NCBI RefSeq assembly: GCF_038396675.1
Contig: NC_088922.1
Coordinates: forward strand, 5,033,501 to 5,097,500
Source of the DNA: Hydra vulgaris
Lineage: Eukaryota > Cnidaria > Hydrozoa > Anthoathecata > Hydridae
Reading direction: 5' to 3'
DNA: 64,000 nucleotides
This document shows, one piece after another, positions 1-64,000 of the stretch (positions within the stretch are counted from its first letter, which is position 1; each line of letters starts with the position of its first letter). The position numbers and the translations under genes are program-made. The notes beneath the pieces were generated by a model. The model had not been told where the DNA came from, did not search any database, and saw nothing but the letters and a program-made list of their open reading frames with translations.

Positions 1-2303
1 AATAGTTATAACTCCTTTTTTTTTTCGTTAATATGAACATAAAGGAACTTTAAAGGCTCGTAAAATCAATAAAAATATTTAATAAGCTTGTGACGTAGTT
101 TAAGTTGCTAAAAAAGAAAATGTTAAGAAACCTTGTTTTCAAAATTTTAAAATTGTTTTTAATATGATTTGCATGATTACAACACAATTTTCATTTTAAA
201 TTAAAGAGGATCAGAGCTCAAGTTTTGGCTCGGAATTTTTTTTGTGTTTGAAAACTTTTTTTGATACTGTTACGTCCTAGAAAACAAACAATATCTCACC
301 TCATATCATTAAATAATTAACTATGAAATCACATGAAAGACCTGGACTTTCAACCTGTGGTTGCTCTGTGACGTTCAATGTGAGTATATTTATTTTTACT
401 TTCTTTAAATATAATGTGACTCTTATTTATAAAACATTAGTTCGGGGAATTAGAGATAGATTCAGGAACAATTTTTTAAAAGAAAAAAACACACTTGGTA
501 TACAAAAGTTTACTTTTATATATTTTTACTTTACCTAAAAATAACAATTGGAAATTGATCTCAATGGACCATGCCAGAATTATATGAGTATATTTAGGGG
601 AAAATTATAACTACGTTGGAATGAATTATCAGATTAGTACACAACCTTTATTTATTGATTTTTACTTTTAAGAAAATTTTTATTAGTTTAAACTTTTACA
701 ATTTAATTTTTTGATAAATTTATAATTAAAATTATTTAAATTTACTTCTTATCAAAACTATAAATTATAGTTTATTTACTTGTTTATTTTACTAGTTTAC
801 TACTCGTGTGTTTACTTATTTTATTAATAAAATTGTGCTGCATTTATTTGTTATTAAAATGGAAATAAATCTATTAACTAATAACTAGTTATTGTTAAAT
901 AAAAGTATTATAATTAAAAAAATGTTTGGTCAAAATGATCATTAATTTTTTATTTATATTTGCATTCCATTTGTTTGCATTAGCACTCGCAATACTAGAT
1001 ACATTTTTATTTATGTTTGTTTCCTTGTTACTTGCATCACCCGATTAAAATTATCTTTAATTACATATTTATTTGCTTAGTACTCACAACACCCGATAAA
1101 CATCTTTACTTTAGGCAGCACGCTGTCTAAAAATTTTTGGTGTTTTGTCAAATCATTAAAATATCAACGCGTTTGAACTTAAAACATGCATCAAAATATC
1201 AACACGTTTAACCTTATTGAAATAATAATCTCATACTTTATATTAATTTTAAGTGAGTATATTGTGTATTTTACTTTGTGCCCCATTTTTTTTATTACCT
1301 AACATTAAAGATTCAGCGATAATTTACGATAGCGATGTTGTAAAACTTTTAAACTTTTACGATAACGGTAAAGTTATGCAAAACGTCATTTTTTCTAAAA
1401 TAAATCTCTATTGTAAACCGTAATGACATATCCATTCAAATAACTTTAACTGTTTTACGAGGTTTGTCATTAATTTATACTTTTATTACAATATTGCTCA
1501 ACATTTTTATAAAGGTTTTAATGTATAAATATATATATTATATTTTCTGTAATTCTCCAAATACCAGAAAGACATTTTTTAATTCAAATTGAATAGCTTC
1601 AAAAGTGTGTTTCTTATCAGAAACATTCGACTTTTTCGACAAAAGAAATTCTTTTAAAAAAGCATTCATTTAAAACCGACCGATTTTTCAGTTGATGTTT
1701 TATAACCACGCTATTAATCTATATTTATGCTTTATTTCGATGGTTTTGTTAGTAATTATATTTAATGACGCTTAATCGGTTGTGTGTCGTAATGTCAAAA
1801 ACATTCGTATAATTAAATATCGATTTTTGATTCTCTTATGTTATCCATGCATTCCGTGCTTTTTTCCTACAATAAAATAATTACTGAATAAAGTATTAAC
1901 GTTCAATACAGTAAGTACTAAACTCGTTTGCATAAATATTGAATTTTATTCTTCTTCATAGTAATTTTAACTACGTTGAAAGGAATTTTAAGAGCGACAG
2001 GCTTACTCCTGAAAAAATACTCCGGTGCCGGGCGTCAGACAATATTTATATCTATTAATGTAGATTTTTTTTATCATAGATGTGATTATGTCCATCCTTT
2101 TTCGTTATTAGTTTTATAAAAAAATTATTCGAGTTCGCAATGTAGCGTTTAATAATCTGAAGGAAATAATTATCTAATTTAAGAAAATTCTTTTTTTATA
2201 TTTTTGATATATTTTTTGCAAATATTTATTTAGATATAAAAAGTTATTAAAGTATAAGAAAGATTTATAAACAAAACTACGAAATTTATTACGGAGATTC
2301 ACG
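1..2303. other. Non-coding 5' flank of the FGF gene
   Basis: AT-rich sequence with no convincing coding region; the few short open frames lack any recognisable motif. It should contain the promoter of the downstream FGF gene, but I cannot point to a defined core promoter. The stretch just before the start codon, about 2230-2303, has several TATA-like A/T runs that are uninformative in this composition. Confidence 0.5.
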
Positions 2304-4458
2304 ATGTTGATGAACCTATTTTTTCTCTCTGCGATTATGTGTCTAATGAAAACTTCATTTCAAAATGATGAAACGACTATTCAAAGAAATAAACCAGAAG
2401 TATTATTGGATCCATCATTGCAAGATAGGACGAAAAGCAAGCTAAAGATATCTATAAAAAATGATTTGCTTTATAAAAACATAACAACACCTTCATACAC
2501 TACCACGGTATTTCTCTATTCAAAGCTTGGATATTATTTAACAATAAACGAAAGTGGAAACATTATGGGAACACTGGATACTAAATCACGTGATAGTAAG
2601 TTTTGTTTATGATGACCCTGTGTTATTTTTATTATTTTAAATTTATTTAACTGTGTAATTTAGTATAGTAAAAACAAATAGTAACAATAAGTAGAAACGT
2701 TGAAACGTGTACTTAATTTACTTTTTTTAACCCCAAATCTACGCTCGTCCACCGAATTCACAAACGTTCAATATTTTAAAAAATCCAACACCCTTATTAT
2801 CTAACTTCTCATTTTCCTTTGAGAAGTTTTTTTTTTCATTAAAACATCAAAATGGTTTTTACCGATTATCTTCTTGAAAAAAAAAACTATTTCCTTGCTA
2901 CCTAATATTTCTAAAAATTTTCAAAACCCAATTATAAAGGATACTTTAAATAACATCCTTACCAATAAAAAATTTTAAAAAAGGGCGGTTTTGTCAAAGG
3001 TGATAAATTTTATTCACTTAGAACCCATGTCCAATTAGCTTGGACATGGGTTCTTAGTGAATGAGATATGGACAATTTAACAATAGGACTGGTAGCAATT
3101 CTTAATTTTTATTACTGTAAAAATTGAAATTTAATTTAAAAATTTATAAATATTGTTTAAAAGCTAATTTAAAAATTTAGTTTAAAAGAAGTATATACTA
3201 TAATTTTTGTGTTTTTATAACGTGCACTTTTTTACTATATTATAACTTTACTTCTAACGAAAATTCGCTCCTTTATGTAGAAGTGAATAGTGGAGAGAAG
3301 CAGACATTTTACGTTTTATAATTTTTTAATTAATAAATAAAGATTTTTCTTGAGCTCTTCGAAGATTTGGAAAACCTATGCATAATTTTTTTTCCTTTTA
3401 ATTACAGATTCTAGATAAACAACATTATAAATCTAACTACGTTAGTATGAATAAAATAAATTTCATCTTTATTTACGATTAGAAATTATTGAGATTCATA
3501 AAATACTTAGCCTGATAATTAGATTTTTTTATTTTTCTCAAAACATGTAAAATGTGACTTAACTCCTTTTAGAAAAACGCTCCTCGATTGTTAACATTTT
3601 AAAAACATTTATCTAACGTTATTGAATTCCAGGTTAATCTTATTAATGAGAAATACTATTAATCTAATAAAAAAATTAATGACATTATATTTAAATTTGC
3701 TCACGCGGTAGACAAAAATACCCGCCTTAATAATCGTGCATAAATCAATAGACGCTAGATCCAAGTTTTGGATTAAATGAAAAATATTTACTCATTTTAT
3801 AGAATGCAAAATTTAAGATTGTATAATTGATCCTTTTTTAATTTCGAAATGGTAGAGAAGCATTTTTTTTATAATTGTAATATTTAAAGATTCATTTAAA
3901 CACTCAAGTGGAAACATCCAAATGGTCCAAATATGATACAATAAGAAAGATAAATGTAGATTAAATGATGACAAAAAAAAAAAAAAGAAATAGTTTAATA
4001 ATTTTTTTTAATAGTTAATAGTTTTATATTTAATGGTTTAATATTTTATTAGTTTTTTTAATAGTTTAATAATTTTTTCACTATTTATAAGCCCAAAAAC
4101 TTAAAAATTGCAAGAATATTATAAATAGCTGTATAAACATTTATATAAATAGTTGTTTAAATATGCTATAAATAGCTGTATAAATATTTGCATATTAATA
4201 GTTGTTTAAATATACTATAAATAGCTGTATAAACATTCATATAAATAGTTGTTTAAATATAATGTAAACAGTTGTATAAACATTCATATAAACAGTTGTA
4301 TAAACATTTACATAAGTTTTAATTGTTTAATAAATGTTACTATATATAGGAAATAATTTTAAATAATATTGCATCTATTAGACATATAATTATAAACATA
4401 TGTTTTTCATTTTGCTCTTTGTCATTAAGCTATCTTATGTTTTAAAAAACAGCGTACC

Positions 4459-4489
<31 letters not shown>

Positions 4490-5239
4490 CATACATACAT
4501 ACATACATACATACATACATACATACATACATACATACATACATACATACATACATACATACATACATACATACATACATACATACATACATACATACAT
4601 ACATACATACATACATACATACATACATACATACACACATACATACACACATACAAAAATGTATTTTTTTTCCATTTTTTTCTGTGAAAGAGAAAAAACA
4701 ATCTGTTTAAATATTAATTATTTTAAATCAACACTTTTATTAATTTTTAGTTTTTTTTGAAGTTGAGTCATACGGAGTGTATTTTAAAAGGTTTCGAAAA
4801 CCAAACTCATGGTATATAGCTATTGACAAACTTGGAATTATAAAAACAAGGGTAAGTGAGAATTTCATTTAAAATCTCATTTGTTTTGTTATTTCTGAAC
4901 AACCAGCTACTATACTGTTAACCGACTGATTTTACTAATCGTTAACCAATGGACAAAAATAACTATTAACATTCTAATTGTTAAGATATTAGTCTTATAT
5001 TTTCATGGTTTATATCATATTTTTAGAAATATGGAAGAAAAGATACATTATTTCGGGTCATGTATAACGATGCAGGATGGGCATATTTTCAAAATGATGC
5101 AACAGGTTTTGTGCTTGGTCTGCAACAAAACGGAAAACCAAAAAATAAAATAGCTAACGTCACGCTACGGAATCGAAAAAAAACTTATTTTCTAATTCTA
5201 ACACGTCCAGTGCTCCAACCATTATCAACGATTCGTTAA
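2304..5239 (+). CDS. FGF: Fibroblast growth factor (FGF) ligand, three exons
   Basis: Secreted signalling ligand of the FGF family, expected to bind FGF receptor tyrosine kinases and heparan sulfate. Exon 1 is 2304-2595 (donor GTAAGT at 2596), exon 2 is 4751-4851 (donor GTAAGT at 4852) and exon 3 is 5027-5239 (stop TAA 5237-5239). Intron phases are 1 and 0, and the joined frame is open for about 201 residues. Residues 1-20 form a hydrophobic signal peptide (MLMNLFFLSAIMCLM). The beta-trefoil core starts near residue 68 with TVFLYSKLGYYLTI and GNIMGTLDTKSRD, the equivalents of the family's LY.R.G.HL.I and G.V.GT.D strands. Exon 2 gives WYIAIDKLGIIKTR, the equivalent of YLAMN..G.LY. Exon 3 gives YNDAGWAYF and GKPKNK, the Y.S..W..... 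and G.P.RG strands. The core is divergent and its C-terminal tail is short. Intron 1 (2155 nt) holds a hairpin and a CATA microsatellite. The exon layout is inferred from splice consensus; the family call is firm, the orthologue is not assigned. Confidence 0.88.
3012..3062. repeat. Short-loop inverted repeat in FGF intron 1
   Basis: Arms 3012-3034 and 3040-3062 are complementary at 22 of 23 positions, with a 5-nt loop (TTAGC). It could be a small foldback element or a snap-back duplication. Confidence 0.85.
4461..4655. repeat. (CATA)n microsatellite
   Basis: About 195 bp of nearly uninterrupted ACAT/CATA tetranucleotide, with a few CACA variants near the 3' end. It lies in intron 1 of the FGF gene, about 100 bp upstream of exon 2. 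The long open frames across it are artefacts of the repeat. Confidence 0.98.
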
Positions 5240-6615
<1,376 letters not shown>

Positions 6616-7446
6616 TGTGATAACAAAATATTTTTTTTTATGAAACCACTTGCAATCGAGGAAAGTTTATGAGTAATTGAAGAATAAAAATTACATTTTT
6701 GATTTTTTTAAAAAAAGTTCCACCCCCCCCCACCCTCTTCGGAAGAAAAAAGTGAGAAAATAATTATTTTTTTAAAAATGACGTGTTTTTTGCTTTATTC
6801 AAAAGAATAATAGTAATAACTAAGCAACTTTTATTAACAAATAAGATACAGAGCAGCTAGCAATTTGTCCAAAATGTACAAGAAATGTTTAAAAAATAGT
6901 TTTTGCTATGAACTTCAGGTTCAAAAATTCAATTTTTCTTGATTTCGCATGAAGTTCCTCCGTCAGTTTTACAGCACGTTCAGCAATTTGGTTAGATCTG
7001 GGAATGTCAATTAATGACTCTTTGACTGACCAATGCGTCTCCAAACACTTAACTGCTTTCTTGCATTTTATCTTCATGAGTGAGGCAAACAGTTCATTGA
7101 AGGACGCTTCATTGTAGTGTTGCGAATAGAACCAAGCATTTGCTCATTCTTAGCAGATGAAATCGCATGCGAGAGCGAGAATACTGCGCCACTTTGGTAT
7201 CAGAAATAATGCTATAATAGCATATATCGCACGTGAGTTCCATCTTGCCTGGTGTAAATTTGGGAGTTTCTTCCAGCTGATTCTAGGCCAACGTGAAGTT
7301 GTTTTGTAATGACGATATGCCTGACATAGTTCAATCAAGAACTTAAAATCATCTCGCCATCCAGGGTTCTCGCCTCTGTTAACATCATATGTCGCAACGA
7401 GGTGGTAATCAGCCTGAAGAGAGACATTTTTCTGTTAATTTGTTAA

Positions 7447-7498
7447 TGAAGGATGTTATGGATTTTCTCTTGAATAAGAAAATCCATAACATCCTTCA
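7447..7498. repeat. Perfect short-loop inverted repeat inside transposase remnant
   Basis: Arms 7447-7468 and 7477-7498 are complementary at 22 of 22 positions with an 8-nt loop. On the minus strand the left arm encodes the KDVMDF region right after the CQHH motif, so the second arm looks like an inverted copy of coding sequence. Confidence 0.9.
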
Positions 7499-7987
7499 GA
7501 AGGAGGTCGAGCACATGGTGCTGACAGCTAATATATTGTGGCTTCTGAAAGCCTTTGCTCAAAACATCATCCTGAATGAGCTTTACAATCCCATGCAAAC
7601 GACCAGTATTTACTGCGGTCGTATCGCAGATTATCATGCGAGTATTTTCCCAAGCATCGTATTCATCAATTAGCTGACGTAGTTCCTTGTGAATGGCCGC
7701 GGCAGAACCACTCTCACATTTAAGAATACCGAGTTTGATTTCGGTTGTCAAATATTTCAGCAGAACGACTTGATACTCTTCCCCTTGCATTCTTTTACCA
7801 TCAAACTGGAGACAGTAGGGATCTTTGCTTTAAAGTTTTTGAACAATTTTGGTTTTCATTTTCTGTCCTTCAGAGATTACTCGTTTCCAGACACCCGTCT
7901 GACTTGGAACCGGCACATCATGACCATGTTCAGCAATGGTTGCAAGAACGTCATGTGCTTTATGTGTAGAAATGTTGTATTTCAGTA

Positions 7988-8052
7988 CTAGTAAACCCGC
8001 TGTTGTAGTGCTCGATCTTTGAGATCAAGCACTACAACAGAGGGTTTACTAG
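7988..8052. repeat. Short-loop inverted repeat inside transposase remnant
   Basis: Arms 7988-8017 and 8023-8052 match at 28 of 30 complementary positions around a 5-nt loop. It separates the Ser-rich linker part of the transposase remnant from its catalytic part and disrupts the frame. Confidence 0.9.
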
Positions 8053-9096
8053 AGAGGTTGGCGACTCGGGTGAAGAATCAGAGGTTGACGACTCGGGTGA
8101 AGAATCAGAGGTTTCAGAATCCGAAGATTCTGAGTCACTTTTGCGTTTGTGTGGGTTGGGATTGAGAAGAGCTGGCTTGAGGTTGAGTTGTTGATAGTAG
8201 GATTCGTTTTCTTGGGTGGATTGATTCCAAAGGGGCTTGTTTGACCATTGAATAACCAATCTTTCTTCCACTCTTAACTTGCCTCTGGTAGAGCTTTTTA
8301 TCCTCTGTGCTTTTCCATTCTCCATTAACGTTAGTGACATCAAATAACTGAGAAAGTGTTGCAGTGAATTTATCAGACGGTTTCTTTTTGTTTTTGTCAT
8401 ATAGATCAATCAGACTATTGAGCTTATTTCTGATGAGTGCTCTGGATAATAGTGGAAAGTCTAGAATTTCCCTCCAGAGCAATTCTATATCCGTAATCAT
8501 AGTTTTGATTCGATCCAGTCGCTGTTTTTCGCTGTTGAACAGAATAGTGAAGTTTCCAAGAACTTGACGGTTTGTCGGCATCCGTGTGAAATTGGTTAGC
8601 TTTTCAACAGATGGAATACTTGGATCCCTTTTCTGTTTAGAAAAGAAGGGTAGATTCTTCATCCAAATATACCTGTTTAACTTTACACTGTTGCTGGAAT
8701 TTCTATAAGACATTTTATTGAAAATCTTGAAAACAAAAATATTCAAACGAGTTCACACTTCACACGGTATAGCTGAGATCAAAACAAAGATAATAAACAA
8801 CATCTATTAACAAACTACTAAACTAACAACCATTTGTAAATGTCTTGTTTATAAACAAATGGAAACAGCTGACTGGAATGTGCTTAAAAGCAGTTTAGAA
8901 CGTCATATAAAAAGTCAGTGTGAAATTGAAACCGATAGTCAAACTGTGCGATGTGTGCACAATAAAAATAAAAAGGTGGGGGAAGTTTTTTCGATTCTTT
9001 TAAAATTGATGTTGCTACTGTCACCTACCTACAATTGTTCCCCTAATGTAAAGGGTTTCAGTTTCGTAACAAAAAATAATGATAATAGTTATTGCC

Positions 9097-10098
<1,002 letters not shown>

Positions 10099-11207
10099 TA
10101 TTTGTTTTTAAATTTATTATAAAAAAAAGAATTTAAAGAATATTGAAAAATAATAACTTGTAAAATTTAGTATTTTTTTATGCTTGTTATTTGCATGTAA
10201 CCTAGGTACAACAAATAAATGCTAAAATTACATACAAATAATAACCATAAAATTTTTCAAATATACGTTATTCTTGCTAAAAATTTCATTATTTTATGAA
10301 CTAGGTGTTGAAACATTTATAATCGTTTAACTTTTTTTTTTTTAATATCGTCACTTCCAATATAGATGCAAACAACAACTATTAGAGTGGAAGTTACTGG
10401 AAGAGAAAAGATGACGTTTTTAGAAAAAGATAACTATTAACAGACGAAAAGATTGTATATTATATTAATTAGGAAAACAAGTTCGATAGAACTGATGTTC
10501 GAAAATAACTAGACATACAAGAATTTTTGGAGTACATAGGAACTCTCACAGTAAAAGGGTTAGACTTAATTGGATGAGTAACACGAGAATGAATTTTAAT
10601 AAATAACACAAAAGAAGCAAGCTCTTTAGAGTAGCACCCGTCATAATAATAATAGAAAATAAAAATAAAAGCAACATTACGACAATATGACAATGGCTGA
10701 AGGTTGGCTGCGAGAGCATTTCCAACTATGTTTACAATGCGTTTTTGCACCTTGTCTAAAAGAGAAAGGACATCATTCAAATATCCACCCCAGATTTGGT
10801 ACATGATTTCCAAGAAAAATTGAAAGTAAGAGTTAATCCTAGAAGACAATGGGTAGATGACTCATCAAGTACATTACCGTTCATAAATATAGGAATATCT
10901 ATATTGTTGAGATTAGCAGAAAAAATAGAGTTTTATCTGATTTAAGGTTCTCCAGACACAGAAAGCCCCACGCTGTAGCAGAAAGGCAACCCTTTTCATG
11001 CTCAGATGCCCCCTTCAAGCAATCAGAGAGTATTGACTTCTTATCAAGGCAAGAATAAATGGAAGTATCATCAATTCTACCTTAGATGTGAGATTTTCTG
11101 AAAGGTCATTAATGTAATTTAAAAAAAGTATAGGGCCAAGGATAGAACTCTGAGTTGAACTCCTGAAGTTACAGGATATGAAGTAGAACACTGTCCGTCG
11201 AGGTCAA

Positions 11208-11298
11208 CATTTTTACTACAATTTGTAAAGAAAGATTAATAAGTCTTAAAGATGTTACATTTTTACTACAATTTGTAAAGAAAGATTAATAAGTCTTA
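11208..11298. repeat. 50-bp tandem duplication within LINE
   Basis: A 41-bp identical segment (11208-11248 and 11258-11298) repeats at a 50-bp offset in the reverse transcriptase region, immediately before a perfect palindrome. Confidence 0.9.
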
Positions 11299-11299
11299 T

Positions 11300-11342
11300 A
11301 GAAGTTAAGATTATCGCTTTAAAAGCGATAATCTTAACTTCT
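11300..11342. repeat. Perfect 21-bp-arm palindrome within LINE
   Basis: Arms 11300-11320 and 11322-11342 are fully complementary with a single-base spacer. The sequence corresponds to the reverse transcriptase segment that reads DLNISKAF in the related copy near 62600, so the palindrome interrupts former coding sequence. Confidence 0.9.
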
Positions 11343-12699
11343 CCACATCTATCTAATGTACGATAAAACCTATCGGTTATTACCGTTAACAAATCAACAG
11401 TAGAACGAAAAGACCAAAATCCATATTGATGATCAGAAAGTAAGCAATTAGATTAAGATAGGAAATTTAGTGTTTATTAAATAAAGATTCAAAAACCTTA
11501 ATTTATGACAATAAGAAGACTAATAGGACGGTAGTTAGACGAGTCAGATCACTCTCCAGAATTTTTGAAAATAGGGATAACAGATGCTGCTTTCCAGCAG
11601 GCTGGAAAAGAAGACTCTGATGAGCACTTGTTAAATAGTTTTTAAAGTATAGACGAGAGCTCTGGAGAACACTCCTCCAAGACTATAACAGGTATGTTGT
11701 CCGGACCCCAAGCTTTAGAAAAGTCTATGAAGAAATCACCTTAGATACAGAAGCTAGAGTGATACGAACATCAAGCAATCAATCAACCTTTTTGTTGGCT
11801 ATATAATGTAATTTTGGCTATATAATGTAATCAAGCAATCAATCTTTTTGTTGGATAATGTAGGATATGATTAGTAGAATTAAGAGATTGATATTAGTTC
11901 TTAGGAAACAATTCAACTTTGTCTTTAGGCAAGGTAAAAAAAATCTGAAGCACGCAAGAGAAGATGAATAACTTTTTTAGGAGAATTGTTTTGGTAATAG
12001 TTATGGTTAGTAATGGTTATTATTGAATAAATAGTGGTTACAGTTGAAAATTGCAGCAGCACAATGAGAGGAAAATCATGGAGAAGAGTGAGACTTTACT
12101 TAAAGTTGTCGAGAGGTAGTAAAAGATTCCATGTCAGCCTGAATCCAAGAAGTTACATAAAAAGCGCATTTGCCAGAGAGACGAAAGATTTCTTACCAAG
12201 AACCATTACAAGGAAAATCACGGAAAGAGTACCAGCCAGCTTTTAGGATGTTGGAAGAGATACAATGATAAAGAGGTTCTGATGATGAAGAATAGTGAGA
12301 TAATACTTTTAGAGAAATAAAACTGTGATCAGAAGCATCTAAGGGTAAATATGGAGAAACTGAGTATTAAAAAGGATCAGAAACATGACAAAAGTCAATT
12401 AAAGAAGGTAAATGATTTGTATTTTCTGGAAAGCGAGTTAGAGTTAAGTTGACTCTTTGTGTTAGAGATTGTGAAAGACAAAAGATGAGTTTCTTAACGC
12501 CTGCAGAGTTGAAGCTAAAGATAAGTTATTAGTTAGTAATGCTGACCAGAGTTGAAGTTTAAGATTAGCTTCAGAGTTGAAGATAAGTAGATGTTAAAAA
12601 AAAGAATTAAGCTTTAGATGTAGTAAAACATGCCTTTTATCTTTAATCTGAAGCTACTGCAATTCTCAATAAAAAGTTACATTGAGAAGATACTTTCTG

Positions 12700-13760
12700 A
12701 GGCGCCAGCAAAAATTATTGAACAGATGGAAAAGTTTGTCCACAAGGGTTCAGGTTGAAGTCGAAGCCGATGTAATTTACTATTAATAGAGTTTGCTCAA
12801 TACCACCCATTCCGCGGAAAAATTACATCAAAACACCTGTTTGCATCCCAAAACAAGTAATGTAATAAAAACCACCAATATATGCTTTGAGTGGGCTATT
12901 CTAGGGAAAATCTTTTTGAAATCCATTAAATAAATTGTCTCAAATTCGGGAATAAACCACAGGGAGAAGCAATAACCAAGGCTCATGAATATTAAAATTT
13001 AAATTTATTAAAAAACAGTTTAAAAAATTTTTCAAATTATCAACATATAAAAAAAGTTTTTAAATTTAATTTAAATTAAATTTCAAAAGCAACTACTCGC
13101 AGATGAGTTGCTTATACCATTTATTTTGACTTTGAAGCATTTAACGTACCTATAGAACGCAATCAAGACAACGTAGAAAAAAGCCTATTTTGTCAGATAT
13201 CAACGCAGCTACGTATTAGCTATTGTTGTGTAAAAGTTTAAAGTGGTTATGCAGCTAAAACTCTTGTCACTGCATCTTCTCCACAATACAAACATGAAGA
13301 AGGCTAAGCAATTCTTGATTTGTCTTCAAGCCGAGCTTCTAAGAATTCTTAGTCAAACCAAAAAAAAACTTTTATTACTGAAAATGGTCAGGTCTTACTT
13401 GCAAAAGTGACAGTCTGTCACATCTGCAAGCATTTATTAGGTGCGGAAAAAACTCGCAACCACTGTCACTTAAAGGAAAAGTTTCTAAAAGTTACAACCT
13501 CAAGGTGCCTATCTACTCAAATAAAACTAAGGTGTATGTAGTATTCAACAACCTGAGAGGCTGCAATGGTCATATCTTTATGCAAACTTTTTGCACAGTT
13601 AAAGAAGGTAAAAGATCAGCTGCATTCCCAACACCGCAAAAAAAGTATATCTTTTTTAATCGGAAAGCTGTCTTTCATCGACTCTCTCCTGTTAATACAT
13701 AATTTACCTGATAAACTTTTAATTACTGTCAAGTACTGGAAGACTTGATTACAACCAAAA
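12700..13760 (+). pseudogene. Protein-primed DNA polymerase B remnant (Polinton/Maverick type)
   Basis: Broken frames that in order match the N-terminal and exonuclease part of the family-B DNA polymerases of Polintons and linear plasmids. Seen are KFVHKGSG near 12740 (family K.GSGW), QYHPFRG near 12800, CFEWAIL near 12880 (family CF.WSIL), and a C-x-x-C...H-x-H module VCHICKHLL...NHCHLKEKF near 13410-13490. These are followed by VFNNLRGCNGHIFMQ near 13535-13585 (family HNL.GYD.H) and, in another frame, KSISFLIGKLSFIDSL near 13645-13690 (family EKYISF...L.FIDS). Stops and frameshifts are frequent and the polymerase palm is absent, so it is inactive. I see no integrase, ATPase or capsid gene nearby. 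The call rests on motif order recalled from the family. Confidence 0.6.
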
Positions 13761-14987
13761 AGGGATTCACAGATATCGAGGTGGAATTATTATGACTCAA
13801 GGGAGTTTATTATTATGAATAGGTTGATTGTTATACTTATTTTGATAAAACTCAAATCCTATCTAAAGGCCATTCACAGCTGACAAGGAGCAGAATAAGT
13901 AATACAGACTACCACCATAGGAATGAAGTATGGAACACTTTCAAATTTAAACGATAAAAGAAATAGTCATAACTAACTTACCACTGTAGCTAATAAAACT
14001 CATTTACAACTGTAATTGTACACTTTCAACTGTAGGTGATAAAATTTAAATCTCTTATTTGGATAAAACTTAAAATCACATTTATGACTGTTTCTTTTAT
14101 CATCTTAGAGAAACCGTTCATCTCCATTTGCAGAGATATACTAACTTAATAATTATTGGAAATTTTAATATACAGCCTTGCGAAAAATAGATAAAAAGAA
14201 CTCTTCCAGTCTTATCAATATTTTAATCTTATAAAATAACCAAATTGGTTTGATTAGGTTGTTAATCCGACTTTTATTAATCGATTCGGTTAACAACCGA
14301 TTTGGTTGTTAATCCGTTTATTGATTCAAATTGTTAATTGATCTAATTCTTACAAATAGCCAGTGATGTTTTCGACATACTAAAACTATTTGTTTTGAAA
14401 CCACAAGGTTGTTTTTGTTATTCTCAGATCTACGTTTTTTTAAACTTCCAACTAAAAATATTGATATTTTCTCAAAAAATATGAATAAAAGCCTGATAGG
14501 TTGTTATGATATGTGCAATTTAACAAAATATTTATCAATATTTGAATGTAAGTACCCCTATTATTACTAACGTTCTCAGAGAAAATGATAAACCTATTTT
14601 GAACAAGATTTAAGAAAGCAATCATGTTTTTTTCTTAGTTAAAAAAGAACTTTTAAAATGATAAATCTAAAATTTCTTTTTTAATCTAAAAAATATAAAG
14701 AAAATATGTATTGAACTTAAATCATAAAATAAAATAAAAAAGTATTTTGAGCGCATTAAGGCATATGTTTCTTATAACTCATTGCTAACAAACCACTGTA
14801 GTGGAGACTCATTTACAAACCACCATAGTGTAGACTCATTTACAAACCACCGTAGTGGAGACTCATTTACAAACCACCGTAGTGTCAAGATAAAAGATAA
14901 AAATGCCATATCTGACTGTTTTACTTTTTTTCCAATCTAAACAAATAGCATTTTTAAAGTGGTCAATGAATTGTAAAAATAAGAACG

Positions 14988-15115
14988 GTGCCCATCAGGC
15001 ACAGGACATAAAAAGACGTCTTTTGAACGTCTTTTTAACGTATCGAACGTCTTTTGAACGTTTTGGACATCTTTTAAACGTTTAAAAGACGTCTTTTTTT
15101 GGTTCCACTGGGTGG
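14988..15115. mobile_element. Small MITE with GACGTC-rich interior
   Basis: Ends read GTGCCCATCAGGCACAGGAC on the left and CCACTGGGT on the right, approximately inverted. The interior is a set of repeated AACGTCTTTTGAACGT blocks that can fold back on themselves. A second element with similar ends (CCCAG...GCATGCG) and GACGTC lies at 54519-54604. Confidence 0.5.
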
Positions 15116-15429
15116 TAATGTTCTAACGTTTATGGAAAAGTCTTATTTTGTAAACTTTTTCGATAGTTTTATAGTTTGTATTAACAATTGTATCTTTGAT
15201 GGTACGTTCCCTTTATTCTTAAAATTGGCTGCTATATCTTGTTTTAAAATAAAAATCCATGTCATAAATCAAACTAACGTTTAGTAAGTATACTTCCAAC
15301 TCTATCAAAAGTTTTAGAATTACTTTTACACGAGCGATTTTGCTTTTTATGAAACCTAATTGTCCGTTTGCGCAGTACTTTTCCTTTTACTCAGTAAATG
15401 ACAGGAGCGCATTGGCAAAGGGTATTTAT

Positions 15430-15510
15430 ATATTTTTATATTTATTTATTTTCGGTGCCCTAATATGCTCTTACGGACTAATCACAGAGCACCACATAGT
15501 TATGATAGGT
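15430..15510 (-). mobile_element. SINE 3'-tail fragment
   Basis: The segment GGACTAATCACAGAGCACCA and the flanking GGTGCCC match the 3' tail of the SINEs at 44497-44605 and 55107-55335 in minus orientation. A T-rich stretch to the left corresponds to the A-rich tail. The tRNA-related head is missing. Confidence 0.5.
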
Positions 15511-16599
15511 CATGCATTTTTAGAGTGATCAGATATTTTATTAGCAGTAGCCCAAGGATCAATTTTTATCCCAACTTTTTAAAATATTTTTATAAACGAT
15601 TTATTTTTATTTAGTATTTTTATAAACAATATTTTCTTATTTATTAATACTGAACTGTGCATTTTTGCTGGTGACAACCCACTTTACGATTTTGATGCGA
15701 GTGTGGAAAAAGTTCTGTCTCGTTCGCTAGTGGGAACTAATAAAATGATTCTTGGTTTCAAGTAAACTCTTTGTTTGCAAACCTACACAAAGTCCATCTA
15801 AAATTAGTCAGTATAAAAAAATGTAAGAACTATTTTCTCAAAATAGTAAGTTTAAAAATATTCGATGCTAATAACATGAAGCTACTAGGGTTTAATAAAA
15901 ATAAGAATTTTAAGACAATTTTAATTTTTAAAAACGTCCAACTCTTATGCAGCGCTCTTAATTTGTTTAATTTTACATAATGTCCGTTAGCTTGGTTTTT
16001 TTTTTTAAATATGGCAATAAGTTTGTTAATAAATTTCATCAATAAACCCCTTGTACGGTGCACAAAAGGCACACACAGTGCATCGCTTTAGAGAAGCTAG
16101 ATGGAGAAAAGTCTGAAGTTGATAATATTTTCACAAATACAGTCCCGCATTGGTAAAAAGTTGCAGTTGCAAGAAAACATTCCTGAGCAATGAGTCAAAA
16201 GACCTTAATTTGTTATTTCATTTTTAAAAAAATTTAGTAGCAAATTTACAGAGTTTGTAAAACAATATAACAAGATTTTAAGGAATGAACCACTATATGT
16301 CAGTGATGAATTTTACTTTAGGGATTAGTATTATTTAATTAAATATTTTATTCAAAAGAGAAGCAATATGCATTAGAATATGGTTTCAAAAACTGCGTTA
16401 AAATTGAAAAATCTTTTTTTATTTTTTATTTTTCAACTTATGTAACTTATGTACCAAAGCCAATTTTAAGCCGTGTGTAGCTAAGACCTAAGGTGTACAA
16501 CGATATAAAAATTTTCACCACATCAATTCACAATTTTTTTGTAATTTAATTTTTTTCAGATCATGTGCGCTCTTTTTCAAAAACAGACTTTTTTTAAAA

Positions 16600-17010
16600 A
16601 TGCAAGAAACACAATCAAAATCAAAAAAGTCCTCGTTTATTGGATTTTATTTTACAAAGATTATGTGCTACTGATGTATCTGATGTATCTGAGGTAACAA
16701 GAGATAAAGAGATGTTAAAAGTTTCATGTACGGCATTAAAATTCTTAACAAAACGGTCTGCAGCACATATGATGACGGGTCGTTTTTTAAACTAAAAAAA
16801 GAAGTACTTAGAAGGAGCAGATGTAAAATTTGAAATTAGTATATATCAGCGATATCTTTTTTTATCATCTAGAGAAAATCAAGAACGGCCTAAAAAACTT
16901 TTACAAACTCGTCCTTTATAACCAAAGTACGGAAGGGTAGAATTTAAAAAGCGAACTTAAATTTGAAGTCATACTTCAAATTTCAAGATCTAAAATTAGA
17001 CTTAATCGTA
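16600..17010 (+). pseudogene. Unrecognised coding remnant
   Basis: Two frames joined by one frameshift near 16793 give a continuous protein-like segment. The first part reads SCTALKFLTKRSAAHMMTGR and the second KKKYLEGADVKFEISIYQ, then SSRENQERPKKLLQTRPL. Amino-acid usage is balanced and not repeat-derived, so this is probably transposon or host coding sequence in decay. I do not recognise the family. A (TA)n tract follows. Confidence 0.4.
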
Positions 17011-17060
17011 TGAAAAAAGCGAACTTAAACTCAAGCTATACTTTGAAATCGGCGGTTTAA

Positions 17061-17212
<152 letters not shown>

Positions 17213-17289
17213 CTTTTTTTCTTTCTCTGTTTTAATATAATATAAAATTTTTCAACTTCGTAATATAAAATTTCAATAAATAAAATAAG

Positions 17290-19116
17290 TAAAACAGATA
17301 GGGGCTCAAAGAAAATGAGGATGACAGTACGTTATCGCAATCTTTTCATAGAGCCCCTATAACAAGATTTCAAAAAAATATCGTAATATGTTACAGTATG
17401 CGTAATAAAATTTCAATAAAATATCGTAATAAAACGCGTAATTCGCTAATAAAATTGATAAGCAACCAACAAAAGTGGAAATAAAACAAAAACAGATTTA
17501 TGAGAAATTATTCAAAGTATCATTAAACTTTTAAAGTTTTAAACTTGTTATTAAAGCTTATGGGAGAGATATTGTGATTATAACGATACATGAAAATTAA
17601 ATGCTGGTAGATATTTATTTCGAACACATTCATCATTTTCATATCTTTCAAGGGCTTAGCTTGTTCACGCCTATTTTTTGGGTAAATGATTCTGCAGGCA
17701 CGTTTTTGTAGACTATAAATTTTTTTAATCTTTGCCGCTTGAGTACTTGCCCATGAAATGTTTGCATAGCCGATGAAGCTATGAATTAGCCCAAAGTAGA
17801 TTAATTTAAGACTATTTTTATTGACGTAGGAGCGAACTCGATACATCAAACCTATTATTTTGGTGATTTTTGACTGGATATATATTATACGTGGAAGCCA
17901 GGATAATTTTTCATCAACAATGATTCCTAAGAATCTTATATTGGATTGCTTATTTACTAGTTTATCATTTAGAGATAGGTTAGGCAACTTGAGAGGAAGA
18001 TTTTCTTCTTGTGTTTTTTTGTGAAATAGTATATACTTTGTTTTCTCAGCGTTAAGTGAGAGTTTGTTTGCCTTAAACCAGTTGTTTACTTTACACAGTT
18101 CAATATTCATGTCTGCATATAATTTCTTGATATCATTGTTGGTGAGAAATAAGTTTGTGTCATCTGCAAACATGACCGAATTCATTTTTAAAGATGCATG
18201 ACAAAAGTCATTTATATATATTAGAAAAAGAAGTGGACCAAGAATTGATCCTTGCAGGACTCCACATAAGACATTTAATACAGATTGGACTTTATTTACA
18301 TATTGTTTTCTATTTGTAAGATAGCTTTTAATCCAATAAAAAGTTTTATTTATTATTCCGTAATGCCTTAATTTATCTAAGAGAATGCAATGGTCCACTG
18401 TATCGAATGCTTTTGATAAATCAAGAAACACTCCTAAAGTAAATTTATTATTTAAAACCATTAGTTATTTGATTTACTATTTCAATGATTGCATGCTCTG
18501 TAGAGAGATTTTTTTGAAAGCCAAACTGATTTGGGTAAAAAAAATTGTTTTTAATGAAGTAATCATAGATTCTATTATAAACTACACATTCGAAGGGTTT
18601 TGAAAATACAGAAAGTATTGATATAGGCCTGTAGTTTGTAATGTCAGAATGATCATTACATTTGCATAATGGAATTACTTTTGCCAATTTAAGTACATCC
18701 GGAAATATCCCAGAATTTAAAGAGGGCTTAAGTATATGAATCAGGGGTCTATTAAGACTGTGTTTGTTTGCAATAACTATATCACTAGGTATCTCATCAA
18801 ATCCTGGAGCCTTTTTTTTTTTTAAGGAGGCAAAGGCTGCCTCTAATTCTTCATAGCCTAATTCATAATCAAGCATGGTAACGTTATTCGTGGTTTTAAG
18901 ATAAGTTTTAAATGATACAGATGTTGGTGCAATTTTATTTACAAGATTTGGACCAATATTTGTAAAATATTTATTGAATTCTTCTGAAATTAGTTTTTGA
19001 CAAAATATATCGTTATTTTCAATCACACTTCGTTTAGGAAGAGAAGGTGAAATTAGTTTTTCTCTTCCCATTATGAGATTAATGATGGACCATGTTTTTT
19101 TGCTATCAATTTGCAT
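17290..19116 (-). mobile_element. CR1/jockey-group LINE, reverse transcriptase portion
   Basis: The least damaged LINE in the window, read leftwards. The reverse transcriptase begins near 19116 ([12 protein letters not shown]) and contains NYRPISILSVFSKPFE, NQFGFQKNLSTEHA, then after a one-base frameshift LDLSKAFDTVDH, GVLQGSILGPLLFLIYINDF and the catalytic FADDTNLF. The C-terminal domain IRFLGIIVDEKLSW ... RACRIIYPKN continues to the stop at about 17523. The frameshift lies near 18450-18461 and is the only lesion I see in about 530 codons. The endonuclease is missing, so the copy is 5'-truncated next to a (TA)n tract. It encoded an enzyme for target-primed reverse transcription. Fragments at 57370-58385 and 63495-64000 look like the same clade. 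Confidence 0.88.
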
Positions 19117-19134
19117 TTGTTAATTTGATTACTG

Positions 19135-19275
<141 letters not shown>

Positions 19276-20099
19276 AATTTCAGTACATTTAACCAGTACA
19301 TAAATGTGTGTGTGTCGGCGATAATATTGCAAAATAGCGGCGTATCTTTAGTTATTTTCATTTTAAAAAAAATCTACTTTTAATAGGAGTTAAAATTCAT
19401 TCATTTTTATCAAATTGTTAACTTATTATCAAAGATAAAATAAACACTTTGAACATTTTTAAAAGCGTTTTATATATTTCAACTTTTATTTAGTATTTAC
19501 ATATTATTTATAAGTTATTTACTTTTAAATAAAAATATATACAAAAATATTTTTAAGTTTTAAAAAACGTATTTAAAAAACATTTCAGTAAAGATCTATC
19601 TACATATCGTCGTTATACAAGGGAAATGCATTAAGTCGAAAAACATAATTTTGAGATAATGAACAAATAAGTTTTTGCGTAATAGTTAAAATAATAAGTT
19701 TTTGTGTATTAGTTGAAATAAAAAATCTCAATAAATCATAAATAATTGATTTATTAAATTTGTGTGGTATACCGTAAAAACCTCTAATTCCGGATGGTTT
19801 AGGACTTAAATTGTCATAACTAGCTCAATATAAAGAATTTTGAAATAATTTTTTTGAATAAATAAACTTCATAACAAGACAAATCAAACGATATAAAAAA
19901 TATTATTTTTGCAATATAAATCTTTTATTTTATTTTTAAAAAATATTGTTTTTACCCGGAATTAGGTGTTTACGTCCCTAATTCCAGATGCGTATAAAAA
20001 TACAGAAAAACACATACACAAATAATACTAACATTAAAATAATTATTTTAATCCATTAAAAAAATGAAATTGTTTAATAAAAAAAGAATATATATTATT

Positions 20100-22006
20100 T
20101 TATACACATTCGTTACAAATAAATTCCATGGTTGGACGATAATCAAAGACACATTCAATGCATGACCAGTTTGAACACTGCTCACACTCAAGCCATTGGT
20201 TATCTAAGATATTTGTCCAATTAATTTCGCAAGAATAACATAGAAGATCATCAGATACTAAAATGTTATTTGAAGCTTGAGGAAAATAAGAGTCTTCTAA
20301 TTGATTCTTTGTCTTTATACCTTTTTTACCTGGTATTTTAGACGACTGACGTTGTCTCAACTTTTTTTTTTTCTTCTCTTTTCTGTGCATTTTTCGCTTT
20401 TTGAGTGGCAGTGGAAATCTTTTTTTGTTCTCTAGTAAATTTCTTTGCAGCTTGTTCATCTAATTTTTGTTTTTTTGATGCTTTTTCAGCTTCATCGTGA
20501 GCTATGGCATCCGCCGAAGTCATATTATAATTAGCTGGTCGCTTTATTCTCTCACTTTTTTCAACTCTTTTATTTAGAGTTGGTGTCAATTGATCTCGAA
20601 GTATATCTAACACTGATTTGTTTATATCTTTGCCTACTTGTTGAACAGAATTATTTAAAGTAGCAAAGCTTTTAAGCAAAAATTCACGATTTGACATTCT
20701 TGACGATGTGTTAGGTGTATTGGTAGCATTTCCCATAACTAATGGACTAGATACTGTTGAAGAATCAAATAAATTTTCAATATTGTTGTTTTCGACAGCT
20801 TGAAACACAGCACCAATGGAATTTTTTTTAGAAGAAATTTGCGAACGATCGAGTGGAAATATACCAGTATTTTTAAAACCACTCCGTGCATTTTCAGGTT
20901 TAAACCCACCATTTTGGATGAGATCCTTAAACATGGCCGGAAAATGTCGATTAGTCAGGCTTTGAAAGTAATTTTTAGTCAAACAACATTCGACAATTCT
21001 CTTCCAAGCGCCTTTTACTGTTTTAAAAACGCCAACATCTAGTGGCTGTAAAAAATGGCTGGTATGAGCCGGCAAACGCCAAAGTAAAATAGAATTTTCT
21101 AAAGCTTTTTTTTCAACTCTAAGCTCATATGTGAAGCACGGCCATCAAGTATTAGAACTTTAAATCCTGAAAGTTTGTTTGCGTGAGGCAAAAAAACTGT
21201 TTTAAACCACGACAAAAAATGTTCGGATTCCATCCAGCCTGAACTACTATTGTTGTAATAAACATTCTGGACACCGCCTTTGCACCAGTCTTTCATAACA
21301 TGTTTGTTTTTATAAATTATTTGATGAGGTAAATAATTACCGAATGCGTCACAATAAGTCAAGATTGTCGTCATTTGCTTTTCATTCGATGGTGCTAGCT
21401 TTTTAGGGTTTTTTGTTCCTTTTGTACAAATAATTTTGACTTTGCCTTGATCAAATTGCAAACCAGACTCATCACAGTTAAATATTTGAAACGGCTTATC
21501 GCCTAAATTATGTTCATTATATGCTACTGCTAATTGCTCAAACCAATTGTCAATTATAGCTGGTTGTGTGGCCACAGCTCTAATAGTTTGCATACCGCTT
21601 ACTTTTCTTGGGCAAATTTCTTGACGATACTTATTCATGAAACCGGAGTAAAATTCATGAAACCGGAGTACCATTTTCTAGTCGGTTTGCCGTCTTTGAA
21701 TAGACTACGTTGGTTTGATTCTTTTAAATAGTTTTCAACAACAATAAACACGTCTTTTCTATTCAAGCCGAAGCCTATCTCACTCATAAATTTTAATAAA
21801 TCAACAATAATAGCTTTAGTGATGTTGCTCATCTTTCTTGGCGCTCCTCGATTATTAGATGATCCTTTTGTTTTGTCAAAAAGTGTAGATTTTGCCACAT
21901 TATAACACTTAGCAGCTTGTACGTATGACATTTTTTTTTCAGTAATAGCTTGAATAGCTAGCTGGATTCGACTCTCTTGCTCTTCTTTTTGTTTAAAATT
22001 ATCCAT
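20100..22006 (-). pseudogene. pogo transposase with C-terminal PHD-like zinc finger
   Basis: Would catalyse cut-and-paste transposition of the surrounding element. The N-terminus (MDNFKQKEEQESRIQLAIQA) carries a psq-type helix-turn-helix (SYVQAAKCYNVAKSTLFDK) and a CENP-B-like second DNA-binding region ending GKPTRKWYSGF. The DDE_1 domain follows: FNCDESGLQ (first Asp), LILDGRASHMSLEL (second Asp) and the downstream PAHTSHFLQPLDVGVFK block. The last 50 residues have Cys pairs CYSC...CEQCSNWSCIEC...CNEC in a PHD-like pattern. Three lesions break the frame. A duplicated segment TTCATGAAACCGGAGTA near 21634-21668 repeats YSGFMN. One-base changes occur in A-runs near 21110 and 20365. The A-run lesions could be assembly errors. 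Restored length would be about 600 residues, normal for the family. Confidence 0.85.
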
Positions 22007-22113
22007 ATTCTTTAATACAGTAATACAATTAACACAAATGCGTTAACTTTATGGATGCTAAAAAAAATAGCTGTATCTGGATTAGTGTCAATTATTTTTT
22101 TCCTGGTGGCTGA

Positions 22114-22180
22114 TTTATTTTTTATTACTTTCATGAACATAATATATTATATTATGTGCATGAAAGTGATAAAAAATAAA
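22114..22180. repeat. Inverted repeat within pogo 5' subterminal region
   Basis: Arms 22114-22146 and 22148-22180 match at 31 of 33 complementary positions with a one-base spacer. Confidence 0.85.
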
Positions 22181-22691
22181 ATAGCTAATTATAATTAACT
22201 CTATCCGGGACTCAAAAGTGTATTTTCTTATTGCTGCTGGCTAATTTGTTTATTATTTTTTTTAGGTACATAAAATAATAATTACCTCTATCCGGAATTA
22301 GGCGTCTTTTTCTTTTGGCTGGTTACAAATTTGTTTTTCATTTTTTTCAATTATTTCAAAAGGTAATTTAATTTTTTTTTTGGCTAAAATAATCAGCATA
22401 AAATTCTGCACAAAACAGTGTTTTTACTTTTTTAATTTTTTTGTTGCAAGTCAAAGTTATTTTTTTCCTTTTTTTTGTTTTTTTAGTTATGAGAGATTTC
22501 AAATTGAAATCTTTCATGATTGCATTAGTTAATATAATTTTTTTTTTTATATTTTTCGATTTATCTGGTAAAGACGTTTATTAATTAAAAAAAATTATTC
22601 ATAAATTCATTATATTAAGGGAGTTATGAAACCTTTTATTAAAACCATCCGGAATTAGGTTACATCCGGAATTATGGGTTTTTACGGTATA

Positions 22692-24600
22692 GAAAACTTG
22701 TGTTCAACTATTTTAACATCAAAAACAAACAAAAAAAAACAAAAAATTAGGTTAAGCTACCGGGAAGTGTGTTTTAAAACTGCATATTTATGGTCAATTT
22801 TTCGTAACTAATTTTTACCCTAACCACAGAAAAGTTAGCAATTTACGAGCTTTGCTATTTAATCATGGCAGAGTCAATATCCTCAAGAACTAGAAAAAGG
22901 AGTGGATCAAAGCTTTCGGAATATATAGGTTCTGGAAAAGATATTTTTGTATCGGAGTTACCAACACTAAGAGATCTTCTTAGATATGGTCTGTTTTTGC
23001 AAGAAAGAAACAATAGAAACAAAAGAAATTATCCGATAAAATCTTTAATGAACGATGTTTACTCAAAGTTAATTAGTAAATGGATCCACGCCAATGCTTT
23101 ATTTGTATATCCTGTAATACATATTGAACATTATATTACTGCAACATTGGTGAATGATTGGAATGCAGCCAACTTGGTTGCTAGGGGAAAAGCAAGCGTA
23201 AAGGATAAAGATAGATTTGCAGTCTCTTTCTATAGAGTTTAATACTCAATGCAGGTCTAGCATTATTGATTGCATTTTTTTTTGATGGCAGAATTGATAA
23301 TATAAATGTTCAATTAGTAGTCGAAGGTTCGTCTAAATATTATCCTGTTACAATCAAAAAGGATCATTATACAGTATGTCAAGAGCCCGGAGGAAGATAT
23401 CTTTTCCATTTCACACCTGAAAAGGCACAAAAACATGTGAAACACGCTGAAGTATTTCCTCAAAATATATATGAATTTTTGAAAAATAATGGTACCAATA
23501 AAAGCTTAAAAGCGATTGGTGGTGATTCTACTAGTGTTAACACAGGATGGTCAGGCGGAGCAATACATTGGCTGGAAGTGAAATTAGGAAGAATGCTAAA
23601 CTGACTGGTTTGCGCACTCCATACAAATGAACTTCCTTTGCCTAATCTAAAAACTACTCTTGATAGAGAGACTCTGAGCAGCAACAAATGGAGAGGCAGT
23701 ATTGGAAAATTATTAAATGACGCAACTGCTCTGGAAATTAATCCATCCTTTGAAAAAATTGATGTCGGATATCCGCTTATTACTCTAAAGGACGAAGTAA
23801 TAAAAAATTTATCCTCCGATCAGTTTTATGGATATAAAATAGTCTCTGCTATTAGAAGTGTAGGAATACCCGCAGACTTGGCTTTACTTAAAATTGAGCC
23901 ACTTAATCATTCCAGATGGTTGACAGCTGCCAACAGACTTTGTAGAGTTTGAGTCTCAAAACATGAGTTAGAAGGCAAGAATTTAAAAAACTTAAAATTA
24001 ATAATTGAGTTCATTGTTGGAGTTTACATGCCTATGTGGTTTAAAATTAAAGTCGAACACTGGTTTACTGAAGGACCGAGACATATTCTTTACCAGCTTA
24101 ACCTTCTGAAACATCAATCAAGTGGAGTACTATAAATTTTTATGCCAACCGTTCGATATTCAGCGTGGTATGCTTTCTCTGAGTCCATCATACAGACCAT
24201 GCTCTACTCGGAGAATGTAGAGGAAAGAAAGACCGCTATAGAGTTAATTGTAAAAATCAAAGGTCCTGGTAATGAAAAACTTCAAACTGGTGATAAAAAT
24301 GTAAGAGCTAGAATAACTCCAGAAATAAAACCAGATGCAACAACGTTTATACAGCTAATCGACTGGAATATCTCATATGAGCCTATTCTTACTTGTGATA
24401 TGACAACAGAAGAAGTAAAACAGATAATATTTCAGCCTATGAATGTTCCGAATTGGCCTTGTCACGGGCAGTCAATTAAAAGACGAGTTTAACAGGTAAC
24501 ATAAGCAGCAATCAAAGTTTATTCTCATGAAAAAAGAAATGGTTTTATAAGAGGACAGGACTTATCAAGACAATTGATGTCTAATAATTGATCAAAGAAA
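22692..24600 (+). pseudogene. Uncharacterised transposase-like gene, copy 1
   Basis: Starts at 22865 with MAESISSRTRKRSGSKLSEY and continues through several frames. DNW-type text VNDWNAANLVARGKASVKDK is followed by a premature stop. The copy at 38.2-38.5 kb continues here with a Cys-rich segment, so this copy appears to have lost it. Then come IGGDSTSVNTGWSGG and a C-x-x-H box (CALHTNELPLP, across a stop) near 23506-23640, arranged like the second Asp and CxxH of hAT transposases. Later segments are GDKNVRARITPEIKPDATTF, LIDWNISYEPILTCDMTTEE and NVPNWPCHGQSIKRRV near 24460. The last box is characteristic of a widespread uncharacterised family in cnidarians and insects (C-H-x-Q-x-(V/I)-(E/K)-R). 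At least four stops or frameshifts are present. The left side abuts the pogo element. The 5' flank (TATAGAAAACTTGTGTTCAA) matches the copy at 37390-38940. Confidence 0.6.
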
Positions 24601-25274
24601 GATTTGATTTTAATGACAAAAATAAAAGAAATGTAACTTTTATTTTGTTAAAAAAATTATAATTTAAAATTAAAAAGTCTTTTTTTATTAAATTAATAAC
24701 TAAATGATAGATAAATGATTATAAACGGAAACTATTATAAGCGTTTAAATAGTAATAATAAAAAAAATAATTAAAAAAAAAAATTTAAGCCGACAAAAAT
24801 ATACAACCACAAGTAAATATCTACTATTCTTGAAAGAAATTTTCCGGAAATTGAGGTGAATCCCTAATCACGATTCCCAATAGCTTAATCATATTTGATG
24901 TTTAAATCTAAGCTTTTTTAGTTAAATTATATATAAATAAAAGTTTTTGGAATACAGAGTTTTCAATCCGGAAGAAAAAAATAGTATGACACACACTATA
25001 CAACAGCATTGTAAAGTTTCGCGCATGCGCATAGAGTTTATTGCGTTTTATGTATTTTTTGGACCGATAAAAAACTTTATTGCATCCTTTTGTATGAAGC
25101 TATGGCTGGCCGTGGAGGAATTGATCTAGTAAGTGCTTTAACGTGTTTACTTCTGAAAATCATGGATGACCTTGACATAAATAGGTTCATACTTTGGTTC
25201 ATGTATACCACAAAACCGTAATAGTTTCATGTCATCAGCTTTGCGTAAATTTATTATTTGATACTAACAAATAA

Positions 25275-25760
25275 ATGTAATTAAGCAGAAGTTCTACGAG
25301 CATGGTCACTCCAGCATTCAAAAATACGATAACAGTCATTGTCAAATTGAAAAGTCTCTCTCTCCTGCAGAAATATTTCACTTGGACTAGTTTCCATTAA
25401 AAATGTAAACCGTAAAAAACCATTTTCTGTTTACCAAATACATTTAGTTGCTGTAAAGAATTTTTCTTTTGTTGCTGGATTGCCAAGTTATAAGTTAGTG
25501 CCTTATACAAGAGTTAAAAATCTTGTTTATCGAAATGGACTACCATACCATGTTTTTTTATAACCTCGTTTCCAGATAATTATTTACAAGCTCGTATAAA
25601 TAAGTCTGTCAAGCGAGCAGCATCAAACATGATTCCAAAACCATTAGACAACTATGCCAATGCCTACGTTTTACAAAGCATTAATAAAGTGAACATTTAC
25701 AAAGCATTAGTAAAGTCAGCATTTTTATATATGACTTTCTCTGTTATTTACTTTTGAATT
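25275..25760 (+). pseudogene. Unrecognised transposase-like remnant
   Basis: Consecutive frames read YEHGHSSIQKYDNSHCQIEK near 25300, then FSVYQIHLVAVKNFSFVAGL and YTRVKNLVYRNGLPYHVF (25420-25560), then after a frameshift in a T-run SFPDNYLQARINKSVKRAAS and IPKPLDNYANAYVLQSINK. The G-H-S-x-x-x-x-x-D-x-x-H-x-x-I-E pattern recalls a DDE-type transposase-like family, but I cannot name it. The segment is broken by stops. Confidence 0.4.
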
Positions 25761-26133
25761 GATATATAACACATATAACTATTATTATTTTAAAACCTTC
25801 ATAAAATGCTTTGTTTAGCTTATTATTTATAGTAATTTTTAATAAAAATTTAAACTATTTTACTGGATACACAGGTATAAGAAAAAAAAGTCAAGTTCAT
25901 CTTGCATGGTGTTTGTAATCAGATTAGTTTAATCGTTGAGTTAATATCTGTAATACTTAAATAATTGAAAGAAAACTTTAAAATGCTATTTCTTAAATAA
26001 ATTTTTTTTAGCATATCTCTTTCCTATACCCTATATATATTACTCTTTCTTAACATTTAGCAAAATTTTCTAAATCAGACGTCTTATGCTTTTCATAGCC
26101 AGCGCGAACAGGTATCAAATAAAATTGTAAGAA

Positions 26134-26317
26134 CAGTGATGTAGTTTGAGGGTCTGAGGTACCCCCAAAATAAATAACCCTTATTAGGGCTCAAAAAAAC
26201 TTTTATTTTTAGGCAAAAACAAAAAATCTTCTTTTATTTTAAAAAGAGTTCCCATAGATTTGCTGGGCCCCCACCAACCCTAAATTAGGAGCGTGGTGGT
26301 ACCTAACAACTGCACTG
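26134..26317. mobile_element. hAT-type MITE, 184 bp
   Basis: Starts CAGTGATGTAG and ends CAACTGCACTG, sharing the terminal CAGTG in inverted orientation. It is flanked by 8-bp near-identical sequences TGTAAGAA (26126-26133) and CGTAAGAA (26318-26325), as expected for the 8-bp target duplication of hAT elements. It is GC-richer than its surroundings and has no coding capacity. Confidence 0.6.
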
Positions 26318-26319
26318 CG

Positions 26320-27224
26320 TAAGAAGAATGGCTAGAACAAAATTTTATCAATTTTTAACGTCGTTGTTAAAAAACGTAACTAATATTTTATATACAAGAT
26401 GTAACAAAGTAACATTTTTGTATTTTACAAAATGCCAAAGTTATTTTGTTTTATTTCCAAAATAAGGGCTTAAGAGTAATTTTTATAAGTTTTTTTTTAT
26501 CTAAAACAGAACAACGGAACAATCTTACATTTAAAGATAAACTTTAACTTCTAAATAATTCAATTTAGCAGCAAACAAACTTTAACTTTGACATTCTCTC
26601 AGTTTGCAAAAACATGGACTTATAACAAGATAATTTTAACGACGCGACTTGTTAGATTAAAAAACATGGACTTATAACAAGATAATTTTAACGACTTGTT
26701 AGATTAAAAAAATGCATATTCTTTTAATATTCTAATTGTGTGTAATAATTAGAACAATTATCTTCACCAACCATTGTAATGCTAATCCTTTAAAAGGATT
26801 ACATATATAATCACACGATTCACTGATTATTTATCATTATTAATATACTTAGATTTACTAACTTATCATTATCAATATTTATTAAAACTGCAGACATATT
26901 TACTTTTTGATCTTAATTTCATCAGTATCCAAATGACAGTCATTGTGCAACTATTGCAAGTCATCAGACATATTCTAAAAATATGCTACAAAATAATATA
27001 AAAACTAAAAATATCATAATTACTATAAATATCATTTAAGAATATTGTTTTGGTCTACTAACTTGGAACTTTGAAAAATCATCAAATTTTTTAGACTAGA
27101 GGATTTGTTATTTAATAATTTTCTCATTTGAATAATCTAAATATTAATACGCTAATGAATATTAATACGTCTAATGTTCGTGTTGTTAATGTCGGTTCTG
27201 TATTCTGTAAAATACACCATTTCT
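26320..27224. other. Non-coding flank upstream of the micro-exon gene
   Basis: AT-rich, with the tandem duplication above and no gene I can support. An ATG at 27174 opens a short hydrophobic frame (MFVLLMSVLYS) followed by GTAAAA, but its phase does not fit the downstream exons. Confidence 0.4.
26608..26710. repeat. Tandem duplication of about 50 bp
   Basis: AAAACATGGACTTATAACAA and the following 30 bases occur twice in a row. The first copy has an extra GCGAC insertion. Confidence 0.9.
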
Positions 27225-27790
27225 TAGTTTTTAAGTAGTTTCTAGACTTTTGAATGCGCGGTTATATATTCCATGCGGTCTTTCGAGTAAGGTCAGCTAG
27301 CAAATTAGAGCTGATATATTATTATTTTCGAAAAGAATTGATGTTGTTCATTGTTTAAAATAAAAATTTAAATAACCGTTTGTTTGTTGTTGGTTGTTTT
27401 TATTTTTCTAATTTTTATAGCCTGTTTTTATTTTTTAGAAGAAGTTAGAAATAAAATGTCTGGTAAAATAGTTTTTTTAGTACTATCTAAACATGAATAC
27501 TGTAATTTATCTAATCTTCTAAATATGAATACTGTAATTTAATAGTGTTAGTGTTGTTTCACTTTCTTTTTTAATAAAGAACTTTCTAGGCTTTTCTAAA
27601 AGCGTTTCTTTACTCCACGCGGTCTTTCAACCAAGGTCTTCCAGCCGATTAGAGCTGATAAATTTTTAATTTCAAGAGGAACTGATGTTGTTCATTGTTT
27701 AAAAACTAAAATTTGTTTGTTGTTCGTTGTTTTTATTTTTCTGTTTTTTTTTAGAAGAAGTTAAAACTAAAATGACTGGTAAAAAATTTT
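27225..27790 (+). repeat. Tandemly duplicated first-exon unit of the micro-exon gene
   Basis: About 27225-27470 and 27575-27790 are diverged direct copies, with exon starts 316 bp apart. Shared landmarks in order are CTAG(A/G)CTTTT, GCGGTCTTTC, TTAGAGCTGAT, TGATGTTGTTCATTGTTTAA and TTGTTTGTTGTT. Each unit ends in a 24-nt exon (27439-27462 and 27755-27778) after a TTTTTTAG acceptor. Each exon contains ATG in the sequence AAAATG(T/A)CTG. Confidence 0.85.
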
Positions 27791-30734
27791 TAGTACAATG
27801 TTTCTTTTTTAGTAAAGTGTTTTAGTTTTGTCTTCAGTCTTTTTAGATCAATTTAAGCAAGTATTTTTCATTTTTTAGAGCAGTTAAAAGGAGCTGAAGG
27901 CCATTTTAGTAAGTATATAGTGTATAGTAGTTTACTTATAGTTTATATTAGTAACATAGTTATATTAGTTTATTTATAGTTTATATTAGTTTATATAGTA
28001 TATAGTAGTTTATTTATAGTTTATATTAGTTCAACTTTATTTATCGTTTATATTAGTAAGTTTATTTATAGATTATAGATTAGGATTAATGAGAATACAA
28101 ATTTTTTTTCAGACAGGCTAGCTGACAGCGACTTAAGTAAGTTTTATCATTTAGATTTTATTTGAGTACAAATGTAGCATTAGCAATTTTATTGTATATA
28201 ATTTTATCTCAATTTTTTTTTTTAGACAGACAGGTAGAACTCAGTAAGGACTTAGATTTTGTAGATTTAAAAACTTCTTTTGAATATTCTTTTAAAGCAT
28301 TGAATATGTTTTAAATATTTTAATAAATTTTGTCATTTAGGTGTGGTAGCATCATCAGTTGGTGCAAATAGTAATGTCTTTTATTTTATTTTACAGCAAA
28401 TAGTAATGTCTTTTAATTTATTTTAAAAAGAATTAATAAATATTGTTTATTTAAACATAATCATCAGGATAAAATAGATAAGATAGATAAAATAGCTTTT
28501 TTATTTAATATTTTTTTATTTAGTTATAACTTCAGTTGCACCTTACTTGAATTACATATGTTACTTAGCTTTTCAAGCAATAAATATTGTTTATTTCAAC
28601 ATTATCGTCAAGATTATATAAAAAAAACTTTTTATTTGATAATTTATTTTAATTGCTTCTGGATCAACTTTAAATAATGGTAACTCATTAATTCATATTT
28701 TATTATAGATAAATGTAGATAAAAAAATGTAAGTTGGAAATTTTTGTAGATTTAAAAGCAGTAAGCTTTTTTCTAAAGGTTCTTACTATTTTTGGATTAA
28801 ATCCAATATCACTACATTTGTTCTATGTTTATATAATGTACTTTAATAATTTTTGTCATTTGAAAAAAAATATATCTATGTTAAATTACACCAGGTTGTC
28901 GAAAATAGTTATAGTTTAATGATAATGTTGTAGACTGTTAGAGCAGATTAGAGATCTTTGATCTATTTAATCTATTTAATAACCTACTACCAAAGGGAAA
29001 ATTTACTATCAGTTGTTTGTTTGTTTTTCTGTTTAGTTGACAACAATGAAGAGAGAGGTAGTATGTTTAAAAGGATTTTTTTTTTTTTATAAAGTAACTA
29101 AAATGTTTTTTAAAATATTGTTGTTGACTTAAAAGTAAAACAGTAGGTTTTTATAATTTTATACAATAAGCCCAAGAACTTAGGTAATACTTAAAATTAT
29201 ATTGTCAATAATAGAGAAAAAATTTAAAATTCTCACTAAGACAGCTTCTTATTATTTTACATCAAGTTAGTTTAATTAAAATTTATTTTCTTTAGTTGAT
29301 CAAGAAAGAGCTAATAAAGGTATTAGTTATATTAGTTTAGTGAATTTATTTTTAAAAAGTTAAGTAGATATTTTAACGTCTATACATTTAAGTGGTTTTA
29401 TTGTTTAGACACAGAATTGAAGAGTGAAATAAGTCAGTGTTTTTGCTATTAGATAATTGTTAATAGGAATTTGTTTATTTTTACTGTAACTGGAATTTTA
29501 AAACTTCAAGTACTTAAGCTTTATTTTCTTTTTTCTTTTAGAAGAGTTGGAAAAAAAACTAAGTATAAATTATGTGATTAGTATAGTTAAATAAAGCATT
29601 TATATCTGTACACTCAGTGGTCCAAGTCAGTTGTCACATTTTAGAAATTGTCCAGGAGAGAGTAAATAGTAAAATAATTAGTCTTTATTGGCATTTTTTT
29701 TCTTGATGGTTAAATTTATGTTTTATTTAATTTGTCTCATTTAATTTGTCTTGAGGCACATGAAATATAATTTTGACAAAAATAAAAAGTTAAATAAAAA
29801 AGTGAAAAATCATTTCTGAACTACAGACGTTTTTCCTTTGAACATTGTGGGGACACTAGACCCTCTATATTGATCAAACTTTGTTTCACATTGTTGCAGG
29901 AAAACATCTTTAGTCTTTATACCTATGCAGATACTGAAAAACTAAAAAGGTCTCATACATAACTCATTTTCACAAAAAACTGGATAACCGACCTTTGTCT
30001 TCTGAGGTACAGATATTAAAATTTAAAGTTTATTTTAGTTTTTTGGTTTAGTTTATAGTTAATTTTAGTTTAGTTTTTATTAGTTTTAGCTTCAGTTATC
30101 TTTTTTCTTACTTTAGACAACTTCATGGAAGAAATGAGGGGAATAGGTAAAAAAAATTATAGTTATATATTTATTTATATGTAAATATAATTCTATCAAT
30201 TATTCTGAGGTATATTTTGTCTTTAGTGTCTGGTAGAAGCATAACTGGTAGGGCTGTGTTTTAAATTTTATATATTTTTTACGGAGAAATATGTGCAATA
30301 GGTGAAAGAATTATTTAATATAAATATGACATTTTTAAACTGTTTGCATTTTACTCATATTTTTATTAAAATTAAATTTCTCACAAGTTTAACTCTTTTT
30401 AATTTACTTTTTTTTAATTTATTTTTAGCATCCTCTTCATCCTGTGAAAATGGTGAGGTTATGCTTTATATTTTGATTAAAAAAAATTGTAAATATTTTT
30501 AAATTTTGTTATATCCTTCTATTTGTACTTTTAGAGTCGTTAACATTTGAGGAATACCAAAGATATCGCCTTCAACACCCAGGGCCTCTCTCGGAGAGGT
30601 CCTTCAATAAGTGGCAAAGTAATGGCGGTATGGATGAGCCATCCTTCAAATGGAGGGCTCATCCATACCGGGGTGTTGGGAGACACCGAAGAAAAAACAG
30701 CCACCAAAAGGTCGTAAATGTTTTCTATCAGTGA
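27439..30734 (+). CDS. Micro-exon gene encoding an unrecognised 165-residue protein
   Basis: I infer 14 tiny exons plus a terminal exon: 27439-27462, 27755-27778, 27879-27908, 28113-28136, 28226-28243, 28341-28370, 29037-29057, 29296-29319, 29409-29432, 29542-29562, 29645-29668, 30117-30146, 30227-30247, 30429-30452 and 30535-30734 (stop TGA 30732-30734). Every internal exon is 18-30 nt and a multiple of three. Every junction is phase 1, every acceptor is a T-rich stretch plus AG, and donors are mostly GTAA or GTA. Introns are 80-240 nt except two (666 and 448 nt). The joined frame has no stop. The first two exons look like alternative starts giving Met-Ser-Glu or Met-Thr-Glu; their 5' ends are splice acceptors, which would fit spliced-leader trans-splicing as known in Hydra. 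The middle is rich in Glu, Lys and Arg (for example DNNEER, DQERANK, TELKSEI, ELEKKL) and may be helical. The C-terminal 65 residues (LTFEEYQRYRLQHPG ... HPYRGVGRHRRKN) are basic. No signal peptide or family match is seen. Alternative donors exist for some exons (for example 28226 and 29645), so individual boundaries are less certain than the array. Confidence 0.75.
28653..28679 (+). other. Probable dead micro-exon with lost acceptor
   Basis: A 27-nt segment reads in phase 1 as ASGSTLNN and is followed by the donor GTAACT. The expected acceptor AG at 28651-28652 is AA, preceded by TTTATTTT. Length and phase fit the array, so this looks like an exon inactivated by one G-to-A change. Confidence 0.4.
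28704..28880 (+). other. Decayed paralogue of the 28226 exon-intron unit
   Basis: The donor-side intron of the exon at 28226 (TTTGTAGATTTAAAA ... TTTTAATAAATTTTGTCATTTAG) reappears at 28725-28862 (TTTTTGTAGATTTAAAAGCA ... TTTAATAATTTTTGTCATTTG). In the copy the final AG acceptor is lost (TTTGAAA), and the preceding exon-like segment (ATAAATGTAGATAAAAAAAT) has a stop in phase 1. This indicates growth of the array by unit duplication followed by decay. Confidence 0.5.
30627..30669. repeat. Inverted repeat in the terminal exon of the micro-exon gene
   Basis: Arms 30627-30644 and 30652-30669 are complementary at 17 of 18 positions with a 7-nt loop. It lies inside the coding part of the last exon, encoding GMDEPSFKWRAHPYR, and preserves the frame. 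Confidence 0.85.
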
Positions 30735-31987
30735 AGATATTTATAACTTTTTTGTTGCCGTTTTTTCTTCAGTGACTTATTTTTATTTTTTTTAATTTTG
30801 TAATTTTTTTTTTTTAATTTGTAATTTCTTTTTATTATATATTGTTGTATATTTGGTTTGCTTTTGTCTTTTTTAATTGAAATTTTATTTGTTTTTCACC
30901 AATTAAACTTAAATATAGTTAAATTGATTCACTACCCAATCATCATAATATGATGCTACATTCTATTTGTTAAAAATAATTAATTGGTAGTTTAATTTAT
31001 TGAAAACACTGCTTTTAAAATTTACTATAAGCCAAGACTATTTAGCTATATAAATGCAATTCATTTACATCTAATTGATTTTTTATCTTTAATGTTTTTA
31101 GTTTGGCTGTTTGAAGCATTTGTTTTTTTGCTTTTTAATTAAAATATTAAATCTATTGTTATGTCTTTTAAATTTAACTAAAGTTTACTAAAAGCCAACG
31201 TGAAATAACGTCGTAAAACAACACCGACAAGTTGCATCATGACAGCAGTTTAAGTATGACAACAGGCTACCGAAAAGCAGGAAATTGTATTCCAGTTGTT
31301 TTTTTTTGTTTTGTTTTTCTTTTATGTCTACTTATCTGTTACAATTTTTATTTTAAGTTTGTCATACGACGTATTAATGCAATATAAAAAATCAAAGTTT
31401 ACATATTTTTTACAATTTGTTATACACATGTTTAATTGTAAATCAACTTTCTTTTGTTTGAAGCGTATTTGTACTCAATTGCTTAGTTATTTATAATAAA
31501 TTTATTTAGTCGTGTGCATTTATCGCTTTAAAGACAATTTCCTTTTTTAAAGAAACATGTATCAAGGAGATACCAAAAATTAATAACTCATAAATAATTT
31601 ACGTTCACTTTATATTAATCTTATTAATTAAAGTTCATGTTATAAAAAATATAACAAGAATTTACCTTTAATCTTTCGTCAATTTAAGGCATGATGAAGT
31701 GTTATTATTTTGTGTCAGTAACTAAAAACGTACTGTGTTGAACTTAGTAATGTCTAGGAAAATGGTTCTGCCATACACTGATATGACCTATGTCGGTTGT
31801 AAATTACTCAAATAACGTTAAATAATTGAAAAATTAAATTATTTTAATTTTGCAGATGGCTTAATTTTTTAAGTTGAAGGTTTTTTTCTTACATGGTATT
31901 AGTTAAGGTTTCGCAACTTTAACCGACCGTAACCCGTATTACGGGTTGCTTTCTGCTAGTATATATTATTAAACTTAATGATTATTT
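30735..31987. other. 3' flank of the micro-exon gene, no further gene seen
   Basis: T-rich 3' untranslated-like sequence with ATTAAA at 30902-30907 as a possible polyadenylation signal, then AT-rich DNA without supported features up to the mariner-like element. Confidence 0.45.
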
Positions 31988-31989
31988 TA

Positions 31990-33780
31990 CAGGGTTTATG
32001 CGAAATATAAAACATTTTTTAAAAAAATATAAAACATTTCTTAAGAAAATATAAAACATTTTTTAAGAAAATATAAAACGTTTTTTAAGAAAATATTAAA
32101 CAATTTTTAAGAAAATATAAAACAGTTTTTAAGAAAATATAAAGCATTTTTTAAGAAAATGTTAAACGTTTTTTAAGAATTTATAAAACATTTTTTTAGA
32201 GAATACAAAACAAATTGTAAGAAAATTAAAAACAAATTTATAAAATTATAAAACATTAAAAATATATATAAAAAATAATTTTTAAGAAAATATAAAACAT
32301 TTTAGTTATTTAAGAGTGCATACGGAAACGGCCTTATAGAAGTATAATTAGCTTTAAGACAACTAAAGTATTCATCGATCGGGTTCAATTGCGGTGAATA
32401 AGGTGGGAAAAAGTAAACTGAAACATTGGATTGGCCGAGCAAATCGATTACATCTCTTTGACGATGAAATGCACAATTATCCAATACTAGCACAGAATGA
32501 GGATTCCTTTGGAAATACGGTCTTAAATTTTTGGTTATAAAATCACAAATAATATTGCCATTATAGGCACCATCCACTATCTTAAAGCTTAGAATACCAT
32601 TCACTGTTATTAGCGGCCATTAGACTTACATTCTTTCCACGATTTGCTGGCACTGTAACAAAACATTTTGTATTCTTTACAGAATAGCCATATTGCTTAG
32701 AAGTATGTAAGTTAAAGCCTGTTTTATCTAGAAATACTAAGTTATTGTCAGGAATCGAATTAATAGTCCTGCAAAAACTTTGTCTTAAATCAACGTTTTG
32801 CGGCGAGTTCCTTTCTTTTAGTACTAATGTAAGTCGTTTTCTAGTGAACTCCATCGACTTCAAATTCTTAGATATTGTTGGAATAGATGCATTAATGTTC
32901 CTTTCGATGAGAATGTTTTTCAATGATGCTAAAGTATGAGATGGATCATGCTCAATTAACAATCGAATTTCAGATTTAAGTGTCTCGTCATAAGAGCTGC
33001 GCCTTCCTTTTTTTACTGATGTGATTTCATCATCGCTAAGTCCTTTACTGATTTTATCAGAAATAGAACGTGTTGCAGAAACTGTTATTTCAACTTCTTC
33101 CGCTATTTCTTTTAACTTCATTTCTTTTAGAATTGACTTTCTTATGGTTTTTACAATATCCTTTGTAATAAGTGTTCTTTTTTTCCTTTCTCTCTAATTT
33201 TCCATTTATCAATTAAAACAACAAAATAAAGCTTGAATAATATATTTTAATTATAAACATAGTAATGCATGATTACATATGTATCGCATTTAAAAAGTTT
33301 TCTCTGGTTAAAAAAAAGCATTTGTTTAATATGGATATAGTAATTTTTCTATTTTTCATTGTACTAAATGTAAACTTAAAACTATAACGAACATTACTCG
33401 CCATATTAAATCTTTTAAATTTGGAATAAAAGTATTATATCTTGTAAACATAAAACTTTTATTCCATACTTATAAGTCTGATTCCAAACTTTAAGGTATG
33501 ATAAAAAGTTTGATAATAGACTCGAAAAATTATACTTTCAAGGCACTTACAATGAACAACTAATTTACTACCACCGTCCTTTTTTTTTATTTTTTATAGT
33601 TCTTTTCTTTGTCATGAATAAACCTCATAAACTCCAAAGTGTTATGGGAGTAATTGTGTAATTAAATGTGTAATTATTTTCTTAAAAAATGTTTTATATT
33701 TTCTTAAAAACTGTTTTATATTTTCTTAAAAAAAGTTTTATATTTTTTTTAAAAAAGCTTTATATTTTGCATTAACCCTG
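31990..33780. mobile_element. mariner-like transposon with satellite-type inverted repeats
   Basis: Ends are CAGGGTTTATGCGAAATATA (31990-32009) and its inverse with two changes (CAGGGTTAATGCAAAATATA, ending at 33780). Both are flanked by TA (31988-31989 and 33781-33782). Inside each end is a tandem array of a roughly 22-bp unit AATATAAAACATTTTTTAAG: about a dozen copies on the left (31999-32300) and four or five on the right (33668-33770), in inverted orientation. The transposase gene on the minus strand lies between them. Confidence 0.85.
32302..33207 (-). pseudogene. Tc1/mariner-superfamily transposase (DD34D-like)
   Basis: Cut-and-paste transposase of the IS630/Tc1/mariner group. An N-terminal helix-turn-helix region (MKLKEIAEEVEITVSATRSI) is followed by a Lys/Arg linker GRRSSYDETLKSEIR and a second DNA-binding region. 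The catalytic domain has VFLDKTGFNLH (first Asp), SVLVLDNCAFHRQ (second Asp) and PPYSPQLNPIDEYFSCLK. Thirty-four residues separate the second Asp from the Asp of NPID, as in mariner DD34D, but a Glu follows immediately, so DD35E cannot be excluded. The frame shifts near 32590-32604 at LMAANNS / NGILSFKIVDG. The likely natural start near 33207 is followed by a stop (MEN*). The copy is therefore inactive. Confidence 0.8.
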
Positions 33781-33782
33781 TA

Positions 33783-34500
33783 GGTAACTTTTTACTGATT
33801 CCTAATGATTACAACAAAGAACTTTTAATGATTACAACAAGGATTTTAGTGTTGCAAAGACGGAATTGAAGTAAAAGGATATAGGATAGAGGGTATAGGA
33901 GCTAGAGTAAATTTTATTGTTTGTACAGTTTGTCAGCAATGGGTTCATAAGAGATGTATTTGTATAAAATTTTTATTGTTGGCGTAGAAAATATACTTTT
34001 AGTCAACAAATATAAATGAATAAAAAATGTGGAAAAAAATGAAATAGTGAAGACAAGATAGTGTGTGATGATAAGTCTATTATGATGATAAATCTATTAT
34101 TTATATATATTGGAAATACAATTAAATAGTGTAGCAATCAGCTGGTGCAGCAGAAGAAACCTCATGGGGAAAAAAAGGTTAACCTAGGCCAAGTTCATAG
34201 AATTATCTCCAATATATAATATATAATATATAATATATGATATATGATATATATATAAATTATGTTAGTGTATTTTACAAATAGAGTGCTCCATGTTAAT
34301 CAGTGCAAATTAGTAAAAACTCTTATCTAGTTTTTATTCTTATCTAGTTTTAATTCTATTTATTATTTTAATAAATATTTCTTATGTTTAAAAAGTCTCT
34401 GCTGACAAGAGCGTAACAAGCGAAATACCCAAAACAATTCAACTCAATTCATTTATTACATTGAATTACAAATAACCAAAAAAAAATTGAAATATGAGTA
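33783..34500. other. Intergenic AT-rich sequence
   Basis: No gene seen. An imperfect run of ATAT/ATGATAT repeats lies at about 34213-34260. Confidence 0.4.
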
Positions 34501-34559
34501 TTTGTACTGAAGGAGTTTAAGTTTCAGAGTTAGCAAAAAATTAAAAGCAGCCCGGCCAT

Positions 34560-35500
34560 TTTAAATCTGAAATTTTATCCAGTAATTTACTGCTCTCTTT
34601 CATGAACATTAGCTGCTACATTTTGCTAACACTTAAATTTCTTCTCCTTACAGTGCAAATGTTCCCTGCACTTGAAAACACTCTTTCAGAAGAAGCAGAT
34701 GAGGCTGGGATAAACGAGAAACTGCCTAGCAAGCCTCGCAAGCATAGGGTATTCGCCTGCATTAATCCTCCAAAAGTCCAAAATGTCCACTGTTTTTTCG
34801 ACTTGTAAATTATCAAGGTATTTGTCTACCTCCTTTATAACGTTTTCTTTTGCCGCTGGCCCTCCTCCTTTGTGCGTATATGTTGCTCCATACCTTCGTG
34901 TGTTGTGATAGTCCATAAAAATGCTTCAAACAACTTCAAAATTCTAATGATGGTTTTGACTTGGCTAATCTCAGAATTGTCTGGCATCAATTTTTTCAAT
35001 TCTAAGTCAGATGTGTTACCATTAGGCCCAACTATTTGCTCCATGGCTGGAAGAAGCGCAATTATTGATTCCAGCTGGGGTAAGTCTGAATTCCAGCGCG
35101 TTGCACAGTTCTGTACCGACTTAGTTGTTGTCATTCTAAGTACCTTTGCTTAGTTGACAAGATCAATTGTTCTCTTTCCTAAGTTGTGAAAATAGTTTAC
35201 CAAACCCGTCATCTTTTTGTTACTTTGTGGTTGCTGTGGTTTAGATGGTCTAATTAGTGATTGCGATTCAGAATCGTCAAAATTAAACTCAAAAGAGTCA
35301 TTAGCCCTCATTCTATCTGCATCTTTTTTTTCCAATTATGTCAACAGATTTGCATATTTTCCTTTGAGGTATTTGCGCAAAATACTTGTACATCCATGCG
35401 TTGCTGTAAATTCTTAATGATACTCTTTGCAGGTGGCTTTGTCGTCATTGGCCTTAGTGAAAAATTACCATATTTTTGATGGTTTGGTAACCTGAAAAGA
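34560..35500 (-). pseudogene. BED-finger hAT transposase remnant
   Basis: Read leftwards in several frames. Near 35470-35330 a BED-type finger is recognisable (SKIW.FFTKANDDKATCKEC, then GCTSILRKYLKGKY), with the final zinc ligands degraded from His to Tyr. Then come LVNYFHNLGKRTIDLVN and the RWNS motif (CATRWNSDLPQLESIIALLP) typical of hAT proteins. The C-terminal dimerisation box is PASSASSERVFSSAGNICTV (family P.SS..ER.FS.AG......R..L). The catalytic middle with the first two Asp residues is largely missing. Stops and frameshifts are throughout. Confidence 0.75.
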
Positions 35501-35770
35501 AAGGAGAAAAGTTTATAAAAAGAAAATAAAAAAGTAACTATTACCTGAATTTTTTAAATTTATTTCGGGTAGTTCCGATGATCGCGTATTAAAATCAGGT
35601 GGCGTATTAAACATGCTACTAAATTTAACTACCCGACTAGTAAAAAAAGAAAAGACCTTAACATAAAAAAAAATAAAGATATGAATAAAATAAGAAGTTA
35701 AAAGGAGGCCTTAAAACTTTTACGGACTTTTCTTTTTTTTATAAAATATGCATAAATAAAAATATAAACA

Positions 35771-35929
<159 letters not shown>

Positions 35930-36039
35930 CTTCATAGGAAGGATTTAAAATAGTCATAATTAAATTAATAAAAAGAAGACCTTAAAATAGTCATAAAAAA
36001 ATATATAAACTATTTGACATATTTTACAGAAATGTTATG

Positions 36040-36775
36040 AAAAAAAGTACGAGATTACTAATTATATTACCCAACTAGCGAGTAGTTCCGAAATACGGGT
36101 AGTTCCGATGACCGGGTAACAAAAGCGGATAGCCCATTAAATAAAATGGTAAATAATTAAAAAAAAAGAAATTTTTACTTTTATATTTAAGAGGTGATAG
36201 CACAATGTAAAAAAAAAAAACTGTTTAGAATTCAGTATAATTCCACCTATTACATATAAGTATCAATTTTTAGCTAATTAAAAATTATTACTTTCATGGA
36301 GTAGGTGGAATTAATACTTAGATGGAGTATTAGTTCCCCCCACTCCATGTAAGTATTAATTTTTAATTAGTTAAAAATTATTACTTACATGGAGTGGAAG
36401 GAACAAATAAATAGAAACAAAAGTGATATTAAAAGAATTCAAATGAAGTTAAATTTAAAAAAACGCAATAAAAAAACAATAACAACAACAACAAAAAATA
36501 AGAATGAAAATACTCGATTGCGCGAAAATTTCAGTTTGAGGATCGGGTAATTTTATTACCCAAATTATCGAGTTATTTCATTACCCGATATATCCGATTA
36601 TCGGGTAATTTTATTACCCGATTTTCGAGTACTTCAACGGGTAATATTCGTATAGTTTAAATCGGGTAATACCCGACCCGAAGGCTTGGATATCAGGTAG
36701 CTAAAGTTATTAAAATTACCTGTTTATGGTTTGGTACCCGCGGGTATTCGGGTTGGGTTTTCGCTCCGCACTTAT
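36040..36775. other. Cluster of GGGTAAT/ATTACCC repeats, likely transposon subterminal region
   Basis: Many copies of CGGGTAAT and ATTACCCG in both orientations between 36540 and 36690. Nearby, CGGGTAGTTCCGATGA occurs at 35567 and 36097 as a direct repeat. The right edge has GGTACCCGCGGGTATTCGGG then CGCTCCGC. Such motif-dense GC-richer blocks are typical of hAT ends, and this one lies upstream of the hAT remnant at 34560-35500, so it may be that element's terminus. I did not find the matching opposite end. Confidence 0.4.
36239..36404. repeat. Two tandem palindromic elements of about 72 bp
   Basis: 36239-36312 and 36333-36404 are each palindromic (AATTCCACC...GGTGGAATT and GTTCC..CCACTCC...GGAGTGG..GGAAC). 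They share an AATTTTTAxxTAATTAAAAA-like core, so they are diverged copies of the same small foldback element lying side by side. Confidence 0.75.
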
Positions 36776-37389
36776 TTGCTTTAAACGGCACAACTCAACA
36801 ATTTAATACATCAATAAACAGTCCTTTAATACTTTTTTTTTTCCAGTCATATTGGAAATACTTGTTGAAAAAAAAAGACATATTGGAAATACTTGATAAA
36901 AAATAAATCAAACGTAATCCCTTTGCGGACTTAATTAACTGGAACAAGACTTTATTTTTGTTGAATGATTGTATTTGCGTTAAAAATTAAATGAACACGT
37001 CAATCTCAAACATTACCTTGTTCTATAAAATCTGCACTATATATCATTAAACTCTATTCCAGCCGAACATTCAAGAATAAAAGCAATTTTTTATGAGGTA
37101 CATAAATTGCTCGTGTCTCAAGTTTTGTGATTTCATTGAATCAAAAGTCATAACAATTTTTTCTTTTATCATTTTAATTCTAGCAACCGATGGAATCCTT
37201 TAAAGTTATCAGTTTTGATTGCAACTAAAAATAAATGACGATTCTAAGCCTTCACTATTGTTGAAATTGATCACAAGTGTTATAGAATCTTGCAGCTGAA
37301 GTTCTGTATACTATCTTTTGTTAAAAATGACCAAAGACAACCATTCATCTTCATCAATACTTTCATATTCTTTAAAGTATAAGTTAACT

Positions 37390-38940
37390 TCAATGGCGTG
37401 GTTTTTTAAACCAAACTTTTTTATACTTTTTTAGTTTTTTGCTATTAGGTGTTGATGTCAATATTTTAGAGTTTTCATCTGATTCTGTTGAACATATTAT
37501 TAATGAAGATATGTTATTTTGCAACAGTAAATCAGCTGCTGCTTTAAATTTTATACAATGTCTCTTGGCCAAGGTTGTTTTCTTACGCTTTTTCCCTCAT
37601 TTTGATGTTTTCGCAACAAACTTAGATTATATACCTTACTTTTTTCAACTTTCACATTCAATAATATTGCAACACTCTTAATATGGTAGTAACAAGTTTT
37701 AACGTAAACTTTGTGACCTTATTGAATTGCTTTGCACTTAGGTAAAAAGAGTTTTACGTCTTCTATTAAGTTTAAATAACATTTTTTTCCAATTTTTTAT
37801 TGGCACATATTTGTAATTGCTTTCTTTCTGTCAATTATTATCGGTGCATTTTTTCCTAACTTTTCAAGATTTAATAAACAATTTACAAACATCTGCCAAA
37901 ACATTGTGTGTATTATTTATAATTTTCCTTCGTGGAATAAAAAAACGAAGGAATTATTGGACTTTTTTCATAGTCAATACTTCTCATTACTACATTTGTA
38001 ATATAAAAATTGCCCAATTTGAACGTTGCAGATTTACTTGTAATATAAATAAAATTAACTTTACTTTAGAGATTATTCTTTATTAACAATTAAAAAAAAA
38101 AACAATTAAAAAAATCTTACTTCTTCCTTCAATCTTCTTTCTCCAGTTTTATGTAGCTTTTTGTTTTCTTTCAAGTCAGCTAACCCGATTTGATGTGGAC
38201 CGGTAGTCCCTATTTTAGCTCTTTGCCCAAGTATAGAAACTCTTTCTTTGGAATCTTTTTCTTCCTTTCGCACGTGCAATTAATGCGGGCTTCATCGTTA
38301 CATTCTGACGAGCAGTTTTTTTCTTGACAAGTAATAATTTGGCAATTACAATTCAGTATATCAAACAACTTGTCAAGGTTTGCCACAAATCTATCTTTAT
38401 CCTTTACGCTTGCTTTTCCCCTAGCAACCAAGTTGGCTGCATTCCAATCATTCACCAATGTTGCAGTAATATAATGTTCAATAGGTATTACAGGATGTAA
38501 AAATAAAGCATTGGCGTGGATCCATTTACTAATTAACTTTGAATAAGTTTTCTAGTTCTTGAGGATATTGACTCTGCCATGAATAAATAGCAAAGCTCGT
38601 AATTTGCTAACTTTTTGCGTAAATACTTTTTTAATAATACTTTTTAACATATAACATATTAATTATTAGTTTGACAATTTATATATCGGAAACTTTATAT
38701 AGTTTTGATATTACATAGAATTCAAATTAAGTAGGTGTAAATAATTACTTGCGTTTAAAAATGCGCGGACGCAAAACAGTATCTATGGTTAGGGTCAAAG
38801 CTAATTACGAAAATTTGACCATAAATATGCATTTTCAAAACACACTTCCCGGTAGCTTAACCTAATTTTTTTGTTGTTTTTATGTTTTAATTGTTACAAT
38901 AGTTGAACACAAGTTTTCTATATACCGGGTTTTTGTAAAA
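37390..38940 (-). pseudogene. Uncharacterised transposase-like gene, copy 2
   Basis: The same family as the gene at 22.9-24.5 kb, opposite orientation. The 5' flank (38940-38590 read leftwards) and the start MAESISSRT.K near 38580 are shared, as are SKLISKWIHANALF and VNDWNAANLVARGKASVKDK (near 38450). Here the next segment is retained: LFDILNCNCQIITCQEKNC, then CTCERKKKIPKKEF, a Cys-rich module with the KIP..E motif. An N-terminal stretch present in copy 1 is deleted. Beyond about 38100 only a short charged frame near 37572-37390 remains, which I cannot place. Not functional. Confidence 0.55.
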
Positions 38941-39199
38941 ACGTTTTTTTAAAAAAATCATAAAGTATGACACACCCTATTGTGAAGCATGAATGGTAAT
39001 GATTAGAATGGTTCCGGGTAATTCCTGGCTTTTCTGAGGGAAGACTCTAAAGTTAAATGAAATCATCAAGTTATCCTAACCAGCCCCACTCTCCCCTATG
39101 CTATCATAGAAGCAGTGGTTGCCTATGATGGCATACTTGCGCTTTTTTTTTAAATAGGAATAGTTTATAAAAAAAAACAAAATTTATTATCCTGAAGAC

Positions 39200-39248
39200 C
39201 AATGATAAAAGTTTTTGATATGTATCCATATCAAAACTTTTATCATTG
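39200..39248. repeat. Short-loop inverted repeat
   Basis: CAATGATAAAAG...GATATG (39200-39222) and its complement at 39227-39248 differ by one extra T and enclose a 4-nt loop. Confidence 0.85.
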
Positions 39249-39529
39249 TTTTTCAAATTTTGATTGGATTGGTAGATTTCTTATCCACATTATAAAAAGC
39301 AAAATGACAATTGTATTTTTCTTTCAAGTATTTCAAAAAAATATACTCAACTTATTAAATTGATAAGATGAGGTAAATAAAGCCAAAAAACACAATCCAT
39401 TTGTAAATCAATATAACTCTTAACATTTAATGAACAAAAAGATAAGCCAAAATACGTTGAACATCTTTTAGCTTTACGTAGGACGTCTACTAGCTTTATT
39501 TATTTTTTAAAATATCAAATATGAAAAAA

Positions 39530-41437
39530 TTATTGTAAGAAATACGCACTTAAGAAACAGACCTTACTTAAAGTATCATCATTTAATCTACTCCTCAAAG
39601 GACTGCATATATAACCAGCAGCTGAGAAAGCTCGCTCGGGCTCTTCGCTTGTTGGTGGTATGGTCATCAAGTAACTATGCGCTATATCTAAAAACTTGCC
39701 TCTTACTCCGTTACTTTCATAGACATACATTTCCTGCTTCAATAATTTATCAATCTAAATTTGGTATCAACTTTATATTTTCTGTCAAGCTTTTCTTAAT
39801 TTTCTGTATTTGATTTTCTAACTCTTTTTTCAGCGATTGAATTGTTGGAGTAAGTATTTGGGAATTGTTAACAGAATCTACAGCTTCATTTTCTTCGAGT
39901 TCATTTTCTTCTTCTTCATTTATTTCAATTGTATAAACTTTTATCAACATTTTTTTACTTCTTGACGCATAACGGTTCTTTTTATCATTGAAAACGTATT
40001 TTCATTTTTTTTAAGTTCTCGTTCATATTTTTTAGGATTTTATAAGTAAACTAGTAGTCCATTTAAATTCTTATTACGACGTTGCGTAAACCTCTCACGA
40101 AGTGCCGCGGCTAAATCTATGCTCAAAATTGATGATTGCTTTTGTAATTTACCTAACATAAATTAAAAAGTTGTATCCGCAGTGACAAGCTTCGAGTCTT
40201 TTCCTGAATAATATTTCGAGACCAGGTTTTAGTGGTGCCAGACAAGTAATTAAGTCATTGATTTGGGACTTCTTGGGTGAAACGAATTTTTGACCCAACA
40301 TCAATTAAGGCTTTTTCAATACACACTTTTAGTCTATGAAATCTTTCTAACATATCGAACATACTGTTCAACCTAGTTTTACAATCAAGAATCAACTTAA
40401 GCTTTTTCCCGTGTTCTTGTAGGATATACTTCTGTAAATATGTATCATTTTTGACAGGAGAGTTTTTAAATATTTTCTCAACCTTTCTCACTTTTATCAT
40501 GAGATCTTTGTAATTGCTAACCAATTCATCAGATGGTCGGTCCAAAATTAATGCCAAACCATATTCTTTATTTACAACTTCATCATCATCGGTGTTACCA
40601 TATTCATCTTCTTCTTCACAATTTTCATATGTAGTAAACAATTCTTTGACTTCTCTTTTGTTTTCCATGTATTCCATTACCATAACATAGTTGTTGATAG
40701 CAAGACATCATTTTACCAACTTTCACACTTGCTCCATTAGTGTTCATGGCTTTTTGGAGGTCAATATCAAAGCTATTTAGCCTTCCTGAAACTAACTTGA
40801 CGCAAAATTCTGCATTACACGATCCATGGATTCGAATCAATCCAAGATTAAAGTTTTTCGCCTCCATATGTACATTTAAGTTTAAGTATCTCTGACCATT
40901 TTCTGATGTCCATTCGTCAAGCGTTATTGAAAACTTTTGATTTTGCTTTTTTAGTGATATGAATTTTTGCATTAAATCGGCTTTTACAGAATCTGAGAAT
41001 TTAATTACTATCGAATTTATAGTATTAGGTGAAGTAGGGAGCTGGAAACCACTCTTTGAAAACAAATAACACAAATCTGAAGATGTGCAAAAACTATTAA
41101 ATGTAAAGCCATCTTTAGCAACCATGTGCGATACCACTTTTTCCATGGAAATTTCTTTTACGAAAAACGTGTCAATTGTTCTGACCTTTTTCAATCCAAT
41201 TACTTCTTCGTCTTCGCAGTCGTTGTATATTTTTGGCTCTAGTTCAACTGATTCATGCTGTTTTGAAGCTGAAGCTCCGTCTTGTTGTAAAACGTTTGAT
41301 TTTAAATCGGTGCCATGTTTAGTTTTTAAATGGATTAATAACCTTTTAGTTGATCTTTGACAAACTTTTAAAATACAAAAATAACATGCACTTCGCATTT
41401 TCTTCTTTATCACTTTTTTTAAAATAATTCCATACAA
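39530..41437 (-). pseudogene. BED-finger hAT transposase, frame-disrupted
   Basis: A nearly full-length hAT transposase read leftwards in four pieces. An N-terminal BED finger (CYFCILKVCQRSTKRLLIHL, KTKHG) would bind transposon ends. Next is a hydrophobic segment DGFTFNSFCTSSDLCYLFSK and the catalytic start FSITLDEWTSENGQRYLNLN (first Asp). After a frameshift near 40680, LILDCKTRLNSMFDMLERF (the RWNS-type block) lies in 40683-40255. Two further breaks separate the C-terminal dimerisation domain (MTIPPTSEEPERAFSAAGYI, LRSRLNDDTLSKVCFL) at 39742-39530. The second Asp/CxxH region is poorly preserved around CYQQLCYGNGIH. Length and order are normal for BED-hAT proteins. The GC-rich hairpin at 42855-42970 could be its 5' terminus. 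Confidence 0.82.
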
Positions 41438-41439
41438 TT

Positions 41440-42850
41440 TTAATTTGCTGTTGGTGCTTTTGTTTTAAAATCTTGATGTAAATAATTTTTAAAGTCTGCA
41501 AATGCAAAGCATTTTAGTGAAGCTGCACCGAGCAGTGAACGCCTTGTCGTTAGTGTCAAGTGTGATGTGTAGACAGTATCAGTGATGGAGCAGAATTATT
41601 CGTTTTATATGTAGTTATCATGTGGTATGTATTATTAGGGTGATCAACATAAAACTATCGAGATAAGTGTATCATGAACGTCTAGTATAGTATGGATTTG
41701 TGCCTTATGGTACAGTATGAACACAAGAAGACCTCCAGCTTTCGCCCGAGACCGGCATCCCAAAAGAAGTTCTCTGGGTCTACACCAGGGTATCTTGTCA
41801 AGGTATCCCATTGTGTTATCTCAAAAGGACTATTCTTAGAGTATCCTGTCAGGACGATTGCCACAGACTTCTGAATTGACACTGGGACCTGAGGACACTT
41901 AGTGGGGCTCAGTACAACTTGCATACAATTGTAAGTCACTTTTTTGAAATGAGTGTCGATAAGTGCAATGCTTTGTCGCAATATAACGAGGGTCAGTAAG
42001 AGTTGTGAACTGTTTTGAGTCTTATAGATGTGTATATAATGTAGACAGTCAATGCTGTGTACTTGTGTGTCTCTACTGTAATAAAATGTCTTGATGGTAT
42101 GAGTTGTTAGTATAAAATTGGTTGAAAGTCATTAAAACTGGTGTAACGTAAGCTAGACGTGAATACTCTAAGTCCAACAACATGTATTTTAAAATAACAG
42201 ACTATTGCAACTAGATAATCTGGAAAATTTAAACAGAATTACACCAATATAGTAACACGAACTTGTATATATATTTTACAACTAATAATCTGTATATATA
42301 TATTTTACAACTAATAATCTAAGATTATATGGAATTTTGTATAAGTTATAAGAGTAACTGTGAAAATTTCATGTGACTGTAACGTTAACAGGAGTATCTG
42401 AAGTGGAGAAGAATTATTCGTTTTATAAAACAGGTAGCAGTTAGCCTCTTGTCAATTAAACAAACTGTATTTATACAGTACGTATACTGACTGTAGTTAT
42501 ACTGTATGATTTTTTTATATTTATAGCTAAGAAAAATATTTTAATAGCTGTAGATATATACATATTAGAAGTAAAAATAAAAATGTTGACAAACTTAGAC
42601 AGTTTCTGATAAATTGGTATTACTTATTTAATAAATGATCGTTTCTCAGACAGTTTATAAAACATTTCAAGCAATCCTGACTCAGTATCGTCGTATCTGC
42701 ATATAGTATATAAGTTTCTCAGTATACACTTCATTGTGCATTGTATGACTAGTAAATTTTTAAATGGATTTGTTTCGCAAATACATTAAACACTTTTAAT
42801 TTGATATCTTTTTTGTTTAAAAGAATTGACTTTTTTTGTTTAAAAGCAAT
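41440..42850. other. Non-coding sequence between hAT coding remnant and GC-rich hairpin
   Basis: No gene that I can support. The segment GAATTATTCGTTTTATA occurs at about 41594 and again at 42412, and TGTATATATATTTTACAACT repeats at about 42266 and 42290. A GC-richer patch at 41690-41930 has an open frame of 99 codons on the minus strand with no recognisable motif. Confidence 0.35.
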
Positions 42851-42854
42851 AATT

Positions 42855-42970
42855 TCAAAATCCCGCAAATCCCGCGGATCCCGCAGTAGTTTTTGCGGGA
42901 TCTCGCATGCGCTAAATTAATGCAGGATCCCGCGGGATTGTGGGATTTCGCTATACGGGTTTGCAATCCT
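42855..42970. repeat. GC-rich imperfect palindrome, possible hAT end
   Basis: AAATCCCGCAAATCCCGCGG on the left and CCGCGGGATTGTGGGATTT on the right are inverted copies about 45 bp apart, with further TTGCGGGATCTCGC between them. This is strikingly GC-rich for the window and resembles the hairpin-prone ends of hAT elements. Confidence 0.5.
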
Positions 42971-42979
42971 TAGATTGAA

Positions 42980-44350
42980 CAATTCAATATATCATGCAAC
43001 CGTAATAAAAGTTTCATATGTTTTTAATATAAATAAAATAGAGCAACATAGTGCAAAACAATTCAAAAATTTTAAAATCTCATTTTTTTCAAATGTTGGA
43101 GATAGAACAAGATAATTTTAACGTCGCAAAGTGTTGACCAAAACTTACTAAATTTTATAGTATAATAAAATATTAACATAAAGTAATCTGTAAAATTTAA
43201 CACTAACAGTTTAACTTGAAATTTTTTACAGTTCATATTGAAACGAAATACTAGTTCAATCAAGAGGTGCTCAAAGAAGTAGTTTTAACAACAATTTAAA
43301 AGCTTTTAATTTGCGAGACAACCACGAATACATATGATACATGGTTAAAAATTATTTCATATGTTTTCTAATAAAAATGTTATTTTAATGGTTGATTTAT
43401 TTAAAATAATCAAATGAAATTAAATAATTTATCTTTTATATGTTAAACAATTTAAAAGTAGTTTTGCAATATTAACGTTTGTTCTCTTGGTAAACCATAG
43501 CCAAAGTCCGGCGGGTTTCTATATGGAATAATTAAAGTTTTAAAGTAGGGAATTTTGTTGAGCCAATACATAACACCCAGCAGGCTAACCCATATGAGCT
43601 CTAGATAGAAACCACGGTTAAAAGTAAGCAAGATCTTAGAAAAAAATCCCAAAAGGGTCCAATTTAACGACCCAAACAGTACTTATATCAAAATTGGCTT
43701 GCAATGTTTTAGTAAAACTTTATGAAGTCATATAATGGTGACTAAGCTCATTTTTTTTAGAAAATTTGTTTTATATAAGTAAAGTGCTTCTGTAGCTATG
43801 AGAAAGTTTGATCAAAGTATCAATTCAGTTTTGATTATTTTGTGTTTCCATGTCATATGGTAAGATATAAAAGTAGAACCTTGGAATATGGGTAGTACAT
43901 AACAGCTACATAATTTGCTTGTTATTATTCTATAATAACACAAAGCTTTGAACTAAATAGTTAAATTTTACTTACTCTGTAAAGATTCTATTATATTTTA
44001 CGAATTTGTAAGGATTAAAGAACAAAAAAATTGAATAAAAAAAATAAATAAATAAAATAAAAATAAAAAACTTCTATATAATGCTATAAAAATAGTTTGT
44101 GCAACATATAAGTCTGGCGGAAATAAAAGATGCAGGATGTCTTCGTTAAGCTGCCGAGCTAAGTATTAGCTGAATAAACAAATGAACAGCTAAAATGGAC
44201 AAAACGCTACTAACTGTTTGAGTTACTTAGGTTGATTAGTGAAGCAGGAGTCACCATTAAATGGTTTATGAATCTAGCGTTAACGCTGAGTTGCGCTAGA
44301 AAGTGTACTGAACTTCGTAAAGTGTAACTTTACTGCTGGTTGTGAAACTA
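42980..44350. other. Intergenic sequence, nothing recognised
   Basis: AT-rich, with short non-descript open frames only. Confidence 0.35.
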
Positions 44351-44357
44351 AATGCTG

Positions 44358-44490
<133 letters not shown>

Positions 44491-44496
44491 ATATTT

Positions 44497-44605
44497 TTTT
44501 TTTTTTTAATTTTTTACGTGCCTCAAAAAGACCTAACGGTCTTGTCACAGAGCACCACAGAAGAGCATTTAACTTGAAAATTCACGCAACCAATGGCGCG
44601 AAATA
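44497..44605 (-). mobile_element. SINE, 3' part
   Basis: Minus-strand copy with an A-rich tail (the T-run at 44497-44515) followed by TGCCTCAAAAAGACCTAACG and GTCTTGTCACAGAGCACCAC. It matches the 3' half of the SINEs at 55107-55335 and 48590-48775. The tRNA-related 5' half is not present. Confidence 0.65.
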
Positions 44606-44807
44606 TAATGAGAAAGTTCTATGAGATTTAATATTTATATAGACATCTTTGTTAGAAAAAAATTATTTCTAATATATGATCTAAAGGTGGAAGAATATTC
44701 AAATATATTTTGAGATATTCAAAAAACTTTTTTTCCCCCAAATTCTTTGCAGTAATAAAAATATTAATAAAAAAAAAATGCTCAAGTATATTCAAGTAAA
44801 CCTTTTT

Positions 44808-44923
44808 GTTATTATTATTATTATTGTTATTATTATTGTTGTTATTATTTTTATTATTATTGTTATTATTATTGTATTAATATTATTGTTATTGTTGTCA
44901 TTATAATTTTTTATTATTACTGT
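44808..44923. repeat. (TTA/TTG)n imperfect trinucleotide repeat
   Basis: TTATTATTG-type repeats that lead into the 44-bp minisatellite, suggesting the minisatellite arose from this tract. Confidence 0.9.
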
Positions 44924-45970
44924 ATTGTTATTACTGTATACATTGTTATAACTGTATACATACTTATATTGTTATTACTGTATACATTGTTATAACTGTA
45001 TACATACTTATATTGTTATTACTGTATACATTGTTATAACTGTATACATACTTATATTGTTATTACTGTATACATACTTATATTGTTATTACTGTATACA
45101 TTGTTATAACTGTATACATACTTATATTGTTATTACTGTATACATACTTATATTGTTATTACTGTATACATTGTTATAACTGTATACATACTTATATTGT
45201 TATTACTGTATACATTGTTATAACTGTATACATACTTATATTGTTATTACTGTATACATTGTTATAACTGTATACATACTTATATTGTTATTACTGTATA
45301 CATTGTTATAACTGTATACATACTTATATTGTTATTACTGTATACATTGTTATAACTGTATACATACTTATATTGTTATTACTGTATACATTGTTATTAC
45401 TGTATACATACTTATATTGTTATTACTGTATACATTGTTATAACTGTATACATACTTATATTGTTATTACTGTATACATTGTTATAACTGTATACATACT
45501 TATATTGTTATTACTGTATACATTGTTATAACTGTATACATACTTATATTGTTATTACTGTATACATTGTTATAACTGTATACATACTTATATTGTTATT
45601 ACTGTATACATTGTTATAACTGTATACATACTTATATTGTTATTACTGTATACATTGTTATAACTGTATACATACTTATATTGTTATTACTGTATACATT
45701 GTTATAACTGTATACATACTTATATTGTTATTACTGTATACATTGTTATAACTGTATACATACTTATATTGTTATTACTGTATACATTGTTATAACTGTA
45801 TACATACTTATATTGTTATTACTGTATACATTGTTATAACTGTATACATACTTATATTGTTATTACTGTATACATTGTTATAACTGTATACATACTTATA
45901 TTGTTATTACTGTATACATTGTTATAACTGAATACATACTTATATTGTTATTACTGTATACATACTTATT
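44924..45970. repeat. 44-bp minisatellite, about 24 copies
   Basis: The unit is TATTGTTATTACTGTATACA followed by TTGTTATAACTGTATACATA and CTTA. Several units lack an 18-bp block (ATTGTTATAACTGTATAC), giving 26-bp short units, for example near 45060 and 45125. The unit is therefore a duplicated 18-mer (ATTGTTATTACTGTATAC and ATTGTTATAACTGTATAC) plus an 8-bp spacer. Copies are almost identical, which implies recent expansion or homogenisation. Confidence 0.97.
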
Positions 45971-47264
45971 ATAAATAAGACTAGAATTTATGTTAATTTT
46001 TTTATACTTTCATTATCAAAATATTTCACTTTTAATTTAATAATTGTTAAACAAACAAAAAATATGGATTACGGCTCACAACAGGAACACATTAAAGCTT
46101 TTGATAAGTATCCAATCACTAGGTAGCAATTATTAACACTAAAAATTCACAGTTGTTATTATCTATGCTTAAAGTAATCTTATTTTTTAAATAAGATTAA
46201 AAAAACTGATTTTTATTTATCTTAGATATGTTACTTGAGAATAAGAACATAATCGAAAACAAAGCTGTTATAATAGTCAACATAAAAAATAATAATCCAT
46301 TTTTTATTTTTTTTTATAATTACAATAATTCATTTTTTCCATTTTTTAGAGGTAGAATTATCTTGTTTTATCTCCACGGTTTCGAGTTTTGAGATAAAAC
46401 TTTTCAAAAAACAAAAACTTTGGGAGACGGCATATTAAGAGATTTTTATTACTGATGTTTTCTCCGCAAGTTTTTTTTATTATAACTTTAAAAAGTGGAG
46501 ATAAAGCAAAATATTTCTAACCTTGTAATTTATCGCCCTCCTCAAACAAACAAATAAAAAAGATTGTTTTTAACAACCCTATTACCAAAGTTGTATGCAA
46601 GGTTTTCTGACCCAAACAAAGCTTTTATATCACTCAACATTTTTCACGAAACTATTTTTCAAAACTAAAATTTCTCAAGCAAAGTTATATGTTGCATAGC
46701 ACAATATATACCAATAAAGATATGTTATAAAATGGTCTTAAAGTTTATTGATCTACAAATACTCTTATAACAGTTTATATTTAAAATATGTTTAAAAAAT
46801 CCTAATAATAAAATTTTTTGTCTAAATTTTTTTAGTTTTCACTTTATATTTAAAAACTCTTTTATGTTTTATATATTTTCTACATAACTTATTATAAGTA
46901 AATATTACAAATACTTGATATTATCTATGCGATATAATAGCGAACATCAATATAAGATGCTATCACTGATCTCTATAATATGTCATATCTCTATTATAGA
47001 GATCAGTGGATGCTATACAAATGCTAAATAGTTTGTATTCAAGCATTTATACTTAATATACACACGCATTTAAGTTAAAGGTATATTTAAACATAACGTA
47101 TAACTTTTAATGACTGCACTTATCAAGTTGAAATATTGCTTAAAGAAAGTTAATTAAAAATCAACTGTCGTATAGCTCTAGTTTGTAGTTTAAATACTTA
47201 ATATGTTTTAAAATATTATAGCATACAGTGGATGCAGCACTTTTTGATATTTGAAATAACTTCT
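45971..47264. other. Intergenic sequence
   Basis: No gene seen. It contains a perfect short-loop inverted repeat (arms 46964-46980 and 46992-47008). Confidence 0.4.
46964..47008. repeat. Perfect short-loop inverted repeat
   Basis: CACTGATCTCTATAATA and its exact complement, 17 of 17, with an 11-nt loop. Confidence 0.85.
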
Positions 47265-47870
47265 TGAAACTTAAAACATTATATGTTTATACTTAAGTTA
47301 AATAGAGATGCGGTGCTTAAAATTGTGATGATTGGAGCCTGGGAAAAAAAATCATAAATTTCTAATTAAAGCTGCCCCGAACGTGAGAGCATCAGTTTGA
47401 AGCATTTTTTTTTTTACTATTCTTTATTAATTTTACGTTCATCAATAAATTTTAAACTTCATACAATTTAATATTAGTAATAATATTTTAGCGTTCAAAA
47501 ACTATTACTGAATAAAGTTTAAACCATCCCTCAATTTGTGGAGTCACAAATTTTAGAGTTTAAAATATTCTTGCTATCCTTATTCATGTAACTTGCAATC
47601 TTTTAAGTTGTGTGTCAATCGTTATCTTACTCTACAAACTTCATTTTTTCTCTTCCAGTAGCTTTCAACTCTAATAGTGGTTGCTTGCAGCCTTGTTGGA
47701 AGCAAAGATATTGAAAAAAAAAATTTGGACACCAAGATTGTTGAATAAAATTTACCGTAACTTTTTGCAATAGATCCTTATTCGATATAAGAATAAAAAT
47801 ATAAATGTTTGGAGTTTGTTCTCTGCCTGGAAGTTCTCAAAATCAAAAAAATATGTATGGGCCTCTGGCA
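47265..47870. mobile_element. Degraded foldback element, interrupted by a LINE tail
   Basis: Left arm landmarks ATATGTTTATACTTAAGTTA and GTGATGATTGGAGCCTGGGA, and right arm landmarks AATGTTTGGAGTTTGTTCTC and TGCCTGGAAGTTCTC, match the element at 9350-9972. The centre CCCTCAATTTGTGG is retained. The right arm is split by a short LINE 3' end. Confidence 0.7.
47572..47715 (+). mobile_element. 5'-truncated LINE 3' end inserted in foldback element
   Basis: TTGCAATCTTTTAAGTTGTG, TCAATCGTTATCTTACTCTA and GCTTGCAGCCTTGTTGGAAG follow in the same order as at the 3' end of the LINE at 49401-50230 (there on the minus strand). An A-run ends it near 47715. Only about 145 bp of the 3' end is present. Confidence 0.7.
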
Positions 47871-48589
47871 TTTTATTTAATACTCATTTTGAGTTAATTA
47901 AAAAAATGGTATTTAAAAATATAAAGTGGCATTTTAAATATTGTTTTCAAAAAAGATAAATATATCTTTTCAACTTACTGTATTTCATTGTCACCTTAAC
48001 TGTCACAAAGTATAATTCCGTTGTTGTAAACGGCGTCGTTTACAACTATAGATAAATGACTGTAATTGATAAAAGTTGTTTCAATTAGCTTGTAATTATA
48101 TTAATAACAATATTTTAAGTTTGAGTATGACAGCGTTTGAAAACATTAAATAATGGAACCAAGTTGTAAATATTTCATTCAAAGTCAAAAAAATAATTTA
48201 CCTCGTTAAATTAGTAATTAAATGAACTTTTTATTAACTAATTTATTTAAATAAGTAATTTACCACGATAAAAACTAACATTAAAGAAAACTCTTACCTT
48301 AAGCAAACATGATAAAAGTTTTATATATGATAAAATCTTTATTTATTCTTTTTTGATTTTATTCTTTATTTTATTTTACTTGCTAATATAATTTGCATCT
48401 TATGTAACAGGTAATATTTTTTCTCTGTTTCAAGAAAATTGAATCAAAAACGTGCTCTACTATATTTACAGAAGTTGGGTGTAATTTCGTAACATTGACT
48501 TTAAAAGTTATTGTCAAAAGCATGTTTATACGCCTAGATAACCTTTTCTATTCAATAATTTTTTGTATTATATGAACACATTAACTTAT

Positions 48590-48775
48590 TGGAACTGTGA
48601 TTTGAGTTCTGGCTAAGAACCGAGAGGATCGTGGTTTGATGCCAACCCAATAAACAACAATGGTAAGGAAGGAGACATGAACTTCCTAATTTAATGCTCC
48701 TCCGCGGTGCTCTGAGATAAGACATATTGGTCTTTTTGGAGCACCTTAATAGCTAAACAAAATAATAATAAAAAC
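48590..48775 (+). mobile_element. tRNA-derived SINE
   Basis: A tRNA-like head with a B-box-like GTGGTTTGATGCCAACCC near 48630 is followed by a body with ATGAACTTCCTA. The 3' tail (GGTGCTCTGAGATAAGACAT, GGTCTTTTTGGAGCACCTTA) is shared with the SINEs at 44.5 and 55.2 kb. An A-rich end follows. The A box is poorly preserved. Confidence 0.6.
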
Positions 48776-49059
48776 TCCATATTTTTAACTAAAAAAACTT
48801 CTTTTTCCATACACAAATATTTACATTTCATTTTTCATACGAATTTAATTAGAAAAATTTAAAAGTATGAGAAAAAAAATTATCGGGGCAAGACTCTAAA
48901 AGTATAAATTTAATTTGATGCATAATGGTTTCATACATTTAATGCTTTACAAGTTATATCAAAAATAAAATAAAAAATTATTTAACAATTTTAAAACAAT
49001 AACATCTTTAAAGCTCAAAATATAAAACATAAAAGAGACCATTTTCAAAGATATCATTT

Positions 49060-49271
49060 TTAGTTTGGTAGATTTCCAACTCTTAAGCAAAGATCAAACC
49101 CACGAAAAATTTTAACGCATTCCAGTTCAAATTGACAGTTTTTAAAGTCGCACCTTTTTTCAATGGGGTCTTGTAACCTACAAGTTCTAAATACATTTTG
49201 TTGAATATTACAGTTTGCGTCACATACTTGCCACAAAAGGTGAAAGAATATTCCACACAAAAAGTATTTCA
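49060..49271 (-). CDS. Exon encoding a small secreted cysteine-rich peptide
   Basis: Minus-strand exon beginning after the acceptor TTTCTATTTAG (AG at 49273-49272) and ending at a stop near 49060. It starts with TG, so if the preceding exon ends in A the junction creates ATG. The protein then reads MKYFLCGIFFHLLWQVCDAN, a plausible signal peptide. A short mature region follows with six cysteines, in the pattern C-x9-C-x9-C-x4-C-x6-C-x10-C (NCNIQQNVFRTC, RCDFKNCQFELEC, FDLCLRV). Total about 70 residues. It fits a small disulfide-bonded secreted peptide. I do not recognise the family and did not identify the upstream exon. The leader codons, if real, are not repeat-derived, unlike most open frames nearby. 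Confidence 0.5.
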
Positions 49272-49316
49272 CTAAATAGAAACAAAAAATAGTTCAAATA
49301 TTAGTTCAAATATTAT

Positions 49317-49331
49317 ACATACATACATACA

Positions 49332-49400
<69 letters not shown>
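49317..49400. repeat. (CATA)n and (TA)n microsatellite
   Basis: A short CATA run passes into about 65 bp of TA, directly against the A-rich 3' tail of the minus-strand LINE. Confidence 0.95.
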
Positions 49401-49415
<15 letters not shown>

Positions 49416-50230
49416 GTTTTTAAACATCTTCGCTTCCAACAAGGCTGCAAGCAGCCACTTATTAAAGTTGGAAGTTACTGTAAGAGAAAAGATGAAGATT
49501 GTAGAGCAAGATAACGATTGACGGACGATTTAAAAGATTGCAAATTATATGAATCAGGAAAGCAAGATGAAGGAAGCGAATTCCAAAGAGTTGATGTTCG
49601 AGGAAAAAAACTAGACGAATAAGCGTTTTTGGAGCACTTAGGAACAGTCACAGAAAAAGGATGACACTTAATTGAATGACGAGTAACACGAGAATGAATT
49701 TTAGTAGATGGCACAAGAGACGCTAGCTCTTTAGAGCAGTGCCCATTATAGTATTTGTAGAAAAGAGAAAGAGAAGCAACATTACGACGATGTGATAATG
49801 GTTGAAGGTTGGCTGCAAGAGCAGGTCCAACTATGTTTACAATGCGTTTTTGCACCTTGTCTAAAAGAGAAAGGGCATCATTAGAAGATCCGCCCCAGAT
49901 ATGGCAACAGTATTCCATACAAGGCCGGATTTGAGATTTATAGAGGTAGAGAATAGAATCCAGAGTAAGAAAGTGGCGAGCTCGATAAAGAGATGCAACC
50001 TTAGCAGATGCTAATTTTGCAACCGATTTGATATATGGTTTCCAAGAAAGATTGGAAGTAAGAGTTAATCCTAGAAGACGAAGAGTAGGTGACTCATCGA
50101 GTACATCACCATTCATAAATATAGGAAGATCTAAATTATTGCGATAACGATTGGCTGAAAAAAATTGAGTTTTATCTGAATTAAAGTTCACCAGCCACTG
50201 TGAGCCCCATGCTGTAGCATAAGTGAGATA
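49401..50230 (-). mobile_element. Jockey/CR1-group LINE, 3' end
   Basis: 5'-truncated non-LTR retrotransposon. Residues from WLVNFNSDKTQFFSAN through LRLLGLTLTSNLSWKPYIKS, YKSQIRPCMEYCCHIWGGSS, LLDKVQKRIVNIVGPALAAN and WNSLPSSCFPDSYNLQSFKS form the thumb and C-terminal part of the reverse transcriptase. About 240 codons are open without interruption, so this is a young insertion. The 3' untranslated region ends in an A-run and then (TA)n. Truncation at about 50225 is at a TA tract. Confidence 0.88.
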
Positions 50231-50259
50231 TATATATATATATATTATATATATATATG

Positions 50260-51289
50260 CAACTATGTATTGTGCCATCTTAAATAAAAAATTTAAGTAA
50301 TTTAATGAACAAAAAATAACTAATAATAGCAAATAACAATAAATAATAAATAAATAATAGTAAAAAAATTAACAACATAAAAAAGTTAAAAAAAGAGCAG
50401 TTTATGAAAATAATTAGGATAATTTTGAATTGTGCTAATTAAAAAAAAGTTAATTGTCAAGAATTTCAAAATTTATGTCATTAAAAAAAATTAATTTGTG
50501 CGAGTTGTTATTTCCAAAAATATGTAGTTATTATTGTAAAAAATATGTAGAAATCGTTACTTCAAAAAATATGTAGGATATGTTATTTTAAAAAATATGC
50601 AGGAGTCGTTATTTAAAAAAATATGTTATTAAAAAAATATGTAGAAGATGTTCTTTCAGAAAATATGTAGGAATTGTTTTTCAAAGAACATGGAGGAGTT
50701 GTTTATAAAAAAGATTTGCTAATACTTACAATGCATGACTTTTACCAAATTTATGGTTTTAAAAGTATCGAATAAACTTTTATAATCAAATTTATGTGGT
50801 AATCACTATATTATATTTATTTAGAATAAAAAACTTTTATATAGGTCAATCAGTTTAAAAAGGTTTTTCTAAAGAATGTGAATTTAATTATGCGGATATT
50901 ACGTTTGATATGATATAATGGTTGAAAACTTCCTTTTTCCTTTTTAAAGCAATTTTCATATTGTATTTTGTTTTTATTCTTTAAATTTTTAGTGTTTTTG
51001 CTAACTATTACAATCTTTAGATCATTTTAAATGTTTTTAATGATTTATTTATCTATAAAGTAAAACCTATAAACAATATATGTAAACGAGGAATTAATTA
51101 TTAAATTGTTAAAAAACATGCAAAAAATTACAACTTTTTTCATGTTTAACGGTATTTTTAGTTAGTATGTTTAATGGTTTTATTTTTACGTTTTGAGAGA
51201 TTTTGAAAATTATATCTAAAAAAATGCACGTGCACTATAATTTAAACCTTTTTGGGGTTATTTTTTCTAGGTTATCTAATTTTGTGTGA
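50260..51289. other. Intergenic sequence with a degenerate minisatellite
   Basis: Between about 50505 and 50715 a roughly 30-bp unit AAAAAATATGTAGGA...GTTATT repeats six to seven times with variation. No gene is seen in the rest. Confidence 0.55.
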
Positions 51290-51700
51290 TCTAATTTCGA
51301 GAATTTATAAGTTTCATAGTATAATTTCTCAACGTTCAAAAATTATGACAATATACAATTTGCAACCCCCTCAAATTGAGGGACGGGGGGAGTTAAACTC
51401 TATATGGTCATATTTTTTGAACGCTAAAATATTTTATTATGAAATTTTAAATTTATCGATGAATATAAGTCTAGTTGAAAATAGTTTAAAAAATATTTCA
51501 TCAACTTGTTGCTCTCACGTTTGGGGCAGGAGGGAGGCTAAAATTTTGGGGCTTACTTGTTCACAGGCTCCATTCATCGATATTTTATGCAATGCATCCT
51601 TATTTGACATAAGTATAAACATATAAATGTTTGGAGTTTGCTCCATGTCTGAAAGCTAGATATCTTGAAAACTAAAAAATGCTGGCGCCACCCCTGTATA
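51290..51700. mobile_element. Foldback element, one arm plus centre
   Basis: TCAAATTGAGGG (centre), TATATGGTCATATTTTTTGA, TTGTTGCTCTCACGTTTGG, GCATCCTTATTTGACATAAG and TTTGGAGTTTGCTCCATGTC follow in the order of the right arm of the element at 9350-9972. Only a few tens of bases of the left arm remain. Confidence 0.75.
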
Positions 51701-52949
51701 TTGCTGTGGTTATTAGGATTTTTGTGTTTAACACAATGGAATTTCAAATGCAAGTAGTAACATAAACATATCCTATAAGTTGCTGCAAGCATGGTATTGC
51801 AGTTATATAAAAAAAAACAGCCAAAATTTTTATTAAATTGGAAAGGTTTCCTTACTTAAACAGCAATAAAAGCATAAATTTCAAAAGTAGTACTTTATTT
51901 AGTGATTTTCAGTTAACAAAATAAAAGAATGTCTTAATATTTGCAGCTTTCGTACTAATTTTATTTGAAAGCTTTGATTTCAGTTGCTAGGGTAACTATA
52001 ATCTGATAATAAGTTTTGAATGAATAGTTTAAACTGACACTGTCGAGATAAAATAATTTTTAATTTTTGTTAATTTTACTCTGAATTTTTTTAAAAGAAG
52101 CAAGTTGTTCCAATTAAGGTATCAAAGTATTACAGATTAGGAATATGCCTTGATCTGAATAAAATGATGCCTTTATAAAACCAAAATTATTTTCAATGAC
52201 AGTGCAATTTATTAAGTCAAAACATGGTTAAAGGTTTAAAGGGTTGCCTGTTTGTATTATTCAGTTCATAAATGTTTTTATAGTTGAGCCATTTTTGGTA
52301 AAAGATTTATTCCTTTGGTGTTCCAATTTCGGCAACATATATACATGGTTCATAACATAGAAATTATATAATTTAGGCCCTTAATAAAGTCTGCAAAAGA
52401 TAAAAATCTTTAATCAATGAGTCATTTAAAGGTAAGGATTAATGCAATCATACAAGTGTGGCAACAAAAAACATCATAAACAGTTTTATTGATGTAGGCT
52501 ACTTACATCAATGAAACTGTTTATTATGTTTTTGTTGCCAAGTTGTTGTTGTCAAGTCATTATGATGATTAGACAACAGCAGAAGATTATTATACAGCGT
52601 TACAATATAAAAATGATCTTAGTAAATGAAAATTGTCAGTATTACAAGTTAATGTTAATAAAACATTGTTATCAAGCTATCAAGAATCTCAGTTTGTATT
52701 ATTCAAACAGTATTTTGAAGAGTATATAAAACTATGTAGATATTTTGACATTTGAAAAGGTGTTGAGAAATTATATAGTGGTATTATATTTGTATCAAAT
52801 CATTTATTCTTTTAGTCTGGCAGACAATTGCCTAATAAATGAGTAAATCTTAAAAAGCCAAAAGTAAGAGAAGACAGACAACTAATCAATCTTATCTTAT
52901 GTAATTTAAAACAGGATTAGCTGGATTAGCCACCTGCTATCTGATATTC
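51701..52949. other. Intergenic sequence with a hairpin
   Basis: No supported gene. An inverted repeat with arms of about 37 bp (52460-52497 and 52504-52540, a few mismatches) is the only structured feature; the open frame starting in its right arm is probably fortuitous. Confidence 0.4.
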
Positions 52950-53372
52950 ACCACCCTTTACAGATAACTTTGGTAATGGATAAAGTTAAAGAACTGTCTG
53001 TATTAAAAATGAAATCGTTTTTACAACCATCTTAGCCAATATCGAAAGATAAACTTACTATATCTGATGTGACATTAACATTGCCCATGTGAATAGTTTC
53101 TATTCATATCTTCATTTATATTGTTTGCGTTGGCTCTACCTGTAGAAAGCAAATTTAGATTTTCTCATGCTCAAAGTTCATTACTGTATAAATACTTCAT
53201 TAAAGGTGACCAGACCAGTAAGAAAACGAGTCCATATCAGATTGAGAAGTTACTTTGTAATAATTTGATAACTAATATGTTACTGCGCAACAGATTAAGT
53301 TTCTGTTTTGGGACAAAAGTTCAAAGAAGGATTTTTGAAAGAACCAGTCAAAACATAAATGTAAAACAATGA
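52950..53372 (+). pseudogene. Possible hAT C-terminal remnant
   Basis: The frame ALPVESKFRFSHAQSSLLYK ... PYQIEKLLCNNLITNMLLRN resembles the hAT dimerisation domain (P.E..FS.A....... ..IE.LL....L), but the diagnostic residues are only partly present. No catalytic part was found upstream. Confidence 0.3.
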
Positions 53373-53465
53373 AATCAATTAGCCTATAAACAACGAAGAA
53401 CAGACACAACTTTGTTGAAATTGTGTTGCAAAACGGAAAAGCGTAACGCAAGTAAATTTTATCAA

Positions 53466-53584
<119 letters not shown>

Positions 53585-53797
53585 ACGTTAAAAGTTAACT
53601 TAGTCAGTAGCGTTTATTTAAAAGTAACGGAGTTGTAATTAAATTTAATTTGAAACCACGTTAAAATCATTAAAAGTCTAAATATCTTTGAGTTAAACAA
53701 AATTGTTATAAAAAAAAGTCGTCAATAAAATTTAAATATGTTGCTTATAAAAAATGTTTACTTATTTTAAAAACATTCATAACACAACAATATTGTC

Positions 53798-53881
53798 TTA
53801 TTATTATTATTATTATTATTATTGTTATTATTGTTATTATTGTTATTATTGTTATTATTATTACTATTATTGTTATTATTA
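53798..53881. repeat. (TTA/TTG)n trinucleotide repeat
   Basis: Imperfect TTATTG repeats; the Tyr/Cys-rich open frame across it is an artefact. Confidence 0.92.
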
Positions 53882-53889
53882 CAAGAAAA

Positions 53890-54518
53890 TCCGGACCCGT
53901 AAAGCGGGTCATGATAGGTCTGATTCACACCTCTCATTTATTTTTTATTCGTTTTCAATAGGTTGCAGAAAATAGTAGAAAGTAATGATCTTAGCTTCAT
54001 AGAGGTCTAATTTAACGTTTCCTTTTGCGCTGCTCAAGTATTTTATACATGTAGCATAAAATTGATATATATAAAAGTTGAACTAAACCTTTTGGTTCTG
54101 TTAAGATCAAAAACTTTGTTTCCATGTGCGTGTGTGTTTTTTTTTAACTATAAGCTTTGAGAGTTTGTTCTATTTGATTACTTATCATTATTTTATTTTA
54201 AAATGCGACAGCAATTAAAAAAAAAACATAACCAAATTACAGGTAAAATAAAAAAGTGTATAAAACTAGTAGTTTATACAATTAGTCTGAAGTTTGATAT
54301 AAATTTTTTTCAAGAATATCTTTTTCTATCAAGTTTTTAATTATGGTTCTTTGTTCTTTTATACCCCAGAATTCTCGTATGTAAAATGCGAACAGCGTAA
54401 CGTTTCTTAACAAGGCCTGCAGCTATAAATAACGGTGACAATGAAATTGTTACAGTAACAAGATGATGAAAATGAATTTGGATTGGCAATACAAGAGGTG
54501 AATGTTATAATATAATAA
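53890..54518. other. Intergenic sequence
   Basis: Nothing recognised. Confidence 0.3.
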
Positions 54519-54604
54519 CCCAGCTTGCATGCGTCGTCCGGGGGACGTCTGGACGTCCTGGAGATGTCTTACGGACACCCTACAGACAACGCATGCCCAC
54601 TGGG
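54519..54604. mobile_element. 86-bp MITE with CCCAG termini
   Basis: Ends CCCAGCTTGCATGCGTCGTC and, reversed, CCCAGTGGGCATGCGTTGTC are inverted repeats, with GACGTC and GGACGTCC in the middle. AATATAATA flanks both sides, possibly a target duplication in repetitive sequence. Confidence 0.6.
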
Positions 54605-55106
54605 AATATAATAATGTAATATATTATAACATTATTTAAAATATAATACTGACATAGTTAACTGAAATAAATAGAAAACGCTCTGATTTAGGACTTTGAT
54701 GCGTGAATTGTTTTATTATCAGTGCATTTTCTTATTCAGGTGCAATTTATTATCGATGAGCTAAATGGAAAACTGCGTTAACATAATGACTGGGAAAGTA
54801 TTGTGCATTTATAAGTGAAACACTGTTTTATTCAAATTCAATTTATTAATTTGTTTTACTAATCAAAATGCTGAGAGAAGCGTTAGTGTTTTGTGCATGG
54901 TATACGTGGCAGCATATGACAAAAATTGTTTCAAATGGCCAGATAGAGAAAAGATTCTTATTAAATAAGAAGATGAAATTTTTTATGTTAAACTGTGCCA
55001 CCTATTCCAATAACCCCAAGACCATATTTTATTGGACTCGGATGCGACTTTGTTAACGTTAACCTTATTTTGAATAGAATGTTTTAACGTTAACGTTATT
55101 TTGAAT
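54605..55106. other. Intergenic sequence
   Basis: No gene recognised. A 62-codon open frame at 54868-55056 has no motif; AACGTTAACGTTATTTTGAA repeats near 55030-55105. Confidence 0.3.
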
Positions 55107-55335
55107 AAAACATTTTTTTCTTTTTTTTTTAATTTTGTTATTTAGGTGCTCCAAGATGACCTAACGGTCTTGTCACAGAGCGTTAGGTCATCTTGTAAAT
55201 GCAAAGTGCATTTAAATAGGAAGTTCACGCCTCTTTTCTTACTGTGACGTGAAAGTATGTCCGGAGTTCGTTTCGAACCTCGAACTCCTGCCTCTAAAGC
55301 AAGCGCTCTAACCACTGCGTCACGGCCGCCTAAAC
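55107..55335 (-). mobile_element. tRNA-derived SINE, complete copy
   Basis: On the minus strand the head GGCGGCCGTGACGCAGTGGT carries an RNA polymerase III A box (TGACGCAGTGG), followed by TTAGAGCGCTTGC and a B box (GAGGTTCGAAACGAACTC). Together they look like a tRNA-like head. A body with GTGAACTTCCTATTTAAATG and the family tail GTCTTGTCACAGAG...GGAGCACC follow, ending in an A-rich tail (55107-55144). In the tail the segment CGTTAGGTCATCTT (55181-55194) is an inverted copy of 55153-55166 and replaces the ACCACAGAAGA-like sequence found in the copy at 44.5 kb. Confidence 0.8.
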
Positions 55336-55764
55336 CGCTTTTCATAGCAAATAATTATAATAATTTTATGTGTAAGTCATTTGACCAATTATGCACTAGT
55401 TTTAATAAAATGTTGTAAAGTATTCATAGTAATATCATATGTAAAAACAGAGTTATAAAACTATATTTAGTATACAATATATGAATGATTATATATTGTA
55501 ATTGTAAATATTATGAAAACAAAAATCAGATTTATTTTGTTTTGATTGACTTTTCAAGAAAGTTAATTGAGATCGCACTTAATTTTTTCTGTATATGGCA
55601 ATTTTTTTTGTGTGGCAATATACACTTTTATAAACATATTTCAAGTTAATGTCTTTTTCAAATCTTTTTGATTCAATGTTTAGATTAGTCTAAAATTGAA
55701 ACACTTTATATTTAAAAAATTATATAGGAAAAAATTATTTATTATGAAATTTAAATATACGGCT

Positions 55765-55830
55765 GGGGCCAGTAGAAGACAAATTTAGTCTTATCGCGCG
55801 ATAAGACTGAATTTGTCTTCTTCTTGCCCC
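55765..55830. repeat. Inverted repeat with no loop
   Basis: Two adjoining arms of 33 bp meet at CGCG and match at about 30 positions. The sequence between GGGGC and GCCCC is GAAGACAAATT.AGTCTTAT. Confidence 0.85.
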
Positions 55831-55889
55831 AAAGAAGCTCGGCGATCGCCAAGCCCCTTTAAAATCTGAATATAAATAAAAAATTACGT

Positions 55890-56951
55890 TACGTCGCACA
55901 GTGGAGCAGAATAGCTTTAAAACTGGACAAAATTAATTTTTTTTTTTTTGCTATGGATTATTAAGTTAAATAATTATTTTAAGGACACTTGTTAGACATA
56001 GGAAAAGTTACTCCAAAGTTTTTTAAACAATTATTTACAATTGTCAGATGTTTTTAATGTATTTTCGAGTAATTTCGAGTAAAGTTTTTTAAAAAACCAT
56101 TAAGTGGTAATATAAAAAAGAAAAAAATCAAAAGTTTGCTTGAAATAATAATTTTAAAACGTATTCTAATCAATTCACTAAAATAAATTAGTAATTCGAA
56201 TTTAATGTAAAAAGTCACTCAAAAAAAGTTACTCAAAAACTCGCTTATATTTGCTCAAAAAATCTTACAAAAAAAAAAAGAACCTCATTAGTTCAAGCGT
56301 TCATGACCGGGTTTCGTTATCTGGTTTCCACAGATGTAATTGACACACTTTTAATAATTTACACAAAAGGCCTCGATAAGTGCAAAAAAAAATGTTTTTC
56401 AATTTGTAAACATCACCAATTAAAAAAAATGAAACTGTATCTAAGTGAGGACATAAACAAAAAGCGTATATATATATAAAAAAAAAAAAAAAATTTTTTT
56501 TAATGCACATTTTTTTAAGACCTATTTATGTATATTTTAAGCACTTTATAATTATTTATTTATTACCAAAAAATAGCTGCAAACCTAAGATTAAAAAATC
56601 CCTGGAAAAAATTCGGAACTTTAAGCAAACTTCAGCTTAAACACTATAAAAACAAAGAAGTACTAATAACTTGCGCAAAAGAGTTATTTTTTAAACAAAA
56701 GAATTGAGCTAGATTATGAATTTTAGGTCAGTCCTACCCTGAAAAAAAACACGTGAATAAGATGGACCAGAGACTCTTTTATACATTACCGCCAAAAAAT
56801 GTTTCATAACGTCTTTTTTCATTTTCGCCAAATGTCCAGTTTAGAAGCATTTAAAAATTGTCAAATTTTGAAGTGCTTCAAAATGTTTTTATTGTCAAAT
56901 GTCCAGTTTTGAAGTAAAAGATGTGATTTAACGACGCCCACTGTGCGTCGT
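55890..56951. mobile_element. Possible 1.06-kb non-autonomous DNA transposon
   Basis: The left end has ACGTCGCACAGTGG and, 20 bp further in, AAAACTGGACA. The right end has CCACTGTGCGTCGTTAA preceded by TGTCCAGTTTTGAAG, i.e. both motifs reappear in inverted order. The right terminus carries a second inverted copy (TTAACGACGC...GCGTCGTTAA), a small hairpin. The interior is AT-rich with no convincing gene. The superfamily is not assigned. Confidence 0.5.
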
Positions 56952-57369
56952 TAAATTACACTTTTTCGTTACATCATGATGTAATATATGCGAAAAATAG
57001 ATATATAAATACAAATTTAAAAAGACTTTTTTAGTATTATTATTACTTTAAACTTTTTTTCATTAAGATTTCAAGTTTTAAATAAATAAAAAAAGAAGAT
57101 AAAACATAAACAACAAAAAAAGGAATGTTTGGAACCAGTATTATGAACAATATTTATATACTATAATGTATACTTCATATAAAATAAATTTTTTAGAAAC
57201 TTTATACAAAACATAAAATTATAGTATAAAAAATGAATGTAATAAATAAGAAATATATAAATACTGACTTATTTACACATCTAAACACACATTTTATAAA
57301 ACATATTATTGTTACAATAGTTTATATTTGAGATGTATAAAGTTTCAGATCACGATCAAGAAATAATAT

Positions 57370-58385
57370 GATCAAGAATGTAGTTAAAAAAACAACAACA
57401 TGCGATTACTTTTATTTAAAGATTTCAGAAGAAGTCTAGCTCGTTGTCAATTATCAAAAGTTTTTGTTTATGCTTACTTTTATATTGATCAAGGGAAGAA
57501 ATAGTTTTTAATTCATTGTTCATTAGCGTGTTTCATAATTTAGGTTCTCTGACTGTGATTGAGAACTTAGTAGCAGAATAATTTATTTTCGGTTGAATGT
57601 AATTGTTATTCGAAAACCGAGTTGGGTATAAATGATTTACTTTTTTTGAAAAATGAGTTAAATAAGATGGGTGTCATTTTATTATCAACTTTAAACATAA
57701 ATATAAGAATATGATCTAGATTAAGTTAAAATAAGTTGAGTATTTTAATTTTATTAAAAAGAAATTTAGAGTGTGAGAAGCGATCCACATTTCTAATAAT
57801 TCTTACAACGTGTTTTTGTTTAATTACCAACTTATTATTTTTAGATACATTAGTGCTGCACTAAATTAGGCTAACGCTGCGTAATTTAGATAGCAATGAA
57901 TAAAAAAAAAGTAAACGAATTTCAAAGAGGTTTGGTTTAAGAACTGTTTGGCTTTGTATAAGAGGTCGACACGATTTGATATTTTATTTTTGACTATACG
58001 TATGTGCTCTTCCATATTTTCATCTAAAACTACACCTAGAAACGACAAAGAATGCTCTTTCTTGACATAAGAATTTTTTAAAAAAAGGTTAGGAAGTTTT
58101 GAGGGAATATCTTCTTTTTCATGAAGACGATCAAAGAAAATATATTCGATGTAAATCATTCGCTACCTTTTTTTTACTGTTGCAAACAAAAACTTAACAT
58201 CTTTATTAGAATAAAATACGTTAATATTGTTGACAAACAAAATTGAATTTAAGATATTTGAGAATTTACTCTAGTTGTTCATATAAATGAGATAAAAAAG
58301 CGGTCCAAGAATTTATCCTTGGGAGACGCCACATGTAATTGCCATTAAATACGTTTTTTTACCATCATATAAAGTGCAATTTGGT
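57370..58385 (-). mobile_element. CR1/jockey-group LINE fragment
   Basis: Read leftwards, ITCGVSQG.ILGPL near 58345-58300 is the reverse transcriptase PQGS.LGP motif. It is followed at 58159-57866 by LPNLFLKNSYVKKEHSLSFL and GVVLDENMEEHI, then LNQTSLKFVYFFFIHCYLNY. The order matches the LINE at 17290-19116 (LPNLSLNDKLVNKQSNIRFL and GIIVDEKLSW). The FADD motif is lost, and the copy is truncated and full of stops. Confidence 0.7.
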
Positions 58386-60243
58386 AATTCTAACGCCAGG
58401 TCAGGTTATCCGTCTACTGGCATCACGTAACCCAGTTCAATCTGCTTCGCGTGTTGCTGTCTTGTAGGATCGCCTTTTTAGACAAAGGCCAATTCAACTT
58501 AAATACTCCTTGTCTAGAAACTCTTGGTTGAGTCAAGGCTAGAGATGGTGTTTCAATAAAAATACTCATCTTGGGCAGACATTAAATGCACCCGGCTAAT
58601 GTCTTGTAGAGGGCCTCCTGGTAAAGGTTAAGGGGTAAACAGATTCTATCTGTTGACGAGCTTCGCACCCATTCATCACCTATTAGGCATGCATATATGC
58701 ATTTATAATACATTGTTTCCAGTTTAGGATGTTGAATACTGAATCTTCTTGACATAGGTTTGGCCTGTGTCTCCGTTTTTATAAATAGGCAACTCATTGT
58801 ATTATCTCCTATTGAGGGTACACCTCTAAAATTTAGTTTTATGGTTCTGAGGCCTACTGGTAGTCAGGTTTCAAGAAATTTGTGGTAGCTCTCAGAGAGG
58901 CTAATTCCATCAACAGCTGTAAAGTATTAGAGTACTTAGAGTGCCATGTTGTGCATGGATGATGTTCCGATTTGTACTTTTGGTGTGTATTGTCGAAGCC
59001 ACATTTGGAGCCCTTTGTTATGGCTTAGGGTTTAATAATAGTAATGAGGCAAATACTTGGACTATTAAATAGTGCACTGAGTACTATATGCGTTTTGAGT
59101 CAGGTTTTTTAACTAATTTAAAAATAATTTAAGTACCAAAAACTATGAAATCCAAAAAACAATCGTCATTACCAAGTTCTCTAAATCTATAATTCACTAA
59201 TATTCGTGGTCTTGGAAATAACTTTTCTTCTGTTCAGTCTTATCTCTTGCTTATAGTCTAAAGTTCACCAGACCTACTTGCTCTTTGTGAGACTAAATTG
59301 GGTTCAGCTGTCTTATCTTTGTGATCTAAGTGTTGATGGTTATCTTCCTTTAATTTCTAAAAACTCCAATAGCCACATGCTTGGCCTGGGCATTTACTTT
59401 CAAAAGAATTCAACCATTTTTTAGAGAAAGGTTTTAATCTACTTACTATTCTTTTATGAGCTTTCGTTTATCTCCTTTCTCTTTTTCTATATTGCTCTCC
59501 TTCATCTTAAGAATGTACTCTTTTCCATGTTATTTCAGATCAAATTGACCAAGCCCTTTCTCTTTATCCTTCAGCCAATATCATTGTTGTTGGTAACTTT
59601 AATGCTCATCACACTGAATGGCTTGGCTCATGTGTCAGTTAATCTGCAATCCTACAACTTTCGCTTTCCAGACAATCCGAATCATTTACCTACTTTACTT
59701 GACTTATGTTTTGTTTCTGATCCTAATCAGTGCTCAATTTCTCCTCATTCACCCTAAGGTGCTTCTAATCACTGTTTGATCTCTTTAAAACTGCTATCTC
59801 ATTATTCTTCTTTATAAGAATCTTACTATAGATCCGCAAGCCGCCGCCATTAGCCGCTAGCCGTCGCCAAGCACTGCTCTATTTTTAGCCAGCTGTGAAA
59901 AATGCCTTCGCGAGCCATGAAAATAAGTCGCCATAGCCAGCCGTTAAAATCATAGTTATTTAATTGATTTAAATCTTTAAATTAGTTTATGTCCAATTTT
60001 TTTTTAATTTTATCAATATAAAACGTAATATAGTTTTTGATTTAACCATGGAATTCCATGAGTCTCGTGTTAATATTACCTTAATTTTCGCGCTATAAAA
60101 AAAAGTCTCTTGCAGTCCAAAAATAAAAAATAGTAGTCAATGTTTATCATAAAAAAAAAGAAAAGTTGTCATCTGCGCAATTTAAATTTTAAAATGAAAA
60201 GAAACAATCATTCTAAAGGTCTGAATTATCATTATTGTTTTTG

Positions 60244-60369
<126 letters not shown>

Positions 60370-60424
60370 TTCGTGAACGAGTAAATAAATTTGTTTCCAT
60401 TGAAAAAAAACTGGAACAATTTGC

Positions 60425-61190
60425 TTGCTCAAGGATCTGAGATGGATTCCTGTGTCCAACAGCAAATCTAGGGCTGCTACATCCAAAGCATGGGACTTCA
60501 TGGTTCAACTAAACTTGAAAGATTCAAGAAACCAAATTAATCAAAATTATTTATTTAGTAATCAGTTGTACTGCAGATACTGTTTCGAAGAGCAATCACG
60601 TGTTGATGAAGGTCGATTATCAAAGGTATATGTTACTTCAACAATGACATCTTCTGGTAACCATCTAAACTATGCTGTTTTTAAACATGGAAAGACTTTT
60701 GAGCAACCAGTTAGTTCTAAAATTACTAATTGGGTCCGCACTGTACAAAATAATAAACCAGCACTGTACAAAATAATAAACCAGCACAAAGTCAATTTGA
60801 ATTCAACAGAGATCTTTGTCTGTAAATATGTTTAGATCTTAAGCCATTTAGTTTAGTTGAAAGATCTGGGTTTAAAAGTTTTTGTTCAAAAAATACAGCG
60901 TTTCAGCCTCCATCATCTGACTGTATAGTGTTGTGTTGTGCATGATTGGAGATTTAAAATTTTCACAATGGCTGTTCAGCCAGTGGAGTCGCACACTTCT
61001 GAGCAACTTTATCGACTTGCTAAAACTGTTTTAAAAGAATTTTTACCTTAAGATAAGCATTTTTTATTATTTAACACAACTGATGGTGCAGCTAATATGA
61101 AAAAATTATCAAAGCTATTAGGCCATGAATGTATAACATGCACCGCACATGGAATTCATCTGCTTTTAACCTCGGATAGCTTATACTGTA
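60425..61190 (+). pseudogene. hAT transposase fragment with BED-like finger
   Basis: 60425-60835 encodes SKAWDFMVQLNLKDSRNQIN, YCRYCFEEQS and SGNHLNYAVFKHGKTFEQP, a BED-type zinc-finger layout (W.F, C-x-x-C, L..H). After stops, 60960-61180 encodes FTMAVQPVESHTSEQLYRL-like text, then TTDGAANMKKLSKLLGHECI and CTAHGIHLLL, the hAT second Asp with N-M and the C-x-x-H box. The 3' part with the catalytic Glu and the dimerisation domain is missing. Confidence 0.75.
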
Positions 61191-61219
61191 TTATACTTCT
61201 ATATATGTCATTATTATAC

Positions 61220-61341
<122 letters not shown>

Positions 61342-61361
61342 TGCATAGCAATAATAAATTA

Positions 61362-61506
61362 AATTAGTAAAAACACTTATCTAATTTTTGATTACTTCAA
61401 CACTGTGTTTCACCATCAGTAGGTTCATCAGGATTCTTCCTGATGAACCTACTGATGGTGAAACACAGTGTTGAAGTAATCAAAAATTAGATTAGTGTTT
61501 TTACTA

Positions 61507-61509
<3 letters not shown>
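61362..61509. mobile_element. Foldback MITE with 72-bp arms
   Basis: Arms 61362-61433 and 61438-61509 are complementary at all but about one position, with a 4-nt loop (TTCT). (TA)n tracts lie just outside on both sides. It is nested inside the hAT element, which is nested inside the LINE. Confidence 0.85.
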
Positions 61510-61554
<45 letters not shown>

Positions 61555-63494
61555 GCCAGATAAGCAGCCAAAAAAATCAGGCGGCTAGCCAGCCACAAAA
61601 ATGTAGGCTAGCCTCTCATGCCATCAGCTAGCCGGTCAGAATTTTTTTTAGCCAGCCATGAAAGTAAAATACCGTGGCTAGGAGGTCTATCTTACTATCA
61701 TAGTACCTCTTACAACTACCTTGCTGCTGACTGGGACTCTTTTCATGATTTTCTTCGTGATGGCCCATGGGGAGAAAACTTTCGTCTTTCTGCTGACAAA
61801 TGTGCTTCTTGTATAACATTTTGGATTTAGGCTGGCAAGTAATCTTTTCTTCGCTCTCAATGATTCCGAATCAAGTCTCACTCTTCTCCATTGATATCCT
61901 CTCACTGTGCTGCGGCAATTTCCAATCGTAACTATTACTTTCTTATTTATCAGCAAAACGATTTTCCAGAAAACAGATGTCTGTTTACGATTACTAAATT
62001 AAGGCTCTCGTGACTTCTAGAAAATCCTTAACAGTATCAATAATAAGGGCAAATCTGTTATTCTACCACTCTTGTATAGCTCATTTTTTGTCACCTCACC
62101 TAAATACAAAGCTAAATTGTTTGCAGAGAACTTCTCATCAATATCATCTCTTGATTCCACTAGTTGTGCTCTGCCTGATGTAGCCGAAAAACAGTTTGAT
62201 CTATTGCTTGATGTTCTTATCACTCCAGTCTCTGTATCTAAAGTGATTTCCTACTTAGACGTTTCCACAGTTTGTGGTCCGTACAAAATACCTGCTATAA
62301 TCTTGCAAAAGTGTTCTCCGGAGCTGTCATTTATACTTTTAAAACTATTCAACATGTGCTTATTAAAGCCTTGTTTTCCATCCTGCTAGAAAGCAGCATC
62401 TATAATCCCTATTTTCAACAATTCTTGAGTGCGATCTGATTTGTCTAACTACCGTGCAATTAGTCTTCTTACAATCATAAGCGCAATATGAGTCTTTAAT
62501 TAGCAAACACTTCTCGTTCTACTGTTGATTTGTTAACCGTAATAACCAATAGGTTTTATCGTTTATTGAATAGATGTGAAGAGGTCAAGATAATTGATCT
62601 TAACATTTCTAAAGCTTTTTATAAGGTTTAGCATGTTGGTCTTCTCCATAAGTTTTCTTCTTATAGTGTATCAATATCAAGTAACATCTTTAAGATTATG
62701 TAATCCATTTTGACAAATCGTAGTATAAAGGTTGTCCTCAATGGACAGCACTCTTCTTCATATCCTCCAACTTCAGGCGTTCCTTTGCTCTTTTTAGTTT
62801 ACATTAGAGTCAGAAATTCTTACATCTAAGGTGGAATTGTTCGCTGATGATACTACCATGTATTCTTGTCTTAAAAAAAAACCAACACTCTATAATTGTT
62901 TGGAGGGTATTTGAGCTTTAAAAGGATCTCACTTCTGCTACAGCATGAGACTTTCAGCGGTTGGTGAACTTTACCTCAGATAAAACTCAATTTTTTTCAG
63001 CTAATTGTTATCGCAATAACCTAGATCTTTTTATATTTTCGTATGGGTTTATGTATAATGCTATTTCTGATTTTGACAAGGTGCAAAAACGCATTGTAAA
63101 CAAAGTCAGACCTGCTTTTTCAGCCAACTTTCAACCATTGTCACATCGTTGTAACGTTGTTTCGCCTTCTCTTTTCTATAAATACTATAATGGGCGCTGC
63201 TCTAAAGAGCGTCTCTTGTGCCATCTACAAAAGTTCATTCTCGTTACTTCTAATTCAATCAAGTCTCATCATTTTACTGTGACAGTTCCTAAGTGCTCTG
63301 AAAATTCTTATTCGTCTTTTCCTAAAACATCAGTTCTTTTGAATTCGCTCCCTTTATCTTGTTTTCCTGATTCATATAATTTACAACCTTTTAAGTCGTC
63401 TGCTAATCGTTATCTATAAACCTATATCTATAAATTGCTCTATAAACCAAGAAAAAAAAATTTTAAACCAAGCTAAGTTAGAATTCGATATTAA

Positions 63495-64000
63495 AATGAT
63501 ATTAAAATGATATTAAAATCTACGGTATCAAACGCTTTTCTTAGATCAAAAAAGACATCGAAATTAAATTTTTTTCTTATCAAAAGCCTCAAATATTTTA
63601 TATACCAAATTAATGGTTGCGTGATTGGTTAAATGACTAGATTTAAACCCAAATTGTTTATTGTAAAAAATGCTATTAACATTTAAGAAAGAATACAGTC
63701 TGTTATATATAAGACGCTCCAAAATCTTGAAATAACAGTTAAGAACTGAGGTTGGTCTGTAGATGGACATACCAGAAGGATCACCTGATTTAAAAATTGG
63801 TGTAACCTTTGCACTCTTTACGTTTTCAGGAAATGCTCCATGTTTCAGAGATAAATTAGAAATGTGTAAAAGTGGATTGTTATATATTTTATTGATTTCA
63901 TTATGTCATAATGTAATGTTATGATGTCTTAACATTTCTGCTGATATTATCTAAACTTTTGTTAGGTTTTAACAAAGATACTGAATTTAATAGTTCTTCC
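63495..64000 (-). mobile_element. CR1/jockey-group LINE reverse transcriptase, cut by window edge
   Basis: Read leftwards from the right edge: EELLNSVSLLKPNKS, then LSLKHGAFPENVKSAKVTPI, FKSGDPSGMSIYRPTSVLNC, NKQFGFKSSHLTNHATINLV and FDVFFDLRKAFDTVD. This covers reverse transcriptase motifs 0 to 3. It lies in opposite orientation to the LINE at 58390-63460 and is of the clade of 17290-19116. Stops are present near 63890 and around 63568; it ends abruptly near 63495. Confidence 0.78.

Follow-up and report, generated by a model that had tools for sequence, protein, structure and literature searches.

A micro-exon gene within a dispersed, non-autonomous Helitron of Hydra vulgaris

In parasites, puzzling genes of an effector-like kind are built from micro-exons, and transposons are suspected of having helped to spread them. 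A run of very short exons in a 64,000-nucleotide stretch of the Hydra vulgaris genome (hereafter the window) raises the question of what such an array is and what carries it. The preliminary description of this locus had proposed an array of symmetric, phase-1 micro-exons between 27439 and 30734 that together form one gene.

Units comprising a T-rich tract ending in AG, a short exon, and GT were identified at 11 internal positions from 27879 to 30452, followed by a terminal exon that begins at 30535. The 11 internal exons are 18–30 nt long and divisible by three, and each begins at the second base of a codon (phase-1 introns); the joined frame is open until a stop codon at 30732–30734. The exons and the homologous proteins (P numbers) or genomic copies that document them are as follows:

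27439–27462, + strand, candidate start exon 1a (site listing and copies; no supporting protein found)
27755–27778, + strand, candidate start exon 1b, adjoining a tandem duplication of the 5' region with 344-bp spacing (no supporting protein found)
27879–27908, + strand, micro-exon 2, 30 nt (P0036; copies)
28113–28136, + strand, micro-exon 3, 24 nt (P0036; copies)
28226–28243, + strand, micro-exon 4, 18 nt (P0036; copies)
28341–28370, + strand, micro-exon 5, 30 nt (P0036, P0014; copies)
28397–28402, + strand, possible 6-nt exon (copies only; no protein support)
28524–28544, + strand, micro-exon 7, 3' limit uncertain (P0036, P0014; copies)
28653–28679, + strand, micro-exon 8, 27 nt (P0036, P0014; copies)
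28709–28714, + strand, possible 6-nt exon (copies only; no protein support)
29037–29057, + strand, micro-exon 10, 21 nt (P0036, P0014; copies)
29296–29319, + strand, micro-exon 11, 24 nt (copies)
29409–29432, + strand, micro-exon 12, 24 nt (copies)
29542–29562, + strand, micro-exon 13, 21 nt (copies)
30117–30146, + strand, micro-exon 14, 30 nt (P0001; copies)
30227–30247, + strand, micro-exon 15, 21 nt (P0001, P0014)
30429–30452, + strand, micro-exon 16, 24 nt (P0001, P0014; copies)
30535–30734, + strand, terminal exon encoding the conserved C-terminal tail, including the stop codon (homology; tail selection analysis)

The phase, the divisibility by three, and the open joined frame that had been proposed were thus confirmed by homologous proteins and copies. 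Of the exon list, 11 internal exons and the terminal exon stood, while the start exons and the two 6-nt exons found no backing in proteins and two further exons proved damaged. A GT donor is absent from the window where P0014 and P0036 leave exon 7 (VITSVAPATT and a GT are present in the exon 7 region of L018), and the acceptor of exon 8 is AA in the window versus AG in most copies. Exons 11–13 are based on the conservation of exon and splice sites in other copies and on a weak likeness, judged by eye, to P0017. Homologs also have a form of exon 15 that is 54 nt longer (P0008 versus P0003), and the window has a stop in this extension.

In AT-rich DNA, splice-like signals may line up by chance, and generic splice-site counts, which are only mildly raised, would be compatible with that: the target region scored 8 units, of which 5 are open and divisible by three, whereas no non-overlapping window exceeded 7 units, 3 units divisible by three, or 2 open units. 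Taken alone, this count is weak evidence for the array. The array is nonetheless real, because homologous proteins hold the micro-exon peptides in order, and this refutes a chance origin almost beyond doubt. Specifically, P0036 holds the peptides of exons 2-3-4-5-7-8-10, P0014 those of exons 5-7-8-10-15-16-17, and P0001 those of exons 14-15-16-17, such that annotated proteins account for most micro-exon peptides of the window array with their order kept. Frames and splice sites are also mostly kept across 20 copies and the window, with 12 to 21 of the 21 rows usable per exon.

All named protein matches, among the matches listed, are from Hydra vulgaris, in agreement with the earlier suggestion of a cnidarian symmetric micro-exon gene. 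It had also been predicted that alternative forms would keep the frame; annotated isoforms in the family, known here by names and protein sequences, indeed differ by whole in-frame blocks, and those of LOC124810892 are numbered up to X24. These proteins comprise a Hydra gene family of one design: an N-terminal part (a coiled coil as read by eye), a linker of symmetric micro-exons, and a constant C-terminal tail.

The array does not represent a single cellular gene but belongs to a set of many Helitron-borne copies, and the real unit is larger:

27136–31959, + strand, non-autonomous Helitron copy with the micro-exon gene, 4,824 bp (homology to dispersed copies starts and ends approximately here; terminal signatures)
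27136–27160, + strand, Helitron 5' end TCTAAATATTAATACG..., preceded by A (TC start)
31929–31959, + strand, Helitron 3' end with hairpin AACCCGTATTACGGGTT and CTAG, followed by T (CTAG/T; exact 30-mer count)

All 20 fetched copies, found on 12 of 15 contigs, align to parts of 27136–31959, introns included, as collinear pieces of ~84–97% identity to the window element. Twelve are near whole length, each an unbroken piece that starts in the 5' region and reaches 31429 or beyond, and the remaining eight have inner gaps or do not have the 5' part. When 40 of 612 candidate places were scored, at least 40 near full-length tails were recovered, namely the window's own and 39 at 95–97%. A genome-wide count (911 Mb) gave 252 exact matches to the 3' 30-mer and 0 to its reversed control. 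Contigs C1–C6 hold 63 of the 150 tails listed, and 27 of these 63 are followed on their own strand by the 30-mer at a distance of no more than 3.5 kb, with no case on the wrong side or strand. An ordinary single cellular micro-exon gene with a Helitron as chance neighbor would account for the gene structure and the homologous annotated proteins. However, copies on 12 of 15 contigs are homologous through the introns and both flanks as far as the Helitron ends, and this, together with the linkage of 27 of 63 tails to the exact 3' end versus 0 in the control, refutes this explanation for the window locus with very little residual doubt.

The ends of the copies identify the carrier. A TC was observed at the element start in 14 of 17 readable 5' ends (19 rows, from the window and the 18 copies other than L015 and L023, which do not have the 5' region), and A precedes it in 12 of those 14. 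At the other end, CTAG followed by T was found in 18 of 19 rows from the 20 copies and the window (exception L016; L013 and L017 have no row in this alignment), with T following all 18 CTAG ends. The flanking bases of copies thus indicate that the element inserts between an A and a T and duplicates no target bases, and the family has the subterminal 3' hairpin followed by CTRR that defines Helitrons. No end-to-end pair of terminal inverted repeats was detected among the 25 longest of 35 inverted pairs, which fits a Helitron. No empty sites were found among the fetched loci, where automatic end pairing often took an inner copy of the 5' end, and phage and viral-contig searches gave no match. 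The window element contains no Rep/Hel reading frame, so this copy is not autonomous. Collectively, these observations show that the window array makes up the coding portion of a Helitron copy that is non-autonomous, worn, and damaged in its splice sites, and whose family is dispersed over the Hydra genome.

A Rep/PIF1-helicase Helitron has the 3' end and some 5' sequence in common with the window element. In this relative (L057+L054), Helitron_like_N, PIF1, and Pif1_2B are present in broken frames; its last 350–400 bp are 86–94% identical, and 80–90 bp of its 5' region 84–90% identical, each in three of four elements compared, and the outermost ~24 bases of its 5' end are not recognizable. 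L054 has Rep/Hel and no tail match, and among the elements examined none combines a complete Rep/Hel with a complete micro-exon gene. Pieces of Rep are fused to the end of the micro-exon gene in P0035, L055, and L056, and the Rep piece of P0035 has no match in the window or in the 20 copies. Across all contigs, 150 listed Rep places and 220 listed tail places yielded at least seven pairs within 10 kb, each with the tail downstream on the same strand; none was upstream or on the opposite strand. Three tails of these seven pairs, considered as members of another branch, are 46–53% identical to P0040, a level also shown by A-type tails, the type to which all copies observed between Helitron ends belong. 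Three loci (L051, L052, and L053) were chosen for a 3' end without a listed tail: L053 is a further micro-exon element, L052 has the last 83 bp in common with the element and nothing more, and L051 has the last 31 bp and short inner pieces.

The gene is thus carried, and perhaps owned, by a Hydra Helitron lineage, with a function that would be that of a helper. As a whole, the explanation that this is a Helitron-borne member of a Hydra micro-exon gene family, with a putative role as a resident helper gene, is probably correct. Its more specific part, that the gene would be a resident second gene 3' of Rep/Hel encoding a small, oligomerizing, nucleic-acid-binding protein of the Gag or ORF1 kind, is plausible yet tentative, at somewhat less than even odds. 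L1 ORF1 and Gag, the helper proteins of other transposons, combine a helical N-terminal part with a basic C-terminal part, and so, by eye, does the Hydra protein, but there is neither homology nor a fold match, and the Hydra role is a putative one. The tail had no credible match in Pfam, PDB, and profile searches, and the predicted structure model is poor (mean pLDDT 63); the helper role is therefore a guess.

Capture of a host micro-exon gene by a Helitron, introns included, followed by spread as cargo, is a credible possibility that falls somewhat below an even chance. The constraint on the tail would then be that of host genes and the Helitron copies would be mostly dead. Gene capture by Helitrons is an established phenomenon, inserted copies drift nearly neutrally, loci such as LOC124810892 resemble working genes, and for 143 of the 150 Rep places listed, the 10 kb downstream contain no listed tail, all of which favor capture. 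In contrast, each protein group was found on several different large contigs with none seen in single copy, and closely spaced Rep and tail always have the same order and strand.

Selection on the tail was evident between distant branches. Synonymous sites there are near saturation and replacement sites are not; the tail has therefore been under long-term purifying selection, while single inserted copies drift. Fast evolution, a trait of the schistosome and aphid genes to which the array had been likened, is not supported for the tail. Among recent copies, which were picked by similarity, the tail tree gave an omega of 0.60 for inner branches and 0.79 for outer ones, neither significant (p = 0.18 in both cases). 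Splice dinucleotides and introns changed at equal rates among copies; the terminal exon was a criterion for picking copies in this comparison, and exon change counts are therefore biased downward.

The tail exon also has the potential to form hairpins:

30572–30681 (approximate limits), + strand, predicted three-way hairpin within the tail exon (folding; synonymous shuffles)
30681–30777, + strand, 45-nt imperfect inverted repeat spanning the stop codon (inverted-repeat listing)

Of 10 tails tested, 9 fold into a clearly more stable structure than their synonymous shuffles: z ranges between -3.8 and -6.5 for six that are near the window's tail and is -4.7, -2.9, -3.1, and -1.2 for four distant ones. 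Selection on the exon mainly as structured nucleic acid (hairpins of transferred ssDNA or of RNA), with the protein secondary, would explain this stability and the fold of L060, whose outer stem and inner hairpin lie at matching columns. Such an explanation is nevertheless improbable. The 30–62% amino-acid identity of tails between distant branches at near-saturated synonymous sites asks for constraint on the protein, 112 of 208 cells of distant tails keep the projected pairs versus ~77 when slid, and L061 gives no significant fold, with 26 of 200 shuffles equally stable.

If the gene is a resident helper, phase-1 micro-exons may allow exons to be lost or skipped in a copy without loss of frame, which would yield linkers of variable length between two constant ends. 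It is conceivable, and on balance rather unlikely, that the symmetric micro-exons of a resident gene are an adaptation to a decaying, deletion-prone element, with the tail constrained both as protein and as three-way hairpin. If this were true, transposon genes may also have been the origin of micro-exon families in other animals, or the means of their spread.

Compared with known Helitrons, the element has the same TC 5' end, 3' hairpin and CTAG, A/T site, and Rep/PIF1-helicase relative with common terminal regions, but differs in holding a symmetric micro-exon gene with a conserved tail. The likeness of layout to schistosome micro-exon genes (MEGs) and aphid bicycle genes that had been noted is supported. 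Bicycle proteins of aphids have CYC motifs and a signal peptide, neither of which is visible in the Hydra joined frame as read by eye. The absence of a visible signal peptide, as also reported earlier, pertains to a frame whose start exons are candidates. In the portion of the bicycle study available to us, these genes have many micro-exons, almost all internal exons begin at codon position 2, and close paralogs lie on separate chromosomes, which the authors read as frequent transposition (PMC9168663). Nearly all internal exons of the Hydra gene likewise begin at codon position 2; however, bicycle genes encode putative aphid effectors, no sequence relation to the Hydra gene was found, and that portion of the study names no carrier element (PMC9168663). 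Schistosome MEGs, according to the accessible part of their description, have short (≤36 nt) symmetric exons, in-frame skipping, and transposons enriched nearby, and encode proteins with signal peptides and raised dN/dS (PMC8293314). Symmetric exons of ≤36 nt over most of the gene and in-frame forms are common to both, whereas the Hydra tail is constrained and the Hydra gene resides inside the transposon itself. No sequence relation to MEGs was detected among the matches listed, where the named ones are all from Hydra vulgaris. A Helitron with a micro-exon gene was not found in the literature on Helitrons and microexons or Hydra, including the accessible part of PMC3627910. An odd gene architecture known from parasites is now tied to a transposon, in a free-living laboratory animal in which it can be tested.

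Two other candidates were discarded: L030, considered as a larger element, is a Helitron copy interrupted by a second transposon, and an apparent open frame of 1787 aa at C8:64409811 consists of a stretch of N. Genes of the P0019 type have no near match in the assembly, the best tail among the matches listed being 77%. The family also bears on annotation, as about three dozen Hydra LOC names among the matches listed, many with multiple isoforms, have its tail or linker design, including integumentary mucin C.1-like and larval cuticle protein F1-like.

A chain of symmetric, same-phase micro-exons had been proposed for the window in the preliminary description, and reading of the sequence together with a listing of splice sites confirmed its presence in the DNA: 11 internal exons are well formed, measure 18-30 nt, are each a multiple of three, and are entered at codon position 2. 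The terminal exon ends in a stop codon (30732-30734). Taken alone, splice scores are weak evidence for this chain; the homology evidence is strong. The joined-protein search recommended at that stage (cut-off E <= 10) yielded 36 proteins from 72 candidates, 34 from Hydra vulgaris and two from ENA contigs, the weakest match being 8e-7. At least 40 proteins, 36 of them named Hydra vulgaris, were recovered by an alignment-based search (best 7,986 candidates by shared words scored), and at least 42, all Hydra vulgaris, by a search from the homologous protein P0040 (best 7,997 scored). Window micro-exon peptides were found with their order kept in P0036, P0014, and P0001. In P0014 exon 10 is joined straight to exon 15, such that exons 11-14 are skipped and the frame is kept, in line with the earlier claim of in-frame skipping.

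Annotation models, known here from their protein sequences, vary in the same terms. Seven proteins of the P0019 group, spread over several LOC names (P0017, P0018, P0020-P0023, and P0026), differ from P0019 through the presence or absence of entire blocks (8 to 37 residues); six have no mismatches and one has two. P0031, from a further locus, has five mismatches to P0019. The 12 proteins of LOC124816666 show block differences from their longest member, six single-residue differences, and two mismatches in total, and the nine of LOC124810892 show block differences and no mismatches. Some of these blocks read like retained introns.

The likeness in gene layout to schistosome micro-exon genes (MEGs) and aphid bicycle genes was upheld; no sequence relation to either was found. 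Bicycle genes are reported to have internal exons that begin at codon position 2, with closely related paralogs on separate chromosomes (PMC9168663), and the surroundings of schistosome MEGs are reported to be enriched in transposons (PMC8293314). Among articles on cnidarian or Hydra micro-exons, or on Helitrons in connection with either Hydra or micro-exons, mainly non-subscription ones judged by title and abstract opening, none described the element.

The genome holding the window (911.5 Mb, 15 contigs) contains at least 40 near full-length terminal exons, the window's own and 39 at 95-97% identity (best 40 of 612 candidates scored). Twenty copies were fetched with flanks from 12 contigs and compared over 25.5-33 kb; their matches span window positions 27108 to 31979, with collinear pieces about 84-97% identical. 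In 12 the alignment is unbroken, introns and all, between the 5' region and 31429 or beyond; in the other eight it is gapped internally or the 5' part is missing. Helitrons begin with TC, end with a hairpin and CTRR, and insert between A and T. The ends of the element are of this type. CTAG closes 18 of 19 readable rows (21 rows), with T next in 18 of 18; TC opens 14 of 17 readable rows (19 examined), 12 of those 14 preceded by A. The exact 3' 30-mer occurs 130 + 122 times in the genome (reversed control, 0 + 0). On contigs C1-C6, 27 of 63 listed tails (the conserved C-terminal part) have it on their own strand no more than 3.5 kb downstream, and 27 of 98 exact ends are paired with such a tail; it was never on the wrong side or strand, and 36 tails and 71 ends among the listed C1-C6 places lacked an exact partner. 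Only copies of the A-type branch were shown between Helitron ends.

Three structural details of the copies were recorded:
Window 27233-27407 / 27577-27751: a stretch of the element's 5' region duplicated in tandem at a spacing of 344 bp; an inner 5'-end copy and a candidate start exon lie close by.
L018 7891-8513 (at window 31429): about 620 bp that several copies have and that the window and others lack.
L030 5151-7667 (-): another transposon, with a frame of 838 aa, that interrupts a Helitron copy.

Helitrons move by rolling-circle copying of a single strand, driven by Rep/helicase. The window copy has ends without Rep/Hel and would therefore depend on a partner such as L054, part of a locus (L057+L054, C2:39307900-39317700) with broken frames and matches to Helitron_like_N (3.5e-30), PIF1 (2.3e-27), and Pif1_2B. 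The last 350-400 bp of this locus are common to three of four compared micro-exon elements (86-94%); 80-90 bp of its 5' region also match three of the four (84-90%), and about 120 bp directly past the tail exon are shared too. The fourth element, L013, had no such 3' match, the outermost 5' bases of the locus are unrecognisable, and no tail match was found in it.

P0035 fuses a Helitron Rep piece to the tail, and searching the genome with it gave at least 153 matches (best 150 of 2,348 candidates scored). L055 and L056 likewise fuse Rep pieces to the final part of the micro-exon gene, at differing junction points. Across all contigs, pairing of 150 listed Rep places with 220 listed tail places put seven tails within 10 kb downstream on the same strand, none upstream, and none on the opposite strand; therefore, 143 of the 150 have no nearby listed tail. 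Within 50 kb, the counts were nine, one, and two, respectively. Helitron Rep places lie in unbroken frames of 1308 aa at C10:2171245, C13:46059927, and C13:46071569. Transcription and splicing of the carried gene would yield a protein with a helical N-terminal segment followed by a linker and the constant tail, with the frame kept whenever a micro-exon is skipped or lost.

Selection was evaluated between near tails (window, L013, L033, L035, and L031) and distant tails (L058-L061), which were collected via protein similarity, favouring conserved ones. For the 20 near-distant pairs, pN was 0.37-0.48 and pS was 0.69-0.87, with Fisher p between 7e-7 and 0.006; for the six distant pairs, pN was 0.25-0.50 and pS was 0.65-0.84, with p between 2e-6 and 0.036 (omega 0.20 for L059-L061). 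Five of 10 near pairs reached p < 0.05 (window-L035 omega 0.32, p = 0.012). Constraint is needed because synonymous sites are near-saturated while amino-acid identity is 30-62%. Among 21 aligned rows, private changes per cell were 0.0064-0.0081 at the three codon positions, with no codon-position signal; introns had 0.0119 and splice dinucleotides 0.0125. The copies had been ranked by terminal exon, which biases the lower rate in exons. On the tail tree, omega was 0.60 for inner branches and 0.79 for outer ones, without significance in either case. Some copies carry stops or frame gaps, and the window copy has lost the exon 8 acceptor. Judged from these comparisons, the tail is a protein under long-term selection, while inserted copies drift. 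The gene may encode a helper protein of the Helitron's own, or it may be cargo captured from the host; the two readings are given about equal odds, each somewhat below even.

The terminal exon plus 66 nt has a folding energy of -105 kcal/mol (z = -9.0 vs dinucleotide shuffles). Against synonymous-codon shuffles, z was -3.8 to -6.5 in six near-window tails and -4.7, -2.9, -3.1, and -1.2 in four distant ones. L060 (40% protein identity to the window), folded on its own, has an outer stem and inner hairpin in matching columns; judged by eye, L058 and L059 have only an inner hairpin, near those columns, and L061 has neither. Of 208 cells in the four distant tails, 112 kept the projected pairs, compared with about 77 after sliding, and 19 changes were two-sided. 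This is suggestive of structure in the tail exon, not proof of it.

Other frames and fragments in the window, the first three kinds named by eye, were as follows:
20100-22042 (-): frames resembling a pogo/Tigger transposase, their C-terminal part PHD-like.
32302-33193 (-): pieces of a Tc1/mariner-like transposase, lying from about 340 bp past the Helitron 3' end onward.
17523-19119 (-), 49475-50368 (-), and 62021-63905: fragments of non-LTR reverse transcriptase.
22808-24492 (+) and 38210-38551 (-): the frame LISKWIHANALF.HPVI.IEHYITATLVNDWNAANLVARGK in two copies, separated by about 15 kb and in opposite orientation.
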